From the NCBI GenBank assembly GCA_000223315.2, contig AFUS01000004.1, forward strand, positions 186,001-250,000: DNA of 64,000 bases. Reading direction: 5' to 3'. The notes beneath the pieces were generated by a model that was given only the letters and a program-made list of their open reading frames with translations, did no database searches and was not told the DNA's origin. Shown here piece after piece: positions 1-64,000 of the stretch. This DNA is from Parvimonas sp. oral taxon 393 str. F0440 (lineage in GTDB: Bacteria; Bacillota; Clostridia; Tissierellales; Peptoniphilaceae). The position numbers and the translations under genes are program-made. Numbering within the stretch: position 1 is the stretch's first letter; each line of letters begins with the position of its first letter.

Positions 1-629
1 ATTTTGAATTACTAAAAGAAGTTGCAGAAATTGTAGGTGTTAGTGTTTTTGATGTTAAATTAAAAAGGTTAGAAGATGTTGCTGAATTGTATGATGGAAC
101 TCATCAAACTCCAAAATATGTTAATACAGGAGTCCCGTTTGTAAGTGTTCAAGATATAAAAAATATATATGGAACTAATAAATATATAACAGCAGAAGAA
201 TATAATAAATTTAAGGTTAAGCCTAGAAAAAATGATGTTTTTATGACTAGGATAGGAGATATTGGAACTTGTGCTATTGTTGAAAATGATGATAATTTAG
301 CATATTATGTAACATTAACATTGATTAGACCAAGTAATGATATTGTGTTGAGTAAATTTTTAAAATATTTAATTGAAAGTAGTCAAGGAAAAAAAGAATT
401 GAGTAAAAGAATTTTGCATAATGCAACTCCTATAAAAATAAATCTTGGAGAAATTGGAAAATTACAATTTCTTATTCCATCAATCAAGGTTCAAGAGCAT
501 ATTGTTTCTATTCTTGATAAATTTGATTCTATTGTAAATAATATTTCTAAAGGCTTGCCAAAGGAAATTGAATTAAGACAAAAGCAATATGAGTATTACA
601 GAGAAAAATTACTAAGTTTTAAAAGATAA
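1..629 (+). CDS. hsdS: Type I restriction enzyme specificity subunit HsdS, C-terminal part (5' end outside window)
   Basis: HsdS is the DNA-recognition subunit of type I restriction-modification enzymes. It binds HsdM and HsdR and reads the two halves of the target through two target-recognition domains. The frame is open from the first bases of the window, so only the C-terminal half is present. Seen here is one recognition domain starting LEDVAELYDGTHQTP and followed by the conserved PFVSVQDI segment, the LQFLIPS step and a C-terminal helical spacer (VQEHIVSILDKFD to KQYEYYREKLLSF) typical of the conserved HsdS repeat. The stop lies 16 bases before the next gene. hsdM is not in the window and presumably lies upstream. 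The family call is firm; the target sequence cannot be read from this. Confidence 0.9.
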   Translation, partial: FELLKEVAEIVGVSVFDVKLKRLEDVAELYDGTHQTPKYVNTGVPFVSVQDIKNIYGTNKYITAEEYNKFKVKPRKNDVFMTRIGDIGTCAIVENDDNLAYYVTLTLIRPSNDIVLSKFLKYLIESSQGKKELSKRILHNATPIKINLGEIGKLQFLIPSIKVQEHIVSILDKFDSIVNNISKGLPKEIELRQKQYEYYREKLLSFKR

Positions 630-645
630 TTTAAAGTGAGGATAT

Positions 646-1467
646 ATGAATAATATTAAAAACAGGTTAAAGGGTGCTCTATATGGTTTTGCAATTGGTG
701 ATGCAATGGGAGCGACTACTGAATTTATGAGTGATACTGAAATAAAAAGTGAGTACGGAAAGCTAACTGATATAGTAGGTGGAGGTTGGCTCGACTTAAT
801 GGCTGGAGAGGTTACAGATGATACACAGATGTCGATTTGTGTTATGGAAGTTCTTATGAAAAATGATTTTAAGAATTTTAAGAAAGATGTAGCTGATAGT
901 TTTGTGGCTTGGTATGATACAAATCCTAAAGACATTGGAAATCAATGTAGGAAAGCAATAGGTTTTTATAAGGAGTCCGGAAATTATATTGCAGAGGATA
1001 ATACTGCTTTGGGAAATGGAAGTCTTATGAGAGCCCTACCTTGCTCACTATTAAATTCAGAAAAATCTGTTGAACTTAATTTTATTCAAGGGGATATTAC
1101 TCATAATAATGATATTTGTAGAAATATTTTAAAGGAATATACAGAAATTATAAAAGCTCATATTTTAGGGAAGAGAATAAGTCTAAAAAAGAGAGTTCTT
1201 TTAGAGCCCAGTGGATATGTTGTCAATACTTTCAATAATGCTATTTATTGGAGTGAAAAGAAATATTTTGAAGATTGTATCATTGGTGCTGTAAATCACG
1301 GCGGAGATGCAGATACAATTGCAGGGATTGCAGGAAGTATTGCAGGATCAAAATTTGGATATGAAAGTATTCCTAAAAGATGGATTGAAAAATTGGATAA
1401 AGAAGTAGTGAAGAAATTGGAAGAATTTTTAGAATTTGTTTCTAAAACTTATGGAGGGAGTATTTAG
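646..1467 (+). CDS. ADP-ribosylglycohydrolase (DraG/ARH family) inside the type I R-M operon
   Basis: This 273-residue protein belongs to the DraG/ARH family, which removes ADP-ribose from modified proteins or other acceptors using a binuclear Mg/Mn site. Visible family motifs are GDAMG (residues 18-22), TDDTQ (57-61), GNGSLMR near the middle and HGGDADT (218-224); these supply the metal ligands and the catalytic acids. No signal peptide or membrane segment is seen, so it is cytosolic. It lies 16 bases after hsdS, and its TAG stop is followed immediately by the hsdR ATG, so it is translated as part of the hsd operon. The fold is clear, but the substrate is unknown. A role connected with defence (for example reversing ADP-ribosylation by a phage or toxin) is inference from position only. 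Confidence 0.88.
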   Translation: MNNIKNRLKGALYGFAIGDAMGATTEFMSDTEIKSEYGKLTDIVGGGWLDLMAGEVTDDTQMSICVMEVLMKNDFKNFKKDVADSFVAWYDTNPKDIGNQCRKAIGFYKESGNYIAEDNTALGNGSLMRALPCSLLNSEKSVELNFIQGDITHNNDICRNILKEYTEIIKAHILGKRISLKKRVLLEPSGYVVNTFNNAIYWSEKKYFEDCIIGAVNHGGDADTIAGIAGSIAGSKFGYESIPKRWIEKLDKEVVKKLEEFLEFVSKTYGGSI

Positions 1468-4400
1468 ATGTCAGAGGAAATGAGTAAATACAGTGTGTCA
1501 ACTATTGCTGAGATGACAGGAGGAATTATCTTAGCACATTATGACAAAAATAATAGGGTTGGCGGAGGCTCATATCAAAGTGAAGCTGAACTTGAAAGAG
1601 AGTTGATAGCTAATTTAGTTTCTCAAGGATATGAAAGAGTAAAATTTACAACAAGTGAAGAACTGTATGGTAATTTAAAAGTTCAAATTGAAAGATTAAA
1701 TAATGTATCTTTTTCAAAATCTGAATGGGAAAGATTTTTAACTGAGTATTTAGATTGCCCAAAGGATGGAATGATTGAAAAGACAAGAAAAATACAAGAG
1801 GACTATATTTACGATTTTACTTTTGATGATGGACATTTAAAAAATATAAAGATTATTGACAAAAATAATATTCACAATAATTTTTTACAAGTTGTAAATC
1901 AAGTTACTTCCGGAGAAAAAAATCAAAATCGTTATGATGTAACTATTTTAGTAAATGGCTTGCCTTTAGTTCATATAGAGTTAAAGAAAAGAGGAGTAAA
2001 TTTACATGAGGCATTTAATCAAATTCACAGATATAGTAAAGAGAGTTTTAATTTAGATCATTCTCTTTATAAATTTGTGCAAATTTTTGTAATCTCCAAC
2101 GGAACTTATACGAGATATTTTGCAAATACAACTGCAAAAAATAAAAATAATTATGAATTTACTTGTGAATGGGCAGATGCTAAAAATAAGGTTATTCGTG
2201 ATTTAGAAGATTTTACTAAAACATTTTTTGAAAAAAGAGTTATTCTTGAAGTGCTTACAAAATATTGTGTTTTTGATGCGAGTAACACTTTGCTTATTAT
2301 GAGACCTTATCAGATAGCAGCTACCGAAAGAATTTTATGGAAAATAAAGTCAAGCTATGAGAGTAAAAAAGCAGGAACTGCAGAAGCTGGTGGTTTTATT
2401 TGGCATACTACAGGTTCCGGTAAAACTCTAACTTCTTTTAAGACTGCAAGACTTGCGACTAATCTTGATTTTATTGATAAAGTATTTTTTGTAGTTGATA
2501 GAAAAGATTTGGACTATCAAACTATGAAAGAATATAAAAGATTTCAAGAAGATAGTGTAAATGGAAGCAAGGACACTAAGGAACTTAAAAAATCCATTGA
2601 AAAGGATGACAATAGAATTGTAGTTACTACAATTCAAAAGTTAAATGAATTTGTAAAGAAAAATCCTAATCATCCAATTTATGATAAACAATGTGTTCTT
2701 ATCTTTGATGAATGTCATCGTTCACAGTTTGGAGATGCGCAAAAAAATATCAGAAAATCATTTAAAAAATATTATCAATTCGGATTTACTGGAACACCTA
2801 TTTTTGCTGAAAATTCTCTTAAAGGAGATACAACTTCAGGAACATTTGGTGCTCAACTTCATTGTTATGTAATTACAGATGCGATTAGAGATGGAAAAGT
2901 TTTAAAATTTAAAGTAGATTATAATAATATTACTCCTAAATTCAAGGAAATTGAAATGGAAACGGATGAGGAAAAACTAAAGAAATTAGAGAAAAAAATG
3001 TTAATGCATCCTGACCGTATAACTGAAATTACTAAATATATTTTAAAAGTTTTTGATACTAAGACACATAGAAATGAGTTTTATGATTTAAAACATAGAA
3101 GATTAAATGGATTCAATGCGATGTTTGCTGTTCAGAGTGTAGAGGCTGCAAAATTGTATTATGAAGAATTTCAAAAACAACAAGAGTCTTTGCCGGAAGA
3201 AAAGAGATTAAAAGTTGCTACAATCTATAGTTTTTCTGCCAATGAAGAACCATCTGCAATCGGTGAAATAGAGGATGAAAATTTTGAACCGTCGGCTATG
3301 GATTCTACAGCTAAAGAGTTCTTGAATAAGGCAATAAATGACTATAATAAACTTTTTAAAACCAATTTTTCAACTGAAGGAAAGGAATTCCAAAATTATT
3401 ATTCTGATTTATCTAACAGAGTTAAAATTAAGGAAGTTGATTTGCTTATTGTAGTTGGAATGTTTTTAACAGGTTTTGATGCACCTACATTAAATACTTT
3501 ATTTGTAGATAAAAATTTAAGATATCATGGACTTATTCAAGCATTTTCAAGAACTAATCGTATCTTAAATAAAGTAAAAACTTTTGGAAATATAGTATGT
3601 TTTAGAAATTTGGAAAGAGCTACAGAAGATGCGATTAAAACTTTTGGAGATGAAAATAGTGTCAATGTAATTTTAGAAAAGAGTTATGATGAATACATCA
3701 ACGGCTTTACAGATGAAGAAACAGGAAAGAAATTTAAAGGTTATAAGGATATATGTGAAGAAATAATTGCTAAATTTCCTGACCCAACTGAAATTGTACT
3801 TGAAGCTGATAAAAAAGAATTTGTACAGCTTTTTGGAGAGTTGTTAAAGGCTGAGAATATTCTTAGAAATTTTGATGAGTTTGAAAGTTTTGAAAAAATT
3901 ATTTCTGAAAGACTAATGCAAGATATGAAAAGTGTATATGTCGATATCAGAGAGAGTATTTTGAACGAAAGAAGAAGCAAAGAAGCTGAAGAAGCACAAA
4001 TTGACTTTTCAGATGTTGAATTTCAAATTGATTTGCTAAAGACTGACGAAATTAATCTAGATTATATTTTAGCTTTGATTCTTGAAAAGGCAAGAGAAAA
4101 TGACGATATCGAAAGTTTAAAAGCAGAAGTTCGTAGAGTAATCAGATCAAGTCTTGGAACAAGAGCAAAAGAAGATTTAGTTATGGAATTCATTAGCAAA
4201 ACAAGATTATCAGAGTTGAAAAATACTGACGATATTATTGAAACTTTTTATGATTTTGCAAAAAGGAAAAGGAAGTTAAAATTAATCAACTAATTGCTGA
4301 AGAAAATCTAAATGAAAAAGCCAACAGATTTATAGAAAATCCATATCTAAAGGATATGTTGAATATGCTGGAGATGAATTAGACGGTATAATTCCACCAC

Positions 4401-4489
4401 TATCCAGAAGAGGTGGAGTAAGAGAAAAGAAAAAAGAAATAGTCTTAGAAAAAATAAGAAAAGTTGTCGAAGTTTTTGTTGGAATTTAA
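1468..4489 (+). CDS. hsdR: Type I restriction enzyme motor/nuclease subunit HsdR (two apparent frameshifts near 3' end)
   Basis: HsdR is the ATP-driven translocase and endonuclease of the type I system. The first 941 codons are open. They contain a PD-(D/E)xK nuclease core (D157, then E171-L-K173 in VHIELKK), a Walker A motif TTGSGKT (around 314-320), a DECH box (414-417) and the motif III segment FGFTGTP. The frame then breaks twice: near the A5 run at 4260-4264 and near the A4 run at 4336-4339. Adding one A at each restores the usual C-terminus ([42 protein letters not shown]) ending at TAA 4487-4489. The start ATG directly abuts the previous stop with GGAGGG upstream. The breaks may be sequencing errors or a real inactivation. 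Confidence 0.9.
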
Positions 4490-4518
4490 TCCAAAACTTT
4501 ATCTTACAGGAGGAGAAA

Positions 4519-5170
4519 ATGTACAATAATAGTGCTAATAGTAAAAATTATTATGGTGTTCTGCAAGAATTAACTGAAAACTGTGTTAATTTTATTTTTA
4601 ATAGTATGCATTTTGATTCAAAGAGAAATAATTTAAAGGACATTAAAGCTGTAGATTTAATAGTAAATGGTAAGAAAGTTGATGTTCAATTTAGTCAAAA
4701 TTTTGGCAATTATGGAGATATAAGGATTGATGTAATTTCTGCTGGACATTATGGTGATAATTGGGAGTTAAATCAAAATGATTTTTTATCTAGGCTTGAG
4801 TTTATCCATAAAATTAGAATTTCTAAAGTAGGGAAGTATTTTTTGATGGATATGCAGATTATGTTGTTTATCTAATTTACAATGGTAAAATAATATGCAC
4901 AAGTGAAGGAAAATTACCAAAACCAGACGGTTTGCTTCTGTTGAGTGTAAATGAAGTAGTAGATTATATAAACCACAATATAGATAGATTTGTAGGGAAA
5001 GTTAAGATTAATGATAAAAAAATAATGGAATAAGTGAATCACATTTATCTGCATTTTTGCCACTAAGTCTAGAAGAAATAAGGTCTAATTTTAATGATTT
5101 TTCTTATAATGAGTTTGAGAATAGTTGGATTCGTTGCATTGACGGCAGGAATCTTAATGAGCTTTTATAA
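4519..5170 (+). pseudogene. Broken gene of unknown function, possibly a restriction endonuclease
   Basis: A gene starting at ATG 4519 (SD AGGAGG just upstream) runs 118 codons and then needs two +1 repairs to continue: one T in the T6 run at 4839-4844 and one A in the A7 run at 5016-5022. The repaired product is about 217 residues and ends at TAA 5168-5170 (last residues DGRNLNELL). I do not recognise the family. The stretch AVDLIVNGKKVDVQFSQN followed by DIRIDVIS resembles the acidic beta-strand core of PD-(D/E)xK nucleases, but no firm ExK is visible. It sits between hsdR and a DNA methyltransferase with its own promoter, so the partner endonuclease of that methyltransferase is a reasonable guess. 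Both breaks are in homopolymers, so the gene may be intact in the organism. Confidence 0.5.
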
Positions 5171-5183
5171 TAATAATTATATA

Positions 5184-5210
5184 AAGGAGTTCAGTATGAA
5201 CTCTTTTTTT
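5184..5210 (+). terminator. Intrinsic terminator after the broken gene
   Basis: A 7-bp stem (GAGTTCA, loop GTA, TGAACTC) is followed by seven T. It separates the hsd-side genes from the methyltransferase. Confidence 0.75.
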
Positions 5211-5310
5211 AGTGAAATAACAATTGACTATACGATGCAAAGTTATTATATTTCGGTAAAAATTTTTAATTTTTCTCTGTATGATTTTTTATTTACTTTG
5301 TAAAAAATTA

Positions 5311-5339
5311 TTGAAATGAGATATAAAAGATGATATAAT
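5311..5339 (+). promoter_or_regulatory. Sigma-A promoter of the fused methyltransferase gene
   Basis: The -35 TTGAAA (5311-5316) and -10 TATAAT (5334-5339) are separated by 17 bases. The predicted transcription start (about 5346) falls in the inverted repeat at 5343-5369. Confidence 0.75.
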
Positions 5340-5342
5340 TCA

Positions 5343-5369
5343 TTGAGGGAAAAAAATTTATTCCCTCAA
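5343..5369. repeat. Inverted repeat at the methyltransferase transcription start
   Basis: TTGAGGGAA (5343-5351) and TTCCCTCAA (5361-5369) form a perfect 9-bp inverted repeat with a 9-base AT spacer. It lies between the -10 box and the ATG at 5394. It could be an operator (methyltransferase or control-protein binding) or a 5'-UTR hairpin; nothing distinguishes these by eye. Confidence 0.6.
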
Positions 5370-5393
5370 ATTGTTTTAGAGAGTGTGATTTAT

Positions 5394-7193
5394 ATGAAGG
5401 ATATAAGGTATAGAATTTTAGATTTATTCTCGGGAGCGGGGGGACTTTCTTGTGGTTTAAATCAAGTTCAAGGTTTTGCTACTGTGGTAGCAAATGATAT
5501 TAACAAGTTTGCATTGGATACTTTTAAGCATAATAATATTAATGCTGAATGTATTTTAGGAGATATAACTAGTGAAAAAGTAAAGAGCAAAATTGAGAAA
5601 AAATGTATTGAACTTAAAGTTAATATGATAGTTGGGGAACCGCCTTGTAAAAGTTTTGCTAGTACCGGGAAAGGCTTGGCACTTTCCGATAATAAAAATG
5701 CTTTGCTTTTAGATTTTATTTATATGGTGAGAAGATTGAATCCGGAGATATTTCTAATAGAGAATGTAAAGAATATAATTTCTGCTACAAATGGCTTTTT
5801 TATTGATGAAATAGTGAAAACTTTTCAACTAATGGGATACAATGTAGAATATTGCATTTTAGATGCTTCTGATTTTGGTGTCCCACAAAATAGGGAAAGA
5901 GCGGTAATTATAGGTTGTAAAGATTTTTCTTTTGATTTTGAAAATCTTATTAGAGAAGAATATAAAAAAATATCTGTAAGGGAAGCTATTTCTGATTTAG
6001 CTTTTCTTGAATCCGGTGAAGGTAATAATTTAGCTGTTTATAAAAATTTTGCAGAATCAGATTATCAAAAAACATTAAGAAATCCGGAAGGTATTTTATA
6101 TAATCATATTGCTACAAATCATTCTAAAAATTCTTTGAAAAAATTGTCTATGATTCCACCGGAAGGGGACAAAAGCAGTTTGCCCATAGAACTACATGGA
6201 AATCAAAAATTCAAGACAACATGGTCAAGATTAGAATGGGATAAGCCAAGTCCTGCTATTGATACAAGATTTGATACACCATCAAATGGAAAAAATTCAC
6301 ATCCTTATCTAAATAGGGCGATTACTCCAAGAGAAGCCGCAAGATTGCAAAGTTTTCCGGATTCTTATTATTTTTGTGGCAGTAAAACTGAAGTTTGTAA
6401 ACAAATCGGGAATGCAGTACCTCCGTTTTTTGCGAAGGCTATTGGAAAATCAATAATACGACAAGTTAATTTTTTTGATAAAAAGATTGAAACGGATAGA
6501 TATACAATTTTTAATGGGAATGCAGATTATGTTTATAATTATTTAGTTCAAAATAATATTAAGGTTGACCATATTATAACTGATCCTCCTTATTCCATTT
6601 CTAAGGAAAATAACTTTTCAACAATGAAGACTTCTAAGCGAAAAGGTATTGACTTTGGTATATGGGATAAGAATTTTGATTTAACAAGTTGGATTTCTAA
6701 ATATTCTAAATTGGTAAAGGATAATGGTTCGATTATTATATTTTGTTCTTATAGATATATTAGTTTTATAATTGAAGCTTTAGAACAAAACGGTTTTGAT
6801 GTTAAAGATTTTATAGAGTGGAAAAAATCAAATCCTATGCCAAGAAATATAAATCGAAGATATGTTCAAGATACAGAGTTTGCGATTTGGGCAGTAAAGA
6901 AAAAAGCAAAATGGATTTTTAACAAGCCAAAAGATGTTCCTTATTTAAGATCTAGCTTTATGACTTCGACAGTTAGTGGTACTGAAAGAACTCCACATCC
7001 TACTCAAAAGAGCTTAGAGTTAATGAGAAAATTGATTAGAATTCATACTAATGAAGATGATGTGATTTTGGATATGTTCTGTGGAAGCGGAACAACAGGA
7101 GTTGCTGCTTTGATGGAAAATAGAAAATTTATAGGAATTGAAATTTCTGAGGAATATTTCAATATTGCAAAAAATAGAATTGATTTAGTGTAG
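5394..7193 (+). CDS. Fused DNA methyltransferase: C5-cytosine domain plus beta-class amino (N6-A/N4-C) domain
   Basis: One 599-residue polypeptide carries two complete DNA methyltransferases. Residues 1 to about 365 are a C5-cytosine enzyme: motif I LDLFSGAGG (9-17), motif IV with the catalytic Cys (GEPPCKSF, C85), ENV, QNRERAVIIG, and motifs IX-X (REAARLQSFPDSY, QIGNAVPPFFAKAIG). Residues from about 380 to the end are a beta-class amino methyltransferase: DPPY (397-400) comes first, then HPTQK and the SAM-binding FCGSGTTG (about 562). I start it at ATG 5394 (MKDIRYRILDLF) because the upstream in-frame TTG at 5343 lies at the predicted transcription start. DPPY favours N6-adenine in the second domain, but N4-cytosine cannot be excluded. 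It probably belongs to a type II-like system whose nuclease may be the broken gene upstream. Confidence 0.9.
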   Translation: MKDIRYRILDLFSGAGGLSCGLNQVQGFATVVANDINKFALDTFKHNNINAECILGDITSEKVKSKIEKKCIELKVNMIVGEPPCKSFASTGKGLALSDNKNALLLDFIYMVRRLNPEIFLIENVKNIISATNGFFIDEIVKTFQLMGYNVEYCILDASDFGVPQNRERAVIIGCKDFSFDFENLIREEYKKISVREAISDLAFLESGEGNNLAVYKNFAESDYQKTLRNPEGILYNHIATNHSKNSLKKLSMIPPEGDKSSLPIELHGNQKFKTTWSRLEWDKPSPAIDTRFDTPSNGKNSHPYLNRAITPREAARLQSFPDSYYFCGSKTEVCKQIGNAVPPFFAKAIGKSIIRQVNFFDKKIETDRYTIFNGNADYVYNYLVQNNIKVDHIITDPPYSISKENNFSTMKTSKRKGIDFGIWDKNFDLTSWISKYSKLVKDNGSIIIFCSYRYISFIIEALEQNGFDVKDFIEWKKSNPMPRNINRRYVQDTEFAIWAVKKKAKWIFNKPKDVPYLRSSFMTSTVSGTERTPHPTQKSLELMRKLIRIHTNEDDVILDMFCGSGTTGVAALMENRKFIGIEISEEYFNIAKNRIDLV

Positions 7194-7227
7194 AATTTTA
7201 GTTTGCTGTTAATTTTTTATTAACCAC

Positions 7228-7258
7228 TTGACATGTCCCCTGGGGACAGTGATATCCT
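7228..7258 (+). promoter_or_regulatory. MerR-type promoter with palindromic operator
   Basis: The -35 TTGACA (7228-7233) and -10 TATCCT (7253-7258) are separated by 19 bases, the over-long spacing typical of MerR-activated promoters. The spacer contains the perfect palindrome TGTCCCCTGGGGACA (7234-7248). The adjacent gene encodes a MerR-type protein, so autoregulation is likely. Confidence 0.85.
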
Positions 7259-7280
7259 TTAATTAAAGGAGGTAGAAATT

Positions 7281-8129
7281 ATGTTAAGAAATGAAGTTCA
7301 AAAGAAAACCGGTTTAATTAGAAAAGCAATTGAATATTATGAGGAAAAAGGGCTTATCAATCCTAAAAAAGTAGTGAATGGTTATAGGGATTATAGTGAT
7401 GAAGATTTAGATGTTTTAATAAAAATATCATTATTTAGAAAAATAGGTATGAGTATTTTAGAGATAGAAAGTTGCTTGTCTTCTGATGGAGATATATTGT
7501 ATTCAGTTTTAAGAAGAATACAACATCAGTTAGATATTGATGAGAGAAAGAAAGAAGTTCTTGAACTTATCATAAAAGGAGAAAATCAAGAAGTTATTAA
7601 CAGAAAATTAGAATTGATTGAGTCTGAAGAGTCTATTTATGAGAGGTTAGAAAGAATATTCCCCGGATATTTTGGACAAATGATTTTTTCAGCTTATCAA
7701 CCTTTTTTAAATGAACCTTTAGAAAAAGATGAGGAAGAGTATTTTAAAAAATATGTTGAATATCTAGATAAACTTCCTAATTTTGAATTAACTAAAGATG
7801 AGCAGAGTTATATTGAGAAGATAAGTTCTGCATTTGATATTCAGAGCTTAAAAGAAGTCAATAAATCTAAAATTGAAGCAATTGAAAATGCAGAAGAGTG
7901 GCTTAAAAATAACAAAGATGCTATTTCACAATATGAATTTTATAAGAATAGTGAAGAATATAAAAATAGTATGATGAAACAGATTCAAGATAAGTTCAAA
8001 GAATATATGAAAGATAATAAGTATTATGAGATAGCAATTCCACTAATTAGAAAATTTAGTAAGAGTTATAATGACTATTACGAAAAGTTGTTAAAGGCAA
8101 ATGAGCAATTTCTTAATCTTAAAGGGTAG
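7281..8129 (+). CDS. MerR-family transcriptional regulator with a large C-terminal effector domain
   Basis: The N-terminal 70 residues form a MerR winged helix: VQKKTGLIRKAIEYYEEKGL, then NGYRDYSDEDLDVLIKISLF and RKIGMSILEIESCL. A dimerising coiled coil follows (about 75-115), then a roughly 160-residue Glu/Lys/Tyr-rich C-terminal domain of a type seen in Firmicute MerR proteins without assigned ligand. No Cys cluster typical of metal sensors is seen, so a drug-like or other small ligand is more likely. ATG 7281 has AAAGGAGG nine bases upstream. The gene is monocistronic, with its own operator promoter before it and a terminator after it, so besides itself its targets may lie elsewhere. Confidence 0.85.
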   Translation: MLRNEVQKKTGLIRKAIEYYEEKGLINPKKVVNGYRDYSDEDLDVLIKISLFRKIGMSILEIESCLSSDGDILYSVLRRIQHQLDIDERKKEVLELIIKGENQEVINRKLELIESEESIYERLERIFPGYFGQMIFSAYQPFLNEPLEKDEEEYFKKYVEYLDKLPNFELTKDEQSYIEKISSAFDIQSLKEVNKSKIEAIENAEEWLKNNKDAISQYEFYKNSEEYKNSMMKQIQDKFKEYMKDNKYYEIAIPLIRKFSKSYNDYYEKLLKANEQFLNLKG

Positions 8130-8178
8130 TCCAAAAATATAAACTATATATACTTTAAAAATAAGTAAAAAAATATTT

Positions 8179-8210
8179 GAGAGAGTGAAAAATCACTCTC
8201 TTTTAAATTT
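8179..8210 (+). terminator. Terminator after the MerR gene
   Basis: The stem GAGAGTGA/TCACTCTC with an AAAA loop is followed by a T-rich tail. Confidence 0.8.
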
Positions 8211-8214
8211 TTTA

Positions 8215-8243
8215 TAGATTAGAACTGTAACAAGTGATATAAT
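8215..8243 (+). promoter_or_regulatory. Probable promoter of the alpha/beta hydrolase gene
   Basis: A perfect -10 TATAAT (8238-8243) is preceded at 17 bases by a poor -35 (TAGATT). Confidence 0.45.
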
Positions 8244-8293
8244 AGAGTTAAATTAAAAAGATTATTGATAATACGGAAATTAAGGAGCAAAAA

Positions 8294-9034
8294 ATGAATT
8301 TTGTTGATATTAATAAGGGTGGCAAAAAGGTAATATTACTTATTCATCCTATGTTATCTTCTGCTGAGGGAATGAAATTTTTAATTGCTGACAATATATT
8401 AGGGGATTATAGATATATAATTCCGGACTTATCAGCACATGGAAAGTCAAGAGAAGTATATAAGTCAGCGGAAATGGAAGCTAATAAAATAAAGAATTAT
8501 TTAATTGAAAACGGAATAGATAAGATAAATTTAGCTTTTGGAGCCTCTTTAGGTGGAGTAGTATTGTTAAATTTATTAAATAGCAAGGATATAATTGTAG
8601 ATAAATGTGTTTTTGAAGGAGCTAGTTTGTGGCAAAAAGCCTATTTTTTAGATTTTCTTTTTAAGAAAATTTTTTTGAGAAAACATAAGAAAGCTCTTAA
8701 AGATAAGAATTTTGCTGTAAAAAAAATGACTACTCTATATGGAGCGGAATTTGGTAAAATAATGGCAGAGTCTTTTATAAGGATGGATGATGAAAGTATT
8801 GTGAATATAATTCACGACTGTTCTTTTGTAAAAATTCCAGATTTATCTAAGGATGAGCAAGAAAAGCTGATTTTTTGTTATGGTTCTAAAGAGTTTGATT
8901 ATAAAGAAGCGAAGAAGGTGATACCCAAAAAACTACCTTATGTTAAATTAAAAGTATGGGAAGGTTATGGGCATTGTGATAAAATTACAGAAGATAATTT
9001 AGAATATTGTAAATTTTTAGAAAGTCAAATATAA
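8294..9034 (+). CDS. Alpha/beta-fold hydrolase
   Basis: A 246-residue cytosolic alpha/beta hydrolase. The order of elements fits the fold: strand VILLIHPMLSS with the oxyanion region, PDLSAHGKS, the nucleophile elbow GASLGG with S85, and the C-terminal GYGHCDKI with the candidate catalytic histidine H227. No signal peptide is present. ATG 8294 has AAGGAG upstream. The DUF6176 gene follows within 30 bases, so the two may share a transcript. The substrate cannot be told from sequence; esterase, lipase or peptidase activities are all possible in this superfamily. Confidence 0.82.
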   Translation: MNFVDINKGGKKVILLIHPMLSSAEGMKFLIADNILGDYRYIIPDLSAHGKSREVYKSAEMEANKIKNYLIENGIDKINLAFGASLGGVVLLNLLNSKDIIVDKCVFEGASLWQKAYFLDFLFKKIFLRKHKKALKDKNFAVKKMTTLYGAEFGKIMAESFIRMDDESIVNIIHDCSFVKIPDLSKDEQEKLIFCYGSKEFDYKEAKKVIPKKLPYVKLKVWEGYGHCDKITEDNLEYCKFLESQI

Positions 9035-9062
9035 AAAAAAGTACTATTTTTTGGGGGAAAGT

Positions 9063-9422
9063 ATGAATATAGAATTATCACGATTTCGTGTCAGAAAAGG
9101 GAAGTCGGAAGTAGTAGATAAGTGGATGAATTTTTTAAATGAAAATATGGAGGAAGTATTACTTACTTTGGACGGAGAGAAAATGTATGTAGAAACTATT
9201 TTTCGAGAAAAATGTGAAGATGAAGAGTATCTTTATTGGTATTCAATTCAGGGAGAAAATGGAAGAAGAGTGGAGGAGTCTGATTCATGGATAGATAAAA
9301 AGCATCTTGAGTATTGGGATGAATGTGTAGATAAAAATTATCATGTTGAAATGTCAATGCAAGTTTCCATGATTCCTCATCATATAGCTAATTTGATGGG
9401 GGATGTTTCAAATGTTAAATAA
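9063..9422 (+). CDS. DUF6176 family protein
   Basis: A 119-residue soluble protein that I place in the DUF6176 family. It begins MNIELSRFRVRKGKSEVVDKW, has an acidic middle (EEYLYWYSIQGE) and ends with a SDSWIDKKHLEYWDEC type segment and a methionine-rich tail. The start is taken as ATG 9063, which has GGGGGAAA six bases upstream; the in-frame TTG at 9051 overlaps that SD. It follows the hydrolase closely. Its function is unknown; the fold may be a ferredoxin-like monooxygenase/ABM-type barrel, but that is only an impression from its size and strand pattern. Confidence 0.7.
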   Translation: MNIELSRFRVRKGKSEVVDKWMNFLNENMEEVLLTLDGEKMYVETIFREKCEDEEYLYWYSIQGENGRRVEESDSWIDKKHLEYWDECVDKNYHVEMSMQVSMIPHHIANLMGDVSNVK

Positions 9423-9644
9423 ATTAAAATTTAATAAGATTAGATGGAATATTTTATTTGCAATATGTAAAATTGTGCCTATTTGTTTTTAAAAAGAGTA
9501 AAGTAAAGATGTATTTTTATTATGTTAATAATGTATTATATATAAATAGAATTAATATTTTAACGAATTGCAAGTATAAAATGTAATCGTTATAGATTTA
9601 TGGTTTTTATGTATGCATTTGAGCTAGTTTTTTTGTTAAAAACC

Positions 9645-9673
9645 TTTACAAAATAATGTAATTGATATATAAT
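9645..9673 (+). promoter_or_regulatory. gltX promoter
   Basis: The -35 TTTACA (9645-9650), a 17-base spacer and a perfect -10 TATAAT (9668-9673). The roughly 290-base gap upstream of gltX shows no T-box (no AGGGTGG-type motif) and no gene; it is simple AT-rich sequence. Confidence 0.75.
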
Positions 9674-9715
9674 TATTATAAATATATGATATTTTTTAGG
9701 AGGGAAAAAAGAGGA

Positions 9716-11164
9716 ATGGTTAGATTACGTTTTGCACCAAGTCCAACAGGATATTTACATATAGGAGGACTTAGAACTGCGCTTTATAATTATTTATATG
9801 CTAAGCAAAAAGGAGGAAAATTTTTGCTTAGAATAGAAGATACAGATAGAACAAGATATGTTGAAGGGGCTATCGAAAATTTAATTCACGAACTTAAGTG
9901 GGCGGGAGTTGAGGCGGATGAAGGTGTTTGTCTTGATGAAAATGGCAATATTACAGAAAAGGGAGATTGTGGTCCATATATTCAATCCGACAGAGTTGAA
10001 AAGGGAATTTACAATAAATATGCAGAGGAACTTATTGAAAAAGGCTATGCTTATTATTGTTTCTGTAGCAAAGAAAGACTTGATGATGTAAAAAATCAAC
10101 AAAAGGCTGACGGAAAAATTCCAAGATATGACGGACTTTGTAGAGGCGTTAGTATTGAAGACGCTAAAAAGAGAATTGCAAACGGCGAAAGTTATGTTAT
10201 CAGATTGAAGTTACCTGAAAATAGAGATATTGTTTTTGAGGATGTTATCAAAGGCAAAATCACAATAAATACAAATGATATGGATGACCAAGTTTTGATT
10301 AAGGCTGACGGTTTTCCGACTTATCATTTCGCGGTAGTAGTTGATGATCATTTAATGGGAATTACTCATATTGTAAGAGGGGACGAATGGATTTCATCTA
10401 CTCCTAAACATATTTATCTTTATGAGGCTCTAGGTTTTGAAAAACCTACTTTTGTTCATTTACCAACAGTTTTGAACAAGAGTGGTAAGAAATTATCCAA
10501 GAGAAATGACGATGCATCTGTTGAAGATTTCAGATTAAAAGGATATTTACCGGAAGCTCTTATAAATTATCTTGCTCTTGTAGGTTGGAGTCCTGAAAGT
10601 AATGAAGAAATTTTATCTTTAGATGAAATGGTTAAACAATTCTCTTTTGAAAGAGTTTCTAAATCAGGAGGAGTTTTTGATGTAGATAAATTGGATTGGG
10701 TTAATGCTCAATATATAAGAAAAATGGAAATTTCTGAACTTGCAAAACTTGTTAAACCTTATTTAGTTGAAGCAGGTTTTATCAAAGAAGATATTTGTGA
10801 AAATAGACTTGAGCTGATTACAAAAACTTTCCAAGAATCTATTTCAAGACTTCCTGAAATTGTTGAACAATCAAGATTTTTATTTGAAGATGTTGATGTT
10901 GAACCGGATGCTTTAGAAATGAGAAATGTTGAACATATAGAAATTTTAAAGGAAAAGATGGAAGAAGAATTATCTCAAATTGATGAAATGGATGAAGAAA
11001 CTGCTAAAGGATTTATGAAAAAAATCCAAAAGGCTTCAGGTTATAAAGGAAAAGACTTATATATGCCTGTTAGAGCATTGCTTACAGGTCAAGTTCACGG
11101 CCCTGAACTTTCAAACATTTTAGAAATTTTAGGTAAAGGAGAAATTCTAAGAAGATTGAAATAG
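9716..11164 (+). CDS. gltX: Glutamate--tRNA ligase
   Basis: A class I aminoacyl-tRNA synthetase that charges glutamate to tRNA-Glu, and often also tRNA-Gln in bacteria that carry GatCAB, as this one does. The 482-residue length is normal. The HIGH-type motif is in FAPSPTGYLHIGG near the N-terminus and the KMSKS-type motif is KLSKR at about 258-262. The C-terminal anticodon-binding helical domain is complete. The start is placed at ATG 9716 (MVRLRFAPSPTG) because the in-frame ATG at 9662 lies within the promoter. AGGAGGG is 11 bases upstream of the chosen start. The DUF2207 gene follows 13 bases downstream, so read-through is likely. Confidence 0.96.
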   Translation: MVRLRFAPSPTGYLHIGGLRTALYNYLYAKQKGGKFLLRIEDTDRTRYVEGAIENLIHELKWAGVEADEGVCLDENGNITEKGDCGPYIQSDRVEKGIYNKYAEELIEKGYAYYCFCSKERLDDVKNQQKADGKIPRYDGLCRGVSIEDAKKRIANGESYVIRLKLPENRDIVFEDVIKGKITINTNDMDDQVLIKADGFPTYHFAVVVDDHLMGITHIVRGDEWISSTPKHIYLYEALGFEKPTFVHLPTVLNKSGKKLSKRNDDASVEDFRLKGYLPEALINYLALVGWSPESNEEILSLDEMVKQFSFERVSKSGGVFDVDKLDWVNAQYIRKMEISELAKLVKPYLVEAGFIKEDICENRLELITKTFQESISRLPEIVEQSRFLFEDVDVEPDALEMRNVEHIEILKEKMEEELSQIDEMDEETAKGFMKKIQKASGYKGKDLYMPVRALLTGQVHGPELSNILEILGKGEILRRLK

Positions 11165-11177
11165 GAGGCGGAGGCTT

Positions 11178-12884
11178 ATGAAAAATCTTGGAAATTGGGC
11201 AAAAAGAATCTTTGTATTTTCTTTAGTACTGCTAGGTTTGATAGTAATACCTTTCAACGATTCTTTTGCAGATACTTTTTACAAAAATGCAATTAATGTT
11301 AGAATTAACAAAGACGGAAGTGCTGACATTGAAAGTATTATGGACTTTCAACCAACAAAGGGAACTGAGTATTATATTCCTTTAAATAATCTTGGGAAAA
11401 GTGATATAGTTAATTTCAAAGTTTCCGAATTTGTTGATGGACAAGAAGTTCTTTATGAGAGTGTAGAGTCTTGGGACACTAAGTTAAGTAGAGAAGAAAA
11501 AGCTAAAAAGTCAGGAATTGTAAAAACTGAAAAAGGTTATGAACTCTGCTTTGGTTTTGGAGAATATCAGAGAAAAACTTTTATTTTAAGATATAGAGTA
11601 ACTGATTTTATAAAACTTTTAAAAGACTCTGATATGATTTATTGGCAATTTGTAAATAAAGGACTAAGTGCTGCTCCAGGAGAAGTTAAACTTACTATTT
11701 TTAAAGAAGATGGTAAGTTTGATGATACTAATTCTAAGATTTGGGCTTTCGGAAACAAAGGTAAGATAGAATTCTTAGATGGAAAAATAGTTTTTGAAAG
11801 TTTGACAGGACTTACAAGTTCTAATTATGTAACAGTTTTAGTTAAACTAAATAAAGGAGATTTCACTGCAGGAGAAACTATAGATAAAGACTTTTCATAC
11901 TATCAAGATTTGGCATTTAAAGGCTCCGATTATAAGAAAAAATCTGAAAATTCAAATGAAAAAAGTAGTAATAAGTTTTTCTACATTATAATAGGGATAG
12001 TTGTTGCTCTTATAGTTCTTTTTAAAGTATTTGGCAAGAAAAAGAACAGAGGATATGGAATGGGAGACTTAAAGGGAGAATATTATAGAGATATTCCGGA
12101 AAAAGAATGGTGGAAATTATCCTATTTGTTGGATAACGCCGGATTTGATGGTCAAGACTCAATTATTAGAGCATTTTTCTTGAAATGGATACAAGAAAAG
12201 ATATTGATTCCTGTAACTGAAGAAAAGGGACTTATCTTTAAAAAAGATGTGTTGGCTCTAAAAATAAATAGAGGTTTTGCTAATAATTTCGAATCAAAAG
12301 TAGAGAGAAAATTATTCGCTATGTTTGAAGAAGCAGCCGGAGTTGACGGAATTTTACAACAAAATGAATTTTCAAAGTATTTAGAAGATACAGATCATCA
12401 AGAAGAATATGAATCACTGGAAGATGATTTGGAAGAATTATCTTTTGAGTATGCAAGACAAAATGACCTTTTTGAAAAGAGTGATAAAGGAAAATATAGT
12501 CAGTCTTATAATGAAAAGGGTACAGAATTTTCAGGGAAATTAGTAAAATATTATAACTATTTGAATGATTTTTCATTATTAAGTGAAAGAGAAATTTCAG
12601 AGATAAAAGTTTGGAAATATTTGTTAATTTATGCTACACTTTATGATGTTGCGGATGTTGTTGAAAAACAATTAAAACAACTTTCTCCTGAATTGTTGAG
12701 AAATGCCGGTGTTGATTTAGATACATTGCATGCAGCAGTTATTTATTCTGATGTATTCTCTACTGATTTTGCAGATGCATATGATAGTAGTGTTGAAAAA
12801 GCTTCAGACGGTGGTGGAGGCTTTACAAGTACCGGCGGTGGAGATGATTCATTCGGTGGAGGAGATGGTGGTGGAACTAGATAG
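11178..12884 (+). CDS. DUF2207 membrane protein, copy 1
   Basis: A 568-residue predicted membrane protein. It has a signal peptide (KRIFVFSLVLLGLIVIPF, ending near SFADTF), then an extracytoplasmic beta-rich DUF2207 domain of about 220 residues (INVRINKDGSADIESIMDF). One transmembrane segment follows around 268-286 (FFYIIIGIVVALIVLF), then a cytoplasmic domain of about 280 residues with EYYRDIPEKEWWKLSYLL, and a glycine-rich tail ending GGDGGGTR. Genes of this family often neighbour lemA, as here. The function is unknown. It is preceded by GGAGGCGGAGG-like SD sequence 13 bases after gltX, and a close paralogue follows directly. Confidence 0.85.
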   Translation: MKNLGNWAKRIFVFSLVLLGLIVIPFNDSFADTFYKNAINVRINKDGSADIESIMDFQPTKGTEYYIPLNNLGKSDIVNFKVSEFVDGQEVLYESVESWDTKLSREEKAKKSGIVKTEKGYELCFGFGEYQRKTFILRYRVTDFIKLLKDSDMIYWQFVNKGLSAAPGEVKLTIFKEDGKFDDTNSKIWAFGNKGKIEFLDGKIVFESLTGLTSSNYVTVLVKLNKGDFTAGETIDKDFSYYQDLAFKGSDYKKKSENSNEKSSNKFFYIIIGIVVALIVLFKVFGKKKNRGYGMGDLKGEYYRDIPEKEWWKLSYLLDNAGFDGQDSIIRAFFLKWIQEKILIPVTEEKGLIFKKDVLALKINRGFANNFESKVERKLFAMFEEAAGVDGILQQNEFSKYLEDTDHQEEYESLEDDLEELSFEYARQNDLFEKSDKGKYSQSYNEKGTEFSGKLVKYYNYLNDFSLLSEREISEIKVWKYLLIYATLYDVADVVEKQLKQLSPELLRNAGVDLDTLHAAVIYSDVFSTDFADAYDSSVEKASDGGGGFTSTGGGDDSFGGGDGGGTR

Positions 12885-12908
12885 TTCCGGCATAATAAAA
12901 AATTAAAA

Positions 12909-12954
12909 ATTTGCAAAACTTGTAGAGCTATTTAGTAATACAAGTTTTGCAAAT
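12909..12954. repeat. Perfect 16-bp inverted repeat between the DUF2207 paralogues
   Basis: ATTTGCAAAACTTGTA (12909-12924) and its exact complement TACAAGTTTTGCAAAT (12939-12954) flank a 14-base loop. No T-run follows, so it is not a standard terminator. It could be an mRNA-stabilising or processing hairpin between two co-transcribed genes, or a small palindromic element. Confidence 0.75.
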
Positions 12955-12985
12955 AATATAATAAGAAGGTTGGTATAGGGGGCTT

Positions 12986-14704
12986 ATGAAAATTTTTAAG
13001 AATTTTTTTAAAAGATTTTTTATATTTTCTTTTATACTGCTCGGACTTTTTGTTATTCAGTCCAATAATTCTTTTGCAGATACTTTTTATAAAAATGAAA
13101 TAAAAGTTAGAATTAACAAGGATGGAAGTGCAGATATTGAAAGTATTATGGATTTTCAAGCCTCAAAGGGAACTGAATACTATATTCCTATTGGGAATTT
13201 AGGAACTAGTAAAATTGAGAATTTTAGAGTTTCAGAGATTAAAGATGGAGAAGAAATTCCTTATGAAAGTTTGGAATATTGGAATACAAAGTTGAGCAGG
13301 GAACAAAAAGCGGGAAAATCAGGAGTTTTAAAAACTTCAAGCGGCTATGAACTCTGTTTTGGATTTGGAGAATATCAGAGAAAAACTTTTGTATTAAGAT
13401 ATAAAGTAACAAATTTTATAAAACTTTTAAATGACTCTGATATGATATTTTGGAAATTTGTAAATGACAATTTAAGTGCCGCACCAAAAGAAGTTAAAGT
13501 TACAATTTCAAAAGAAGAAGGAAAGTTTGACAATACAAATTCTAAAATTTGGGCTTTTGGTAATAAGGGAAAAATAGAATTTATAGATGGAAGTATAGTT
13601 TTTAATAGCTTAACCGGTCTTTCAAGTTCCAACTATGTAACAGTTTTAGTTCAGTTAAATAAAGGTGAATTTACTTCAGGTGAAATTATAAATAAAGACT
13701 TTTCATATTATCAAGATATGGCATTTAAAGGCTCAAGTTATATTAAAAAGAGTAGTAGTAATAAAAATAAACAAAAACTTTATGGAATTGCTGTAAAGGC
13801 TATAGTATTTTTGCTTATAGGGATATTCGGAACTGCTACTGCAGTCACTTCTAGTAAGAAACTTAAAGGTGGATATAAAAAGGGAGATTTCAAAGGAGAA
13901 TATTATAGAGATATCCCTGAAAAAGAATGGTGGCAATTATCTCACATTTTAAAATGTGCAGGATTTGATGGAGCAGAGTCAATAATTAGAGCATATTTTC
14001 TAAAATGGATTCAAGGAAAAGTATTGATACCTATGACTGAGGAAAAGGGCTTTATTTTTAAAAAAGAAGTTTTATCTTTAAAAATCAATAATAAAATAGA
14101 TTATGATTTTGAAACAACAGTAGAGAGAAAGTTATATACTATGGTTGTAAAAGCAGCTAGAGATGATGAAATTCTACAGGAAAATGAATTTACTGCTTAT
14201 TTAAAAAAGGAAAATAATCAAAATTCTTTTAAATCTTTACAGGAGTCTATGAAACAAGATTCTCTAAGTTATGCTAGAAAATATGATTTGCTCGAGATGA
14301 ATGAGAAAGGAAAGTGGACATATAAATATAATGAAAAAGGTAAGAAATTTACTGAACATCTTATAAAATATTATAATTATTTAAAAGATTTTTCATTATT
14401 AAGCGAAAGAGAAGTTTCAGAGATAAAAGTTTGGAAAGATTTATTGATTTATGCGACACTTTTTGATGTTGCTGATGAAGTTGAAAAACAACTAAAAAAA
14501 TTATCTCCGGAATTTTTAGAAAAGTATGATGTAGATGTGAATTCATTGCATACAGCTATGCTTTACTCTCATGTATTCTCTAATAATTTCTTAGATGCTT
14601 ATTCTAAAAGTGTTCAAAAATCTTCCGGCGGTGGCGGAGGATTCACAAGTATCGGAGGTGGCGGTGGCTCCTTCGGTGGCGGTTCCGGTGGAGGAACTCG
14701 ATAA
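12986..14704 (+). CDS. DUF2207 membrane protein, copy 2
   Basis: A 572-residue paralogue of the preceding gene with the same architecture: signal peptide (FIFSFILLGLFVIQS), extracytoplasmic beta domain, a transmembrane segment near 265-285 (AIVFLLIGIFGTATAV), a cytoplasmic domain starting GEYYRDIPEKEWWQLSHIL, and a C-terminal GGGGGSFGGGSGGGTR tail. Identity with copy 1 is high along the whole length, marking a tandem duplication that has diverged. ATG 12986 is preceded by a GGGGG-type SD. lemA follows 53 bases downstream, and LemA and DUF2207 proteins frequently co-occur. The function is unknown. Confidence 0.85.
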   Translation: MKIFKNFFKRFFIFSFILLGLFVIQSNNSFADTFYKNEIKVRINKDGSADIESIMDFQASKGTEYYIPIGNLGTSKIENFRVSEIKDGEEIPYESLEYWNTKLSREQKAGKSGVLKTSSGYELCFGFGEYQRKTFVLRYKVTNFIKLLNDSDMIFWKFVNDNLSAAPKEVKVTISKEEGKFDNTNSKIWAFGNKGKIEFIDGSIVFNSLTGLSSSNYVTVLVQLNKGEFTSGEIINKDFSYYQDMAFKGSSYIKKSSSNKNKQKLYGIAVKAIVFLLIGIFGTATAVTSSKKLKGGYKKGDFKGEYYRDIPEKEWWQLSHILKCAGFDGAESIIRAYFLKWIQGKVLIPMTEEKGFIFKKEVLSLKINNKIDYDFETTVERKLYTMVVKAARDDEILQENEFTAYLKKENNQNSFKSLQESMKQDSLSYARKYDLLEMNEKGKWTYKYNEKGKKFTEHLIKYYNYLKDFSLLSEREVSEIKVWKDLLIYATLFDVADEVEKQLKKLSPEFLEKYDVDVNSLHTAMLYSHVFSNNFLDAYSKSVQKSSGGGGGFTSIGGGGGSFGGGSGGGTR

Positions 14705-14757
14705 TTGGGTATTAGTATAATATAATAAAATATATACATTTGGAAAGGAGAAAGATT

Positions 14758-15306
14758 ATGACAGCATTATATGTAATTCTCGCATTGGTAGTCGTTTTAG
14801 GATTATGGCTAATGTCAAGCTATAATAGATTAATAAGACTTAGAGAAATGGTAAAGAATGCTATGGGACAAATAGCTGCAAATGTTGAATCAAGATGGGA
14901 TGCTTTAAAATCTTTGATTGAAGCAACTAAGAAGTATTCAGCACATGAAGCTGAAACATTGGAAAAAGTAATACAAGCAAGAGGCGGAGTAAATAGTGCT
15001 AGTACTGTAAAAGATATTGAAGCAGATGATACTATGTTTACTCAAGCACTTTCTAGACTTGCAGTTGTTGTTGAAGCATATCCTGACTTGAAGGCAAATA
15101 CATTGTATCTAAGTACAATGGATAAGATTGATTCTTATGAACAGGATGTAAAAAATTCTAGAATGATTTACAATGATACAGTTACTAGATTTAATAGAAC
15201 TATGTTAGTATTCCCTGTAGTATTAATTTCTAGAATGTTAGGATTCACTGAATATGAATATTTTAAAAATACTGAAGAAAAAGTAGCTCCTCCAAGTTGG
15301 GAGTAA
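14758..15306 (+). CDS. lemA: LemA family protein
   Basis: A 182-residue LemA protein. An N-terminal transmembrane segment (ALYVILALVVVLGLWLM) is followed by the conserved helical domain SYNRLIRLREMVKNAMGQI, ANVESRWDALKSLI, then a further helical region and the C-terminal FPVVLISRMLGFTEYEYF. The fold is a helical bundle at the membrane, and the role is not well defined. I start at ATG 14758, which has AAAGGAG nine bases upstream; the in-frame TTG at 14740 precedes that SD. It closes the DUF2207-DUF2207-lemA cluster. A repeat copy and a terminator follow at once. Confidence 0.93.
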   Translation: MTALYVILALVVVLGLWLMSSYNRLIRLREMVKNAMGQIAANVESRWDALKSLIEATKKYSAHEAETLEKVIQARGGVNSASTVKDIEADDTMFTQALSRLAVVVEAYPDLKANTLYLSTMDKIDSYEQDVKNSRMIYNDTVTRFNRTMLVFPVVLISRMLGFTEYEYFKNTEEKVAPPSWE

Positions 15307-15308
15307 AA

Positions 15309-15375
15309 AGAACTTTACCCATCCACGATGCTTTGCATCGGGGGATTTCTGGGAACCTTGTTGTTTCACAATAAA
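15309..15375 (+). repeat. Terminator-associated dispersed repeat, copy A
   Basis: About 67 bases containing CCACGATGCTTTGCATCGGG (an internal hairpin, GATGC/GCATC) and the conserved 3' end GGGAACCTTGTTGTTTCACA then ATAAA. It starts three bases after the lemA stop and abuts the terminator at 15374. Related copies lie at 17380, 42118 (inverted) and 55780. Confidence 0.85.
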
Positions 15376-15400
15376 AAGCACCCTTTTGGGTGCTTTTAAA
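15374..15400. terminator. Bidirectional terminator after lemA
   Basis: AAAAGCACCC, TTTT loop, GGGTGCTTTT: a perfect 10-bp stem with A and T flanks, so it can act in both directions. The following AT-rich stretch up to 15545 shows no gene. Confidence 0.85.
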
Positions 15401-15545
15401 ACAAATATCAACTTTAGTAAATTAACTTACAAACTACAAAATGAGTTAAATTACTTAAAAATTAAAACATTACTAAAGATAATAAAAATCAAAATAGTAA
15501 AGCTCTTAAATTACACGTTTTTTATAAAAAAGTGTTAAAAAATGT

Positions 15546-15574
15546 TTGATAAAAATTTTTTAATATGGTAAAAT
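15546..15574 (+). promoter_or_regulatory. Promoter of the first DUF1307 lipoprotein
   Basis: TTGATA (15546-15551), 17 bases, TAAAAT (15569-15574). The spacer end TTTTTAATATG is shared with the promoter at 16720, consistent with duplication of promoter plus gene. Confidence 0.7.
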
Positions 15575-15604
15575 AAGTTATAAATATTTATACGGAGGTA
15601 CTTT

Positions 15605-16081
15605 ATGAAAAAATTAAAAAAGATTGGTTTATCTTTAGCAATGTTATTTGTTATAGTATTAGCAACTGCTTGTTCTAGTAAAGAAGCTACTACTGTTACA
15701 AGAACTTTTGTTAGAGAAACAAATGGAGTTAAGACAACTGTAGTTTATCATTATATCGAAAAAGAAGACAAAGTTGTTAAACAAACTAGTAAAACTGAAG
15801 GTGCATTTTCATCATTTCAAGGTCAAGATATTGAAAAGATTAAACAACAATTACAAACTTTTTCTAAACAATATCAAGGAATTAAAGGATTAAAAGAAAC
15901 CCTTGAAATTACAGATGATAAATTTGTTGAAGAAGTTGAAGTAGATTATACAGATTTTGACTATGAAAAAGCAAAAAATCTTCCGGGAATGTCTTTCTCA
16001 GGAGATCCTACAAAAACTAAGGTTAGTATGGAAAAAAGTGCTGAAATGGTAATCTCACAAGGATTTAAAGAACAAAAATAA
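15605..16081 (+). CDS. DUF1307 (YehR-like) lipoprotein, copy 1
   Basis: A 158-residue predicted lipoprotein of the YehR/DUF1307 family. The signal peptide ends in a lipobox (VLATAC, with lipidated Cys about residue 23), and the mature domain has the family features TRTFVRETNGVKTTVVYHY, DKVVKQTSK and VDYTDFDYEKAKNL. It would be anchored on the outside of the membrane; the biochemical role of the family is unknown. SD GGAGG lies eight bases before ATG 15605. It heads an array of three paralogues. Confidence 0.85.
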   Translation: MKKLKKIGLSLAMLFVIVLATACSSKEATTVTRTFVRETNGVKTTVVYHYIEKEDKVVKQTSKTEGAFSSFQGQDIEKIKQQLQTFSKQYQGIKGLKETLEITDDKFVEEVEVDYTDFDYEKAKNLPGMSFSGDPTKTKVSMEKSAEMVISQGFKEQK

Positions 16082-16113
16082 TATTTATTGTTATGATTAT
16101 AAGGAGGTAGGCT

Positions 16114-16602
16114 ATGAAAAATTTTAAAAGAATATTTACAAGTTTTATCTTAGTTTTTTCAATTGTATTATTGGTAGCTTGTAGTGGTGGAGAAAAAAGT
16201 AAATCTTTCTACAAGTCAGAAAATGGAAGTGAAATGACAGTAAAAGTAAAATACAAAGATGATACTGTAAATTCAATGAATATTGATGCTAAAATGTCTT
16301 ATAAATCATTAGAAATAGAAAATAAAGAACAAGCAAAATTAATGTTTTCTATGTTAACTGGTGTAATAGGAAGTGTTGAAGGCGTTAAGTTTGACGTTGA
16401 TTATGGTGATAGTGATGCTACTATAAAAGTTAGTATTGACTTAAATAAAATAGATCCTGAAAAACTAAAGGCATTAGCGGGTTCTTTTGGTGGAAAAGTT
16501 TCTGAAAAATCTTCAGGAAATCTTGAAGAAGGCTTGAAGAAGATTAAAAGTTTTAAAGAAGTGGAAAAATCTCTTTTAGAAGCCGGATTTAAAGAAAAAT
16601 AA
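16114..16602 (+). CDS. DUF1307-like lipoprotein, copy 2
   Basis: A 162-residue lipoprotein with signal peptide and lipobox (VLLVACSGG). The mature part (SEMTVKVKYKDDTVNSMNID, VKFDVDYGDSDATIKVSID, LLEAGFKEK) follows the same plan as copy 1 but is much more diverged. It lies 33 bases after copy 1 with AAGGAGGT upstream and is probably co-transcribed with it. The function is unknown. Confidence 0.8.
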   Translation: MKNFKRIFTSFILVFSIVLLVACSGGEKSKSFYKSENGSEMTVKVKYKDDTVNSMNIDAKMSYKSLEIENKEQAKLMFSMLTGVIGSVEGVKFDVDYGDSDATIKVSIDLNKIDPEKLKALAGSFGGKVSEKSSGNLEEGLKKIKSFKEVEKSLLEAGFKEK

Positions 16603-16619
16603 TATTATTTTAAAAATAG

Positions 16620-16649
16620 CAAAGGTCAATGATAAATCATTGACCTTTG
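16620..16649. terminator. Hairpin after lipoprotein copy 2 (probable terminator)
   Basis: CAAAGGTCAATGA, loop TAAA, TCATTGACCTTTG: a perfect 13-bp stem. The downstream T-run is weak (TAATTGTTT), so termination is likely but not textbook. Confidence 0.65.
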
Positions 16650-16719
16650 TAATTGTTTAAACGGTATAATCTATGCTGTTTAAATAATTTTTTTATAGCA
16701 TAATTAGATTTTAGATAAT

Positions 16720-16748
16720 TTGAATAAAACTTTTTAATATGATAAAAT
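16720..16748 (+). promoter_or_regulatory. Promoter of lipoprotein copy 3
   Basis: TTGAAT (16720-16725), 17 bases, TAAAAT (16743-16748), closely resembling the promoter at 15546. Confidence 0.65.
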
Positions 16749-16780
16749 TACTTATATATATTTATTAACGGAGGAAGATT

Positions 16781-17255
16781 ATGAAAAAATAAAAAATATT
16801 TTATTGTCAATTGCTATGCTTTTTGTTGTAGTATTAGCTACAGCATGTTCAGGTAAAGAGGAAACTACTACAAAAACTTTTGTACTTGATAAAAATGGTA
16901 TAAAAACTACAATTACCTATACTTATATTGAAAAGGATGATAAAGTTTTAAAACAAAATACTCAAAATGTTGGTGTTTACGCTCAATTACCAAAAGCAAA
17001 TAGTAAAGAAGCTGCACAAAAGTTATTAGATCCGGTTGCTAAAAATTATCAAGGAATTAAAGGTATAAAACAATCTATTGACTATCAAGATGATAAATTC
17101 ATTGAAGATTTAGAAATCGACTATACAGATATTGATTTTGAAAAAGCAAAGAAAATTCTTGGACCAAATTTCCAAGATCCTGCTAAAGTAAAAGTTAGTA
17201 TGAAAAAGACTGAAGAAGGATTAATTAAATTAGGTTATACAGAACAAAAAAATAA
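16781..17255 (+). CDS. DUF1307 lipoprotein, copy 3 (two apparent homopolymer frameshifts)
   Basis: A third YehR-like lipoprotein, closest to copy 1 (shared YQGIKGIKQ/YQGIKGLKE, DKFIEDLEIDYTDIDFEKAK). As sequenced, ATG 16781 runs into TAA after three codons. One extra A in the A6 run at 16784-16789 restores a signal peptide (MKKIKNILLSIAMLFVVVL) and lipobox LATACSG. At the 3' end the frame runs on through a terminator hairpin; one extra A in the A7 run at 17246-17252 gives the expected ending YTEQKK and TAA at 17253-17255. Both ends therefore argue for under-called homopolymers in an intact gene of about 158 residues. SD GGAGG is present. Confidence 0.75.
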
Positions 17256-17286
17256 TTATAAAAAAGCAGTTTTATACTACTTCAGT

Positions 17287-17323
17287 GCACAGACAACGAA
17301 AAAGTTTTGTCTGTGCTTTTTTT
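17287..17323 (+). terminator. Terminator after lipoprotein copy 3
   Basis: GCACAGACAA and TTGTCTGTGC form a 10-bp stem followed by seven T. The uncorrected reading frame of the preceding gene runs straight through it. Confidence 0.88.
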
Positions 17324-17379
17324 ATTTCAAAAAAGGATATGAGGTATGTAATAAATAGTAAAAAATAAGTTTGTTTCGC

Positions 17380-17450
17380 AATAAGAACCCAACATTCCAT
17401 AATTCTTCGTAACGTGTGGGTACCCGGAAACTTGTTGTTCTATAATAAAA
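17380..17450 (+). repeat. Terminator-associated dispersed repeat, copy B (most diverged)
   Basis: Shares ATAAGAACCCAACATTCCAT at its 5' end and GGAAACTTGTTGTTC then TATAATAAA at its 3' end with the other copies; the central hairpin has decayed. It lies between a terminator and the metal-transporter promoter, and an A/T-only tract follows it rather than a GC stem. Confidence 0.7.
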
Positions 17451-17477
17451 AATTTTTTTAAAAAAAGATAATAATAA

Positions 17478-17506
17478 TTGATATTATTTTAAAAATGTGG
17501 TAATAT
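17478..17506 (+). promoter_or_regulatory. Promoter of the Mn/Zn-type ABC transporter operon
   Basis: TTGATA (17478-17483), 17 bases, TAATAT (17501-17506). I see no convincing MntR or Zur palindrome nearby. Confidence 0.6.
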
Positions 17507-17556
17507 ATATGGGTAAGAGATAATAAACTCTTTATAAAAGATTTTAGGAGGGAAAT

Positions 17557-18518
17557 ATGAGAAAAAAATTATTTTATTACTTGCATTGGTACTTTCTGTA
17601 GGGGTTTTAGGAGCTTGTACCAAAAAAGATGATAATAAAAATAAAGATGGGGAAAAGAGAACTGAGCAAAACACTACAAAGAAAAAAGTTATTGCTACAA
17701 GTACAATGCTTACAGATTTGGTAAAGCAAATAGGTGGAGACAATTTTGAAGTAGAAGGAATGATGAAAGCGGGAGTTGACCCTCATTTATATAAGCCAAC
17801 AGCGGGAGATGTTGAGAAACTTGAAAAAGCTGATGTCGTAGTTGTAAACGGATTACATTTGGAAGGACAAATGGGAGAAATTTTACAAGGTCTAGAAAAA
17901 CAAAATAAAAATGTTATAACTGCATCAAAAAATATTCCATCAGATAGTTTACTTCCTTGGGATGAAGAAGGAGCAGGTCCAAACGATCCGCATATCTGGT
18001 TTAGTGTTAAGAATTGGAAAATTGCTGCTAAAAATGTTGCAGAGGGTTTAAAGAAAGCAGACAGCTCAAAAGCTGAAGAAATTGATAAAAATCTTGCTAA
18101 ATATGAAAAAGAACTTGATGAACTTTCAGAATATATAAAGAAAAAAGTATCAGAATTACCTGAAAATCAAAGAGTTTTGGTTACTGCACATGATGCTTTT
18201 AACTATTTTGCAAAAGAATTTGGCTTTAGAGTAGAAGCTATTCAAGGAATTAGTACGGAATCAGAAGCAAGTGCTGCTGATATAAAGAAACTTTCAGACT
18301 TTTTAGTTGAAACTAAAATTAAAGCAGTTTTCGTTGAATCTTCAGTTCCTAAGAAAACTATTGAATCTTTAGTTGAATCTTGTAAAGCTAAAGGACATAA
18401 TGTAAAAATAGGTGGAGAGTTATATTCTGACTCATTGGGAGATGATAATACAAAAGAAAATACTTATATCTCAATGTTTAAATACAATATTGATACAATA
18501 GTTGACGCTTTAAAATAA
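17557..18518 (+). CDS. Manganese/zinc-type ABC transporter substrate-binding lipoprotein (frameshift at start)
   Basis: A cluster A-I (TroA/MntA/ZnuA) metal-binding lipoprotein. ATG 17557 has TAGGAGGG upstream, but the frame breaks in the A7 run at 17562-17568. One extra A gives MRKKIILLLALVLSVGVL and a lipobox (GVLGAC), continuous with the long frame. Metal ligands visible are His in DPHLYKPT, His in NDPHIWF, an acidic residue in the ISTESEAS region and Asp in ELYSDSLGDD. No long His/Asp-rich loop of the ZnuA type is present, which favours Mn (or Fe) over Zn, but this is not decisive. It heads an operon with an ATPase and two permeases. Confidence 0.88.
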
Positions 18519-18526
18519 TACTTGAA

Positions 18527-18569
18527 AAAAATCTCCTAAATATATATACTTATATTATGGAGATTTTTA
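18527..18569 (+). terminator. Intercistronic hairpin between binding protein and ATPase genes
   Basis: AAAAATCTCC (18527-18536) and GGAGATTTTT (18559-18568) pair around an AT-rich loop and end in a T-rich tail. Its position inside the operon suggests partial termination, which would keep the binding protein in excess over the membrane subunits. Confidence 0.65.
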
Positions 18570-18586
18570 TTTTATGGAGGAATAAA

Positions 18587-19297
18587 ATGGATGAGATAGC
18601 TGTAAAAGTTGAAGATTTAACTATTGCCTATTATTTGAAACCTGTAGTTTGGGATGCTGACTTGGATTTTAAAAAAGGAAAACTTACTGCAATTATGGGA
18701 CCGAATGGTGCGGGTAAATCCACTTTGCTAAAGGCAATGTTAAATTTAATTCCAACTTCATCCGGAAAAATTTCATTTTTCGAAAAGCCATATAAGGAAT
18801 TTAGAAAAGATATTTCTTATGTTCCACAGAGCGAATCTGTAGATTGGGATTTTCCGACAGATGTTTTGGATGTTGTTATGATGGGAACTTATGGAAAGCT
18901 TGGTTGGATAAAGAGAGCAGGTAAAAAGGAAAAGGAATTATCTTTGGAGGCTTTAAAAAAACTTGGAATGGAAGATTTTGTTGACAGACAGATAAGCGAC
19001 CTTTCCGGGGGACAACAGCAGAGAGTTTTCTTGGCGAGAGCATTAGTTCAAGATAGCGAAATATATTTTTTAGATGAGCCTCTAAAAGGGGTTGATGCTA
19101 AAACTGAAAAAGAAATTATGAAAATTTTAAAGGATCTAAGGGATAACGGAAAGACAATCATAGTTGTTCATCACGATTTAAGAACTGTTGAGGAATATTT
19201 TGATGATGTGGTACTTTTAAATAAATTGGTTATCGCTTCAGGTTCGGTTAAGGATGTTTTTACTGAAGAAAATATTAATAAGACTTATAGGGTGTAG
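18587..19297 (+). CDS. Metal ABC transporter ATP-binding protein
   Basis: A 236-residue ATPase of the Mn/Zn/Fe chelate (ABC-3) transporter family. Walker A is GPNGAGKST, the signature is LSGGQQQRV, Walker B is IYFLDEPLKGVD and the switch histidine is in VVHHDL. It energises uptake through the two permeases that follow. The start is ATG 18587 (MDEIAVKVEDLTIAYY), seven bases after TGGAGG; the in-frame ATG at 18557 lies within the intercistronic hairpin. The stop is only three bases before the permease ATG. Confidence 0.93.
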   Translation: MDEIAVKVEDLTIAYYLKPVVWDADLDFKKGKLTAIMGPNGAGKSTLLKAMLNLIPTSSGKISFFEKPYKEFRKDISYVPQSESVDWDFPTDVLDVVMMGTYGKLGWIKRAGKKEKELSLEALKKLGMEDFVDRQISDLSGGQQQRVFLARALVQDSEIYFLDEPLKGVDAKTEKEIMKILKDLRDNGKTIIVVHHDLRTVEEYFDDVVLLNKLVIASGSVKDVFTEENINKTYRV

Positions 19298-19300
19298 ATT

Positions 19301-20185
19301 ATGAATGGAATTTTAGATTTACTTACCGACTATACTTTTATGATGATAGCTTTGGGCTCAGGACTTTTAGGATTTTTAAGCGGAATTATGGGAGTATATG
19401 TTACGGTAAAAAAGCAGGGGCTTATTTGTGATGCAATCAGTCACTCAACTCTTCCCGGCGTTTGTATTGCCTTTATGGTGCTTGGAATTAAAAATTTAGA
19501 ATTTTTACTTCTTGGAGCTTTTATTGCAGGAGTTATAGCTGCACTTCTTATTTTTGGAATTGATTTGAAATCAAAAGTAAAATTTGACAGTGCATTGGCA
19601 ATAGTTCTATCAACATTTTTCGGACTTGGTATTGTTCTGCTTGCACTTATTCAAAGAAAGGCAAATACAAATCAAGCGGGTCTTGATAAATTCATATTCG
19701 GACAAGCTGCCGCTTTTTTGAAAAAAGATATATATTTTTTAATCGGAATAATTATCTTGGTGTTATTTGTAATTTTATTGTTTTGGAAAGAGTTAAAACT
19801 TTTTTCCTTCGATCCTGAATTTGCTCAAACAAAGGGATTTTCTATAAATTTAATGACAGGAATATTAATAGTTTTGCTTGTAATTTCAATAGTTATGGGA
19901 ATTCAATCAGTTGGAGTAATTCTTATGAGTACAATGCTTATTGCACCGCCTGTAGCTGCAAGACAGTGGACTGACAAATTTAATATTATGATGATTTTAT
20001 CAGGGATTTTTGGAGCTTTCTCCGGAATTACCGGCTCATTTATAAGTATGTACTATAAAGGGTTGTCAACAGGACCGGTTATAGCGATAGTTGCAAGTTT
20101 AATTGTATTTTTTAGTATATTATTTTCGCCTAAAAAAGGAATTTTATTCAGTAAAAAGAGAACTATGCAAGGAGGGACTAAATGA
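19301..20185 (+). CDS. Metal ABC transporter permease 1 (ABC-3 family)
   Basis: A 294-residue integral membrane protein with eight or nine hydrophobic helices, belonging to the ABC-3 family (TroC/MntB type). Characteristic segments are SGIMGVYVTVKKQGLICDAI, SHSTLPGVCIAF, the QSVGVILMSTMLIAPPVAAR region that contacts the metal path, and GSFISMYYKGLSTGPVI. It starts three bases after the ATPase gene and overlaps the next permease by four bases (ATGA), so translation is coupled. Confidence 0.92.
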   Translation: MNGILDLLTDYTFMMIALGSGLLGFLSGIMGVYVTVKKQGLICDAISHSTLPGVCIAFMVLGIKNLEFLLLGAFIAGVIAALLIFGIDLKSKVKFDSALAIVLSTFFGLGIVLLALIQRKANTNQAGLDKFIFGQAAAFLKKDIYFLIGIIILVLFVILLFWKELKLFSFDPEFAQTKGFSINLMTGILIVLLVISIVMGIQSVGVILMSTMLIAPPVAARQWTDKFNIMMILSGIFGAFSGITGSFISMYYKGLSTGPVIAIVASLIVFFSILFSPKKGILFSKKRTMQGGTK

Positions 20186-21291
20186 GACAATTAGAAATTT
20201 TAATAGCTGTAAGTTTAGTTTCAGCTGCTTGTTCACTATTGGGACCATTTTTAATTCTTAGAAAAATGTCTATGATGATAGATTCTATAACTCATACAAT
20301 TTTACTTGGAATCGTAATTGCTTTTTTCATTACAAAAGATTTGACAAGTCCTTTGCTGATTGTCGGTGCCGGACTGGTTGGAATACTTACTGTATTTTTG
20401 ACAGAACTTATTAATCAGAAGACGACTTTACATGAAGATTCTTCTATCGGACTTGTATTTCCGTTTTTATTCAGTATTGCTATAATATTGATTTCAAAAT
20501 TTTTAAGAGGAGTGCATCTCTGTATTGACTCCGTTTTAGTTGGAGAAGTTGCATTTTCAATAATTCCGAGAATCGAGTTTTTCGGTTATGAAATGTCAAA
20601 GGTTATTTTTGTAATGGCAGTAATATTTTTAATTGATTTGATTTTTATTTGGGTGTTCTTTAAAGAATTGAAGATTTCTACATTTGATAAAAATTTAAGT
20701 TTGATTTCCGGATTTGCACCGGCTGTTATTTATTACGCTTTGATGAGTTTAGTTTCTATAACAACTGTAGGAGCATTTAATGCGGTGGGTTCAATACTTG
20801 TAATTTCATATATGGTTGTTCCGTCTGCAACGGCATATCTATTAACACATGATTTGAAGAAAATGATATTTATAAGTGTTTTCACGGGAGTTTTAAGTAG
20901 TGTAATAGGATTTTATATGGCATATATTTATGACCTTTCTATTGCCGGAACAATAGCCATAGTTAACGGATTGATATTTTTATTAGTATTTATATTTGAA
21001 CCGAGAAACGGAATTATCAAAAAAATATTAAATGAAAACAGAAAAAGGGCTGAATTTGCAGAGGTTACAATGATGCTTCATATTATAAATCATGAAAATA
21101 CTGAAAGAGCTGACATCGAGTGTAATGTTGTAAAAATAAATGAGCATTTATGTTATGCAAAGAATAAATTTGAAAAAGTTTTAAAGAATATATTAAATAA
21201 AAAATTTGCTTATATTGAAAATGACATTATAAAAGTTACCGATATAGGCAGAGAAAAAACTTTGAATAAATTTAATGAGTGGATGAAGTAA
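20182..21291 (+). CDS. Metal ABC transporter permease 2 with C-terminal helix-turn-helix-like extension
   Basis: Residues 1 to about 280 are a second ABC-3 permease: LLGPFLILRKMSMMIDSITH, TTVGAFNAVGSILVISYMVV, and NGLIFLLVFIFEPRNGII at the end of the membrane part. A hydrophilic tail of about 85 residues follows (AEFAEVTMMLHIINHEN, ADIECNVVKINEH, IIKVTDIGREKTL), whose helix spacing resembles a winged helix of the DtxR/MntR type. The permease call is firm; the wHTH reading is inference. The two permeases probably form a heterodimer. Four-base overlap with the preceding gene. Confidence 0.9.
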   Translation: MRQLEILIAVSLVSAACSLLGPFLILRKMSMMIDSITHTILLGIVIAFFITKDLTSPLLIVGAGLVGILTVFLTELINQKTTLHEDSSIGLVFPFLFSIAIILISKFLRGVHLCIDSVLVGEVAFSIIPRIEFFGYEMSKVIFVMAVIFLIDLIFIWVFFKELKISTFDKNLSLISGFAPAVIYYALMSLVSITTVGAFNAVGSILVISYMVVPSATAYLLTHDLKKMIFISVFTGVLSSVIGFYMAYIYDLSIAGTIAIVNGLIFLLVFIFEPRNGIIKKILNENRKRAEFAEVTMMLHIINHENTERADIECNVVKINEHLCYAKNKFEKVLKNILNKKFAYIENDIIKVTDIGREKTLNKFNEWMK

Positions 21292-21367
21292 GATAATATG
21301 ATGAATAATTTTTTAGAATCGTTTTCTAATTCTAATCTAAATTATTTCAAAAATTTAATAAAAAATT

Positions 21368-21406
21368 AAAAGAGAGACAATTTTTCATAAAAAATCTCTC
21401 TTTTTT
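21368..21406 (+). terminator. Terminator of the metal transporter operon
   Basis: AAAAGAGAGA/TCTCTCTTTT stem with a 17-base loop, followed by a T tract. Confidence 0.8.
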
Positions 21407-21458
21407 GTTTTTATTTATTTTTACTATGTTTTAAATAATAACTAATAAGTAGGGATAA

Positions 21459-21496
21459 TTATTTTGTAGGGACTATTTTGTCCCTACAAAAATAAT
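21459..21496. repeat. Long inverted repeat between the two metal-transporter operons
   Basis: TTTTGTAGGGAC (21462-21473), loop TATTTT, GTCCCTACAAAA (21480-21491): a perfect 12-bp stem with further AT pairing outside. No T tract follows. It may be a regulatory operator, a processed hairpin or the remnant of a small palindromic element. The rest of the 326-base gap holds the terminator above and a possible -10 (TATAAT, 21559-21564) for the next gene. Confidence 0.65.
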
Positions 21497-21617
21497 CGAA
21501 AATTTTAAAATTTTTATAAAATCAACTAAAAATATGTAGATTTTTTGTAGATTTTGAATATAATTAGTCGTGAGGTGTTTACTCAACAAAAGATAACATT
21601 TCTATTTAGGAGGGATT

Positions 21618-22676
21618 ATGAAAAAGAAATTTTTGGCACTTATGTTGTCAGCATTAATGATTGGAGCTACTGCTTGTGGGGGAGATTCCGGAAAGAAAGA
21701 TGATACAGGCAAAGATATGAAGGCAAATGAAGAAGTTACAGGAAAAATTAGAATTTATACTTCAATGTATGAAGATATTATTGCTAATATGAAACCTGCA
21801 CTTAAGAAAAAATTCCCTAATTGTGAAATTGAATTTTTCCAAGGCGGAACAGGAACTTTACAAACAAAAATCGCAGGGGAAATTGAAGCAGGAAAACTTG
21901 CTTGTGATATTATAATGGTTGCAGAACCTTCTTATGCTTACGAATTAAAAGAAAAGAAGATTTTACATAAATTTGAAATTGAAAACAAAGATAAATTGGC
22001 ATTCGAATATGATAAAGAAGGATATTGGTATCCTGTTAGAATTTCTAATATGGTTTTAGCTTATAATCCGGAAAAAACAAAGAAAGAAAATATAGCACAA
22101 AGTTTTAAAGAATTTGCTGAAAAAGAAAGTCTTACAGGAAAAATTTCTATGTCAGATCCTTTAAAATCAGGTACTGCTCTTGCAGCTATAAGTGGATTAA
22201 AGGATAAGTATAAAGATGAATATTTCACTAATTTGGCTAAGAGAAAAGTTGCTATTGAAGCAGGTAGTGTTGCTTTAACTAAACTTGAAACTGGCGAAAT
22301 GGATGAACTTATGATTCTTGAAGAATCTGTTTTAAAGAAAAGACAAGATGACAACTCTTCATTGGAAGTTATATATCCAAAAGATGGAACAATTGTAGTT
22401 CCTTCACCAATTATGGTTGTAGATGAAAAATTAACAGAAAACAAAAATACAAAAGCTGCAGAAGCTATTTCAAAATGGTTCTTATCAGAAGAAGGACAAA
22501 AATATATAGTTAAGGGCTGGATGCACTCTGTATTAAAAGATTTCCCTGAAGTTCCTTATGATGCAATCAAAACTTCTGAAATTACATCAAATAGTATAAA
22601 TGTTAAATGGGAACAATTAGTTAAAGATAGAGATTCTCTAAGAAAGATGTTTACAGATACAATTGGTAAAAAATAA
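21618..22676 (+). CDS. Ferric-iron-type ABC transporter substrate-binding lipoprotein
   Basis: A 352-residue extracellular solute-binding protein of the FbpA/AfuA (cluster D) type. The signal peptide ends in a lipobox (MIGATACGG). The mature protein begins with a strand KIRIYTSMYEDI and has the hinge segments IEFFQGGTGTLQTKIAGEI and LACDIIMVAEPSYAYELKEK. TMYEDI/GGTG features match ferric or related oxyanion binders, but the exact ligand is not certain; 2-aminoethylphosphonate or spermidine-like proteins share the fold. SD AGGAGGG precedes ATG 21618. It heads a three-gene operon with a double-length permease and an ATPase. Confidence 0.85.
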   Translation: MKKKFLALMLSALMIGATACGGDSGKKDDTGKDMKANEEVTGKIRIYTSMYEDIIANMKPALKKKFPNCEIEFFQGGTGTLQTKIAGEIEAGKLACDIIMVAEPSYAYELKEKKILHKFEIENKDKLAFEYDKEGYWYPVRISNMVLAYNPEKTKKENIAQSFKEFAEKESLTGKISMSDPLKSGTALAAISGLKDKYKDEYFTNLAKRKVAIEAGSVALTKLETGEMDELMILEESVLKKRQDDNSSLEVIYPKDGTIVVPSPIMVVDEKLTENKNTKAAEAISKWFLSEEGQKYIVKGWMHSVLKDFPEVPYDAIKTSEITSNSINVKWEQLVKDRDSLRKMFTDTIGKK

Positions 22677-22774
22677 TAGATAATAACCATATAAAAAATG
22701 GAAATTTATTATTTTAGAATAAAAATATATAACAGAGGGAGGAAACTCCCTCTTGTTAATGAAAGGTTTATTTT

Positions 22775-24460
22775 ATGCAAAAGACAGAAAGAAAATTTAG
22801 ATTGGATATAAAGTGGATAATAATGCTATCTATTGTTGCACTTTTGCTTGTTTTTGAAGTTTTTCCACTTTTATATCTCTTTGTTAAATCCTTATTTCCA
22901 AGTGGAAGCTTTACTTTTGAGGCTTTTAAGAGAGTTTATAGTTATGATGCAAATTTTATAGCTATTAGAAATACTCTAGTTACTGCAATTGCTACAACAT
23001 TTTTTGGAATGTTAATTGCTTTTCCACTTGCATTTTTAGTTGGAAGAACTAATTTATATGGTAAAAAAATATTTAGAACTATGTTCGTTGTTACATATAT
23101 GGTTCCTCCTTATGTAGGGGCTATGGCTTGGCTTAGACTTTTAAATCCAAGAGTTGGAACTTTAAATATGTTAATTCAAAAATTATTTGGACTTAGTGAA
23201 CCGATTTTCAATATTTACAGTGTATGGGGAATGATTTGGGTACTTACTTGTTTTTATTATCCTTATGCTTTTATCACAATTTCTCGTGCGATGGAAAAAA
23301 TGGATCCTTCTCTTGAAGAAGCTGCAAGAATTTCAGGAGCAAGTCCTTTAAAGACATTATTTACAGTTACAATTCCAATGATGACACCAAGTTTAATAGC
23401 AGCAGCACTTTTAGTTTTTGTAACTGCTGCATCTTGTTATGGTATTCCGTCAATAGTTGGAGCACCGGGACAAATTCACACTGTTACAACAAGAATAATT
23501 GAGTTTGTTCATATTGGTAATGAAGAAGGAATAATTGATGCTACAACTCTTGCAGTATTCTTAATGATAATTGCTAATTTAGTTTTGTATGTTTCAACAT
23601 TTGTGCTAGGAAAGAAACAATTTATAACAATGAGTGGAAAATCTACAAGACCTACAATAGTTGATTTAGGAAAATGGAGAACTCCACTTACAATATTAGT
23701 TACAATTTTTTCTTTTATAGTAGTAGTTGTTCCTTTTATAACTGTTGCTCTTACTTCTATAACTATCAATATGGGTAAGCCATTGTCTGCAAGAAATATC
23801 TCATTTAGATTTTGGCAACAAATGCTTACAAGGGATAGTATATTAAGCTCGACAATAAACAGTTTGGTTGCAGCTTCAGCAGCGGCATTTTTGGGAATAA
23901 TAATTTCCTGTATGATGGCTTATTTGCTTGAGAGAACTAGAGTTAAGGGAAGAAGAATTCCTGACTTTTTAATAACAGTAGGTTCAGGAACACCAAGTAT
24001 TGCCATAGCTCTTGCCCTTATAATGACAATGAGTGGAAAATTTGGAATAAATATTTACAATACAATATATATTATGATTATTGCATATATGATTAAGTAT
24101 ATGTTGATGGGAATGAGAACAGTAGTTTCAGGAATGAGTCAGGTGCATCCTTCTCTTGAAGAGGCATCACAAATCTCCGGAGCAGGCTGGCTTAGAATGA
24201 TTAAGGATGTTACTGCACCGCTTATAATGCCTTCAATTGTTGCAGGTATATTTTTAATATTTATGCCTTGTTTCTATGAACTTACTATGAGTACACTTTT
24301 GTATTCATCTCATACAAAGACAATCGGTTTTGAACTTTACAATTATCAAACTTATCATAGTCAACAAATTGCAAGTGTACTTGCTACTGCAATTTTGATT
24401 TTTGTATTGGTAGTTAACTGGATTTTAAATAAACTTACAAAAGGTAAGTTTTCAATTTAG
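22775..24460 (+). CDS. Ferric-type ABC transporter permease (fused double permease)
   Basis: A 561-residue membrane protein containing two homologous permease halves, as in FbpB/AfuB. Each half has about six helices and an EAA loop: MDPSLEEAARISGASPLKTL in the first half and HPSLEEASQISGAGWLRMI in the second. The EAA loops dock onto the ATPase. It lies 98 bases after the binding-protein gene, with GAAAGG upstream of ATG 22775, and eight bases before the ATPase gene. Confidence 0.93.
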   Translation: MQKTERKFRLDIKWIIMLSIVALLLVFEVFPLLYLFVKSLFPSGSFTFEAFKRVYSYDANFIAIRNTLVTAIATTFFGMLIAFPLAFLVGRTNLYGKKIFRTMFVVTYMVPPYVGAMAWLRLLNPRVGTLNMLIQKLFGLSEPIFNIYSVWGMIWVLTCFYYPYAFITISRAMEKMDPSLEEAARISGASPLKTLFTVTIPMMTPSLIAAALLVFVTAASCYGIPSIVGAPGQIHTVTTRIIEFVHIGNEEGIIDATTLAVFLMIIANLVLYVSTFVLGKKQFITMSGKSTRPTIVDLGKWRTPLTILVTIFSFIVVVVPFITVALTSITINMGKPLSARNISFRFWQQMLTRDSILSSTINSLVAASAAAFLGIIISCMMAYLLERTRVKGRRIPDFLITVGSGTPSIAIALALIMTMSGKFGINIYNTIYIMIIAYMIKYMLMGMRTVVSGMSQVHPSLEEASQISGAGWLRMIKDVTAPLIMPSIVAGIFLIFMPCFYELTMSTLLYSSHTKTIGFELYNYQTYHSQQIASVLATAILIFVLVVNWILNKLTKGKFSI

Positions 24461-24468
24461 GAGGAAAA

Positions 24469-25539
24469 ATGTCAACGATTACTATAAAAGAATTAAGTAA
24501 ATCTTTTGGTAATGTAGAAGTTTTAAAACCTTTTACAGATACTTTTAAAGATGGTGAATTTATAACTCTATTAGGACCTTCAGGTTGTGGTAAAACAACA
24601 ATGTTAAGACTTATAGCGGGATTTGAAAAACCTACAAGTGGAGAAATACTAATAGGAGATAAAGTTGTTTCAGGAGGAAAAACATTCCTTCCGCCTGAAA
24701 AAAGAGGAATAGGAATGGTATTTCAATCATATGCAGTTTGGCCTCATATGAATGTTTTTGACAATGTTGCCTATCCTTTGAAAATAGCCGGTATAAAGAA
24801 AGAAGAAATAAAAGAGAGAGTTGAAAAAGTTTTAGAAATAGTTCACTTATCTCAATATAAAGATAGAGCTCCATCAGAACTTTCAGGTGGACAACAACAA
24901 AGGGTTGCATTAGGACGTGCTTTGATTGCAAAACCTAAATTACTTTTACTTGATGAACCACTTTCAAACTTGGATGCTAAACTAAGAGAAGAAATGCGTT
25001 TTGAAATAAAAGAGATACAAAAAAGACTTGGAATTACAGTTGTATATGTAACACATGATCAAATAGAAGCTATGACAATGAGTGATAGAATTATTTTGAT
25101 TAATAAAGGTGTTGTTCAACAAATAGGAACTCCTGAAGAAATTTACAGAAATCCTGTAAATCCTTTTGTTGCAAACTTTGTGGGTCGTGTTAATTTCATT
25201 AAGGGAGTTGCAAAAGACGGCTTTGTTGAACTTGCAAATACCGGAAAGAAATTACCTTATGACGGAGATAAGATAGGTAATGTTATAGTTGCAATAAGAC
25301 CAGAAGCTCTTAGAATAGACGAAAGAGATGGAACTATTGATGCAAAACTTGTAAGTCAATTCTATCTTGGAGATGTAAATGACTGTAAAGTAGATTTAGG
25401 AAATGACAATGTAGTTAGAGTTATAGACCATGTTGAAACTTACGGAGTTTACGAAGAAAATGCAAATATCAAATTGAGAATTAAAAACTTTATGGTATTT
25501 GATGATGACGGAAAAGATTATACAAAGATAATAACTTAA
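24469..25539 (+). CDS. Ferric-type ABC transporter ATP-binding protein
   Basis: A 356-residue ATPase of the FbpC/PotA type. Walker A is GPSGCGKTT, the Q-loop is VFQSYAVWPHM, the signature LSGGQQQR, Walker B LLLLDEPLSNLDA and the switch VTHDQIEAM. A C-terminal TOBE-type regulatory region (about 240-356) contains VAIRPEALRI. It energises uptake with the two preceding gene products. SD GGAGG lies seven bases before ATG. The operon ends at the terminator just after it. Confidence 0.94.
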   Translation: MSTITIKELSKSFGNVEVLKPFTDTFKDGEFITLLGPSGCGKTTMLRLIAGFEKPTSGEILIGDKVVSGGKTFLPPEKRGIGMVFQSYAVWPHMNVFDNVAYPLKIAGIKKEEIKERVEKVLEIVHLSQYKDRAPSELSGGQQQRVALGRALIAKPKLLLLDEPLSNLDAKLREEMRFEIKEIQKRLGITVVYVTHDQIEAMTMSDRIILINKGVVQQIGTPEEIYRNPVNPFVANFVGRVNFIKGVAKDGFVELANTGKKLPYDGDKIGNVIVAIRPEALRIDERDGTIDAKLVSQFYLGDVNDCKVDLGNDNVVRVIDHVETYGVYEENANIKLRIKNFMVFDDDGKDYTKIIT

Positions 25540-25545
25540 GAACAG

Positions 25546-25575
25546 AAGCTATTGAATTTTTTCAATAGCTTTTTT
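25546..25575. terminator. Terminator of the ferric-type transporter operon
   Basis: AAGCTATTGAA, TTTT loop, TTCAATAGCTT and a T tract: 11-bp stem. Confidence 0.88.
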
Positions 25576-25591
25576 ATGTCTTATGGTCATA

Positions 25592-25620
25592 TTGATTTTT
25601 ATGATTTAATGCGATATAAT
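25592..25620 (+). promoter_or_regulatory. Promoter of the DUF3841 gene
   Basis: TTGATT (25592-25597), 17 bases, TATAAT (25615-25620). Confidence 0.7.
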
Positions 25621-25642
25621 AAAATAGAAGGGATGTGAATAT

Positions 25643-26227
25643 ATGGAAACTGTAAGATTATATACAAGACAAGATATTCGCTCTTTAAAAGAGATTGAAG
25701 AGAAAGGTTATTTTACAAATAAAATTTCTTATGTCAAAGAAAATTTCGGAGTGATTTCTGACTACATCTTAGGTTGTTATAATTATTTTGTAAAAGAGGC
25801 AAGTAAAAGAGTTCCAAAACCTGATGAAGTTGAAATGCCTGTTTGGTGTGGAGTAAGTAATAAGAATTGTATGCCCGTAATTGAAAATACAGTTGTATAT
25901 GTTTTAGATGTTCCAAAAGATGAGATAATCTATTTTGATGGAGTTAAATGGGATTATGTACTCAATCATCATTATATCCCTTTGAATGAAGAAGATGATA
26001 AAAAGTATAAAAAAAGATTAAAAGAAAAAGGGATAGATAACGGATTTGAGTTTTTTGAGGGAAAGTATAAGAATGTTTTTCCAGAAGAAAGACAAATAGT
26101 TATAGACAGTTGGGCTAGAATATTCGATATTGATGAATGGGATATTTACAGAGTTCAAGCAAACATTTGGAAAATAAAAAAAGAATGGATTTTTGCCATT
26201 GTAAATAAAGGAGATATTATTCCTTAA
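25643..26227 (+). CDS. DUF3841 family protein
   Basis: A 194-residue soluble protein matching the DUF3841 pattern: an N-terminal VRLYTRQDIRSLKEIEEKG segment, a central PVWCGV and VVYVLDVPKDEIIYFDGVKW, and a C-terminal QANIWKIKKEWIFAIV. No signal peptide or membrane helix is present. It is transcribed from its own promoter and stands alone between two operons. The function is unknown. Confidence 0.75.
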   Translation: METVRLYTRQDIRSLKEIEEKGYFTNKISYVKENFGVISDYILGCYNYFVKEASKRVPKPDEVEMPVWCGVSNKNCMPVIENTVVYVLDVPKDEIIYFDGVKWDYVLNHHYIPLNEEDDKKYKKRLKEKGIDNGFEFFEGKYKNVFPEERQIVIDSWARIFDIDEWDIYRVQANIWKIKKEWIFAIVNKGDIIP

Positions 26228-26328
26228 ATTTAACTGTGAATATAATAAATAATTATTTTAGAATTTTTGGAAAATGCTATAATGTACATATTTTAGGTTA
26301 GACTTTGAATAATTTCAAGGAGGATATT

Positions 26329-26772
26329 ATGAAAAAATTTTTTAGAAAGTTTGTTTTGATTTTGCCGGTTTTTATTGCTTTTTCCGGTTGTTCTAAAAGT
26401 TCTAAAGTTAATGATGATAATACAAATAAGCAAGTAGTTAGAAAGGCAAGTAAAGAGGTTGAAAAATTTGTGGATATTATTATGCGTATGATTCACAAAT
26501 TGTTTTAGATAATGGTGAATATTATGGTGTGCCTTGTATGTATTATAAGGCTAAACCTATAGACTTTGATAAATGTTCAAAAGAATCCGTTAAAAAACTT
26601 CGTGGTAATTTTACGGATGATGGAAATTTTTAGAACCCAAAATTTTTGAAGAAGATGGAAAAAAGTACTTAACTGCTAATTTTTCCCTGAAAAGAAATTT
26701 TGGATAAAAGATGAAAAAACCATTGTTGATGTTGAAACGAATACTGAATATAAAAAGGGTGACCCTAAATAA
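26329..26772 (+). CDS. Hypothetical lipoprotein (three apparent homopolymer frameshifts)
   Basis: ATG 26329 with AAGGAGG upstream begins a signal peptide and lipobox (IAFSGCSKS). The frame closes after about 60 codons. It can be continued by single-base repairs near the A5 run at 26462-26466 (giving GYYYAYDSQIVLDNGEYYG), the T5 run at 26627-26631 (giving GNFLEPKIFEEDGKKYLTAN) and the T5 run at 26680-26684 (giving FPEKKFWIKDEKTIVDVE), ending at TAA 26770-26772. The product would be about 148 residues, of a family I do not recognise. A -10 box TATAAT lies at 26278-26283. Three breaks in one short gene leave real decay possible here. Confidence 0.6.
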
Positions 26773-26795
26773 ATATGTGAATAAAAATTGTAAGA

Positions 26796-26831
26796 AACTA
26801 ATGCATAGTTTTTTGCCATTAGTTGTTTTTT
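26796..26831 (+). terminator. Terminator after the broken lipoprotein gene
   Basis: AACTAATG/CATTAGTT stem with a 13-base loop and six T after GT. Confidence 0.7.
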
Positions 26832-26856
26832 AAAAATAAGAAGTAAGGGGGATGTT

Positions 26857-27540
26857 ATGAAAAATAAATTTAAAATTTTATTTCTATCGTTCTTTTTATT
26901 GACTTCTTGTAGCAATGGAAGAACTAAATCGTATGAAAATAATTTTAGAAAATATCAATATGGGAATGATATTATTGCAGATGCTAAGCTAGATTATTAT
27001 GGAAATTTGAATGATGTTGAAAAGGAAACGGAAGTAATTGTTTTGGGTAAAAAAATAAAACAAAATCCATCTACAATAGAAAAGGATAAAGTTTATAATG
27101 GTGTTTATGGTGTATATACAATCTCGAATTTTAAAATAGAAAAGGTTTTTAAAGGTAATTTTAAACCGGGAGATGTTATAGATGTTTATGAAAGTGCCGG
27201 AATAGATGAGGAAACGGGAAAGATTTATCATATTGCAGGATATGAGTTAATGGAAAAGGATGAGGAATATTTACTGTTTTTGAGACATTCGGAAACTGAT
27301 CCGTGGTATATGATATCAGGATTGAAATTTGGTAAAATTTCACTTTCAGGTAAAAAATCAGAGTTCAGAATAGAATTAGAAAAAGCAGATCATTATCCGG
27401 AAGAATTTGAACTTGAAGGTAAAATAAGAGAAGAAGCAATAAAAAATATATTGAAAAGTAGTGATTTAAAAGATAGAATAATCATAAAATTAAAGAGTTG
27501 GAAGTCCAACTCTTTTGTTTTTTTGGTCAAAATATGTTAA
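26857..27540 (+). CDS. Hypothetical lipoprotein
   Basis: A predicted lipoprotein: signal peptide ILFLSFFLLTSC with lipobox Cys at about residue 18. The mature part has beta-rich segments (TEVIVLGKKIKQNP, YGVYTISNFKIEKVFKGNFK, PGDVIDVYESAG, YELMEKDEEYLLFLRH) that look like a small OB- or beta-sandwich fold of a type common in Firmicute secreted proteins. I do not know its function. The last 15 or so codons read through the terminator hairpin at 27492-27524, so the true stop is probably earlier, with another missing base shortly before it; the natural C-terminus may lie near 27475. Confidence 0.65.
   Translation: MKNKFKILFLSFFLLTSCSNGRTKSYENNFRKYQYGNDIIADAKLDYYGNLNDVEKETEVIVLGKKIKQNPSTIEKDKVYNGVYGVYTISNFKIEKVFKGNFKPGDVIDVYESAGIDEETGKIYHIAGYELMEKDEEYLLFLRHSETDPWYMISGLKFGKISLSGKKSEFRIELEKADHYPEEFELEGKIREEAIKNILKSSDLKDRIIIKLKSWKSNSFVFLVKIC
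27492..27524 (+). terminator. Terminator overlapping the end of the lipoprotein frame
   Basis: AAAGAGTTGGA, loop AG, TCCAACTCTTT, then a T tract: an 11-bp perfect stem. Confidence 0.85.
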
Positions 27541-27580
27541 AATAATACTTGATAATTAATATTTCAGATAGGAGATTTTT

Positions 27581-27865
27581 ATGGTTAGTAAGGAAGAAGT
27601 AAAGAAAATTTATTATCTTGCAAACTTGAATGTAAAAGAAGAAGAACTTGATATTATTGCTAAAAAGTTTGATGATGTTCTTGTTTTTGCCAATGAAATT
27701 ATGGAACTTGATACTTCAGAATGTGAAGCACTAGAAATAGTTGTGGAACATAACAGTCCTTTGAGAGAAGATGTGGTTGAAGAAAGTATTTCAAGGGAAG
27801 ATGCACTTTTGAATGCAAGTGACAAAGAGTATGGATATTTTAGATTGCAAAGGGTTGTGAAATAA
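27581..27865 (+). CDS. gatC: Asp/Glu-tRNA amidotransferase subunit GatC
   Basis: The 94-residue GatC subunit of the amidotransferase that converts Glu-tRNA(Gln) or Asp-tRNA(Asn) to the amidated form. It stabilises GatA and bridges it to GatB. The sequence VSKEEVKKIYYLANLNVKEEEL and the C-terminal LREDVVEES to GYFRLQRVVK are typical. The final base of the stop codon is the first base of the gatA ATG (TAATGG), so translation is coupled. SD AGGAG precedes ATG 27581. Confidence 0.94.
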   Translation: MVSKEEVKKIYYLANLNVKEEELDIIAKKFDDVLVFANEIMELDTSECEALEIVVEHNSPLREDVVEESISREDALLNASDKEYGYFRLQRVVK

Positions 27866-29271
27866 TGGATATTTTAAGTATAAGAGAAGATTTTATCAGT
27901 GGTAAGGTAGATTTGATTTCATTTTATACTGATGTTATAAAGAGAATTGAAGATAAAAAAGATTTGAATATTTTTCTTGATTTTTCTAAAGAAAAAATTA
28001 TGGAAAGAGTTGAATTTTTAAATAATAAATTAAAAAATAAAGAAAAATTGGGCTCTCTTTTTGGAGTTTCAGTTTCTATTAAGGATAATATTTTAGTTAA
28101 AGGATATAAGAGTACTTGCGGTTCAAAAATTTTGGAAAATTATTATCCAATTTTTAATGCTACAATTATTGATAGACTTTTGGAAGAAGACGCTGTTATT
28201 CTAGGAAAAGTTAATATGGATGAATTTGCAATGGGTGGTTCAGGTGAGACTTCTTATTTTGGAGCAACAAAAAATCCGCTTGACGAAAGTTTAATTCCCG
28301 GCGGTTCATCTTCAGGCTCTGCAAGTAGTGTAAGTGCAGATTTAGCAATGATTAGTTTAGGATCCGATACAGGTGGTTCTGTTAGAAATCCTGCATCTTT
28401 TTGTGCTTGTGTAGGATATAAACCTACTTATGGAATGATTTCAAGATATGGAGTTGTTTCTATGGCAAGTAGTTTAGATCAAGTAGGAATTTTATCAAGT
28501 GATGTTAAATCAATTTTGCCTGTTTTAAATACAATTGGCGGTTTGGATAAAATGGATGCAGTTACAATGAGAGATGCTGTAGATATTAAGGAAGATAAAG
28601 ATTTTTCTTTAAAGGGTATTAAAATTGCAACAGTTTCTAATATCGAAAATTATGAAATTGACGAAATTATTTTAAAAGATTATAAAAAGGCGATTGAAAA
28701 TTTAAAAAATCAAGGCGCTATAATTGAAGAAGTAGATTTCAAATATATTAAGCATTCTACAAATGTATATAGTGTTATTATGAGCTCTGAAGTTTCAAGT
28801 AATATGTCAAGATTTGACGGTATCAGATATGGATATAGAACTGAAAATTACGACTCAACAAGAGAACTTTTTACAAATACTAGAAGTGAAGGTTTTGGAG
28901 AAGAAGTTCAAAGAAGAATTGCAATGGGAACTTTCTATCTTGCAAGCTCAAACAATCAAGTTCTTTATAAAAAAGGCTTGGAAGTTAGAGATTTGATAAG
29001 TAAAGAAGTAAATAAAGTACTTTCAGAATATGATTTTATTTTAACTCCTACTACAACTTGTTTGCCAGGGAAGATTGGTGCTGAAAAGGACAATGCTTTA
29101 AAATCTTATGCCGGAGATACTTTTAATGTGCCTGTAAATTTTGCAGGGCTTCCAGCTATTTCCATTCCTTTAAATCTTAAAAAAATTTGTGGAAGTGTTC
29201 AATTTATAGGTAAGAGATTTGATGATGAAAGATTATTAAATCTTGCAATGAATTTTGAAAGGGGGCTTTAA
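27865..29271 (+). CDS. gatA: Asp/Glu-tRNA amidotransferase subunit GatA
   Basis: The glutaminase subunit (468 residues) of GatCAB, an amidase-signature enzyme. The Ser-cisSer-Lys triad region is visible: Lys in GVSVSIKDNILVKG, the cis-Ser in the GGSSSGSASSV loop and the nucleophile Ser in GSDTGGSVRNPASF. It releases ammonia that is channelled to GatB. It overlaps gatC by one base, and gatB starts one base after its stop. Confidence 0.96.
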   Translation: MDILSIREDFISGKVDLISFYTDVIKRIEDKKDLNIFLDFSKEKIMERVEFLNNKLKNKEKLGSLFGVSVSIKDNILVKGYKSTCGSKILENYYPIFNATIIDRLLEEDAVILGKVNMDEFAMGGSGETSYFGATKNPLDESLIPGGSSSGSASSVSADLAMISLGSDTGGSVRNPASFCACVGYKPTYGMISRYGVVSMASSLDQVGILSSDVKSILPVLNTIGGLDKMDAVTMRDAVDIKEDKDFSLKGIKIATVSNIENYEIDEIILKDYKKAIENLKNQGAIIEEVDFKYIKHSTNVYSVIMSSEVSSNMSRFDGIRYGYRTENYDSTRELFTNTRSEGFGEEVQRRIAMGTFYLASSNNQVLYKKGLEVRDLISKEVNKVLSEYDFILTPTTTCLPGKIGAEKDNALKSYAGDTFNVPVNFAGLPAISIPLNLKKICGSVQFIGKRFDDERLLNLAMNFERGL

Positions 29272-29272
29272 T

Positions 29273-30700
29273 ATGAGTTTAAAAACAATAATAGGACTTG
29301 AAATTCACGTTGAGTTACAAACTGATACAAAAATGTTCTGTGGTTGTAAAAATGAATATGGTTGTCCTCCAAATACTAATGTTTGCCCTATTTGTTTAGG
29401 GCATCCGGGAACTCTTCCAAGAATAAATAAAAGAGCGATTGAATATGCAATAATGGCAGGTAATGCCTTTAATTGTGAAATTTCTATGGATATGAAAATG
29501 GACAGAAAAAAATATTTTTATCCTGATTTAGTAAAGGGTTATCAAATAACTCAAGAGAGAACTCCTATTTGTAAAAATGGATATATAGAAATTGATACTG
29601 AAAATGGAGTGAAGAAACTTAGATTACAAAGAATTCATATTGAAGAAGATACAGGAAAGTCAATTCATAATGAAAATGGACATACTCTAATGGACTATAA
29701 CAGAGCGGGAGTTCCATTAATTGAAATTGTATCTGAACCTGATATGAACAGTCCTGAAGAGGCTATTGCCTTTTTGACAAATTTAAAAGAAACTATAAAA
29801 TATCTTGGAATTTCAGATGTTAAGATGGAAGAAGGCTCACTTCGTTGTGATGTAAACTTAAATATAGTTGATGAAGAAAGTGGATTTAAGACAAAAATTA
29901 CTGAAATTAAAAATCTAAATTCATTTAAGGCTGCACTTCGTGCTATGGAATATGAACAAAAAAGACATATAGAAAATGTTAAGAATAATATTGTTGGTGA
30001 AAAAGAGACAAGACGTTGGGATGAATCAAAGCTTGAAACTATAATTATGCGTCATAAAGAAGAGGGAAATGATTATAGATTTAGTGTTGAGCCTGATATT
30101 CCATATATCAAACTTGAAAAAGACTTTGTTGAAGCTATTAAGGAAAAAATGCCGGAGCTTCCAAAGAATAAGAAAAATAGATTTTTAGCTGAATACAAAC
30201 TTTCAGAATATGATGCAAATGTATTAACTCAAAACAAATATTTATCTGAATATTTTGAAAGAGTAGTTAAAAAAGTTGATGATGCAACTCTTGTTTCCAA
30301 CTGGTTGCTTTCCGATGTTCTAAGAAGAGTTAAAGATTTGGAAATTGAATTTGAAGAAATTCCTTTAAATATTGAATCTTTTGCAAGTCTTTTAAAATTA
30401 GTTAAAGAAAATAAGATTAATGCAAATGTAGGTAAAAAACTTCTTAGAGAATTATTTGAAAAAGGAGATTTTGATCCTCTAAAAGTTGTTGAAGAAAGAG
30501 GATTAATTCAAATTTCAGATGACAGCGCATTGATTGAAATAGTTGAAGAAGTTCTAAAAAATAATCCATCTTCAATTGAAGACTATAAAAATGGAAAAGA
30601 CAGAGCGTTAGGATTTTTGATGGGACAATGTATGAAGGCTTCAAAAGGCAAGGGAAATCCTCAAAAATTCAATGAATTGATTTTAGAAAGGTTAGTTTAA
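29273..30700 (+). CDS. gatB: Asp/Glu-tRNA amidotransferase subunit GatB
   Basis: The tRNA-binding kinase/amidase subunit (475 residues) that activates Glu- or Asp-tRNA and accepts ammonia. The N-terminal cradle IIGLEIHVELQTDTKMFCGC with Cys pairs (NTNVCPICLGHPG) binds Zn. DRKKYFYPDLVKGYQITQ, DYNRAGVPLIEIVSEPD and the C-terminal YqeY-like helical domain (GFLMGQCMKASKGKGNP) are all present. The start is ATG 29273, after GGGGG of the gatA end; the upstream in-frame ATG at 29255 is inside gatA. Its last base is the first base of the next ATG. Confidence 0.96.
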   Translation: MSLKTIIGLEIHVELQTDTKMFCGCKNEYGCPPNTNVCPICLGHPGTLPRINKRAIEYAIMAGNAFNCEISMDMKMDRKKYFYPDLVKGYQITQERTPICKNGYIEIDTENGVKKLRLQRIHIEEDTGKSIHNENGHTLMDYNRAGVPLIEIVSEPDMNSPEEAIAFLTNLKETIKYLGISDVKMEEGSLRCDVNLNIVDEESGFKTKITEIKNLNSFKAALRAMEYEQKRHIENVKNNIVGEKETRRWDESKLETIIMRHKEEGNDYRFSVEPDIPYIKLEKDFVEAIKEKMPELPKNKKNRFLAEYKLSEYDANVLTQNKYLSEYFERVVKKVDDATLVSNWLLSDVLRRVKDLEIEFEEIPLNIESFASLLKLVKENKINANVGKKLLRELFEKGDFDPLKVVEERGLIQISDDSALIEIVEEVLKNNPSSIEDYKNGKDRALGFLMGQCMKASKGKGNPQKFNELILERLV

Positions 30701-31301
30701 TGAAAAAGGTAGCATTATCTACGGATAACAAAAATAAAGTCAAGGAAATGCTTGCAATTTTAAGTAAGTTCAATTTTGAAATAGTAACTAAAAGTGAATT
30801 GGGTGTAAATGAAGAATTTGAAGAAATTTATGATACACTTGAGGAAAATTCAAAGCTAAAAGCTGAAAAGCTAAGAGAATATTGTTCTTTTGCTGTTTTA
30901 GCTGATGATACCGGACTTTTCGTAAATGCTTTAAATGGAGAACCGGGAGTGCTATCTGCAAGATATGCAGGAGAACATGGAAATAGTGAAGCAAATAGAG
31001 AGAAGCTTTTAAGAAATCTTGAAGGAAAATCTGATAGAAGCGCATATTTTAAAACAGTAATTGTCTTTGTTGATGAAAATGGAAAAGAATTTATAGCAAA
31101 GGGAATTTTAAAAGGAACTATTTCAGAAGTTGAAAGAGGAGAAAATGGCTTTGGATATGACAAGATTTTTATTCCTGAAAATATGGAAAAAACTTTGGCT
31201 GAAATAAGTTCCGAAGAAAAAATAAATTTAGTCATAGAAAAAGAGCATTAGAAGATTTAAAAAATATTTTAGGTGATAGATATGATAGTAGCAGTTGTTA
31301 G
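30700..31301 (+). CDS. rdgB: XTP/dITP pyrophosphatase, RdgB/HAM1 family (frameshift near 3' end)
   Basis: A house-cleaning nucleotide pyrophosphatase that hydrolyses non-canonical purine triphosphates such as dITP and XTP. The N-terminal STDNKNKVKEM binds phosphate; FAVLADDTGLFVNALNGEPG and SARYAGEHG are the family active-site loops; GENGFGYDKIF is typical. The sequenced frame ends at 31251, but one extra A in the A6 run at 31217-31222 restores the universal C-terminal ending (EEKNKFSHRKRALEDL), finishing at TAG 31299-31301 with about 200 residues, a normal length. It then overlaps the phosphoesterase start by 20 bases. Confidence 0.9.
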
Positions 31302-31752
31302 TGATACTCATGGAATTGTACTTCCTGTTGCATACAGTTTGCAAAGAAATAAGGTTGATATTGTTCTTCATCTTGGGGATGATTCCGAAGATGTAAAGAA
31401 GATAGAACAAATAACAGGGATGGAAATATATGCAGTTGCAGGAAATTGTGATAAAAATCCTAAGGATATTCCGGAAGAATTGGTTTTAGAAATTAGAAGA
31501 AAAAAATTCTTTTTAACTCATGGGCATAAATATGATGTTGATAATGGAATTGATAAAATAGTTGAAAAAGCTAAAGAAGTTGGGGCGGATTATGCTCTTT
31601 TCGGGCATACTCATGTTCATTTAAGAGAAAGAGTTGATGGAATAACTGTTTTAAATCCCGGTAGTACAACTCTTCCAAGACAGGGAGATACAAAGGGATA
31701 TTATATCGTAAATTTAATTGAAAAAAGTGTTAATAGAATAAATTTAAAATAA
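31282..31752 (+). CDS. YfcE/MJ0936-type metallophosphoesterase
   Basis: A 156-residue calcineurin-like phosphodiesterase. Metal-ligand motifs are seen in order: VVSDTHG, HLGDDSEDV, AGNCDK, LTHGHKYDV and FGHTHVH, then NPGSTTLPRQ. Proteins of this family hydrolyse model phosphodiesters with Mn; the natural substrate is generally unknown. The start is ATG 31282 with AGGTGAT upstream; the in-frame GTG at 31273 overlaps that SD. It is the last gene of the gatCAB operon, and a cruciform-like terminator follows. Confidence 0.9.
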   Translation: MIVAVVSDTHGIVLPVAYSLQRNKVDIVLHLGDDSEDVKKIEQITGMEIYAVAGNCDKNPKDIPEELVLEIRRKKFFLTHGHKYDVDNGIDKIVEKAKEVGADYALFGHTHVHLRERVDGITVLNPGSTTLPRQGDTKGYYIVNLIEKSVNRINLK

Positions 31753-31800
31753 TCGGCTTTATAACCGACAATTTGGTCGGTTCTTTAGCTGATTTTTTCT
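31751..31800. terminator. Nested hairpin terminator of the gat operon
   Basis: Outer arms AATCGGCT (31751-31758) and AGCTGATT (31787-31794) enclose an inner hairpin ACCGAC/GTCGGT (31764-31769 and 31776-31781), followed by a T tract. The two-level structure is more elaborate than the other terminators here. Confidence 0.75.
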
Positions 31801-31812
31801 ATGGAGGAATAT

Positions 31813-32844
31813 ATGAGAGTAAGAAAAATAGGTATTATATCTTTATCAAGTGGGATATTAGGAGAAGATTTTGTTTTACATGAAGTTAAAATTGGAATTG
31901 AGAGACTAAAAAAATATGGAATTGAAATTGAATTTTTACCTAATTCAAAAAAGGGTATTGAATTTATAAAAAATAATCCTAAAGAAAGGGCAGAAGATTT
32001 AATAAAAGCTTTTAAAGATGATTCAATTGATATGATATTATGTGCGATAGGTGGAGATGATACTTATAGATTATTGCCTTATTTGTTCGAAAATAGTGAA
32101 TTAGAAAAAGTAGCAAAGCAGAAAATATTTTTAGGCTTTTCAGATACTACAATTAATCATTTAATGCTAAATAAAGTAGGGATAAAAACATTCTATGGAC
32201 AAGCATTTTTACCTGATGTTTGTGAATTGTCAAATGAAATGCTACCATATTCAAAGCATTTCTTTGAAGAATTAATTAATACCGGAAAAATTAAAGAAAT
32301 ATATCCCAGCGATGTTTGGTATAACGAGAGAGAGGATTTTAGTGAAAAAGCTATTGGAATTTCAATGGAAGAACATCATAATGGAGGATTTGAATTATTA
32401 AGAGGAGATTCAAAATTTGAAGGTAAAATATTGGGTGGTTGTTTGGATTCTATATTTAACATTTTTGATACTCCAAGATATGAAGATTCAGTATATTTAT
32501 GTAAAAAGTATGATTTATTTCCAAGTTTGAATGAGTGGGAAAATAAAATCTTACTTCTTGAAACTAGCGAAGAAAAGCCTAAACCAGAGTTATTTAGAAA
32601 AATGATTCTTAAACTTCAAGAATATGGAATATTTGATGTTATTTCAGGTTTGATTATAGGAAAACCACAAAACGAAGAGTATTATGAAGAGTATAAACAA
32701 ATTCTTCTTGATGAAATAAAAAATCAAGATTTGTCCATAGTATATAATATAAATGTTGGACATAGCACTCCAAGATGTATTATTCCTTTTGGAGTAGATG
32801 CAAAAGTAGATGTTGAAAAGCAAATTATAGAATTTAAAGAATAA
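31813..32844 (+). CDS. S66 family peptidase (LD-carboxypeptidase / MccF-like)
   Basis: A 343-residue serine peptidase of family S66, which includes LD-carboxypeptidase (trimming of tetrapeptides in peptidoglycan recycling) and MccF (microcin C self-immunity). The oxyanion and nucleophile region is CAIGGDDTYR and GFSDTT with Ser110; the Glu/His parts lie in the C-terminal domain (LLLETSEEKPKPELF, NVGHSTPRCIIPFG). No signal peptide, so cytosolic. I start at ATG 31813 because the ATG at 31801 overlaps the SD (GGAGG). The overall length and the SGILGE N-terminus look more MccF-like than classical LdcA, but the substrate is open. Confidence 0.85.
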   Translation: MRVRKIGIISLSSGILGEDFVLHEVKIGIERLKKYGIEIEFLPNSKKGIEFIKNNPKERAEDLIKAFKDDSIDMILCAIGGDDTYRLLPYLFENSELEKVAKQKIFLGFSDTTINHLMLNKVGIKTFYGQAFLPDVCELSNEMLPYSKHFFEELINTGKIKEIYPSDVWYNEREDFSEKAIGISMEEHHNGGFELLRGDSKFEGKILGGCLDSIFNIFDTPRYEDSVYLCKKYDLFPSLNEWENKILLLETSEEKPKPELFRKMILKLQEYGIFDVISGLIIGKPQNEEYYEEYKQILLDEIKNQDLSIVYNINVGHSTPRCIIPFGVDAKVDVEKQIIEFKE

Positions 32845-32847
32845 GTT

Positions 32848-33159
32848 ATGAAGAATAATATTGAAAAGAAAAGAGATAGAGAGAAAAAAGTAATAACTGA
32901 AATGGTGAAATTGTATTGTAAGAAAAATCACAAAAATGATAAATTATGTGATGAGTGTAGGGATGTTTTAAATTATTCTTTAAATAGAATAGATAATTGT
33001 AAATATATGGATACAAAAACTTTTTGTTCAAATTGTAAAAATCCTTGTTATAGTCCTAAAATGAAAGAAAAAGTAAAACAAATTATGAAATTTTCAGGAC
33101 CTAGGATGTTATTTCACCATCCATTATTAGTTATTTATCATATAATAAGTAGATTTTAA
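32848..33159 (+). CDS. YgbA-like (nitrous-oxide-stimulated promoter family) small Cys-rich protein
   Basis: A 103-residue basic protein with the pattern of the YgbA_NO family: KRDREKKVITEMVKLYC, the Cys cluster HKNDKLCDECRDVLNY, FCSNCKNPCYSPKMKEKVKQI, and the ending SGPRMLFHHPLLVIYHII. The four to six conserved Cys suggest a metal or Fe-S site. In enterobacteria the homologue responds to nitrosative stress; here only the family resemblance is seen. It starts three bases after the S66 peptidase stop, so it is co-transcribed with it. Confidence 0.8.
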   Translation: MKNNIEKKRDREKKVITEMVKLYCKKNHKNDKLCDECRDVLNYSLNRIDNCKYMDTKTFCSNCKNPCYSPKMKEKVKQIMKFSGPRMLFHHPLLVIYHIISRF

Positions 33160-33412
33160 AAATAAGTTTTAAATATATTTTTAAATAAAAATTTTTTATA
33201 GAAAAAACATTATGAATTATTGTCGTAAAATACTTGACTAACATTGAAATTTGAATATTTATTTAACATATTTCTTTGGGATTAATCATTGACTTTAATC
33301 TATATTTATAATATATTTAATTCAGTAAATTAAGGGTAAAATAAAAACAAATTGATATAAACTGATATCACAGTAAATCTTTTATGAAAAAGTTTTTTCT
33401 GTTAAAATGAAC
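33160..33412. other. AT-rich intergenic region before the V-ATPase operon
   Basis: I see no gene, RNA or clear hairpin terminator here; the sequence is almost pure A/T with short A and T tracts. Together with the leader to 33612 the gap is about 450 bases, longer than most in this window. Confidence 0.6.
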
Positions 33413-33440
33413 TTGAAAAAATGAAAAAAAAGTTTATAAT
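33413..33440 (+). promoter_or_regulatory. Promoter of the V-type ATPase operon
   Basis: TTGAAA (33413-33418), 16 bases, TATAAT (33435-33440). It leaves a 5' leader of about 165 bases with no obvious riboswitch. Confidence 0.7.
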
Positions 33441-33612
33441 ATTCTTACGATTAAAATAGAGGGGAGAAAAAATTTGTTTTAAAATAAACTAACTTTATTT
33501 TAAAGTAATAATAAAATAGGTGTTTTAAATTTATAAGATTTAATATGTTTTTATGAAAATGTTATTTTTAATTTTTGGTTTAAAATACTGTTTAATTTTA
33601 GGAGGTGATGAA

Positions 33613-33939
33613 ATGACTACTGATGCTATAAACAGAGTTAAGGATGCAGAGTTGAAAGCGAAATCTTTAGTTGATGAGGCAAAACTTGAAGCTATGACTT
33701 TGAAGAAAAATTCTGAGAAAGAATGTGAAGAAATTTCTGATAAAGTTATTAGCGAAGCTAATAAAAAAGCTGAAGAAATAAAATTTGGTTTAATCAATGA
33801 AGGCGATATGTTGGCAAAGCCGGTTATTGAAAGAGCTAAAAAATATGTTGAACTTATCAAATCTGTTGAAGATAATAAGTTAGAATCTGTGGTTAATTCA
33901 ATAGTAGAGAGGATTGTGAATGTAAATGGCAATAGTTAA
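33613..33939 (+). CDS. V-type ATPase peripheral stalk subunit G/H-like
   Basis: A 108-residue helical protein, first gene of the V-ATPase operon. The Ala/Lys/Glu-rich coiled coil (RVKDAELKAKSLVDEAKLEA, SEKECEEISDKVISEANKKA) is typical of the peripheral stalk subunit (G, called H in archaeal-type enzymes) that pairs with subunit E. The start is ATG 33613, preceded by the perfect SD AGGAGGTGATG; the in-frame ATG at 33553 has no SD. It overlaps the subunit I gene by 14 bases. Confidence 0.85.
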   Translation: MTTDAINRVKDAELKAKSLVDEAKLEAMTLKKNSEKECEEISDKVISEANKKAEEIKFGLINEGDMLAKPVIERAKKYVELIKSVEDNKLESVVNSIVERIVNVNGNS

Positions 33940-35869
33940 AATGAAGAAATTCACTTTATTTGCTTTTGAAGCTGAAAGGAAGCGATTGCTAGAAGAACTT
34001 CAAAGATTCGGTTATGTTAACTTTTCAAAATCTGATGCTGTTGACCAATTTGATTATCTAAAAGAAGTGGATATTAATACAGTAGATAATAACTATATCG
34101 AAGACTCCACAAGAGTAAAATGGATGATTGATTATTTAGGTCGTTTTGTTGAAAAGGAAAAAGGTTTATCTGCTTTAAAGAAAGGTCCTATAGTTTATAC
34201 TTTTAGTGAACTTGAACAAGAAGCTAATTCTTATGATTATATTCCAGATTTTAACAATTTGAATGATATAAGTAAAAAGATGGAGTCAAATAATCAAAAA
34301 TTGACAGCTATAGATAATTCAATTAAAGAATTATTACCTTGGAATTCGATTAAGGAACCTATTGAAGACTTAAATTCATTTAAAAAATTAAAATTCATAA
34401 TGGGATATATTCCGACTAGGAATATTGAAAAGTTTAAATCATCTACTGTAGATTTGAAATATACATATTTTGAAGAAGTAGATATAGTTGGAAGAAATTC
34501 ATATTGTATTATTTTTACTAATGAAACAGAAAATGAAGCAGTATTTGAAAACTTAAGAGTAAACGGTTTTTCTGAAGTTAATTTAGAAATAAAAGGTGAA
34601 GTTTCAAAAGAAATTAAAAAATTAGAAGAAGAAAAGAAAATTTTGGAAGACGATAATATCATTTTAACTGATGAGATTAAAAACTTTACCGGAAATATTC
34701 AAAAAATGAAAAGTGTTTATGAATATTATCAAAATTTATCTCTCAGAAATACAGTAGTTTCAAACTTTAAGGCTACTGATAAATTGGATATCATTCAAGG
34801 ATATATTCCGGCTGATAAAGAGGATAATTTCAAGGCTTTGCTTGAAAAAGTATCAGCTTCCAAAGTTTATTTGGAAATTGAAGATGCTAAAAATGATGAT
34901 CCGAATGTTCCAATTATCTTAAAGAATAACAAGATAGCATCACTTTTTGAATCAGTTACAAATATGTATGCCCTTCCAAAATATGATGAAGTTGATCCAA
35001 CATTTATATTGTCAATATTTTATTGGATTTTCTTTGGAATGATGGTTGCGGACTTTGCTTATGGATTAATCTTATTCATAGGTTCAGGCATAGCTTTAAA
35101 GACATTGAAGTTTAACGATTCAACAAAAAAATTCTTAAAATTTTTCTTTGCACTTAGTTTTTCAACTATGATATGGGGATTAATTTACGGTTCGGCTTTT
35201 GGAGATTTAATTACTTTACCAACTCAAATTTTGGACTCATCAAAAGATTTTATGACAGTTCTGATACTGTCTTTAGCATTTGGTGGAGTACATTTAGCTT
35301 TTGGATTGGGAATGAAAGCTTATGTATTAATCAAAAACGGAAAGCCTATGGATGCATTCTATGATGTATTCCTTTGGTACTTGACTTTGACTTCTGTTAT
35401 TTTAGTTATTATCGGTAAAGCGGTTACAATGCCTAAGATAGTAAATACAATAGCTTTTTATGGAATGATAATTGGGATGTTGGGTATTGTTGCATTTGGA
35501 GCCAGAGATTCAAAAAGTATCGCAGGAAGAATTGCAGGAGGACTGTATTCACTTTATGGAATAACATCTTATATTGGAGATTTTGTCTCATATCTTAGAC
35601 TTATGGCTCTTGGACTTGCGGGCGGTTTTATTGCAGTAGCAATCAATATAATTGTAAAAATGCTTGTAGGTGGAGGAATTGTAGGAATAATTTTCGGAGT
35701 GATAGTTTTTGTGTTTGCTCAAGCATTTAATATATTTTTAAGTTTCTTATCAGCTTATGTTCATACTTCTAGACTTATGTACGTGGAATTTTTCAGTAAA
35801 TTTTACGAAGGTGGTGGAAAGGCGTTTAAGAAATTTAGAAGTGATAAGAAATATATAGAAGTAAAATAA
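33926..35869 (+). CDS. ntpI: V-type ATPase subunit I
   Basis: The 647-residue stator subunit (subunit a/I) of the membrane domain. The N-terminal half (1 to about 340) is a cytoplasmic coiled-coil arm (EVSKEIKKLEEEKKILEDD). The C-terminal half has seven to eight membrane helices, including SIFYWIFFGMMVADFAYG and the region with the conserved arginine used for ion transfer (FVSYLRLMALGLAGGFIAVA). The end YVHTSRLMYVEFFSKFYEGG is characteristic. ATG 33926 overlaps the previous gene by 14 bases. Confidence 0.95.
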   Translation: MAIVKMKKFTLFAFEAERKRLLEELQRFGYVNFSKSDAVDQFDYLKEVDINTVDNNYIEDSTRVKWMIDYLGRFVEKEKGLSALKKGPIVYTFSELEQEANSYDYIPDFNNLNDISKKMESNNQKLTAIDNSIKELLPWNSIKEPIEDLNSFKKLKFIMGYIPTRNIEKFKSSTVDLKYTYFEEVDIVGRNSYCIIFTNETENEAVFENLRVNGFSEVNLEIKGEVSKEIKKLEEEKKILEDDNIILTDEIKNFTGNIQKMKSVYEYYQNLSLRNTVVSNFKATDKLDIIQGYIPADKEDNFKALLEKVSASKVYLEIEDAKNDDPNVPIILKNNKIASLFESVTNMYALPKYDEVDPTFILSIFYWIFFGMMVADFAYGLILFIGSGIALKTLKFNDSTKKFLKFFFALSFSTMIWGLIYGSAFGDLITLPTQILDSSKDFMTVLILSLAFGGVHLAFGLGMKAYVLIKNGKPMDAFYDVFLWYLTLTSVILVIIGKAVTMPKIVNTIAFYGMIIGMLGIVAFGARDSKSIAGRIAGGLYSLYGITSYIGDFVSYLRLMALGLAGGFIAVAINIIVKMLVGGGIVGIIFGVIVFVFAQAFNIFLSFLSAYVHTSRLMYVEFFSKFYEGGGKAFKKFRSDKKYIEVK

Positions 35870-35897
35870 TTCTAAAATAAAAAATAAAAACAAATGA

Positions 35898-36398
<501 letters not shown>

Positions 36399-36432
36399 AA
36401 AGCATTAAATAAAATAAAAAGGATGTGATAGA

Positions 36433-36984
36433 ATGTCTAATTTGGACAATATTATAGATGAAATCCTTCAAGATGCTAAAAATGAATCTGAAAAAATAGT
36501 AAAAGATGCTAGAATGGAAGTTGCAGATCTTGTTGGAAAAACAGAAAGTGAAGCTCAAAAAAAAGCTGATAAGATAATTGAAAAAGCAAAAGCAGAGGGT
36601 ACACAATCTAAAGATAGAATAATTTCAAACTCAAGTTTAACAGCAAGAGATATGATTTTAGTTGCAAAACAAGAAGTGATAAATAAAGTCTTTGAATTGA
36701 CTAAAGAAAAATTAAAAACTTTAAATCATGAAGATTATTTAAGTTTTGTCGAAAAATCATTAAAAACTTTAGATATTAAAGAAGATAGCGAGATTATTCT
36801 TACTGAAGGTGAAAAGAAATTGGCAGGAGAAAAATTATTTGGAATTAAAGTTGCAAATGAAACTGTTGAAAGTGGATTTTCACTAAAAAATGGAAAAATT
36901 ATTTTAAATAATGAATTTTCAAGTTTAGTTGATTTAATAAAGGAAGACTTGGAACAAGAAGTAGCAGATAAGTTATTTAGTTAA
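36433..36984 (+). CDS. ntpE: V-type ATPase subunit E
   Basis: The 183-residue peripheral stalk subunit E. The N-terminal half is a long charged coiled coil (SEKIVKDARMEVADLVGKTE, SEAQKKADKIIEKAKAEG) that pairs with the G/H subunit; the C-terminal globular part (EIILTEGEKKL, VESGFSLKNGKIILNNEFSS) contacts the catalytic head. SD AGGATGTGAT precedes ATG 36433. Confidence 0.92.
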   Translation: MSNLDNIIDEILQDAKNESEKIVKDARMEVADLVGKTESEAQKKADKIIEKAKAEGTQSKDRIISNSSLTARDMILVAKQEVINKVFELTKEKLKTLNHEDYLSFVEKSLKTLDIKEDSEIILTEGEKKLAGEKLFGIKVANETVESGFSLKNGKIILNNEFSSLVDLIKEDLEQEVADKLFS

Positions 36985-36997
36985 TAGGAGGTGTATC

Positions 36998-37984
36998 ATG
37001 GATAGAGAAAATTTTATCCAATCAAGTGTTAGAATTCGTCATGCTGAGAAAAATCTCCTTACTAAACAACAACTTCATAGACTTGCTGATGCAAAGACTC
37101 TTGAAGATGCAATTAAGTTACTTAATGAAACTTCTTATTCAAGTGAAATTTCAAAATTGGATAGACCTGAGAATTATGAACAGGTTTTGTCAGAAGTTTT
37201 GGATAAAACATACAAAGATGTTATGGAAATTTCTCCTGAAAAATCTTTAGTTGAGATACTTTCTTGTAAATATGAATATCACAACTTAAAAGTTTTGGTA
37301 AAAGAGCATATTTTAAAAGAAAAATTTGACTCAATGTATTGTATGTTAGATGCAAATGAAATTGAAACATTTAGAGAATTAGCCTTAAAAGATGATGAGG
37401 ACTTATCAAAAGATTTTAAAGAATGTTTAGAATTTTTCGAAATTACAAAAGACCCTCAAGACATTGATATCTTTATAGATAAAAAATACTTTGAAAAAGT
37501 TTTGAATTTAACTGAAGAATTTAAACTTGAAATGATTTCAGAATATTTTAGAGCTATGATTGATTTTTTTAATCTTAGAACTTTTATAAGATGTAGAAAA
37601 CAAAATCAAGTAAAAGAAACTTTGGAAAAAGTTTTGATAAAAGGTGGAGATATCGAAACAGACAGGATTTTAGAAATGTTCTATGAGGATATTGAACTTT
37701 TACCTATTAAGTTAAAGGCTTATAAGATTGGTAGAGTTTTATCTAAAATCGTAGAAGAGTATAAAAATACTAATTCTCTTAATAGCTTTGAAAAAAGTAT
37801 GGATGATTATTTAGTTGAAATAGTTAGAAAAACTAAATCTATCCATTATGGAGCAGAAGTTATTTTTAGTTTTCTTTTCGCAAAAGAATTGGAAATTAAG
37901 AACTTAAGACTTATATTAGTAGGAAAAGTCAATGGATTATCTGCTGAATTCATTAAAGAAAGGTTGCGTGAAGTTTATGTATAA
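36998..37984 (+). CDS. ntpC: V-type ATPase subunit C
   Basis: The 328-residue subunit C (eukaryotic d), which joins the central stalk to the proteolipid ring. It is all-helical with three related lobes; recognisable parts are [37 protein letters not shown] and the C-terminal [30 protein letters not shown] lies eight bases before ATG. It overlaps the subunit F gene by eight bases. Confidence 0.93.
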
Positions 37985-38285
37985 GATAGCTGTAATTGGC
38001 GATAAGGATTCGGTTCTTGCCTTTAGAGCACTTGGGGTTCATGTTTTCACTGCAATTGAAGGTAATGATGCCAGAAGAATTATTGACAAACTAGCAAAAG
38101 AAGATTATGGAATTATCTTTGTTACTGAACAGTTAGCAAAAGATATTCCAGAAACTATTCAAAGATATAACAGTGAAGTTATTCCAGCAGTGATTTTAAT
38201 ACCTAGCAACAGAGGTAGTTTGAATATAGGCTTAGAGAATATCAACAAGAATGTTGAAAAAGCTGTTGGATCAAATATATTATAG
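37977..38285 (+). CDS. ntpF: V-type ATPase subunit F
   Basis: The 102-residue central stalk subunit F. The CheY-like alpha/beta fold is evident: [20 protein letters not shown], then [14 protein letters not shown] and [14 protein letters not shown] start at ATG 37977, overlapping the end of subunit C by eight bases, because the upstream in-frame ATG at 37932 lies well within subunit C and would add a non-homologous tail. Confidence 0.92.
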
Positions 38286-38301
38286 AAAGCGAGGGCTTAT
38301 A

Positions 38302-40071
38302 TTGAAAGTCGGTAAAGTTATTAAAGTTTCCGGACCTCTTGTAGTTGCAGAAGGGATGGAAGACGCGAACGTATATGATGTTGTTGAAGTTTCTAAAAAT
38401 AAGCTCATTGGAGAAATTATAGAAATGAGAGGCGACAAAGCCTCAATCCAAGTTTATGAAGAAACTACTGGTATAGGACCTGGAGATGATGTTTATTCAA
38501 CAGGTAGTCCACTTTCTATTGAACTTGGACCGGGAATGTTAGAACAAATGTTTGACGGTATTCAAAGACCTCTTGAAGCTCTACAAGCAAAAGCCGGAGA
38601 TTTCCTTTTAAGAGGTGTAAGTGTATTACCGTTGGACAGAGAAAAAAGCTGGGATTTTGTTCCAACAGTAAAAGTTGGAGATGAAGTTTTTGAAGGAAAT
38701 ATAATCGGTACAGTTCAGGAGACTACAGTTGTTTCTCATAAGATTATGGTTCCTCCTGCTGTAAATGGAAAAATAGTTGAAATTTTATCAGGTTATCATA
38801 CAGTTGATGAAATTATTTGTAAAATAGAAACTGACAACGGAATTAAAGAATTAAATATGATTCAAAAATGGCCGGTACGTAAAGGACGTCCTTATGCAAG
38901 AAAATTGGATCCAATTAGACCCCTTGTAACAGGTCAAAGAATAATTGATACTTTCTTCCCAGTAGCAAAGGGTGGGGCTGCTGCAATTCCGGGACCTTTC
39001 GGTTCAGGTAAGACAGTTGTTCAACACCAACTTGCAAAATGGGCGGATGCGGAAATAGTAATTTATGTTGGTTGTGGAGAACGTGGAAACGAAATGACTG
39101 ACGTACTTATGGAATTTCCTGAAATTCTTGACCCAAAAACCGGTCAATCACTTATGAAAAGAACAGTTCTTATAGCAAATACTTCTAATATGCCGGTAGC
39201 TGCTCGTGAAGCATCAATTTATACAGGTATTACTATCGGAGAATATTTTAGAGATATGGGATATTCAGTAGCTCTTATGGCTGATTCAACTTCTCGTTGG
39301 GCAGAAGCACTTCGTGAAATGTCCGGTCGTCTTGAAGAAATGCCCGGTGATGAAGGTTATCCGGCATATCTTGCATCAAGAGTTGCAGACTTTTATGAAA
39401 GAGCTGGTTTTGTAAAATGTTTAGGAGAAGATAGAGAAGGGGCTTTAACAGTAATTGGAGCGGTTTCTCCTCCGGGTGGAGATATTTCTGAACCGGTATC
39501 ACAAGCTACACTTAGAATAGTAAAAGTGTTCTGGGGACTTGATTATGCATTATCTTATAGAAGACATTTCCCTGCTATTAACTGGTTGAACTCTTATTCA
39601 TTATATCAAGATAAAATGGATAAGTTTATGGATGAAAGCATTGATAAAAAATTCTCTGAATACAGAATACAATCAATGGCACTTTTACAAGAAGAATCAA
39701 ATTTACAGGAAGTTGTTCGTCTTGTAGGTAGAGATTCGCTTTCAGAAGCGGATCAATTAAAACTTGAAGTTGCAAAATCTTTAAGAGAAGATTTCTTACA
39801 ACAAAATGCTTTCCATGAAGTTGATACTTATTGTTCTCTTCCAAAGCAATTTAAAATGTTAAGTCTTATTTTGGGTTTCTATGATGAAGCTAAAAAAGCA
39901 TTAAATTCAGGAGTATATCTTGATGAAATATTAAAGATTGACTCTCGTGAAGGAATAGCAAGAAGTAAAAATATTTCTGAAAAAGAATTGGAAAAATTTG
40001 ATGAATTATTCGAAACAGTTAAGGCTGATATAGAAAAATTAATAAGCGAAGGAGGTAACTCTAATGCTTAA
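38302..40071 (+). CDS. ntpA: V-type ATPase catalytic subunit A
   Basis: The 589-residue catalytic subunit A. The P-loop is [11 protein letters not shown] (about 232), the Walker B/arginine region includes [20 protein letters not shown], and the signature is [18 protein letters not shown]. The A-type insertion of about 90 residues ([20 protein letters not shown]) separates it from F-ATPase beta. I assign the start to TTG 38302 ([14 protein letters not shown], conserved N-terminus) after GCGAGGG; the ATG at 38251 is inside subunit F. It overlaps subunit B by eight bases. Confidence 0.95.
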
Positions 40072-41440
40072 AGAGTATAAGACAGTAAAAGAAGTAGTAG
40101 GACCTTTGATGGTTGTTGAAGGCGTTGAAGGTGTTAAATATGAAGAATTAGTTGAAGTTAGAGTTCAAAACGGAGAAAAGAGAAGGGGAAAAGTTCTTGA
40201 AATTAATGGGGATAAGGCAATGGTTCAATTGTTTGAAGGCTCATCAGGAATTAACTTAAGAGATACAACTTGTAGATTTTTAGGTCATCCTCTTGAACTA
40301 GGAGTTTCTGAAGATATGATTGGAAGAATTTTTGATGGACTTGGTAATCCTATTGATAAAGGACCAAAGATTATTCCCGAAATGAAGATAGATATTAACG
40401 GATCTCCAATCAATCCTGTATCAAGAGACTATCCTTCAGAATTTATTCAAACAGGTATTTCTACGATAGATGGACTTAATACATTGGTTAGAGGACAAAA
40501 ATTACCTATTTTCTCAGGTTCAGGGCTTCCGCATAACAATGTAGCTGCACAAATTGCAAGACAAGCAAGAGTACTTGGTGGTGGAGAAAAATTCGCCGTA
40601 GTATTTGGAGCAATGGGTATCACTTTTGAAGAAGCTCAATTCTTTATTGATGACTTTACAAAAACAGGTGCGATAGACAGAGCAGTTTTGTTTATGAACC
40701 TTGCAAATGACCCTGCAATAGAAAGAATTGCAACTCCTCGTATGGCTCTTACTTGTGCTGAATATTTGGCATTTGAAAAGGGAATGCATGTTTTGGTAAT
40801 CTTAACTGACCTTACAAATTATGCAGAAGCACTTCGTGAAGTTTCTGCAGCCAGAAAAGAAGTTCCGGGACGTCGTGGTTATCCGGGATATCTATATACT
40901 GACCTTTCAACTATCTATGAAAGAGCAGGAAGACTTAAAGGAAGACCGGGATCAATTACACAAATTCCTATTTTAACAATGCCAGAAGATGATATTACTC
41001 ACCCAATCCCTGACCTTACAGGATATATTACAGAAGGACAAATTATTCTTTCAAGAGAATTATATAAACAAGGTATTCAACCGCCAATTTTTGTAATTCC
41101 TTCACTATCAAGACTTAAAGATAAAGGTATCGGTAAAGGAAAGACAAGAGAAGATCATGCAGAGACAATGAACCAAATCTATGCCGGTTATGCATCAGGT
41201 AGAGAGGCTCGTGAATTGGCAGTAATCCTAGGTGAATCAGCATTATCAGAAGCAGATAAAGCATTCGCAAAATTTGCAGATGCTTTTGATAAGAGATATG
41301 TTGACCAAGGATATGAAACAAACAGGACGATAGAAGAAACTTTAAACTTAGGTTGGGAATTATTAAGTATAGTTCCAAGAACAGAACTTAAGAGAATTAG
41401 AGAGGAATATATTGATAAATATTTAGGAAAGACAGAATAA
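40064..41440 (+). CDS. ntpB: V-type ATPase subunit B
   Basis: The 458-residue non-catalytic nucleotide-binding subunit B. It aligns with subunit A but the P-loop is replaced by [19 protein letters not shown], as expected. It carries [19 protein letters not shown] and [20 protein letters not shown]. The arginine finger that completes the active site of subunit A is in the [18 protein letters not shown] neighbourhood. SD GGAGGTAAC precedes ATG, which overlaps subunit A by eight bases. Confidence 0.96.
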
Positions 41441-41453
41441 AGGGGAGATATAG

Positions 41454-42089
41454 ATGGCAAAGCTAAATGTAAATCCTACACGTATGGCTCTTTCAAATCT
41501 TAAAGGAAGACTTGTAACTGCTAAAAGAGGTCATAAACTTCTTAAAGATAAACAAGATGAACTTATGAGAAGATTTATAGAAATGGTTAGAAAAAATAAA
41601 AAACTTCGTCTTGAAGTTGAAGAAGAACTTTCAAATTCATTCAAATCTTTTCTTTTAGCAAGTGCTGTTATGAGTCCCGAATTTTTGGAACAAGCTGTTG
41701 CCTTTCCGAAAGAACAGGTATCCGTTGCCATTGAGACAAAAAATGTAATGAGTGTAAATATTCCTAAAATGGAATTCGATAGAACGGAATCAAGTGGAGC
41801 AATTTTCCCTTATGGTTATGCTCAAACATCTTCTGAACTTGACGATGCAATTTTAGAATTACATTCAATAATGGATAAGCTTTTAGAACTTGCAGAAGTT
41901 GAAAAAGCTTGTCAACTAATGGCAGATGAAATTGAAAAGACTCGTAGAAGAGTAAATGCTCTTGAGTATAGAACAATTCCGGACTTGGAAGAAACAATTA
42001 AATTCATCAGAATGAAATTAGATGAAAACGAAAGAGCTACTATTACAAGACTTATGAAAGTTAAGGATATTATAGCTAAACAAGTATAG
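41454..42089 (+). CDS. ntpD: V-type ATPase subunit D
   Basis: The 211-residue central rotor shaft, a long antiparallel helical hairpin. Characteristic parts are the N-terminal [28 protein letters not shown]-type start (here split over residues 6-33), [15 protein letters not shown], and the C-terminal [30 protein letters not shown] lies before ATG 41454. It ends the operon; gene order is G/H-I-K-E-C-F-A-B-D, the usual Firmicute arrangement. Confidence 0.95.
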
Positions 42090-42090
42090 G

Positions 42091-42120
42091 AAAAGCTGTT
42101 GCAAATTGCAACAGCTTTTT
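42091..42120. terminator. Terminator of the V-ATPase operon
   Basis: AAAAGCTGTTGC/GCAACAGCTTTT: 12-bp stem with five T after it. A repeat copy abuts its distal side. Confidence 0.9.
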
Positions 42121-42188
42121 ATTGTGAAACAACAAGGTTCCCGGGCACCCAGCCGATGCGAAGCATCGTGGAAGGGTGGGGTTCTTAT
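42118..42188 (-). repeat. Terminator-associated dispersed repeat, copy C (inverted)
   Basis: Read on the minus strand, this copy has TTCCACGATGCTTCGCATCG (perfect hairpin GATGC TTC GCATC) and the 3' end GGGAACCTTGTTGTTTCACA then ATAAA, which runs directly into the terminator. It is the best-preserved hairpin among the four copies. Confidence 0.85.
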
Positions 42189-42308
42189 TTTTTATACACT
42201 CTGTTTGAATCACTTGAAAAAGTTGTTATATAGTAGTATAATATAACGGTAATAACATAATAACATAATATAATAAAAGTTATATGATTTATTTTGAGGA
42301 GGGATATT

Positions 42309-42997
42309 ATGGACAATTTAAAAAAAGATGATTTAGAAATTGACAAAAACTTAGAAGAAAAGGAAAATAAAACAGAAATTGAAACTGAAAAAACTGAAGA
42401 ACAGGAAACAGTAAATGAAAATGTTGAAGTAAAAGATATTGAAGATAAGGGTAATTTTGACAAGGTTGTAGAGAGCAAAGTTGATTTTAAAGAAAAGTTT
42501 GATAAAATTATTTCTAAGAAAAATTTGTTAGAATACATTATGGGAGGAATTTCAGCAGTTTTTGTACTCAATCTGCTTTATATAGTTATTAAACTTATAG
42601 GATTAGGTAGTTATAAAAGTTTGAAAATTAATTCAGAAAATGTCCTATCAGGTTTTGCTAAGACTATGTCCAAGATAGAATCTTTAAAGACAATTGTTAA
42701 ACTTAGAGATTTTTCTCATTTTTTGATTTTTTTATCAATAGTTTTAATTGCAGTTATTTACTATAAAACTGTAGTTCTTGAAAAAAGAAAAGATTTTATA
42801 AAAAAACAACAAATATAAACTTTTTGGGTGGAAATGCGATTGCTATTATCAGTAGCTTAATTTTAAAAATATCTATTAAGAATTTTTCAACATTTATGCT
42901 ATATATTGCAATTATTATTTATCTAGTTGCAATTGCAACATTTGCATATAATGTTTATACACTTTATTTAGAGTTATTTAAAAATCAAAAAAATTAA
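42309..42997 (+). CDS. Membrane protein with acidic cytoplasmic N-terminus (one apparent frameshift)
   Basis: A protein of about 229 residues after one repair. The N-terminal 75 residues are very rich in Glu/Lys/Asn (EKENKTEIETEKTEEQETVN) and probably disordered. Membrane segments follow (YIMGGISAVFVLNLLYIVIK, FLIFLSIVLIAVIYY). The frame breaks in the A7 run at 42800-42806; one extra A continues it with INFLGGNAIAIISSLILKIS and LYIAIIIYLVAIATFAYNV, ending at TAA 42995-42997. I do not recognise the family. ATG 42309 has GAGGAGGG upstream. It is monocistronic. Confidence 0.7.
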
Positions 42998-43083
42998 TAA
43001 AAGTTAAAATATTACATTATGTAGTTGATAGAAAATTTGTATAAGGTAATTCTGTTAATAAAAAATAAGTATAGTAATAAATG

Positions 43084-43119
43084 AGTTTATCATATTTATA
43101 TTTGATAAACTTTTTTATT
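43084..43119 (+). terminator. Terminator after the membrane protein gene
   Basis: AGTTTATCA/TGATAAACT 9-bp stem and six T. Confidence 0.8.
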
Positions 43120-43259
43120 GTATTGTAAAGATGCTTGATATTATAAACAAAGGAAAGTTTTTCAATTGTCTTAATTTATATATAGGTAAATTTATCACTT
43201 CATAATTTTATTATATGTGATTAAATGATAATAAAAAAAGTAAAGTGTTTTTGTAAAAT

Positions 43260-43412
43260 TGTGGATAAGTTGAATAACTTGTGGATAAGTGGATATTTTG
43301 ACCTTTATTTTGTGGATAACTTTTATAATAATATGGGATAACTTTAATTTTTGAATAGGAAATCAGGAAAAATTGGTTTATTTTAACATTATCAATAAAA
43401 AATTGTGAATAA
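43260..43412 (+). promoter_or_regulatory. DnaA-box cluster followed by an AT-rich tract
   Basis: Three perfect DnaA boxes in the same orientation read TGTGGATAA (complement TTATCCACA) at 43260-43268, 43280-43288 and 43311-43319, and a consensus variant TGTGAATAA (TTATTCACA) lies at 43404-43412. They sit in a gene-free stretch of about 580 bases (42998-43575); 43413-43460 is almost purely A/T. Established: TTATNCACA is the DnaA recognition sequence. Inference: an origin-like element, a DnaA-titration site or DnaA-controlled promoter. No strand switch or dnaA gene is near, which weighs against the chromosomal origin. Confidence 0.7.
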
Positions 43413-43575
43413 AATATTTTTTTAAAAAATATTATTAAAAAAATATTTTAAAAAGCTATGTTTTTTTGAAAAATGTGGTATCATTATTGTAGATATGTAT
43501 TTCATATTTTTATGAAAAATATCTTTTATCAATTTAAAATTTAAGATTTTAAAAATTTTAAGGAGGACATACAAA

Positions 43576-43878
43576 ATGGAAGAAAACAAAGGCTGTGGAT
43601 GTGGCTGTGGTTGCGGTTGCGAAGAAGAAATGGAAGCTGAATTATTAGTTTTTGAAAACGAAGATGGAAAAGAAGAAACTTTTGAAGTTATTGGAGTTTT
43701 TGAAGTTGAAGAAAAAGAATATATTGCACTTCAAAGTCAAGAAGACGGAAGTATCTTACTTTGCAAATATATAGAAAAAGAAGACGGAGAATATGAAGTT
43801 GAAGAAATCGAAGATGATGAAGAATTCAATAAGGTTTCTGACGCATTTGACGCTTTAGTTGAAGAAGACGAAGAATAA
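43576..43878 (+). CDS. DUF1292 protein with Cys-Gly repeat N-terminus
   Basis: A 100-residue acidic protein. Residues 7-15 are CGCGCGCGC, five cysteines alternating with glycine, followed by EEEMEAELLVFENEDG and a DUF1292 domain (EETFEVIGVFEVEEKEYIAL, GSILLCKYIE, EEIEDDEEFNKVSDAFDALV). DUF1292 is a common small Firmicute domain of unknown function. The Cys/Gly run looks like a metal- or thiol-binding tag, which is inference. SD AGGAGG lies before ATG 43576. The gene is monocistronic, with the DnaA-box region upstream and a terminator behind. Confidence 0.82.
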   Translation: MEENKGCGCGCGCGCEEEMEAELLVFENEDGKEETFEVIGVFEVEEKEYIALQSQEDGSILLCKYIEKEDGEYEVEEIEDDEEFNKVSDAFDALVEEDEE

Positions 43879-43890
43879 GATTAGTCCACG

Positions 43891-43919
43891 AAGTGCCGTT
43901 ATCGGCACTTTATTTTTTT
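43891..43919. terminator. Terminator after the DUF1292 gene
   Basis: AAGTGCCG, TTAT loop, CGGCACTT and a T tract. Confidence 0.88.
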
Positions 43920-43935
43920 AATAAATGAGGTATTT

Positions 43936-44795
43936 ATGTTAAAGGCAGTTTGTTTAGATTTAGATGGAACTCTATTGGATGATGATAAAAAGATATCTGC
44001 GCGGAGTTTTAAATTGTTGGACAATTTGATTGAAAATGGAATAGAGGTCGTAATCGCTACAGGTAGGCATTTTTATATGGCATCAGGATTTTTACAACCT
44101 TTAAAGAGAGATATCATAGTCTGTGCTAATAATGGAGCTATGAGCAGATTTAAGGAGTCCAACAAATTAATTAATGTTGAATATGTAAAAAATTCTAAAT
44201 TTTTGGAAGTTTATAATAAGGCTTTGGATTGTGGAATGAATCCTTATGTTTATGTGGATTCTTTTGTGGACGGTTATCATCTCGCCATAAAAGACGGACA
44301 ACCTAAGAAAAGTCATTTTGAAGAAAATATTGCTGACAAAAAGATTGCTACAGATTGTATTAAGTATTTTAGCCAAGTTGATATGAATTCTTTACAAACT
44401 GTTTTATGTATAGCCTTTTTGGATCAAAAAGAAAAATTGATGAATTTTACGGATTGTTTGATAAAGAGCATAATTTGGTAAAAAATAGGTATTTTATACC
44501 TAATGGAAAAAAAGTTTTGGAGTTTCAATCTGAAAAAGCTGATAAATGGGTTGCAGTAACTAATTATCTTAAAAGCAAAAATATTGAACTTTCAGATGTT
44601 GTGTCTTTTGGCGACGAATTTAATGATAAATCTATGATAAAAAATTCCGGTATTGGTTTTGCGATGAAAAACGGAATTGATGAGTTAAAGTCTTTGACAA
44701 ATAATATTACTGAATTTACAAATAATGAAGATGGAGTATATTTTGAGTTAAAGAAATTGTTTAGGGATGTTTTAGGAGAAAAAAATGGCTTGTAA
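43936..44795 (+). CDS. Cof-type HAD-IIB phosphatase (one apparent frameshift)
   Basis: A haloacid dehalogenase superfamily phosphatase of the Cof type, acting on sugar phosphates or other phosphometabolites. Motif I is CLDLDGTLL (D8, D10), motif II IATGRHFY, and motif IV VSFGDEFNDKSMI. The frame breaks at the T5 run 44416-44420; one extra T joins TVLCIAF to GSKRKIDEFYGLF and continues to TAA at 44793-44795, giving about 286 residues, normal for the family. It overlaps the peroxiredoxin gene by 11 bases. Confidence 0.87.
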
Positions 44796-45231
44796 TTTAA
44801 AGTTTAATGGAATAAATGGTGAATTTTCTTTAGATAAGTATAAAGGAAAGAAGATAATTTTGTATTTTTATCCTAAGGACAACACTTCAGGTTGTACTTT
44901 GGAGGCTATACAATTTAGTGAACTTAAAAGTGAGTTTGAAAAGTTAAATGCGGTTATTATCGGGGTTAGTAAGGATTCTCTTGCCAGTCATAAGAAATTT
45001 ATTGAAAAACATAATTTAACCGTTGAATTGGTTTCTGACGAGGATATTTCAATTCAAGAGCATTTTGATGTTTGGAAACTAAAAAAAATGTGTGGTAAAG
45101 AGTATATGGGAACTGTCAGATCCACTTTTATTTTGGACGATAAGGGAAATATTTTAAAAGAATTTAGAAATGTAAAAGCTAAAGACCATGCTATAAAAGT
45201 ACTAGAAGCATTGAAGGAATTAGAATGTTAG
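44785..45231 (+). CDS. bcp: Bcp/PrxQ-type peroxiredoxin
   Basis: A 148-residue thioredoxin-fold peroxidase that reduces hydroperoxides with thiols. The peroxidatic Cys37 is in DNTSGCTLEAIQFSE, and the FYPKDNTSGCT and VRSTFILDDKGNI segments are typical. The usual resolving Cys five residues after the first (GCTxEAxxxC) is absent; Cys102 in KMCGKEYMG and the C-terminal Cys148 could substitute. It overlaps the HAD gene by 11 bases and the radical SAM gene by seven bases, so the three are one operon. Confidence 0.92.
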   Translation: MACNLKFNGINGEFSLDKYKGKKIILYFYPKDNTSGCTLEAIQFSELKSEFEKLNAVIIGVSKDSLASHKKFIEKHNLTVELVSDEDISIQEHFDVWKLKKMCGKEYMGTVRSTFILDDKGNILKEFRNVKAKDHAIKVLEALKELEC

Positions 45232-46172
45232 AGGAAGATTTTTACAGAACATATTCCAAATATCTTAAAGATATTTATGGAGAAAAAGTTTATAAACTGC
45301 CTGTTAAACTCAATTTAAGCTGTCCGAACAGAGATGGTAATATCGCAACGGGCGGTTGTATTTTTTGTGGAGAGGAAGGCGGTTCTTTTGAAAATTGTCA
45401 TTTCTCTATGTCTGTAAGAGAACAGGTCTTGAGAAATAAAGCCTATATTTCAAAAAAATACAATGCTAAAAAATTTATTGTATATTTTCAAAATTTTACA
45501 AATACATATCTTGGAATGGATGATTTTAAAAAGATGATAGAGGATAGTGTTGTTGATGAGGACATAATTGGGATTTCTCTGTCAACAAGACCGGATTGTA
45601 TTTTAGAAGAGCAATTATTATTTTTAAAGAATTTTCAAAAGAATAGAAATTTAGAAATAGATTTTGAATTGGGTTTGCAAACTGTAAATTATAGAACTTT
45701 AATAAAGTTAAATAGAGGTCATACTTTGGCTGAATTTATAAATGCTGTTAATTTAATTCATAAATTTGGGTTTAGAGTTTGTACTCATATCATCGTTGGA
45801 CTTCCATGGGATGATGAGTTAGATATGATTGAATCTGCAAAGATTTTATCAGCTTTAAAAATTGAAGAGGTAAAATTACATTCGCTATACATAGTAAAAA
45901 ATACTGTTTTAGGCGAAATGTACTTAAATGGAGAAATTGAATTAATAAGTAAGGAGAAATTTATCGACTTGGTAATTTCTTTTTTAAGAAATCTAGACGA
46001 AAAAATAGTTTTACAAAGACTTCTTGGTCGTGTTCCTGAAAAAAATAGCTTGTTTTGTAACTGGAATACGAGTTGGTGGAAGATTAGAGATGAAATTTTA
46101 GAAAAAATGGAGAAAAATCATTTTAAACAGGGAGATTTGTTTAATAATTTTGAAGGAGTAGTGAAAAAATAA
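45225..46172 (+). CDS. Radical SAM protein, TIGR01212/YtqA family
   Basis: A 315-residue radical SAM protein of the YtqA (TIGR01212) family. The cluster cysteines are in NLSCPNRDGNIATGGCIFCG (C33, C45, C48), with the expanded spacing specific to this family. Further conserved parts are GISLSTRPDCI, FELGLQTVNYRTLIKLNRGH and THIIVGLPWDDELDM. The substrate is unknown; the family resembles Elp3-like folds and may modify RNA. It overlaps bcp by seven bases and shares its last base with the sdaAB ATG. Confidence 0.92.
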   Translation: MLEEDFYRTYSKYLKDIYGEKVYKLPVKLNLSCPNRDGNIATGGCIFCGEEGGSFENCHFSMSVREQVLRNKAYISKKYNAKKFIVYFQNFTNTYLGMDDFKKMIEDSVVDEDIIGISLSTRPDCILEEQLLFLKNFQKNRNLEIDFELGLQTVNYRTLIKLNRGHTLAEFINAVNLIHKFGFRVCTHIIVGLPWDDELDMIESAKILSALKIEEVKLHSLYIVKNTVLGEMYLNGEIELISKEKFIDLVISFLRNLDEKIVLQRLLGRVPEKNSLFCNWNTSWWKIRDEILEKMEKNHFKQGDLFNNFEGVVKK

Positions 46173-46834
46173 TGAAAAACTATGGACTTTTTGATGTTAT
46201 AGGTCCTATTATGATTGGACCTTCAAGTTCCCATACTGCTGGAGCTTGCAGGCTTGGACGAATTGCAAAAATTATTTATGCAAGAGATATAAAGAAAGTA
46301 ATTTTTCATTTACATGGAAGTTTTAAAAATACATATCAAGGTCACGGAACTGATAGAGCTTTGGTCGGTGGAATATTAGGATATGATACTGATGACGAAA
46401 GAATAAGGGATGCTTTGGATATTGCTACAAAGAGAGGTATTGATTTTTCTTTTGTTCCAATGGATTTATTATTTGCTCATCCAAATACAGTTAAGACTGA
46501 ATTTATTGAATCAAATGGGGATAGTTTTTATGTAATAGGTTCTTCAATTGGTGGTGGTGCCATTGAAATTACAAATATTAATGGAGTTGACGTTAAATTT
46601 GGTGGTGTATATAATACAATAATCCTTAAATATAACGACAGATATGGAATGATTGCTCAAGTTAGTACAATTTTAGCTGAAAATAAGATAAATATCGGTA
46701 GTTTGATTATGAATAGGGAGGATGGAGTTGCATCTGCTGTTATGGAAATTGATGGAGGAATTGATGAAATGGCTATTTATAGAATAAGCAAATTACCTGA
46801 TATGTTGGATTGTATGATTTTAAAACCATTGTAG
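46172..46834 (+). CDS. sdaAB: L-serine dehydratase, iron-sulfur-dependent, beta subunit
   Basis: The 220-residue beta subunit of the two-subunit Fe-S L-serine dehydratase (serine to pyruvate and ammonia). The N-terminus DVIGPIMIGPSSSHTAGACR binds the substrate; LHGSFKNTYQGHGTDRALVG is typical. Residues from about 148 are an ACT domain (YGMIAQVSTILAENKINIGS), which probably binds an amino-acid effector. It starts on the last base of the preceding gene. The alpha subunit follows eight bases later. Confidence 0.94.
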   Translation: MKNYGLFDVIGPIMIGPSSSHTAGACRLGRIAKIIYARDIKKVIFHLHGSFKNTYQGHGTDRALVGGILGYDTDDERIRDALDIATKRGIDFSFVPMDLLFAHPNTVKTEFIESNGDSFYVIGSSIGGGAIEITNINGVDVKFGGVYNTIILKYNDRYGMIAQVSTILAENKINIGSLIMNREDGVASAVMEIDGGIDEMAIYRISKLPDMLDCMILKPL

Positions 46835-46842
46835 GAGGTTAT

Positions 46843-47723
46843 ATGATTTCATCAGGAGAACAATTATTACGTTTATGTAAAGAAAAAATAAAAAAATTAG
46901 TGAAATTGCATTGGAACACCAACTTGAAGAAATGGGTATAACAAAAGAAGAACTTTTAGAGATGCTTAGGGAAACTTATGAAGTAATGAAAGCATCAGCT
47001 TCCGATGTTATAACTAATGATAAAATCAATCCTTTTAAAATAACCGGTGGAAATGCAAAGAAAATTTTGAGATATGCACAAAGTGGAAAAAGTATATTAG
47101 GAGAGTCTATGGTCACAGCTATTGCTAGGGGTTTTTCAACTTCTGAAGTAAATGCCGGTATGGGAAAAATTGTAGCTGCTCCAACTGCCGGAGGTGCAGG
47201 AATTTTACCCGGTAGTCTTTCTTGGATTCAAGATAAATATAATTTTACAGATGACCAAATGCTAATGGCACTTCTAGTTTCCGGAACAATTGGAAGAATT
47301 ATTGCAACAAATGCAACAATTTCCGGAGCAGAAGGTGGTTGTCAAGCTGAATGTGGTGCAGCAGCGGCAATGAGTGCAGCAGCAATAGTAGAATTACATG
47401 GTGGAACTCCGGAACAATCTTTGACAGCTTCATCCTTTGCAATGCTTTCTGTATTGGGATTGGTTTGTGATCCGGTAGCAGGGCTTGTAGAATTTCCTTG
47501 TGCTTTAAGAAATGGAACAGGAACTATTAATGCTCTGGTTGCAAGTGATATTGCACTTGCAGGAGTAGAATCTATAGTGCCTTTTGACGAGGTGGTCCAA
47601 GCAATGTATGAAGTTGGAAATGCATTACCTGAAACTTTAAGAGAAACTGCATTAGGTGGATGTGCAGCATGTCCATCTGCAAAGAAAATGGAATGTAAAG
47701 TATTTCCGGACAGATTAAGTTAA
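46843..47723 (+). CDS. sdaAA: L-serine dehydratase, iron-sulfur-dependent, alpha subunit (frameshift near start)
   Basis: The alpha subunit carries the [4Fe-4S] cluster. Conserved parts are GGNAKKILRYAQSGKSILGE, APTAGGAGILPGSLSW, GCQAECGAAAAMSAAA with a cluster Cys, LVCDPVAGLVEFPCALRNG and the C-terminal GGCAACPSAKKMECKVF. The start is ATG 46843 with AGGAGG upstream. The frame breaks in the A6 run at 46883-46888; one extra A joins MISSGEQLLRLCKEK to NKKISEIALEHQLEEMG, giving about 293 residues, the normal length. An enzyme central to amino-acid fermentation is unlikely to be a pseudogene, so I read the break as an error. Confidence 0.93.
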
Positions 47724-47726
47724 TAA

Positions 47727-47744
47727 CGGACTTTTTTAAGTCCG
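47727..47744 (+). terminator. Weak hairpin between sdaAA and tRNA-Leu
   Basis: CGGACTT/AAGTCCG 7-bp stem without a proper T tract. It may be a weak terminator or a processing site ahead of the tRNA. Confidence 0.5.
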
Positions 47745-47750
47745 ATTTAT

Positions 47751-47836
47751 GCAGAAATGGTGGAACTGGTAGACACGCTATCTTGAGGGGGTAGTGAGCA
47801 AAGCTTGTGAGGGTTCGAATCCCTTTTTCTGCACCA
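47751..47836 (+). tRNA. tRNA-Leu (anticodon GAG), CCA encoded
   Basis: The acceptor arms GCAGAAA (47751-47757) and TTTCTGC (47826-47832) pair, followed by A and an encoded CCA. The anticodon stem CTATC/GGTAG holds the loop TTGAGGG, giving anticodon GAG (codon CUC/CUU). A long class II variable arm (GTGAGCAAAGCTTGTG) and the T-loop GGTTCGAATCC are present. It is 86 bases long including CCA and may be transcribed with the serine dehydratase genes. Confidence 0.97.
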
Positions 47837-47867
47837 ACTCCGTTAGAAAAACTAACGGAGTTTTTTT
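47837..47867 (+). terminator. Terminator after tRNA-Leu
   Basis: ACTCCGTTAG, AAAAA loop, CTAACGGAGT and a T tract: a perfect 10-bp stem. The rest of the gap to the rnf promoter (47868-48011) is AT-rich without a gene. Confidence 0.92.
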
Positions 47868-48011
47868 GTGAAGAAATCAATATTGATTCAAAATTAAGAA
47901 TACATTTCATAGTATAATCAATAAATAATTATCAATAAAAAATATTTATAATTAAAGTTAAAAATCTAAGATGATTTGCTACTTTTTATCAATTCACTGC
48001 TTAAGATTAAA

Positions 48012-48040
48012 TTGACATTGAAGTAAAAATAGTGTAAAAT
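48012..48040 (+). promoter_or_regulatory. Promoter of the rnf operon
   Basis: A consensus -35 TTGACA (48012-48017), 17 bases, and TAAAAT (48035-48040). Confidence 0.8.
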
Positions 48041-48154
48041 AATCGTGAATACAAGTTTTTTGAAAAATCTTTTCTATATACTAAAATTTTAATATTATTA
48101 ATTTTATTTATAGAGAAATTTTAAAAATTGTGATAATAAAAAGAGGTGAATAAA

Positions 48155-49480
48155 GTGAGTGTGAACACTTTTAAAGGCGGAAAACATATCCACGACTTTA
48201 AAGAGTTAACTAATTCGAAACCTATAAATTTCGGTTTTGTACCTAAGGTAGTAACTATACCTCTATCACAACACTCGGGTGCACCCGCTACTTGTTTGGT
48301 TAGTAAAAATGATTTGGTAAAAGTTGGACAAAAAATTGGAGAGGCTTCAGCTTTTATTTCTGCAAATGTCCATTCAAGTGTTAGCGGTAAAGTTAAATCT
48401 ATTGATGAGATTATGACTGCAACAGGTGTTATGTGTCAAGGAATAACTATCGAAAATGACGGTTTAGATGAATTGGGATATGAAGAAAAGAATTTAACTA
48501 TTGATGAAGTAAGCGCGACGGACATAATAGACGCCATAAAAGAAGCCGGAATTGTTGGACTTGGAGGCGCAGGATTTCCTACTCATGTTAAATTAACAGC
48601 GAGAGAAGGACAGATTACAGACTACATAATAATAAACTGCGCTGAATGTGAGCCATATTTAACAAGTGATCAACTTATGATGGAATTATATCCTGAAAAA
48701 GTTGTTATGGGTCTTTTACTTGCAATGAAAGCGATGGGAGCAAAAAAAGGTATTTTAGGTATTGAAGATAATAAACCGCTTGCTATTGATAAATTGAAAG
48801 AAGCTTCAAAGTCTTATCCTGAGGTAACTGTAAGTGTTGTAAAAACTAAATATCCTCAAGGAGACCAAAAAAGACTTATCCAAGCTACAACCGGAATAGT
48901 TGTACCTGCAGGAGCTTCTACTTCAGCAGTTGGCATAAGAGTAATAAATGCTAATACTTCAATTGCAATTAATGATGCTGTTTTACATGGTAAGCCACTA
49001 TATGAAAAATTGGTTACTATGACTGGACATGCACTAAAAGAACCACAAAATGTTATGGTTAGAGTAGGATCAAAAGTTTCCGATATTGTAGAGTTTATTG
49101 GAGGATATGAAAGTGAACCCGGAAAAATCATTTCAGGTGGACCAATGATGGGTGAAACACAATATACTCCTAATGTAACTACAGGTAAAGCTATGGGTGG
49201 ATTACTTTTTATGACTCAAGAGGAAAGCGCACCTAAAGCTGTAAGTCCTTGTATCAGATGTGGAAGATGTGTTGATATTTGTCCTGTGTACTTACAGCCT
49301 TTGTATTTACAGCTATATACTTTGAAAAATAGAATTGACGAGGCGGAAAAATTACATTTAATGGATTGTATTGAATGTGGTTCCTGCTCATATATTTGTC
49401 CGTCAAACAGACCTTTAGTTGAAACTATCAGACTTGGAAAAGCTGAAGTAAGAAAACAAGGTAAAGGAAAGAGAGCATAA
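48155..49480 (+). CDS. rnfC: Rnf electron transport complex subunit RnfC
   Basis: RnfC is the peripheral, NADH/FMN-binding subunit of the ferredoxin:NAD+ oxidoreductase, on the cytoplasmic face. Visible: KLTAREGQ and GLGGAGFPTHVK in the flavin/NAD domain, IINCAECEPYLTSDQ, and two [4Fe-4S] sites CIRCGRCVDICP and CIECGSCSYICP near the C-terminus. The start is taken as GTG 48155 (VSVNTFKGGKHI), five bases after AGAGGTGA; the GTG at 48146 is within that SD. GTG 48161 is an alternative. rnfD follows after ten bases. Confidence 0.95.
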   Translation: MSVNTFKGGKHIHDFKELTNSKPINFGFVPKVVTIPLSQHSGAPATCLVSKNDLVKVGQKIGEASAFISANVHSSVSGKVKSIDEIMTATGVMCQGITIENDGLDELGYEEKNLTIDEVSATDIIDAIKEAGIVGLGGAGFPTHVKLTAREGQITDYIIINCAECEPYLTSDQLMMELYPEKVVMGLLLAMKAMGAKKGILGIEDNKPLAIDKLKEASKSYPEVTVSVVKTKYPQGDQKRLIQATTGIVVPAGASTSAVGIRVINANTSIAINDAVLHGKPLYEKLVTMTGHALKEPQNVMVRVGSKVSDIVEFIGGYESEPGKIISGGPMMGETQYTPNVTTGKAMGGLLFMTQEESAPKAVSPCIRCGRCVDICPVYLQPLYLQLYTLKNRIDEAEKLHLMDCIECGSCSYICPSNRPLVETIRLGKAEVRKQGKGKRA

Positions 49481-49490
49481 GGAGGGTACT

Positions 49491-50948
49491 ATGGAAGAAA
49501 AAGATTTAAAAGTTGAAGTCCCTTCTGAATTAGAAAATGGGACGGACATTGAGATAAAAGAAAACGAAGTCGTAACTGAAAATGTTGAAGAAGTAAAAGA
49601 AGTTGAAAATGAAAATATTGAAACAGCTTCGACTACTGAAGAAACAAAATCAGAAAGACCTATTAGAGAGAGAAGAGAAAGAACTCCTAGAGAACCTAGG
49701 GAAAGATCAGAAAGACCTGTAAGGGAAAGAAGATCAAGAGTCGTTTCTGAGAAAGAAAATACAAGTTCTGATACAACAGAAAATTCACAAGCAAATGAAG
49801 AAACAAAATCAGAAAGACCTGTAAGAGAAAGACGTGAAAGAACTCCTAGAGAACCTAGGGAGAGGACAGAACGTCCTGCAAGAGAAAGAAGAGAGAGATC
49901 AGCAGAAAGCAGTGATTCTTCAGAAGAAAGACCTGCAAGAGAAAGGCGTGAAAGACCTGCAAGAGGTGGACGTAATGAAGAACCACAAATGAAGTTATTT
50001 GTAGGATCATCTCCTCATTTAAGAAGTGAAGCTACAGTAAGTACAGTTATGAGAGATGTTGTTATTGCCTTGATACCAACATTACTTGCCGGAATTTATT
50101 TCTTTGGCATTAGAGCATTATTGGTTACATTGGTATCAATAGCATTTGCAGTGGGTTCTGAATACATTTACGAAAAATTGACACATAAACCTATTACTAT
50201 TAAAGATTTTTCTGCAGTAATTACCGGAATGCTTATTGCTTTTAACGTACCTGTTACTATTCCTTATTGGATGGTTGCACTTGGAAGTATGTTTGCAATT
50301 ATAATCGTTAAACAATTATACGGTGGACTTGGAATGAACTTTATGAACCCTGCACTTGCTGCAAGAGCTGCATTAATGGCATCATTCCCAACAGCAATGT
50401 CAAATTATGTTGCACCTAATTCAGGAATTTCAAATTTGATAAATTCCTCAACTTATTCTTCATTAGATGCTGCAACTTATGCGACACCTTTATCAAAGGG
50501 AACTCAAGTAAATTTTCTTGAAGCATTTATAGGTGTAAGAGGTGGTTGTATCGGAGAAGTTTCAACTATATGTTTATTGATTGGAGCAGGATATTTATTG
50601 TATAGAGGTGTTATTCAGCTTAGAATTCCACTTGTATTTATATCTACAACTGCAGTTGTTTTAGCTCTTACAGGAACTCCTGTGGCAAATTTACCGGTTC
50701 AACTTTTAATGGGTGGACTTATATTAGGGGCATTTTTTATGGCTACTGATTATGTATCAGCTCCTGTTAATAGAAAAGCTCAAATATTTTTTGCTATGGG
50801 TTGTGGTATTATAACTGCACTCATAAGGAACTTTGGTAGTTTACCGGAAGGGGTAAGTTATTCAATTCTATTTATGAATATCTTTACACCACTTTTAGAA
50901 AAATATTGTGTCCCTAAAGTTTTTGGAGAAGGGAGAGTTAAAAAGTAA
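49491..50948 (+). CDS. rnfD: Rnf complex subunit RnfD with a long repeat-rich N-terminal extension
   Basis: RnfD is a membrane subunit with covalently bound FMN. The canonical part begins near Met167 (MKLFVGSSPHLRSEATVSTV) and has eight to nine helices; the flavinylation region is probably LDAATYATPLSKG with the FMN-bearing Thr. The first 166 residues are unusual: an acidic stretch, then Arg/Glu/Pro-rich sequence with two copies of a 31-residue unit (KSERPIRERRERTPREPRER and so on) spaced by 53 codons. The extension is translated, since the only good SD (AAGGAGGG) is before ATG 49491 and none precedes Met167. It is predicted cytoplasmic and disordered; its role is unknown. Confidence 0.93.
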   Translation: MEEKDLKVEVPSELENGTDIEIKENEVVTENVEEVKEVENENIETASTTEETKSERPIRERRERTPREPRERSERPVRERRSRVVSEKENTSSDTTENSQANEETKSERPVRERRERTPREPRERTERPARERRERSAESSDSSEERPARERRERPARGGRNEEPQMKLFVGSSPHLRSEATVSTVMRDVVIALIPTLLAGIYFFGIRALLVTLVSIAFAVGSEYIYEKLTHKPITIKDFSAVITGMLIAFNVPVTIPYWMVALGSMFAIIIVKQLYGGLGMNFMNPALAARAALMASFPTAMSNYVAPNSGISNLINSSTYSSLDAATYATPLSKGTQVNFLEAFIGVRGGCIGEVSTICLLIGAGYLLYRGVIQLRIPLVFISTTAVVLALTGTPVANLPVQLLMGGLILGAFFMATDYVSAPVNRKAQIFFAMGCGIITALIRNFGSLPEGVSYSILFMNIFTPLLEKYCVPKVFGEGRVKK

Positions 50949-51526
50949 TGAAAGAAACTATTAAATTGACAGTCAGATTGTTTTTAATTACTGCAATTGC
51001 AGGTTTCGTTCTTGCATTTGCAAACAGTTTTACTTCTCCGGTTATTAAAGCAAGAGAAAAGGCTCAATATGAGGCGGCTTTAAAAGAAGTTTTTGCTGAA
51101 GCTGATAAGTTTGAAACTGTTGAAGAAGAAAAACTTAATACAATAAAAACAAAGATAAAAAATATAGAAAAAATAGAAGTTGCGAAGAAATCAGATAAAA
51201 CGGTAGGTTATGTTTTTAAAACATTGGGGAAAAATGGTTATGGCGGAGATATTTCAATGCTTATGGCTATAAATACCGAAAATAAAACTATAGTTGGTTT
51301 TAAAGTTTTAAAACATAGTGAAACACCTGGTCTTGGAAGTAGAGTAACGACTGAAGAATACGCAAAAAGCGTTGTAGGAAATAAAGTTACTGAACATCTG
51401 GTAAAAAATTTACATCCGGATGCAGACAATGATATTCAAGCAATAACTGGAACAACAATAAGTGTTAATGCAGTTCTAAACGGATTAAATGCTGCAATAG
51501 ATGCATTACAAGAACTTGAAAAGTAG
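50948..51526 (+). CDS. rnfG: Rnf complex subunit RnfG
   Basis: The 192-residue RnfG has one N-terminal membrane anchor (LFLITAIAGFVLAFANSF) and an extracytoplasmic FMN-binding domain. KHSETPGLGSRV and AITGTTISVNAVLNGLNAAI are the family motifs; the Thr in GTT is the expected covalent FMN site. Its ATG shares a base with the rnfD stop (TAATG). Confidence 0.94.
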   Translation: MKETIKLTVRLFLITAIAGFVLAFANSFTSPVIKAREKAQYEAALKEVFAEADKFETVEEEKLNTIKTKIKNIEKIEVAKKSDKTVGYVFKTLGKNGYGGDISMLMAINTENKTIVGFKVLKHSETPGLGSRVTTEEYAKSVVGNKVTEHLVKNLHPDADNDIQAITGTTISVNAVLNGLNAAIDALQELEK

Positions 51527-51536
51527 GAGGGATAAT

Positions 51537-52151
51537 ATGAAATTAAAAAAGATTTTCTTTGATGGTATATTTTCAAACAACCCTGTACTTGTTCAACTTG
51601 TTGGTATGTGTTCCGTATTAGCTGTAACAACAAGTGTTGTAAATGCGATAGGTATGGGATCATCAGTAATATTTGTAGTAACTTGTTCAAATATTGTAAT
51701 TTCCAGCCTTAGAAAATTTATTCCGGATAAAGTTAGAATTCCAGCTTATGTAGTAATTATAGCCACATTTGTAACATTGGTACAAATGTTCTTGGCAGCA
51801 TATATACCTGCTCTTTACGATAGTTTGGGATTATTTATACCACTTATAGTAGTAAACTGTTTAATCCTTGCGAGAGCAGAGTCTTTTGCATCAAAGAATA
51901 CAGTTTTTTCATCAATGGTGGATGGAATTGGGCAAGGAGTTGGCTTTACTTTTGCATTGGTTGTACTAGCAAGTGTTCGTGAAGTTTTAGGTAATGGAAC
52001 TTGGCTTGGTTTTCCAATTCTTGGAAAAAATTATGTAAGTATCGGTGTTATTACACAAGCTCCGGGAGCATTTATTATTCTTGGACTTTTAGTAGCAGGA
52101 TTTAATATGTTAAGTAAAAAAGTTAGTGCTAAAAAAGAAGGGGGTAACTAA
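51537..52151 (+). CDS. rnfE: Rnf complex subunit RnfE
   Basis: The 204-residue integral membrane subunit with six helices, homologous to NqrD. Key segments are FSNNPVLVQLVGMCSVLAVT, PAYVVIIATFVTLVQMFLAA and LIVVNCLILARAESFASKN. I use ATG 51537, seven bases after GGAGGG, rather than the in-frame ATG at 51501 inside rnfG. It ends on the first base of the rnfA ATG. Confidence 0.94.
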   Translation: MKLKKIFFDGIFSNNPVLVQLVGMCSVLAVTTSVVNAIGMGSSVIFVVTCSNIVISSLRKFIPDKVRIPAYVVIIATFVTLVQMFLAAYIPALYDSLGLFIPLIVVNCLILARAESFASKNTVFSSMVDGIGQGVGFTFALVVLASVREVLGNGTWLGFPILGKNYVSIGVITQAPGAFIILGLLVAGFNMLSKKVSAKKEGGN

Positions 52152-52726
52152 TGGCTACAATATTAAAAATTTTAGTTGCATCAATTTTAGTAAATAACTA
52201 TGTTTTAGGACAATTCTTGGGAATTTGTCCGTTGATTGGTGTATCAAATAAAGTTGAAACTGCATTTGGTATGGGTATGGCAGTTACATTCGTAATTACA
52301 ATTTCAAGTGCTGTAACTTGGGTAATTCAAAAGACATTATTGGATACTTTAGGTCTTGAATATTTACAAACAATCGTGTTTATACTTGTAATAGCAACTT
52401 TAGTACAATTTGTTGAAATGGTACTTAAAAAAATGAGTCCAAATCTTTATAATGCTTTAGGAGTTTTCCTACCACTTATAACAACAAACTGTGTAGTTTT
52501 AGGTGTTGCAATTACAAATATACAAAAAGAATATAATTTGTTAGAAACAATATTTAATGGTTTAGGAGCATCACTTGGATTTTTATTAGCCATTGTTTGT
52601 TTGGCTTCTATAAGAGAAAAGTTGGAATTGACAGAAGTTCCTAAAAATCTTGAAGGAGTTCCTCTTACATTAATTACCATTGGACTTATGTCTCTGGCAT
52701 TTTATGGATTTGCGGGATTAGTATAG
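52151..52726 (+). CDS. rnfA: Rnf complex subunit RnfA
   Basis: The 191-residue membrane subunit paralogous to RnfE with inverted topology, homologous to NqrE. Segments LVNNYVLGQFLGICPLIGVS, ATLVQFVEMVLKKMSPNLYN and PLITTNCVVLGVAI are characteristic; Cys in GICPL and NCVV match the cysteines that hold the intramembrane [2Fe-2S] cluster with RnfE. Confidence 0.95.
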   Translation: MATILKILVASILVNNYVLGQFLGICPLIGVSNKVETAFGMGMAVTFVITISSAVTWVIQKTLLDTLGLEYLQTIVFILVIATLVQFVEMVLKKMSPNLYNALGVFLPLITTNCVVLGVAITNIQKEYNLLETIFNGLGASLGFLLAIVCLASIREKLELTEVPKNLEGVPLTLITIGLMSLAFYGFAGLV

Positions 52727-52736
52727 AGGTGAGATT

Positions 52737-53570
52737 ATGAATGAAATAATGATACCGGTTTTGTTACTTAGTGTTTTAGGTATTTTATTTGCATTGATAC
52801 TTGCATTTGCTTCAAAAGTATTTTTTGTAAAAGTAGATGAAAAAGTTATACAAGTTAGAAATGAATTGCCTGGAGCAAACTGTGGTGCTTGTGGATTTCC
52901 GGGTTGTGACGGTCTTGCAAAAGCCATTGCAGAAGGAACTGCGGGAATAAATGCTTGTCCTGTCGGAGGAGCTGACTTGGTAGAAAGACTTGCAAAACTT
53001 TTAGGCACAGAAGCAGGGGATGTTCAAAGAATGGTAGCTTGTGTAATGTGTCAAGGAGATAAGGATTTTGCAAAGGAAAAATACATATATACCGGCATTA
53101 GAGATTGTAGGGTAAACAACTCAATGCAAGGAGGAAGTAAGACTTGTGCCTATGGATGTTTAGGATGTGGGACTTGTCAAGATGTTTGTGGATTTAATGC
53201 AATAGAAATGATAAATGGAATTGCGGTTGTAAATAAAGAAAATTGTACAGCTTGTAATAAATGTATAGAAATTTGTCCAAAGAATTTAATTGATTTGGTT
53301 CCTTATGAACAAACGGTTATGGTAAAATGTAAGAGTTTTGCAGCTGGAAATGTTGTTAAAAATGCTTGTAAAGTTGGATGTATTGGATGTAAAATGTGTG
53401 CAAGAGTTTATCCGGAAGCATTTGTTATTGAAAACAATTTAGCTGTTGTAAATTATAAACAAGGTTTAGATGAAGAATTACTTTTACAAGCTGCAGATAA
53501 ATGCCCTACAAATGCAATTCATCCTGGGTTATTAAAGAAAATGGCTGAAAAAGTAAATGAAGTAGCATAA
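52737..53570 (+). CDS. rnfB: Rnf complex subunit RnfB lacking one C-terminal Fe-S cluster
   Basis: RnfB accepts electrons from ferredoxin. It has an N-terminal membrane anchor (MIPVLLLSVLGILFALILAF) and a first [4Fe-4S] motif NCGACGFPGCDGLAKA to ACPVGG. A complete two-cluster ferredoxin domain follows (CLGCGTCQDVC, CTACNKCIEICP), then a second ferredoxin-like domain. In the second domain CIGCKMCARVYP has Tyr where the fourth Cys is expected, and the CxxCxxC that should precede KCPTNAIH is replaced by GLDEELLLQAAD. One cluster can still form (CxxCxxC plus the Cys of KCP); the other is lost. 277 residues. It ends the operon. Confidence 0.94.
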   Translation: MNEIMIPVLLLSVLGILFALILAFASKVFFVKVDEKVIQVRNELPGANCGACGFPGCDGLAKAIAEGTAGINACPVGGADLVERLAKLLGTEAGDVQRMVACVMCQGDKDFAKEKYIYTGIRDCRVNNSMQGGSKTCAYGCLGCGTCQDVCGFNAIEMINGIAVVNKENCTACNKCIEICPKNLIDLVPYEQTVMVKCKSFAAGNVVKNACKVGCIGCKMCARVYPEAFVIENNLAVVNYKQGLDEELLLQAADKCPTNAIHPGLLKKMAEKVNEVA

Positions 53571-53573
53571 CTT

Positions 53574-53600
53574 AAGAGCGAGATTATTCGCTCTTTTTTT
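53574..53600 (+). terminator. Terminator of the rnf operon
   Basis: AAGAGCGA/TCGCTCTT 8-bp stem and a T tract. Confidence 0.9.
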
Positions 53601-53631
53601 GTTGTTGTCTCTAGTTTTTTTATAAAAAAAC

Positions 53632-53660
53632 TTGACTTGAAAACATTTCCATATTATAAT
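53632..53660 (+). promoter_or_regulatory. Promoter of the EF-G-like gene
   Basis: TTGACT (53632-53637), 17 bases, TATAAT (53655-53660): near consensus. Confidence 0.82.
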
Positions 53661-53712
53661 ATTTCTAAGGTATTAATTTATCTATTTTATGATATGTTAG
53701 GGGGAATTAGAT

Positions 53713-55773
53713 ATGAAATCATATTCTACAGAAAAGATTAGAAATCTTGCATTAGTTGGACATAGTGCCAGTGGTAAGACTTCAGTTTGTGAGGCATTAC
53801 TTTATAAAACAGGCAATTTGAAAAGACTTGGTAAGGTTGAGGACGGAAATACCGTAACTGACTTTGATAAAGAAGAAATTTCAAGAGGAGTTTCTATTTC
53901 AACTGCTGTTGCACCTGTTGAATGGAAAGACTTTAAGATAAATTTAATTGACACTCCGGGATATTTTGATTTTAGTGGGGAAGTTTATAGTTCTCTTAGA
54001 GCTTCAGAAGCCGCTTTAGTTGTTTTAGATGCACAAAATGGTATTGAAGTTGGAGCTGAAAAAGTTTTAAAATATACTGAAAGTATTGAATTACCTAGAA
54101 TTATCTTTGTAAATAAAATGGATAAAGAAAATGTAAACTTTGCAAAAGTAGTTAGTGATTTACACATAGCTTTTGGCAAAAAAGTTATTCCATTTACACT
54201 TGCACTTGGCGAAGGTGAAAATTTTAAAGGTATTATTGACGTTTTAAATAAAAAGGCTTATGAATATGATGGATTTGAAAGAAAAGAAGTTGAAATCCCT
54301 GAAATAAGAGTTGAAGAAGTAAATCATGTTTATGATACAATAGTAGAAGTTGTAGCAGAAACTGACGATGAACTTATGGAAAAATTCTTTGAAGGAGAAG
54401 AATTTAGCCATGAAGAGTTTATGAAGGGTGTAACAAGTGCATTGTTAAACGGTTCTGCTGTTCCTTTAATTTGTGGTTCTGCTACTACAGGAGCTGGAAT
54501 AGATATGTTGCTTGATATTATCACTGACTATATGCCTGCTCCAAATGATGAAAGAGCAAAAAGAGGTTTTAGAAATGAAGATGATAATGTAAGAAAGATT
54601 GATGTGAATGAACCTTTCTCAGCAGTTGTTTTCAAAACTGTTGTTGACCCATTCATTGGAAGAATATCAATATTTAAAGTTATGAGTGGAAAAATTACTA
54701 GAGATACAGAAATTTTCAACTCAACCAAAGATGAGATGGATAAGGCTGCAGGGCTTTTCTTCTTAAGAGGAAAAACTCAAATAGAAGCATCTGAAATAGT
54801 TGCCGGGGATATTGGAGCTGTTTCAAAACTTAATTTAACTGAAACAGGAGATACTATTTGTGATAAGCAAAATAAAACTCTTTATAAGAAGATTAAATAT
54901 CCAAAACCAAATCTTTATTTTGCAATAGAACCTAAATCTAAAAATGATGAAGATAAGATTTCCCAAGCTCTTCATAAATTACATGAAGAGGATCCAAGTT
55001 TCGTATCTGAAAGAAATGTAGAAACTAAACAACATTTGATAGGTGGGCAAGGAAATGTTCAACTTCAAATAGTTTTAGATAAACTTAAAAATGTTTATGG
55101 TGTAGAAACTAATATTATTCCTTTAAGAATTGCTTATAGAGAAACTATTAAAGGAAAGTCTGATGTTCAAGGAAAACATAAAAAACAATCCGGTGGAGCC
55201 GGTCAATACGGAGATGTATTTATGAGATTTGAACCTACAACAGAAGAATTTGAATTTACAGAAGAAGTTTTTGGAGGAGCTGTTCCTAGAAATTACTTCC
55301 CTGCAGTTGAAAAAGGTATTAGAGATAGTCTTGAAAAAGGGATTTTAGCGGGATATCCTGTTGTGAATGTTAAGGCAACTCTTTATGATGGTTCATATCA
55401 CCCTGTTGATTCTAATGAAATGGCATTTAAAATTGCTGCTTCTCTAGCATTTAAGAAAGGAATGGAACAAGCACATCCTGTTTTACTTGAACCTATAATG
55501 AAAGTTGAAGTTAGAATTCCTGAAAGCTATATGGGAGATGTAATGGGAGACTTAAACAAGAGAAGAGGAAAAGTTTTAGGCATGGAAATGCTTGAGGACG
55601 GAACTCAACTTGTTATCGGAGAAGCACCACATTCTGAACTTTTTGAATATGCTATAGATTTAAGATCAATGACTCAAGCAAGAGGAGATTTCTCAATGGA
55701 ATTTGATAGATATGAAGAAGTTCCTGCAAATATTGCTGAAAAGATTATTGAAGAGTCAAAGATAGAAAAATAG
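53713..55773 (+). CDS. Elongation factor G-like GTPase
   Basis: A 686-residue translational GTPase with full EF-G domain order. The P-loop is GHSASGKTS rather than the GHIDAGKTT of housekeeping EF-G, and the effector-side motif is RGVSIST rather than RGITI; DTPGYFDF and NKMD complete the G domain. Domains II-V follow (KKQSGGAGQYGDVFMRFEP, EVRIPESYMGDVMGDLNKRR). These variants place it in the EF-G-like (EF-G2-type) group found beside a normal EF-G in many Firmicutes; its exact role is unclear. The gene is monocistronic with a strong promoter and a GGGGG SD. Confidence 0.88.
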   Translation: MKSYSTEKIRNLALVGHSASGKTSVCEALLYKTGNLKRLGKVEDGNTVTDFDKEEISRGVSISTAVAPVEWKDFKINLIDTPGYFDFSGEVYSSLRASEAALVVLDAQNGIEVGAEKVLKYTESIELPRIIFVNKMDKENVNFAKVVSDLHIAFGKKVIPFTLALGEGENFKGIIDVLNKKAYEYDGFERKEVEIPEIRVEEVNHVYDTIVEVVAETDDELMEKFFEGEEFSHEEFMKGVTSALLNGSAVPLICGSATTGAGIDMLLDIITDYMPAPNDERAKRGFRNEDDNVRKIDVNEPFSAVVFKTVVDPFIGRISIFKVMSGKITRDTEIFNSTKDEMDKAAGLFFLRGKTQIEASEIVAGDIGAVSKLNLTETGDTICDKQNKTLYKKIKYPKPNLYFAIEPKSKNDEDKISQALHKLHEEDPSFVSERNVETKQHLIGGQGNVQLQIVLDKLKNVYGVETNIIPLRIAYRETIKGKSDVQGKHKKQSGGAGQYGDVFMRFEPTTEEFEFTEEVFGGAVPRNYFPAVEKGIRDSLEKGILAGYPVVNVKATLYDGSYHPVDSNEMAFKIAASLAFKKGMEQAHPVLLEPIMKVEVRIPESYMGDVMGDLNKRRGKVLGMEMLEDGTQLVIGEAPHSELFEYAIDLRSMTQARGDFSMEFDRYEEVPANIAEKIIEESKIEK

Positions 55774-55779
55774 ATAATT

Positions 55780-55850
55780 ATAAGAACCCAACCCTTCCAC
55801 GATGCTTCACATCTGGAGGGTTATCGGGAACCTTGTTGTTTCACAATAAA
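55780..55850 (+). repeat. Terminator-associated dispersed repeat, copy D
   Basis: Starts seven bases after the EF-G-like stop: TAAGAACCCAACCCTTCCAC, GATGCTTCACATC (imperfect hairpin), then GGGAACCTTGTTGTTTCACA and ATAAA, running straight into the terminator at 55851. Confidence 0.85.
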
Positions 55851-55882
55851 TCCCATCCTTAAAAATTTAAGGATGGGTTTTT
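55851..55882. terminator. Terminator after the EF-G-like gene
   Basis: CCCATCCTTAAA/TTTAAGGATGGG 12-bp stem followed by TTTTTG. Confidence 0.88.
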
Positions 55883-55917
55883 GTTAAAATAAATTTTACA
55901 TAATTAGGAGTAAACAA

Positions 55918-56502
55918 ATGCGAAATGAAAGATTACCTGCAGAAGAGAGAAAATGGCAGATAAGATATAGTGCTAAGGACGTTTTTCTTCGTAAGGGATT
56001 TCATAATACAACTATGGAGGATGTCATTGCAAATAGTGGCATGAGTAAGGGTGGAGTCTATAGATATTATAAAAGCACCACTGATATACTATATGACTTA
56101 ATGGAAGATGGTTGTGAATATAGATTCGAAATAGTTGATCATTTTTTGTCAGTAAATAAAAATTTAGATAAATACGATATTATATCTGAAGTTATTGTGG
56201 ACAAAATTTTGGATGATAATGAACTTTCTAAAGTTTATACTATATTTCTTCAAGAAAAGCAATACGATGAAAATTTAGAAAAGTTATTCCAGAAGTTGAA
56301 AGAAGAAACTTTTATCTATTTGAATAAACTTTTTAAAAAATTTGGTTTAGATTTCAATTACGATGAGTATGATTTTTTAACAGATTTTATGAATAGTCTT
56401 ATTTTAGGAAGAGATATCTTAAAGGTAAAAAGTAAATTTATAAAGAATAGAGCGATAATAAAAAATGTTATAATAGAATATTTAAAAATTTTGAAAGGGT
56501 AG
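55918..56502 (+). CDS. TetR-family transcriptional regulator
   Basis: A 194-residue TetR regulator. The N-terminal helix-turn-helix is clear: KWQIRYSAKDVFLRKGFHNT, TTMEDVIANSGMSKGGVYRY and YKSTTDILYDLME. The C-terminal ligand/dimer domain is helical and not assignable to a ligand. AGGAG lies before ATG 55918. No divergent partner gene or clear operator palindrome is visible, so its targets are not evident from the neighbourhood. Confidence 0.9.
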   Translation: MRNERLPAEERKWQIRYSAKDVFLRKGFHNTTMEDVIANSGMSKGGVYRYYKSTTDILYDLMEDGCEYRFEIVDHFLSVNKNLDKYDIISEVIVDKILDDNELSKVYTIFLQEKQYDENLEKLFQKLKEETFIYLNKLFKKFGLDFNYDEYDFLTDFMNSLILGRDILKVKSKFIKNRAIIKNVIIEYLKILKG

Positions 56503-56520
56503 TTTGACTACTCTTTTTTT
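56494..56520 (+). terminator. Terminator overlapping the end of the TetR gene
   Basis: AAAGGGTAGT/ACTACTCTTT stem (one G-U pair), TTG loop, T tract. Confidence 0.8.
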
Positions 56521-56910
56521 GTGGAGTAATAGGAAAATTAGAAATTATTAAATTTAAAATATTTAAAAAAATACATTATTACAATTTTGTAATATTATTT
56601 TTGGAAGAAATTTTTAATAAAATATTATAATTTTAACTTTATCAAAAATTTAACGAAATTTTTTAATAAAAATTCTTTGAGTAAATATAATATCTATTTT
56701 AATAATATAACGTTTTATATCCATATTAATTAATTTATACTTTGATTTAGTTTTTACACTTTTATATAAGATAAACTATAAACAATTTTAGATATTGATT
56801 AAATGTAGCATGCTGATATTTATAATTGAAAAAATAAATTATAGATTTTTATCCGACTACAGTATGCGATTTTTTTATTATCAACTTTATGATAAAATAA
56901 TAAAAAAATC
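56521..56910. other. AT-rich intergenic region before the wall-protein gene
   Basis: About 390 bases without a convincing gene, RNA or repeat; it probably holds the promoter and leader of the wall protein, but no single -35/-10 pair stands out in such AT-rich sequence. Confidence 0.5.
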
Positions 56911-56923
56911 AAGGAGGATATAT

Positions 56924-59140
56924 ATGAACCAAAAAATGTTAAAAAAATTTCTAGTTGGTTTACTAGCATTTAATATTTTTACTACAACAGCTTTTTCTAC
57001 ACAAGGAAATGATAGTAAAATTACATATGCACAAGAAAAACAAGATTTTACTTTTGTTGTTTCAGACCAAAACGGTCCTATTATGAATAAGGACTTTACT
57101 TTTGAGATTCTAAATGAAAAGGGTGAAATTACAGAAGTACAAAGTATGATGTCTATGCTGAATTTAAAACTTTCAGACGGCAAATATACTATAAGATTAA
57201 AAGATGCTGAATATACTATGAAAGATGTAAGTTTCACAGTAACAGATGGGGAAATTCCTAATTATGATAGTATTGTAAACTTAATGCTTACAAAGAAAAA
57301 AGTTGAAGAAAAAGCAAAAGAAATTTCTTTTACTATTATTCTAACTACTCAAAACGGGGATAAGAAAGATGTCGTAATGGGCAATTATGAGTTTGAAATT
57401 TATAATCAAGAAACAGGAAAGTTAGTTACAACAGCAACTTCTGATAAATCAATGTTAAATTTAAAGCTTCCTGATGGAATTTATACATTAAAACTTAAGG
57501 AAAATAATGATTACACAATGAAAGATATAAGATTGGATGTATATGAAGATGATGGCTCTTACACTATTGATGAAAAAGAATCTATGGAGCTGAATTTAGT
57601 TAAAATTACATCTGAACCTGAAAAACCGGAAAATGAAGAAGCTAAAGGCTCCAAAGAAGTTTTAGTTAGAGTATTATTTGAAGGCAAACCTAAAGTTGAT
57701 TTTAAAGTCGGTTTAATGGAATTTAATCCAATACCTAATATTATTCAACAAGGTTCAACAAATGAAAAAGGTGAAGTTAAATTCAGCGGTTTTAAGAGCA
57801 ATGTTAAATACCAATTAAGACTTAGAAGTACAGATAAAACAATGACTTTTGAAACTGAAGTTTTTGAATTTACTACAAATGAAAAGGGTATGATTACAAA
57901 AATCAATGATAAAGAAGTAAATAGTGTGGAAGATGCTATAGTTGAATTTAGAGGATCTCATAAAGATTCTGAAAAATTTGATACTTTTCCTGTTGAATTT
58001 TATGCTAAATATAAAGACGGAACACCTGCAAAGGGAGTAGAGTTCTCTATAAACAGACTTTCTCCAAGATTATCTTCATACAGAAAAGCAAAATCAGATG
58101 AAAATGGAAAAGTTGTTTTTATGCTTGAAGGAGAAGCTGCAAAGGGTTCTTCTTTTGGAAGATTATACAATATAACAATTTCAAAGATGGAAATGTTTAA
58201 ACATAAATCTGTTCCTTTCGGTATGGACTTTACTGTTGATGACAAAGGAAATATAAAAGTTATAAGTGTTGAAAGAGAAATAGACGACAAGGAAACAGAT
58301 ACTTCAAATCCTGATAAGTATAATAAGACTTTTACACTTGAAAAAGTAGATAAAACACAAATTTATAATGATTTTAAAGCTCTATATGATAAAGCTGTGG
58401 ATTATTTAAAAAATACTAAATTTGAAAACAGTAAAGAAGCTGAAAAAGCTAAAACAGATTTGCAAAATGTAATTGATGCATCAAAAATAGAATTAGAAGA
58501 AACCATTCCCGAATATGCTCTTAAAAAGATTGAAGAATTAAATACTGCAATGGATAATTTGAAAAAATTTGAAATTAAAGATGAAGAGCCAAGCAAACCT
58601 GAAGAACCGGGTAATCAAAATAATCCAAATATGCCCGGAGACTCAAATCAACCTGACGAAAAAGTAAATAAGATTGTAAACGGCGAAGAAAAAGTTACTG
58701 TTGAAGGCGATGGTTTAAATGCTAAATTAAAGCTGATTGTTAAGAGATTGGATAAAAATACGGTTGATGCTTTAAAAAATAAAAATGCGGATTTGTTTGA
58801 TATTTTCTTCACTCTTAAAAATAATACAGAAAAAATGCCAAACCAAAATTATAAGGTAACATTGGAAAAACGAAAAGGTGAAAGAGTTAAGGAAGTTTGT
58901 TATGTAAATGAAGATGGGAAATTAGAAAGTCTTGATTTTACACAAGACGATAAAAATGTTACATTTACAACTACTCACTTCTCAAAATACTCTATTGTAT
59001 ATGAAAACAAAAAAGAAGTTAAAAAGGAAGTTAAAAAATCACAAAAATTACCTAGAACTTCTATTGCAGGAATAAGTTTAGCTGTTCCGACATTACTTTT
59101 CGGAGCAATGATTGCTATAAATAAAAAGAGAAATAAATAG
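56924..59140 (+). CDS. Cell-wall-anchored surface protein (LPxTG-type, LPRTS)
   Basis: A 738-residue surface protein. The signal peptide is KFLVGLLAFNIFTTTAFS. Two related SpaA/Cna-B-like modules follow (SMLNLKLSDGKYTIRLK with YTMKDVSFTV; SMLNLKLPDGIYTLKLK with YTMKDIRLDV), then further beta modules, a helical FIVAR-like region (YNDFKALYDKAVDYLKN, about 485-555), a Pro/Asn/Gly spacer (NQNNPNMPGDSNQPDE), a final beta domain and a sorting signal: LPRTS, hydrophobic stretch (ISLAVPTLLFGAMIAI) and KKRNK. LPRTS has Ser instead of Gly after the Thr, which some sortases accept. ATG 56924 has AAGGAGG upstream. Function unknown, presumably adhesion or host contact. Confidence 0.85.
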   Translation: MNQKMLKKFLVGLLAFNIFTTTAFSTQGNDSKITYAQEKQDFTFVVSDQNGPIMNKDFTFEILNEKGEITEVQSMMSMLNLKLSDGKYTIRLKDAEYTMKDVSFTVTDGEIPNYDSIVNLMLTKKKVEEKAKEISFTIILTTQNGDKKDVVMGNYEFEIYNQETGKLVTTATSDKSMLNLKLPDGIYTLKLKENNDYTMKDIRLDVYEDDGSYTIDEKESMELNLVKITSEPEKPENEEAKGSKEVLVRVLFEGKPKVDFKVGLMEFNPIPNIIQQGSTNEKGEVKFSGFKSNVKYQLRLRSTDKTMTFETEVFEFTTNEKGMITKINDKEVNSVEDAIVEFRGSHKDSEKFDTFPVEFYAKYKDGTPAKGVEFSINRLSPRLSSYRKAKSDENGKVVFMLEGEAAKGSSFGRLYNITISKMEMFKHKSVPFGMDFTVDDKGNIKVISVEREIDDKETDTSNPDKYNKTFTLEKVDKTQIYNDFKALYDKAVDYLKNTKFENSKEAEKAKTDLQNVIDASKIELEETIPEYALKKIEELNTAMDNLKKFEIKDEEPSKPEEPGNQNNPNMPGDSNQPDEKVNKIVNGEEKVTVEGDGLNAKLKLIVKRLDKNTVDALKNKNADLFDIFFTLKNNTEKMPNQNYKVTLEKRKGERVKEVCYVNEDGKLESLDFTQDDKNVTFTTTHFSKYSIVYENKKEVKKEVKKSQKLPRTSIAGISLAVPTLLFGAMIAINKKRNK

Positions 59141-59147
59141 TTAATTT

Positions 59148-59180
59148 AAAAATCTCAAAGTTAAAGCTTTGGGATTTTTT
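59148..59180 (+). terminator. Terminator after the surface protein gene
   Basis: AAATCTCAAAG/CTTTGGGATTT stem (one G-U pair) and a T tract. Confidence 0.83.
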
Positions 59181-59182
59181 CA

Positions 59183-59211
59183 TTGACATAAAAATTTTTA
59201 TCGGTTATAAT
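59183..59211 (+). promoter_or_regulatory. Consensus promoter of the pseudouridine synthase gene
   Basis: Perfect -35 TTGACA (59183-59188), 17 bases, perfect -10 TATAAT (59206-59211): the only fully consensus promoter I noticed in the window. Confidence 0.85.
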
Positions 59212-59252
59212 TTGTTTTAATTGATTTGAAATTTTAGATAAGAGAGAGATTT

Positions 59253-60208
59253 ATGAGAGATATTAAAGTTAATATAAATGATTCTGGGCAAAGAATTGAC
59301 AGATTTTTAAAAAAATATTTGAATAATGCAAGTACTTCTATGATTCAAAAATTTTTGAGAACAAAAAAGATAAAAGTTAATAGAAAAAAGGTTGATTCAA
59401 GTTATATTTTAGCTTTAAATGATGTAATCAATATTTTTATTTATGAAGAAGAACTGGAAAAACTGATTGTTTCAAAGTCAAAGAAATATTCATATTCTAA
59501 AAAACTTGATATTGTTTATGAAGATGAAAATATTATTGTTATGAATAAACCTAAAAATTTATTATCCCATGCATCATCTAAAGAAGATTATGGAAATAAT
59601 TTGGTGGATTTTATGATTGGATATTTACTTGAAAAGGGAGATTATAATCCAAGAGCTGAAAAGACTTTTGTTCCTGCAATAATTAACAGATTGGATAGAA
59701 ATACTTCAGGGCTTGTTATAGGAGCAAAAAATTCAAAGGCGCTTAGAGAGTTAAATAGATTAAAAGAAAATTCAATAGAAAAATATTATAAGACTATTGT
59801 AAGTGGAAAAGTTAAGAAAAATTTTGTAATTAATGAAAAGATTGAAAAAGACGAAGAAAAAAATAAATCTACTATTTCTAAAAACGGTAAAGACTCTATA
59901 ACAGAAATTTATGTAGAAAAAATAATGATGAATTTAGCCTACTAAAAATAAAACTTATAACCGGAAGAACACATCAGATTAGAAGTCATTTAAGCAGTAA
60001 GGGTTTTTATATTATTGGAGATATTAAATATGGAAATGCAGAAGTTAATAAGTTTTTTAGAGATAATTTTGATTTAAGAAGCCAATTTTTACATGCTGAA
60101 ACAATAATTTTTAGAAATATTGATGGGGATTTAAGTTATCTTAATGATAAAGAATTTTTTGCTCCTATGGATGAAATTTATAAAAATATAATCAGAAAAA
60201 TATTTTGA
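59253..60208 (+). CDS. RluC/RluD-type pseudouridine synthase (one apparent frameshift)
   Basis: An RNA pseudouridine synthase of the RluA/RluC family. An N-terminal S4 domain (GQRIDRFLKKYLNNASTSMI, KKIKVNRKKVDSSYIL) is followed by the catalytic domain with INRLDRNTSGLVIGAK, where the first Asp after RL is the catalytic residue. The frame breaks in the A6 run at 59917-59922; one extra A joins TEIYVEK to NNDEFSLLKIKLITGRTHQIRSHL and runs to TGA 60206-60208, giving about 318 residues, the normal length. The rRNA site cannot be assigned by eye. Confidence 0.9.
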
Positions 60209-60209
60209 T

Positions 60210-60230
60210 AAAAAGTTAAATAACTTTTTT
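60210..60230 (+). terminator. Terminator after the pseudouridine synthase gene
   Basis: AAAAAGTTA, AA loop, TAACTTTTTT; weak because the stem is A/T-rich. Confidence 0.6.
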
Positions 60231-60272
60231 AGTGGGTATATTTTTCCTATCAGAACGTTAGGAGAGATGATT

Positions 60273-60557
60273 ATGAAAATTATAATTGATGAAAAAGCAA
60301 AGAATTTTTTAAACAAAAAAAGCAACAGTGTTATCACTGTTGATGTTAAAGGTTGTAGTTCCTGAAGTGGAATTGTTTTAAAACCAATGGCTTCATTAGG
60401 TAAACCTTTAAATGTAGATAAGTACACATTAGAAAATATAGATGGAATTGATGTGTATCTTATGAACGGTATAAAAGCAGTCAATGATACTGTTACTGTT
60501 TCAACTATAAGTTTTCTTTTTATGGAAAATTTAGTAGTTAATGGAATAATTGTTTAA
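60273..60557 (+). CDS. Putative small selenoprotein 1 (CC/Se motif type), in-frame UGA at codon 31
   Basis: A 94-residue protein if UGA 60363-60365 is read as selenocysteine. ATG 60273 has TAGGAGAG upstream. The N-terminus MKIIIDEKAKNFLNKKSNSV and the following VTVDVKGCSS-U-SGIVLKP resemble the IscA/HesB core, where a GCSG loop follows a similar strand; the motif here is C28-S-S-U31. After the UGA the frame continues for 63 codons with good helical/strand pattern to TAA 60555-60557. A stem-loop (60383-60401, ACCAATG/CATT-A-GGT with loop GCUU) starts its loop 24 bases after the UGA, a position expected for a bacterial SECIS. Other genes here use TGA as stop, so the code is standard. Confidence 0.75.
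60383..60401 (+). promoter_or_regulatory. Candidate SECIS element of selenoprotein 1
   Basis: ACCAATG (60383-60389), loop GCTT (60390-60393), CATTAGGT (60394-60401) with one bulged A. A G opens the loop, as in known bacterial SECIS elements, and 24 bases separate it from the UGA. Confidence 0.55.
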
Positions 60558-60583
60558 AAAGACTGTTAATTCAGTCTTTTTTG
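60557..60583 (+). terminator. Terminator-like hairpin between the two UGA genes
   Basis: AAAAGACTG, TTAATT loop, CAGTCTTTT and further T. The SD of the second gene follows within four bases of its end, so transcription of the second gene seems to need read-through or anti-termination. Confidence 0.8.
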
Positions 60584-60598
60584 TTTGGAGGGATTTTT

Positions 60599-60874
60599 AT
60601 TAAAGTTGTTATAAATAATAATGCAAAAAAACTTTTAAAAGAAAATCAAAGAGATATAATGGTTGAACTAAAAGGTTGGAGTAACTGAAATTGTTCAACT
60701 GAATTAAAACCGTCGGTTTCGATTGGTATACCAAAAAATACAAATGCTTTTGACTTTTTTGAGGTTGATGAATATAATGTATATGTAAGTAGAAAGATTT
60801 CTGAAGATGCATTTGTTGAAATATCTTCAGCAAATTTTTATGGTTTAGAATATTTAATAGCGATTATAAAATAA
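60599..60874 (+). CDS. Putative small selenoprotein 2, ATT start and in-frame UGA at codon 30
   Basis: A paralogue of the preceding gene, 91 residues if UGA 60686-60688 is selenocysteine. No ATG, GTG or TTG fits: GGAGG at 60587-60591 is seven bases before ATT 60599, and the ATT aligns with Met1 of the first protein (IKVVINNNAKKLLKEN against MKIIIDEKAKNFLNKK). The motif is KGWSN-U-NCSTELKPS, against KGCSS-U-SGIVLKPM, so the Cys three before U has become Trp and a Cys follows two after U. Downstream KPSVSIGIPKN and VYVSRKISEDAFVEISSANF match the first protein. A stem-loop lies 23 bases after the UGA. The upstream in-frame TTG 60581 lies before the SD. Confidence 0.72.
60702..60724 (+). promoter_or_regulatory. 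Candidate SECIS element of selenoprotein 2
   Basis: AATT-A-AAACC (60702-60711), loop GTC (60712-60714), GGTTT-C-GATT (60715-60724): a 5-bp upper and 4-bp lower stem around an A-C mismatch. The loop begins with G 23 bases after the UGA, within one base of the spacing in the first gene although the primary sequences differ. Confidence 0.6.
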
Positions 60875-60913
60875 TTATTATGTATGACCAATTTTAGAGA
60901 TAAGGGTGATAAT

Positions 60914-61452
60914 ATGGCTAAAGATTTTAAATTGATTAAACCTACAATGGAATATGAAAAAGAAATACAAAATTTTAGAGAAGAATTTATAATAAATGGT
61001 GGAGATATGGATGGCTGTCTATCTTTAAGAAGAATGGAAAATATTTCTGACTGGATAAAACAGGTTGAAGATTTTTCCTCAGAAGATACCTGTCCAAAAG
61101 AATATGTTCCACAAACTCAGTTCATCTTTATCAGAGAAGAAGATAATAAAATAATAGGTGTTATTCAAATAAGACATTATCTAAACGAATTTTTTGAAAA
61201 ATATGGTGGTCATATCGGATATTCAGTATGTCATTCTGAAAGAAAAAAGGTTATGCAACTCTGATGTTAAAGGAAATTCTGCCTATTTGTAAAGTAATGG
61301 GATTTAAAAAAATATTAATAACCTGTTTAAAAGAAAATGAAGCGAGTAAAAGAGTAATCATAAACAATGGAGGTATTTATGAATCTACCGTTTATGAGCC
61401 AAAAGATAAAGTTTATTTAGAGAGATATTGGATAGATTTGTCTGAAAAATAA
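60914..61452 (+). CDS. GNAT-family N-acetyltransferase (one apparent frameshift)
   Basis: A GCN5-related acetyltransferase using acetyl-CoA; the acceptor is unknown. The N-terminal part includes RRMENISDWIKQVED, VPQTQFIFIREEDNKIIGVI and HIGYSVCHSERK. The frame breaks in the A6 run 61243-61248; one extra A yields GYATLMLKEILPICKVMGF, the acetyl-CoA-binding motif A region, followed by ILITCLKENEASKRVIINNG (motif B) and the ending YLERYWIDLSEK. About 179 residues in total. The start is ATG 60914 with AAGGGTGAT upstream; ATG 60884 lacks an SD. Confidence 0.87.
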
Positions 61453-61477
61453 TCAGCATTTTTAGGAGTTAATAAAT

Positions 61478-61927
61478 ATGACAGATAAAATTAAAGATTA
61501 TTGGGGAAATTTTTGTAAGGAAAAGAATATTCCTATGGATGCAAAATATGAAGCATGGAGTTTCGGTAATACTAAAGAAATGGCAGATGAGTTAGCTGAT
61601 TTAGTAAATAAGGGAATAAAAACTGCTACAACTTCTGCATATGAGCTTTATGAAAATGATGAAGAAATTCCAAAAGTGGGTGAATACAATATTATTTTAG
61701 GTGGTTCAGGAGAACCAAAATGTATTACAATAACAAGAGAGGTATATATTTTAGCTTATAATTTAATATCTTTTAATCACGCTTGGCTCGAAGGTGAAGG
61801 CGATAGAAGTTATGAATATTGGAAAAAAGTTCATGATGAATATTTTAAGGAAGAATTTAAAAATTTAGGTAAAGATTTTTATGAACAAGCTCCTATGGTA
61901 TGTGAAGTGTTTGAAAAAGTGTATTAG
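61478..61927 (+). CDS. ASCH domain protein (YhfF-like)
   Basis: A 149-residue ASCH-domain protein. Family features are IKDYWGNFCKEKNIP, YEAWSFGNTKEMADELADLV, KGIKTATTSAYELYEND, PKVGEYNIILGGSGEPKCI and the acidic end WLEGEGDRSYEYWKKVHDEY. The ASCH fold resembles PUA and is thought to bind RNA or nucleotides; some members are amidohydrolases of N4-acetylcytidine. Here the activity is not assignable. AGGAG lies before ATG 61478, 25 bases after the GNAT gene, so they are probably co-transcribed. Confidence 0.88.
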   Translation: MTDKIKDYWGNFCKEKNIPMDAKYEAWSFGNTKEMADELADLVNKGIKTATTSAYELYENDEEIPKVGEYNIILGGSGEPKCITITREVYILAYNLISFNHAWLEGEGDRSYEYWKKVHDEYFKEEFKNLGKDFYEQAPMVCEVFEKVY

Positions 61928-62000
61928 ATAAAATATTACAAAAATAAGTTTTCTTCTATAATAAATTAATGTAAATTTAATTATATGATAAATTTTCTAC

Positions 62001-62029
62001 TTGCAAAAATATGTAAAATATGATAACAT
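62001..62029 (+). promoter_or_regulatory. glmS promoter
   Basis: TTGCAA (62001-62006), 17 bases, TAACAT (62024-62029). The resulting leader is under 45 bases, leaving no room for a glmS ribozyme. Confidence 0.6.
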
Positions 62030-62072
62030 TATTAAATAAGTAGCAGTAGAATTAATAAAAGGAGGAAATTTT

Positions 62073-63899
62073 ATGTGCGGTATTGTTGGATATATTGGCA
62101 GTTCAAATGCTATTGATAAGATTTTAAACGGACTTGAAACTTTAGAATATAGAGGATATGATTCTTCAGGAATTGCATTCTTGGAAGATAATAAGATAGA
62201 TGTTGTTAAGACTGTTGGAAGAATTAGTAATTTAAGAGAAAAATTGGAAAATGAATATAAAAATAAAATTTCAAATATTGGTGTAGGACATACAAGATGG
62301 GCTACACATGGAGTTCCATCAGATGAAAATTCACATCCTCATTTGAGTATGAATTCTAAATTTGCAGTTGTTCATAATGGAATAATTGAAAATTATTTAC
62401 ATTTGAAGGAAGAACTTTTGAAAAAGAATTATATTTTTAAATCTGAAACAGATACTGAAGTTATTCCTCAATTATTGGAAGATTTAGATGATGGAGATTT
62501 CTTAAGTACTGTTTTTAAGATGAAAGATAAAGTTAAGGGAAGCTATGCTTTTGGAATTTTAAAGGAAGATACTAAAGAACTTATTGGAATGAGAAAAGAA
62601 AGTCCATTAGTTGTAGGAATTGGAAATGATGAATTTTTTATTGCATCAGATGTTATTGCAATTTTAAAATATACAAGAGATGTTATCTATCTTGAAAACA
62701 GAGATTTAATTCATTTTAAAGATGGAAAATATACTGTTTATGATGCAAAAAATAATGTTGTAAATAGAGAAATTACACATATTGATTGGTCTGTGGAAGC
62801 TGCTACAAAAGATGGATATGATCATTTTATGTTAAAGGAAATTTACGAACAACCAAAGGTAATTGAAGCTACTTTCCGTAGAAGATTAAATGACAAAGAT
62901 GAGTTAATTTTAGATGGAATGGATGGTTTATTAGATGGAAATTTAAGTAAATTTAATAAATGCTATATTGTTGCCTGTGGAACAGCTTATCATGCAGGAC
63001 TTGTAAGTAGAGAAATTTTGGAAAAGGCTTTAAGATTTCCGGTAATTGTGGATGTTGCTTCTGAATTTAGATACTCAGACAGAATGATTGATGATAAGAC
63101 TTTAGTTATAATAATCAGTCAATCTGGAGAAACTGCAGATACTTTGGCAGCACTTAGAGAGTCAAAAGCCAAAGGAGCAACTATTTTGAGTGTTACAAAT
63201 GTTGTAGGTTCATCAATTGCAAGAGAATCTGACAATGTATTCTATACTTGGGCAGGTCCGGAAATTGCCGTTGCCAGTACAAAGGGATATACAACACAAG
63301 TTACAGCTCTATATATGATTGCTTTAAAATTTGGTGAAATTTTAGGAACAATTTCTTCCGATGAATATAAGAATATAATTGCTCATCTAAAGGAATTGCC
63401 TAGTAAGATAGAATTATTATTAAAAGATACAGAAATTTACAAAAAAATTGCATTGGAATTAATGGATAAGACTACTTGTTTTTATTTAGGAAGAGGTCTT
63501 GACTACTATACTGCTATGGAAAGTGCATTGAAATTAAAAGAAATATCATATATTTATACTGAAAGCTTTGCGGCGGGAGAATTAAAACATGGAACTATTG
63601 CATTAATTGAAGATGGTACACCTGTTTTTGTAATTGCAACTCAAGAGAGATTATATGAAAAAGTTATTTCAAATGTAAAAGAAGTAAAGGCTAGAGGGGC
63701 TAAAGTTTTTGAAATATCTCAGTTAGATAACAATTTTGGTGTTTCAGATGAAAGAATATTAATTCCAGGTACTATAGAAATTTTAATGCCTATTATTTCT
63801 GTTGTTGCTAGTCAACTTATTGCTTACTATGCATCATTGGCAAAGGGAAACGATGTTGATAAGCCAAGAAATTTAGCAAAATCTGTTACGGTTGAATAG
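62073..63899 (+). CDS. glmS: Glutamine--fructose-6-phosphate aminotransferase (isomerizing)
   Basis: GlmS makes glucosamine-6-phosphate from fructose-6-phosphate and glutamine, the first step to UDP-GlcNAc and peptidoglycan. At 608 residues it is full length. The N-terminal glutaminase domain starts MCGIVGYIG with the nucleophile Cys2, then GYDSSGIAF, HTRWATHG and HNGIIENY. Two SIS sugar-isomerase domains follow (ACGTAYHAGLVSREI, ISQSGETADTLAAL, GPEIAVASTKGYTTQ, LKEISYIYTESFAAGELKHG), ending KPRNLAKSVTVE. SD GGAGG precedes ATG 62073. Confidence 0.97.
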   Translation: MCGIVGYIGSSNAIDKILNGLETLEYRGYDSSGIAFLEDNKIDVVKTVGRISNLREKLENEYKNKISNIGVGHTRWATHGVPSDENSHPHLSMNSKFAVVHNGIIENYLHLKEELLKKNYIFKSETDTEVIPQLLEDLDDGDFLSTVFKMKDKVKGSYAFGILKEDTKELIGMRKESPLVVGIGNDEFFIASDVIAILKYTRDVIYLENRDLIHFKDGKYTVYDAKNNVVNREITHIDWSVEAATKDGYDHFMLKEIYEQPKVIEATFRRRLNDKDELILDGMDGLLDGNLSKFNKCYIVACGTAYHAGLVSREILEKALRFPVIVDVASEFRYSDRMIDDKTLVIIISQSGETADTLAALRESKAKGATILSVTNVVGSSIARESDNVFYTWAGPEIAVASTKGYTTQVTALYMIALKFGEILGTISSDEYKNIIAHLKELPSKIELLLKDTEIYKKIALELMDKTTCFYLGRGLDYYTAMESALKLKEISYIYTESFAAGELKHGTIALIEDGTPVFVIATQERLYEKVISNVKEVKARGAKVFEISQLDNNFGVSDERILIPGTIEILMPIISVVASQLIAYYASLAKGNDVDKPRNLAKSVTVE

Positions 63900-63903
63900 A
63901 ATT

Positions 63904-63930
63904 AAAGGGACTGGGAAGTCCCTTTTTTAT
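63904..63930 (+). terminator. Terminator after glmS
   Basis: AAAGGGACT, GGGA loop, AGTCCCTTT and T. Confidence 0.9.
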
Positions 63931-63945
63931 ATAAAGGAGAAAATT

Positions 63946-64000
63946 ATGTATAAATTAATAGCTCTTGATATGGATGGAACTACTTTTAACGAAAATCATG
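63946..64000 (+). CDS. HAD-superfamily phosphatase, N-terminal fragment (runs off the window)
   Basis: Only 18 codons are inside the window: MYKLIALDMDGTTFNENH. The motif ALDMDGT is HAD motif I, and the spacing suggests a Cof-type phosphatase like the gene at 43936. AAAGGAGAAAATT lies before ATG 63946. Confidence 0.8.
   Translation, partial: MYKLIALDMDGTTFNENH

Follow-up and report, generated by a model that had tools for sequence, protein, structure and literature searches.

The 64,000-nucleotide stretch of Parvimonas DNA analysed here (the window) contains two small co-directional genes, A and B, each carrying a single in-frame UGA codon. Both are, with very high confidence, selenoproteins of the CC/Se motif family, an assignment well supported by sequence comparison, and readthrough of the two UGAs is likewise supported. 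As the best overall explanation we propose that A and B are a selenocysteine (Sec)-decoded CC/Se pair of IscA-type fold acting as small redox proteins, a reading that we regard as probable. The UGA codons would be read through by the resident SelA/SelB/SelC/SelD machinery with the aid of hairpins located just downstream. Parvimonas is a genus known for human oral anaerobes, and gene B is apparently kept under selection in it.

Genes A and B and the CC/Se motif family

The host genome consists of five contigs (1.48 Mb, 89.7% complete). Gene A (60273–60557, plus strand; 94 aa) starts with an ATG at 60273, which is located 8 nt 3' of the Shine-Dalgarno-like sequence AGGAG (60260–60264, plus strand; by sequence reading), and ends with a TAA at 60557. 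Its in-frame UGA (60363–60365, plus strand) falls within the motif GCSSUSG. Gene B (60599–60874, plus strand; 91 aa) ends with a TAA at 60874 and carries its UGA (60686–60688, plus strand) in the motif KGWSNUNC; a Shine-Dalgarno-like GGAGGG precedes it (60587–60592, plus strand; by sequence reading). Family score, alignment, dN/dS and tree agree in marking B as a diverged CC/Se paralogue. The first-pass annotation, made from the letters of this DNA, had described two tandem frames with one UGA each and paralogous translations on both sides of it, and this is what BLASTP detects: A and B are identical at 28 of 91 residues (E 2e-11) in an alignment spanning the UGA.

Between the genes lies a hairpin of 10 bp, terminated by a run of U (60556–60581, plus strand; dG -10.7, z -3.2), which is terminator-like in appearance and was not called by the terminator scan. 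Its region was also folded for loci L117 and L118; similar sequence occurs in five of six Parvimonas genomes and is absent in the most diverged one, G103. B may therefore be partly cut off from the transcript of A. Within the coding sequence of A (60323–60342) there is a perfect 8-bp palindromic hairpin, which the scan lists as terminator-like on the minus strand. Upstream of the pair, an RluA-type pseudouridine synthase gene (59253 to about 60209) changes frame near 59940; since L117 and L118 carry unbroken copies of 318 aa, the break is put down to a recent mutation or to an error in the sequence. Directly 3' of B, an acetyltransferase-like gene (60884–61452; recognized by eye) is split across two frames, and the ORF lists for L117 and L118 show no such gene behind B.

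With UGA read as Cys, A and B score 59.3 and 45.3 bits against the NCBIfam model NF041239 of the CC/Se family (cut-off 40 bits), so that the suggestion of CC/Se-motif proteins in the first-pass annotation was right for both genes. When the genome was searched in six frames with this model, A reached 52.5 bits, above the cut-off, and B 38.6, just below it. A thus adds a member to a known family, and B is a variant distinguished by its start codon and a lost CxxU. That annotation would miss both genes, as had also been expected, is not supported for A, whose family is in NCBIfam; for B it is plausible. Neither protein matched Pfam, or the HesB-like selenoprotein model TIGR01911 at E≤10, bearing in mind that most matches beyond an E of about 0.1 are discarded by the HMMER filters. 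In the accessible part of a 2026 review (PMC13188914), the CC/Se family is listed as predicted, with a CxxU motif and one Sec, separately from HesB-like TIGR01911, and that part gives no function, fold or partner for it.

Gene A has CSSU, i.e. CxxU, in all six Parvimonas genomes. CxxU does not occur in gene B, which has WxxUxC in five genomes (WSNUNC in four, WNNUNC in one) and QVSUDV in G103, where both the W and the second Cys are missing. The Cys two residues after Sec, proposed earlier as the partner in B, is thus not strictly conserved, and Sec is the sole redox residue of the B motif retained in all six genomes. Departures from CxxU are also found in other CC/Se subclasses.

The family is widespread, with a match in 123 of 249 genomes of the order, in 90 of the 398 genomes of the phylum sample and in none of 14 controls. 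The loci examined, which are part of the matches of the 249-genome search, yielded 107 family ORFs representing 101 distinct segments. Homologues with Cys or Sec at the motif, which the first-pass annotation had named as a check, were found: 79 of these segments are U-type and 22 Cys-type. The Cys homologues run straight through the UGA position, the U position moves by 1–2 residues between subclasses, and adjacent Cys-Sec or Sec-Cys is found in many members. Parvimonas is not alone in having tandem copies: both copies carry UGA in genomes G219, G609 and G286, one UGA and one Cys copy are present in G293, and Gemella haemolysans (L129:4475–5159), which possesses selB, encodes two UGA copies (QQSCUGGG and QQFCUGGR) behind an FtsX-type permease gene.

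A further group of CC/Se relatives, observed in 11 loci of 10 genomes (L152–L162), carries two consecutive UGA codons in the motif HGUUNAFYAPSG and similar ones. All 11 examined loci with two UGAs have them side by side. Only one of the 11 exceeds the NF041239 cut-off; the rest score 23–39 bits.

Decoding of the UGA codons

Orthologues of A and B, with one UGA each, are present in 6/6 Parvimonas genomes. The sequence after the UGA is under constraint, as anticipated in the first-pass annotation: across the five closer genomes, Nei-Gojobori counts gave dN/dS ratios of 0.281 (A) and 0.147 (B) after the UGA and of 0.18 (A) and 0.25 (B) before it, the figure for B being calculated without G103. 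For A in all six genomes, the ratios were 0.22 before and 0.39 after the UGA. The counts for B amounted to 142.5 synonymous versus 106.5 nonsynonymous differences, summed over ten genome pairs. Together with the covariation of the stems described below, these data argue for the paired selenoproteins postulated earlier.

A search of the host genome for selA, selB, selC and selD, proposed as a check, retrieved all four. The tRNA-Sec (selC) scores 70.7 bits (Rfam cut-off 47) and selB 360.5 bits (cut-off 242.25). The genes selD, selA and selB are contiguous on contig C1 (25657–26583, 26722–28080 and 28118–29995, respectively), which is a different contig from that carrying A and B. selA and a selD gene with its own UGA are found in all six Parvimonas genomes. 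In the taxonomic family, at least 20 genomes have a UGA-bearing member, and all of them are among the 48 of 130 genomes with selB above the cut-off (Fisher 1e-10); among the matches listed, selB is present in 10 of 46 genomes with UGA-free members only.

Hairpins follow both UGAs. The SECIS-like hairpin of A (60383–60401, plus strand; ACCAAU-GGCUUC-AUUAGGU) starts 17 nt after the UGA, and its loop, GGCUUC, begins at base 24. In B (60709–60727, plus strand; ACCGUC-GGUUUC-GAUUGGU), the hairpin starts 20 nt after the UGA and the loop, GGUUUC, at base 27. The loop starts given in the first-pass annotation, 24 and 23 bases, are hence correct for A and wrong for B; the shift of 3 nt between the genes matches a one-residue insertion in B. 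In eight distinct Parvimonas versions, 97.9% of the cells pair in the stem, where pairs are exchanged among U-A, A-U and C-G and between C-G and U-A. None of 500 shuffles attained the covariation score, which did not exceed 0.036 when the structure was slid along the alignment. The structure was derived from the same sequences, and two of five measures did not rise above shuffles, namely pairs changed on both sides (2 versus 1.3 expected; reached by 189/500 shuffles) and further pair types (4 versus 3.9 expected; reached by 351/500).

RNA folding was another check suggested at the outset. The hairpins after both UGAs covary; the post-UGA regions of the window, folded singly, are not significant (z -0.03 to 0.68). 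Compared to synonymous shuffles, the A hairpin shows no extra stability in five of six genomes (z -0.37 to 0.56), the exception being G103 (z -2.24), while the B hairpin is weakly more stable (z -0.62 to -2.09); in B of G101 and G104 the best local prediction is a different hairpin. The loop-motif test was passed by 6/6 A genes and 4/6 B genes, B of G104 and of G103 failing. Family-wide, 36 of the 79 UGA members form a hairpin whose loop fits [AG]G[UC]U, where synonymous shuffles predict 5.2; for the 22 Cys members the corresponding figures are 2 and 1.4. Mean z of the fold against synonymous shuffles is -1.15 for the 79 UGA and -0.25 for the 22 Cys members (Mann-Whitney 4e-4), and such p values serve as guides, as the family sequences are related and not independent. 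Parvimonas selD, taken as control, has a strong predicted post-UGA hairpin with no G heading the loop, and thus the loop rule is not universal here. Rfam returned eight matches up to E 5 between 60200 and 60900 (best E 0.13), none of which attained the gathering score and which we judged to be chance.

Predicted fold, cystine symporters and possible roles

For each of A and B, a single small domain of the IscA/SufA-type fold is predicted. The AlphaFold model of A, with Cys in place of Sec, has a pLDDT of 85.3 and a pTM of 0.73. Its ten best Foldseek chains are six of IscA/SufA, one putative Fe-S biosynthesis protein, and YneR, AQ_1857 and HI1723, the last three of which we take to be HesB-type (best match E 1.4e-3, probability 1.00). 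A second aligner gave Z 8.3 for A against IscA 1x0g, with ten such entries at Z 4.8–8.3 and the first unrelated row at Z 2.1. The model of B (pLDDT 91.2, pTM 0.80) gave seven top Foldseek chains of the IscA/SufA/HesB kind (best E 5.3e-3). No Foldseek match of A or B reached E 0.001. An hhalign comparison with the IscA/SufA/ErpA profile, based on small alignments (19 and 3 rows), gave a probability of 1.2% and hence no sign of homology in sequence, and the C-terminal CGC, part of the three-cysteine set of A-type carriers, is absent from both proteins. Without profile kinship and CGC tail, A and B are IscA-like in predicted shape, and a carrier role is putative. The original guess of IscA/HesB-like proteins thus survives at the level of the predicted fold, but not as a match to TIGR01911.

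In the models, Cys-x-x-Sec (A), or Sec with varying partners (B), would lie at the turn between two long strands. A and B would most likely be small selenol/thiol redox proteins reducing low-mass disulfides, and our best guess for the family is the reduction of disulfides or diselenides, a role that would extend to A and B. A clue to the substrate comes from relatives. In 15 of 34 genomes of the order that encode a TcyP-like symporter, belonging to three families, a UGA-bearing family member is located directly downstream of the transporter gene (loci L120–L123, L127, L128 and L078 among them). The 34 genomes are what remained of 41 among 249 once seven with weaker matches (≤38% identity) had been dropped before counting, and one linked record, L122, is by its title a Clostridium sp. 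MAG and may lie outside the order. Gaps between transporter and family gene are 4–40 bases, as measured between match ends and not from stop to start codon. The linked genes, all 15 of which carry UGA, form a sister subclass with the motif GC[SA][STE]U, in most cases continuing as EPQP or EPNP; of the genes with GC[SA][STE]U and then E, 15 of 16 stand behind the transporter (read off the table). A family member exists in at least 25 of the 34 genomes, and G183 has one more whose position is not listed. The flanks of other loci often comprise only 500 bases, and absence of a transporter there carries no weight.

Two linked transporters that were scanned belong to PF00375 (SDF-family), and one linked transporter shares 45% identity with E. 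coli TcyP and 24% with GltP. E. coli TcyP is annotated as cystine/sulfocysteine:cation symporter, and in C. jejuni a transporter of the TcyP type takes up cystine as well as its toxic analogue selenocystine, according to the accessible part of PMC8015009. G103 combines the transporter arrangement with genes A and B. In the other five Parvimonas genomes, including the 89.7% complete host genome, no TcyP-like gene was detected at E≤1e-60, and hence the cystine clue derives from relatives rather than from A and B. The link was not seen in the phylum sample, in which 18 of 398 genomes have the transporter and one of these a non-adjacent family member. Within the order, adjacency to TcyP suggests that thiol/selenol redox chemistry assists the uptake of disulfides. 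As the sister subclass is encoded behind TcyP-type symporters, cystine (or selenocystine) would be the leading substrate candidate, although we put forward a cystine-type redox role for A and B only tentatively.

The same fold would also suit carrier proteins whose cargo is selenium, a metal or an Fe-S precursor, held at the Cys/Sec loop as ligand site and passed between A and B. Apart from the predicted IscA/SufA resemblance, this is suggested by the Cys of A's GCSS, which appears by eye to lie where IscA has GCSG, by the adjacent Cys-Sec or Sec-Cys of many family members, and by neighbouring genes, i.e. one upstream of the transporter in L123 and others near the locus in L120 and L128, which by eye we presume to be ferritin-like and superoxide-dismutase-like, respectively. 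Yet the missing CGC tail is the source of two of IscA's three cysteines, and no constant Fe-S or metal neighbour is seen in 15 family loci whose neighbouring genes were listed and in part scanned. We therefore consider carriers unlikely. Less probable still is that A and B handle selenium derived from selenocystine, trapping or reducing it and passing it on towards SelD. Import of selenocystine by the C. jejuni transporter (PMC8015009, accessible part) and the presence of the sister subclass behind such transporters, with UGA in all 15 linked genes, would agree with this idea; Cys-only members are, however, common (22 of 101 distinct sequences), and in the host genome selDAB is on a separate contig from A and B.

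Returning to small redox proteins as the preferred reading, B may be a partner or a specialised version of A. Such a partnership is doubtful, and a heteromer, as imagined in the first-pass annotation, is putative.

The start codon of gene B and relation to known systems

At its natural start, gene B has no ATG, GTG or TTG in any of the six Parvimonas genomes. The position of A's Met is occupied by AUU, or in one of the six genomes by AUA, 6–8 nt 3' of the Shine-Dalgarno-like stretch, and this AUU/AUA is quite probably the start codon in all six. An in-frame TTG further upstream (5/6 genomes) lies 5' of the Shine-Dalgarno, and a GTG overlapping the latter occurs in five of six genomes and is missing from the window. 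By comparison, 91 of 95 other family genes were scored as having ATG, GTG or TTG at the aligned start or a few codons away from it, the ends of the remaining four being unclear. One of the 91, the UGA-bearing family gene of locus L089 (genome G161), has ATA at the aligned start and, just before it, a UGA that separates this codon from the gene's GTG, which leaves its start unclear; a non-standard start is therefore nearly, perhaps not wholly, confined to B.

In a tree of 41 hand-picked rows, all six B proteins group together on a long branch (support 100/98), separate from the A clade (96/91), indicating a duplication older than the sampled Parvimonas species. B would accordingly be described as an old tandem duplicate that has since diverged, with a probably small output from its AUU/AUA start. 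The lack of a usual start codon at the natural start in all six genomes, the long branch and the lost CxxU could alternatively mean that B is a decaying, untranslated duplicate, but this is very unlikely in view of the dN/dS of 0.147 after the UGA, the absence of TAA or TAG within the frame in all six genomes and the retained Shine-Dalgarno-like sequence and covarying hairpin. That the UGAs are ordinary stops, with downstream frames arising by chance or from internal starts such as the in-frame ATG at 60387 behind A's UGA, can practically be dismissed, considering that no ORF of at least 50 aa with a usual start is listed after B's UGA, that constraint acts on both sides of the UGA, that Cys homologues are continuous and that selB is present in all of the at least 20 family genomes with UGA genes.

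B is probably a selenoprotein that ordinary pipelines would miss on account of its unusual start and UGA. As a proposal, the AUU/AUA start and the UGA read as Sec would gate the output of B by start-codon discrimination and selenium supply; if true, B would be a natural case of both controls in one gene. The full picture, in which a doubly gated B would join A in an IscA-fold pair for disulfides or diselenides from a lineage serving cystine importers, is speculative and on balance unlikely to hold in every part. For the CC/Se family, whose function was hitherto unlisted, the analysis adds a predicted IscA/HesB-like fold and, in part of its range, a TcyP-type partner, and hence a testable role.

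Neither the Parvimonas pair nor the TcyP link nor the double-UGA group was described among the literature matches listed, or in the accessible parts of PMC13188914, PMC1794560, PMC9312934 and PMC8015009; searches for consecutive UGA and for selenoprotein, cystine transporter and Moorella found none.

Among known systems, the A-type carriers IscA/SufA/ErpA (HesB fold) share the predicted fold with A and B, but the CGC tail is theirs, whereas Sec in the loop is a feature of A and B. The gene infC has an AUU start codon. In Streptomyces, the rare start codon GTC of sigR is repressed by IF3 (PMC5472188, accessible part). B would use a start codon of a kind comparable to these IF3-controlled genes; unlike them it adds a recoded UGA, and control of B by IF3 is putative. 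The HesB-like TIGR01911 protein is likewise a selenoprotein, but has a UxGP motif according to the accessible part of PMC13188914, and A and B do not match it. The double-UGA group differs from the CC/Se family as given there in having two UGAs instead of one Sec. Closest is the CC/Se family NF041239 itself, represented by a hypothetical protein predicted in Moorella thermoacetica (per the portion of the source available): A shares with it an above-cut-off score and CxxU, whereas B stands apart by WxxUxC, an apparent AUU/AUA start and its tandem arrangement with A.
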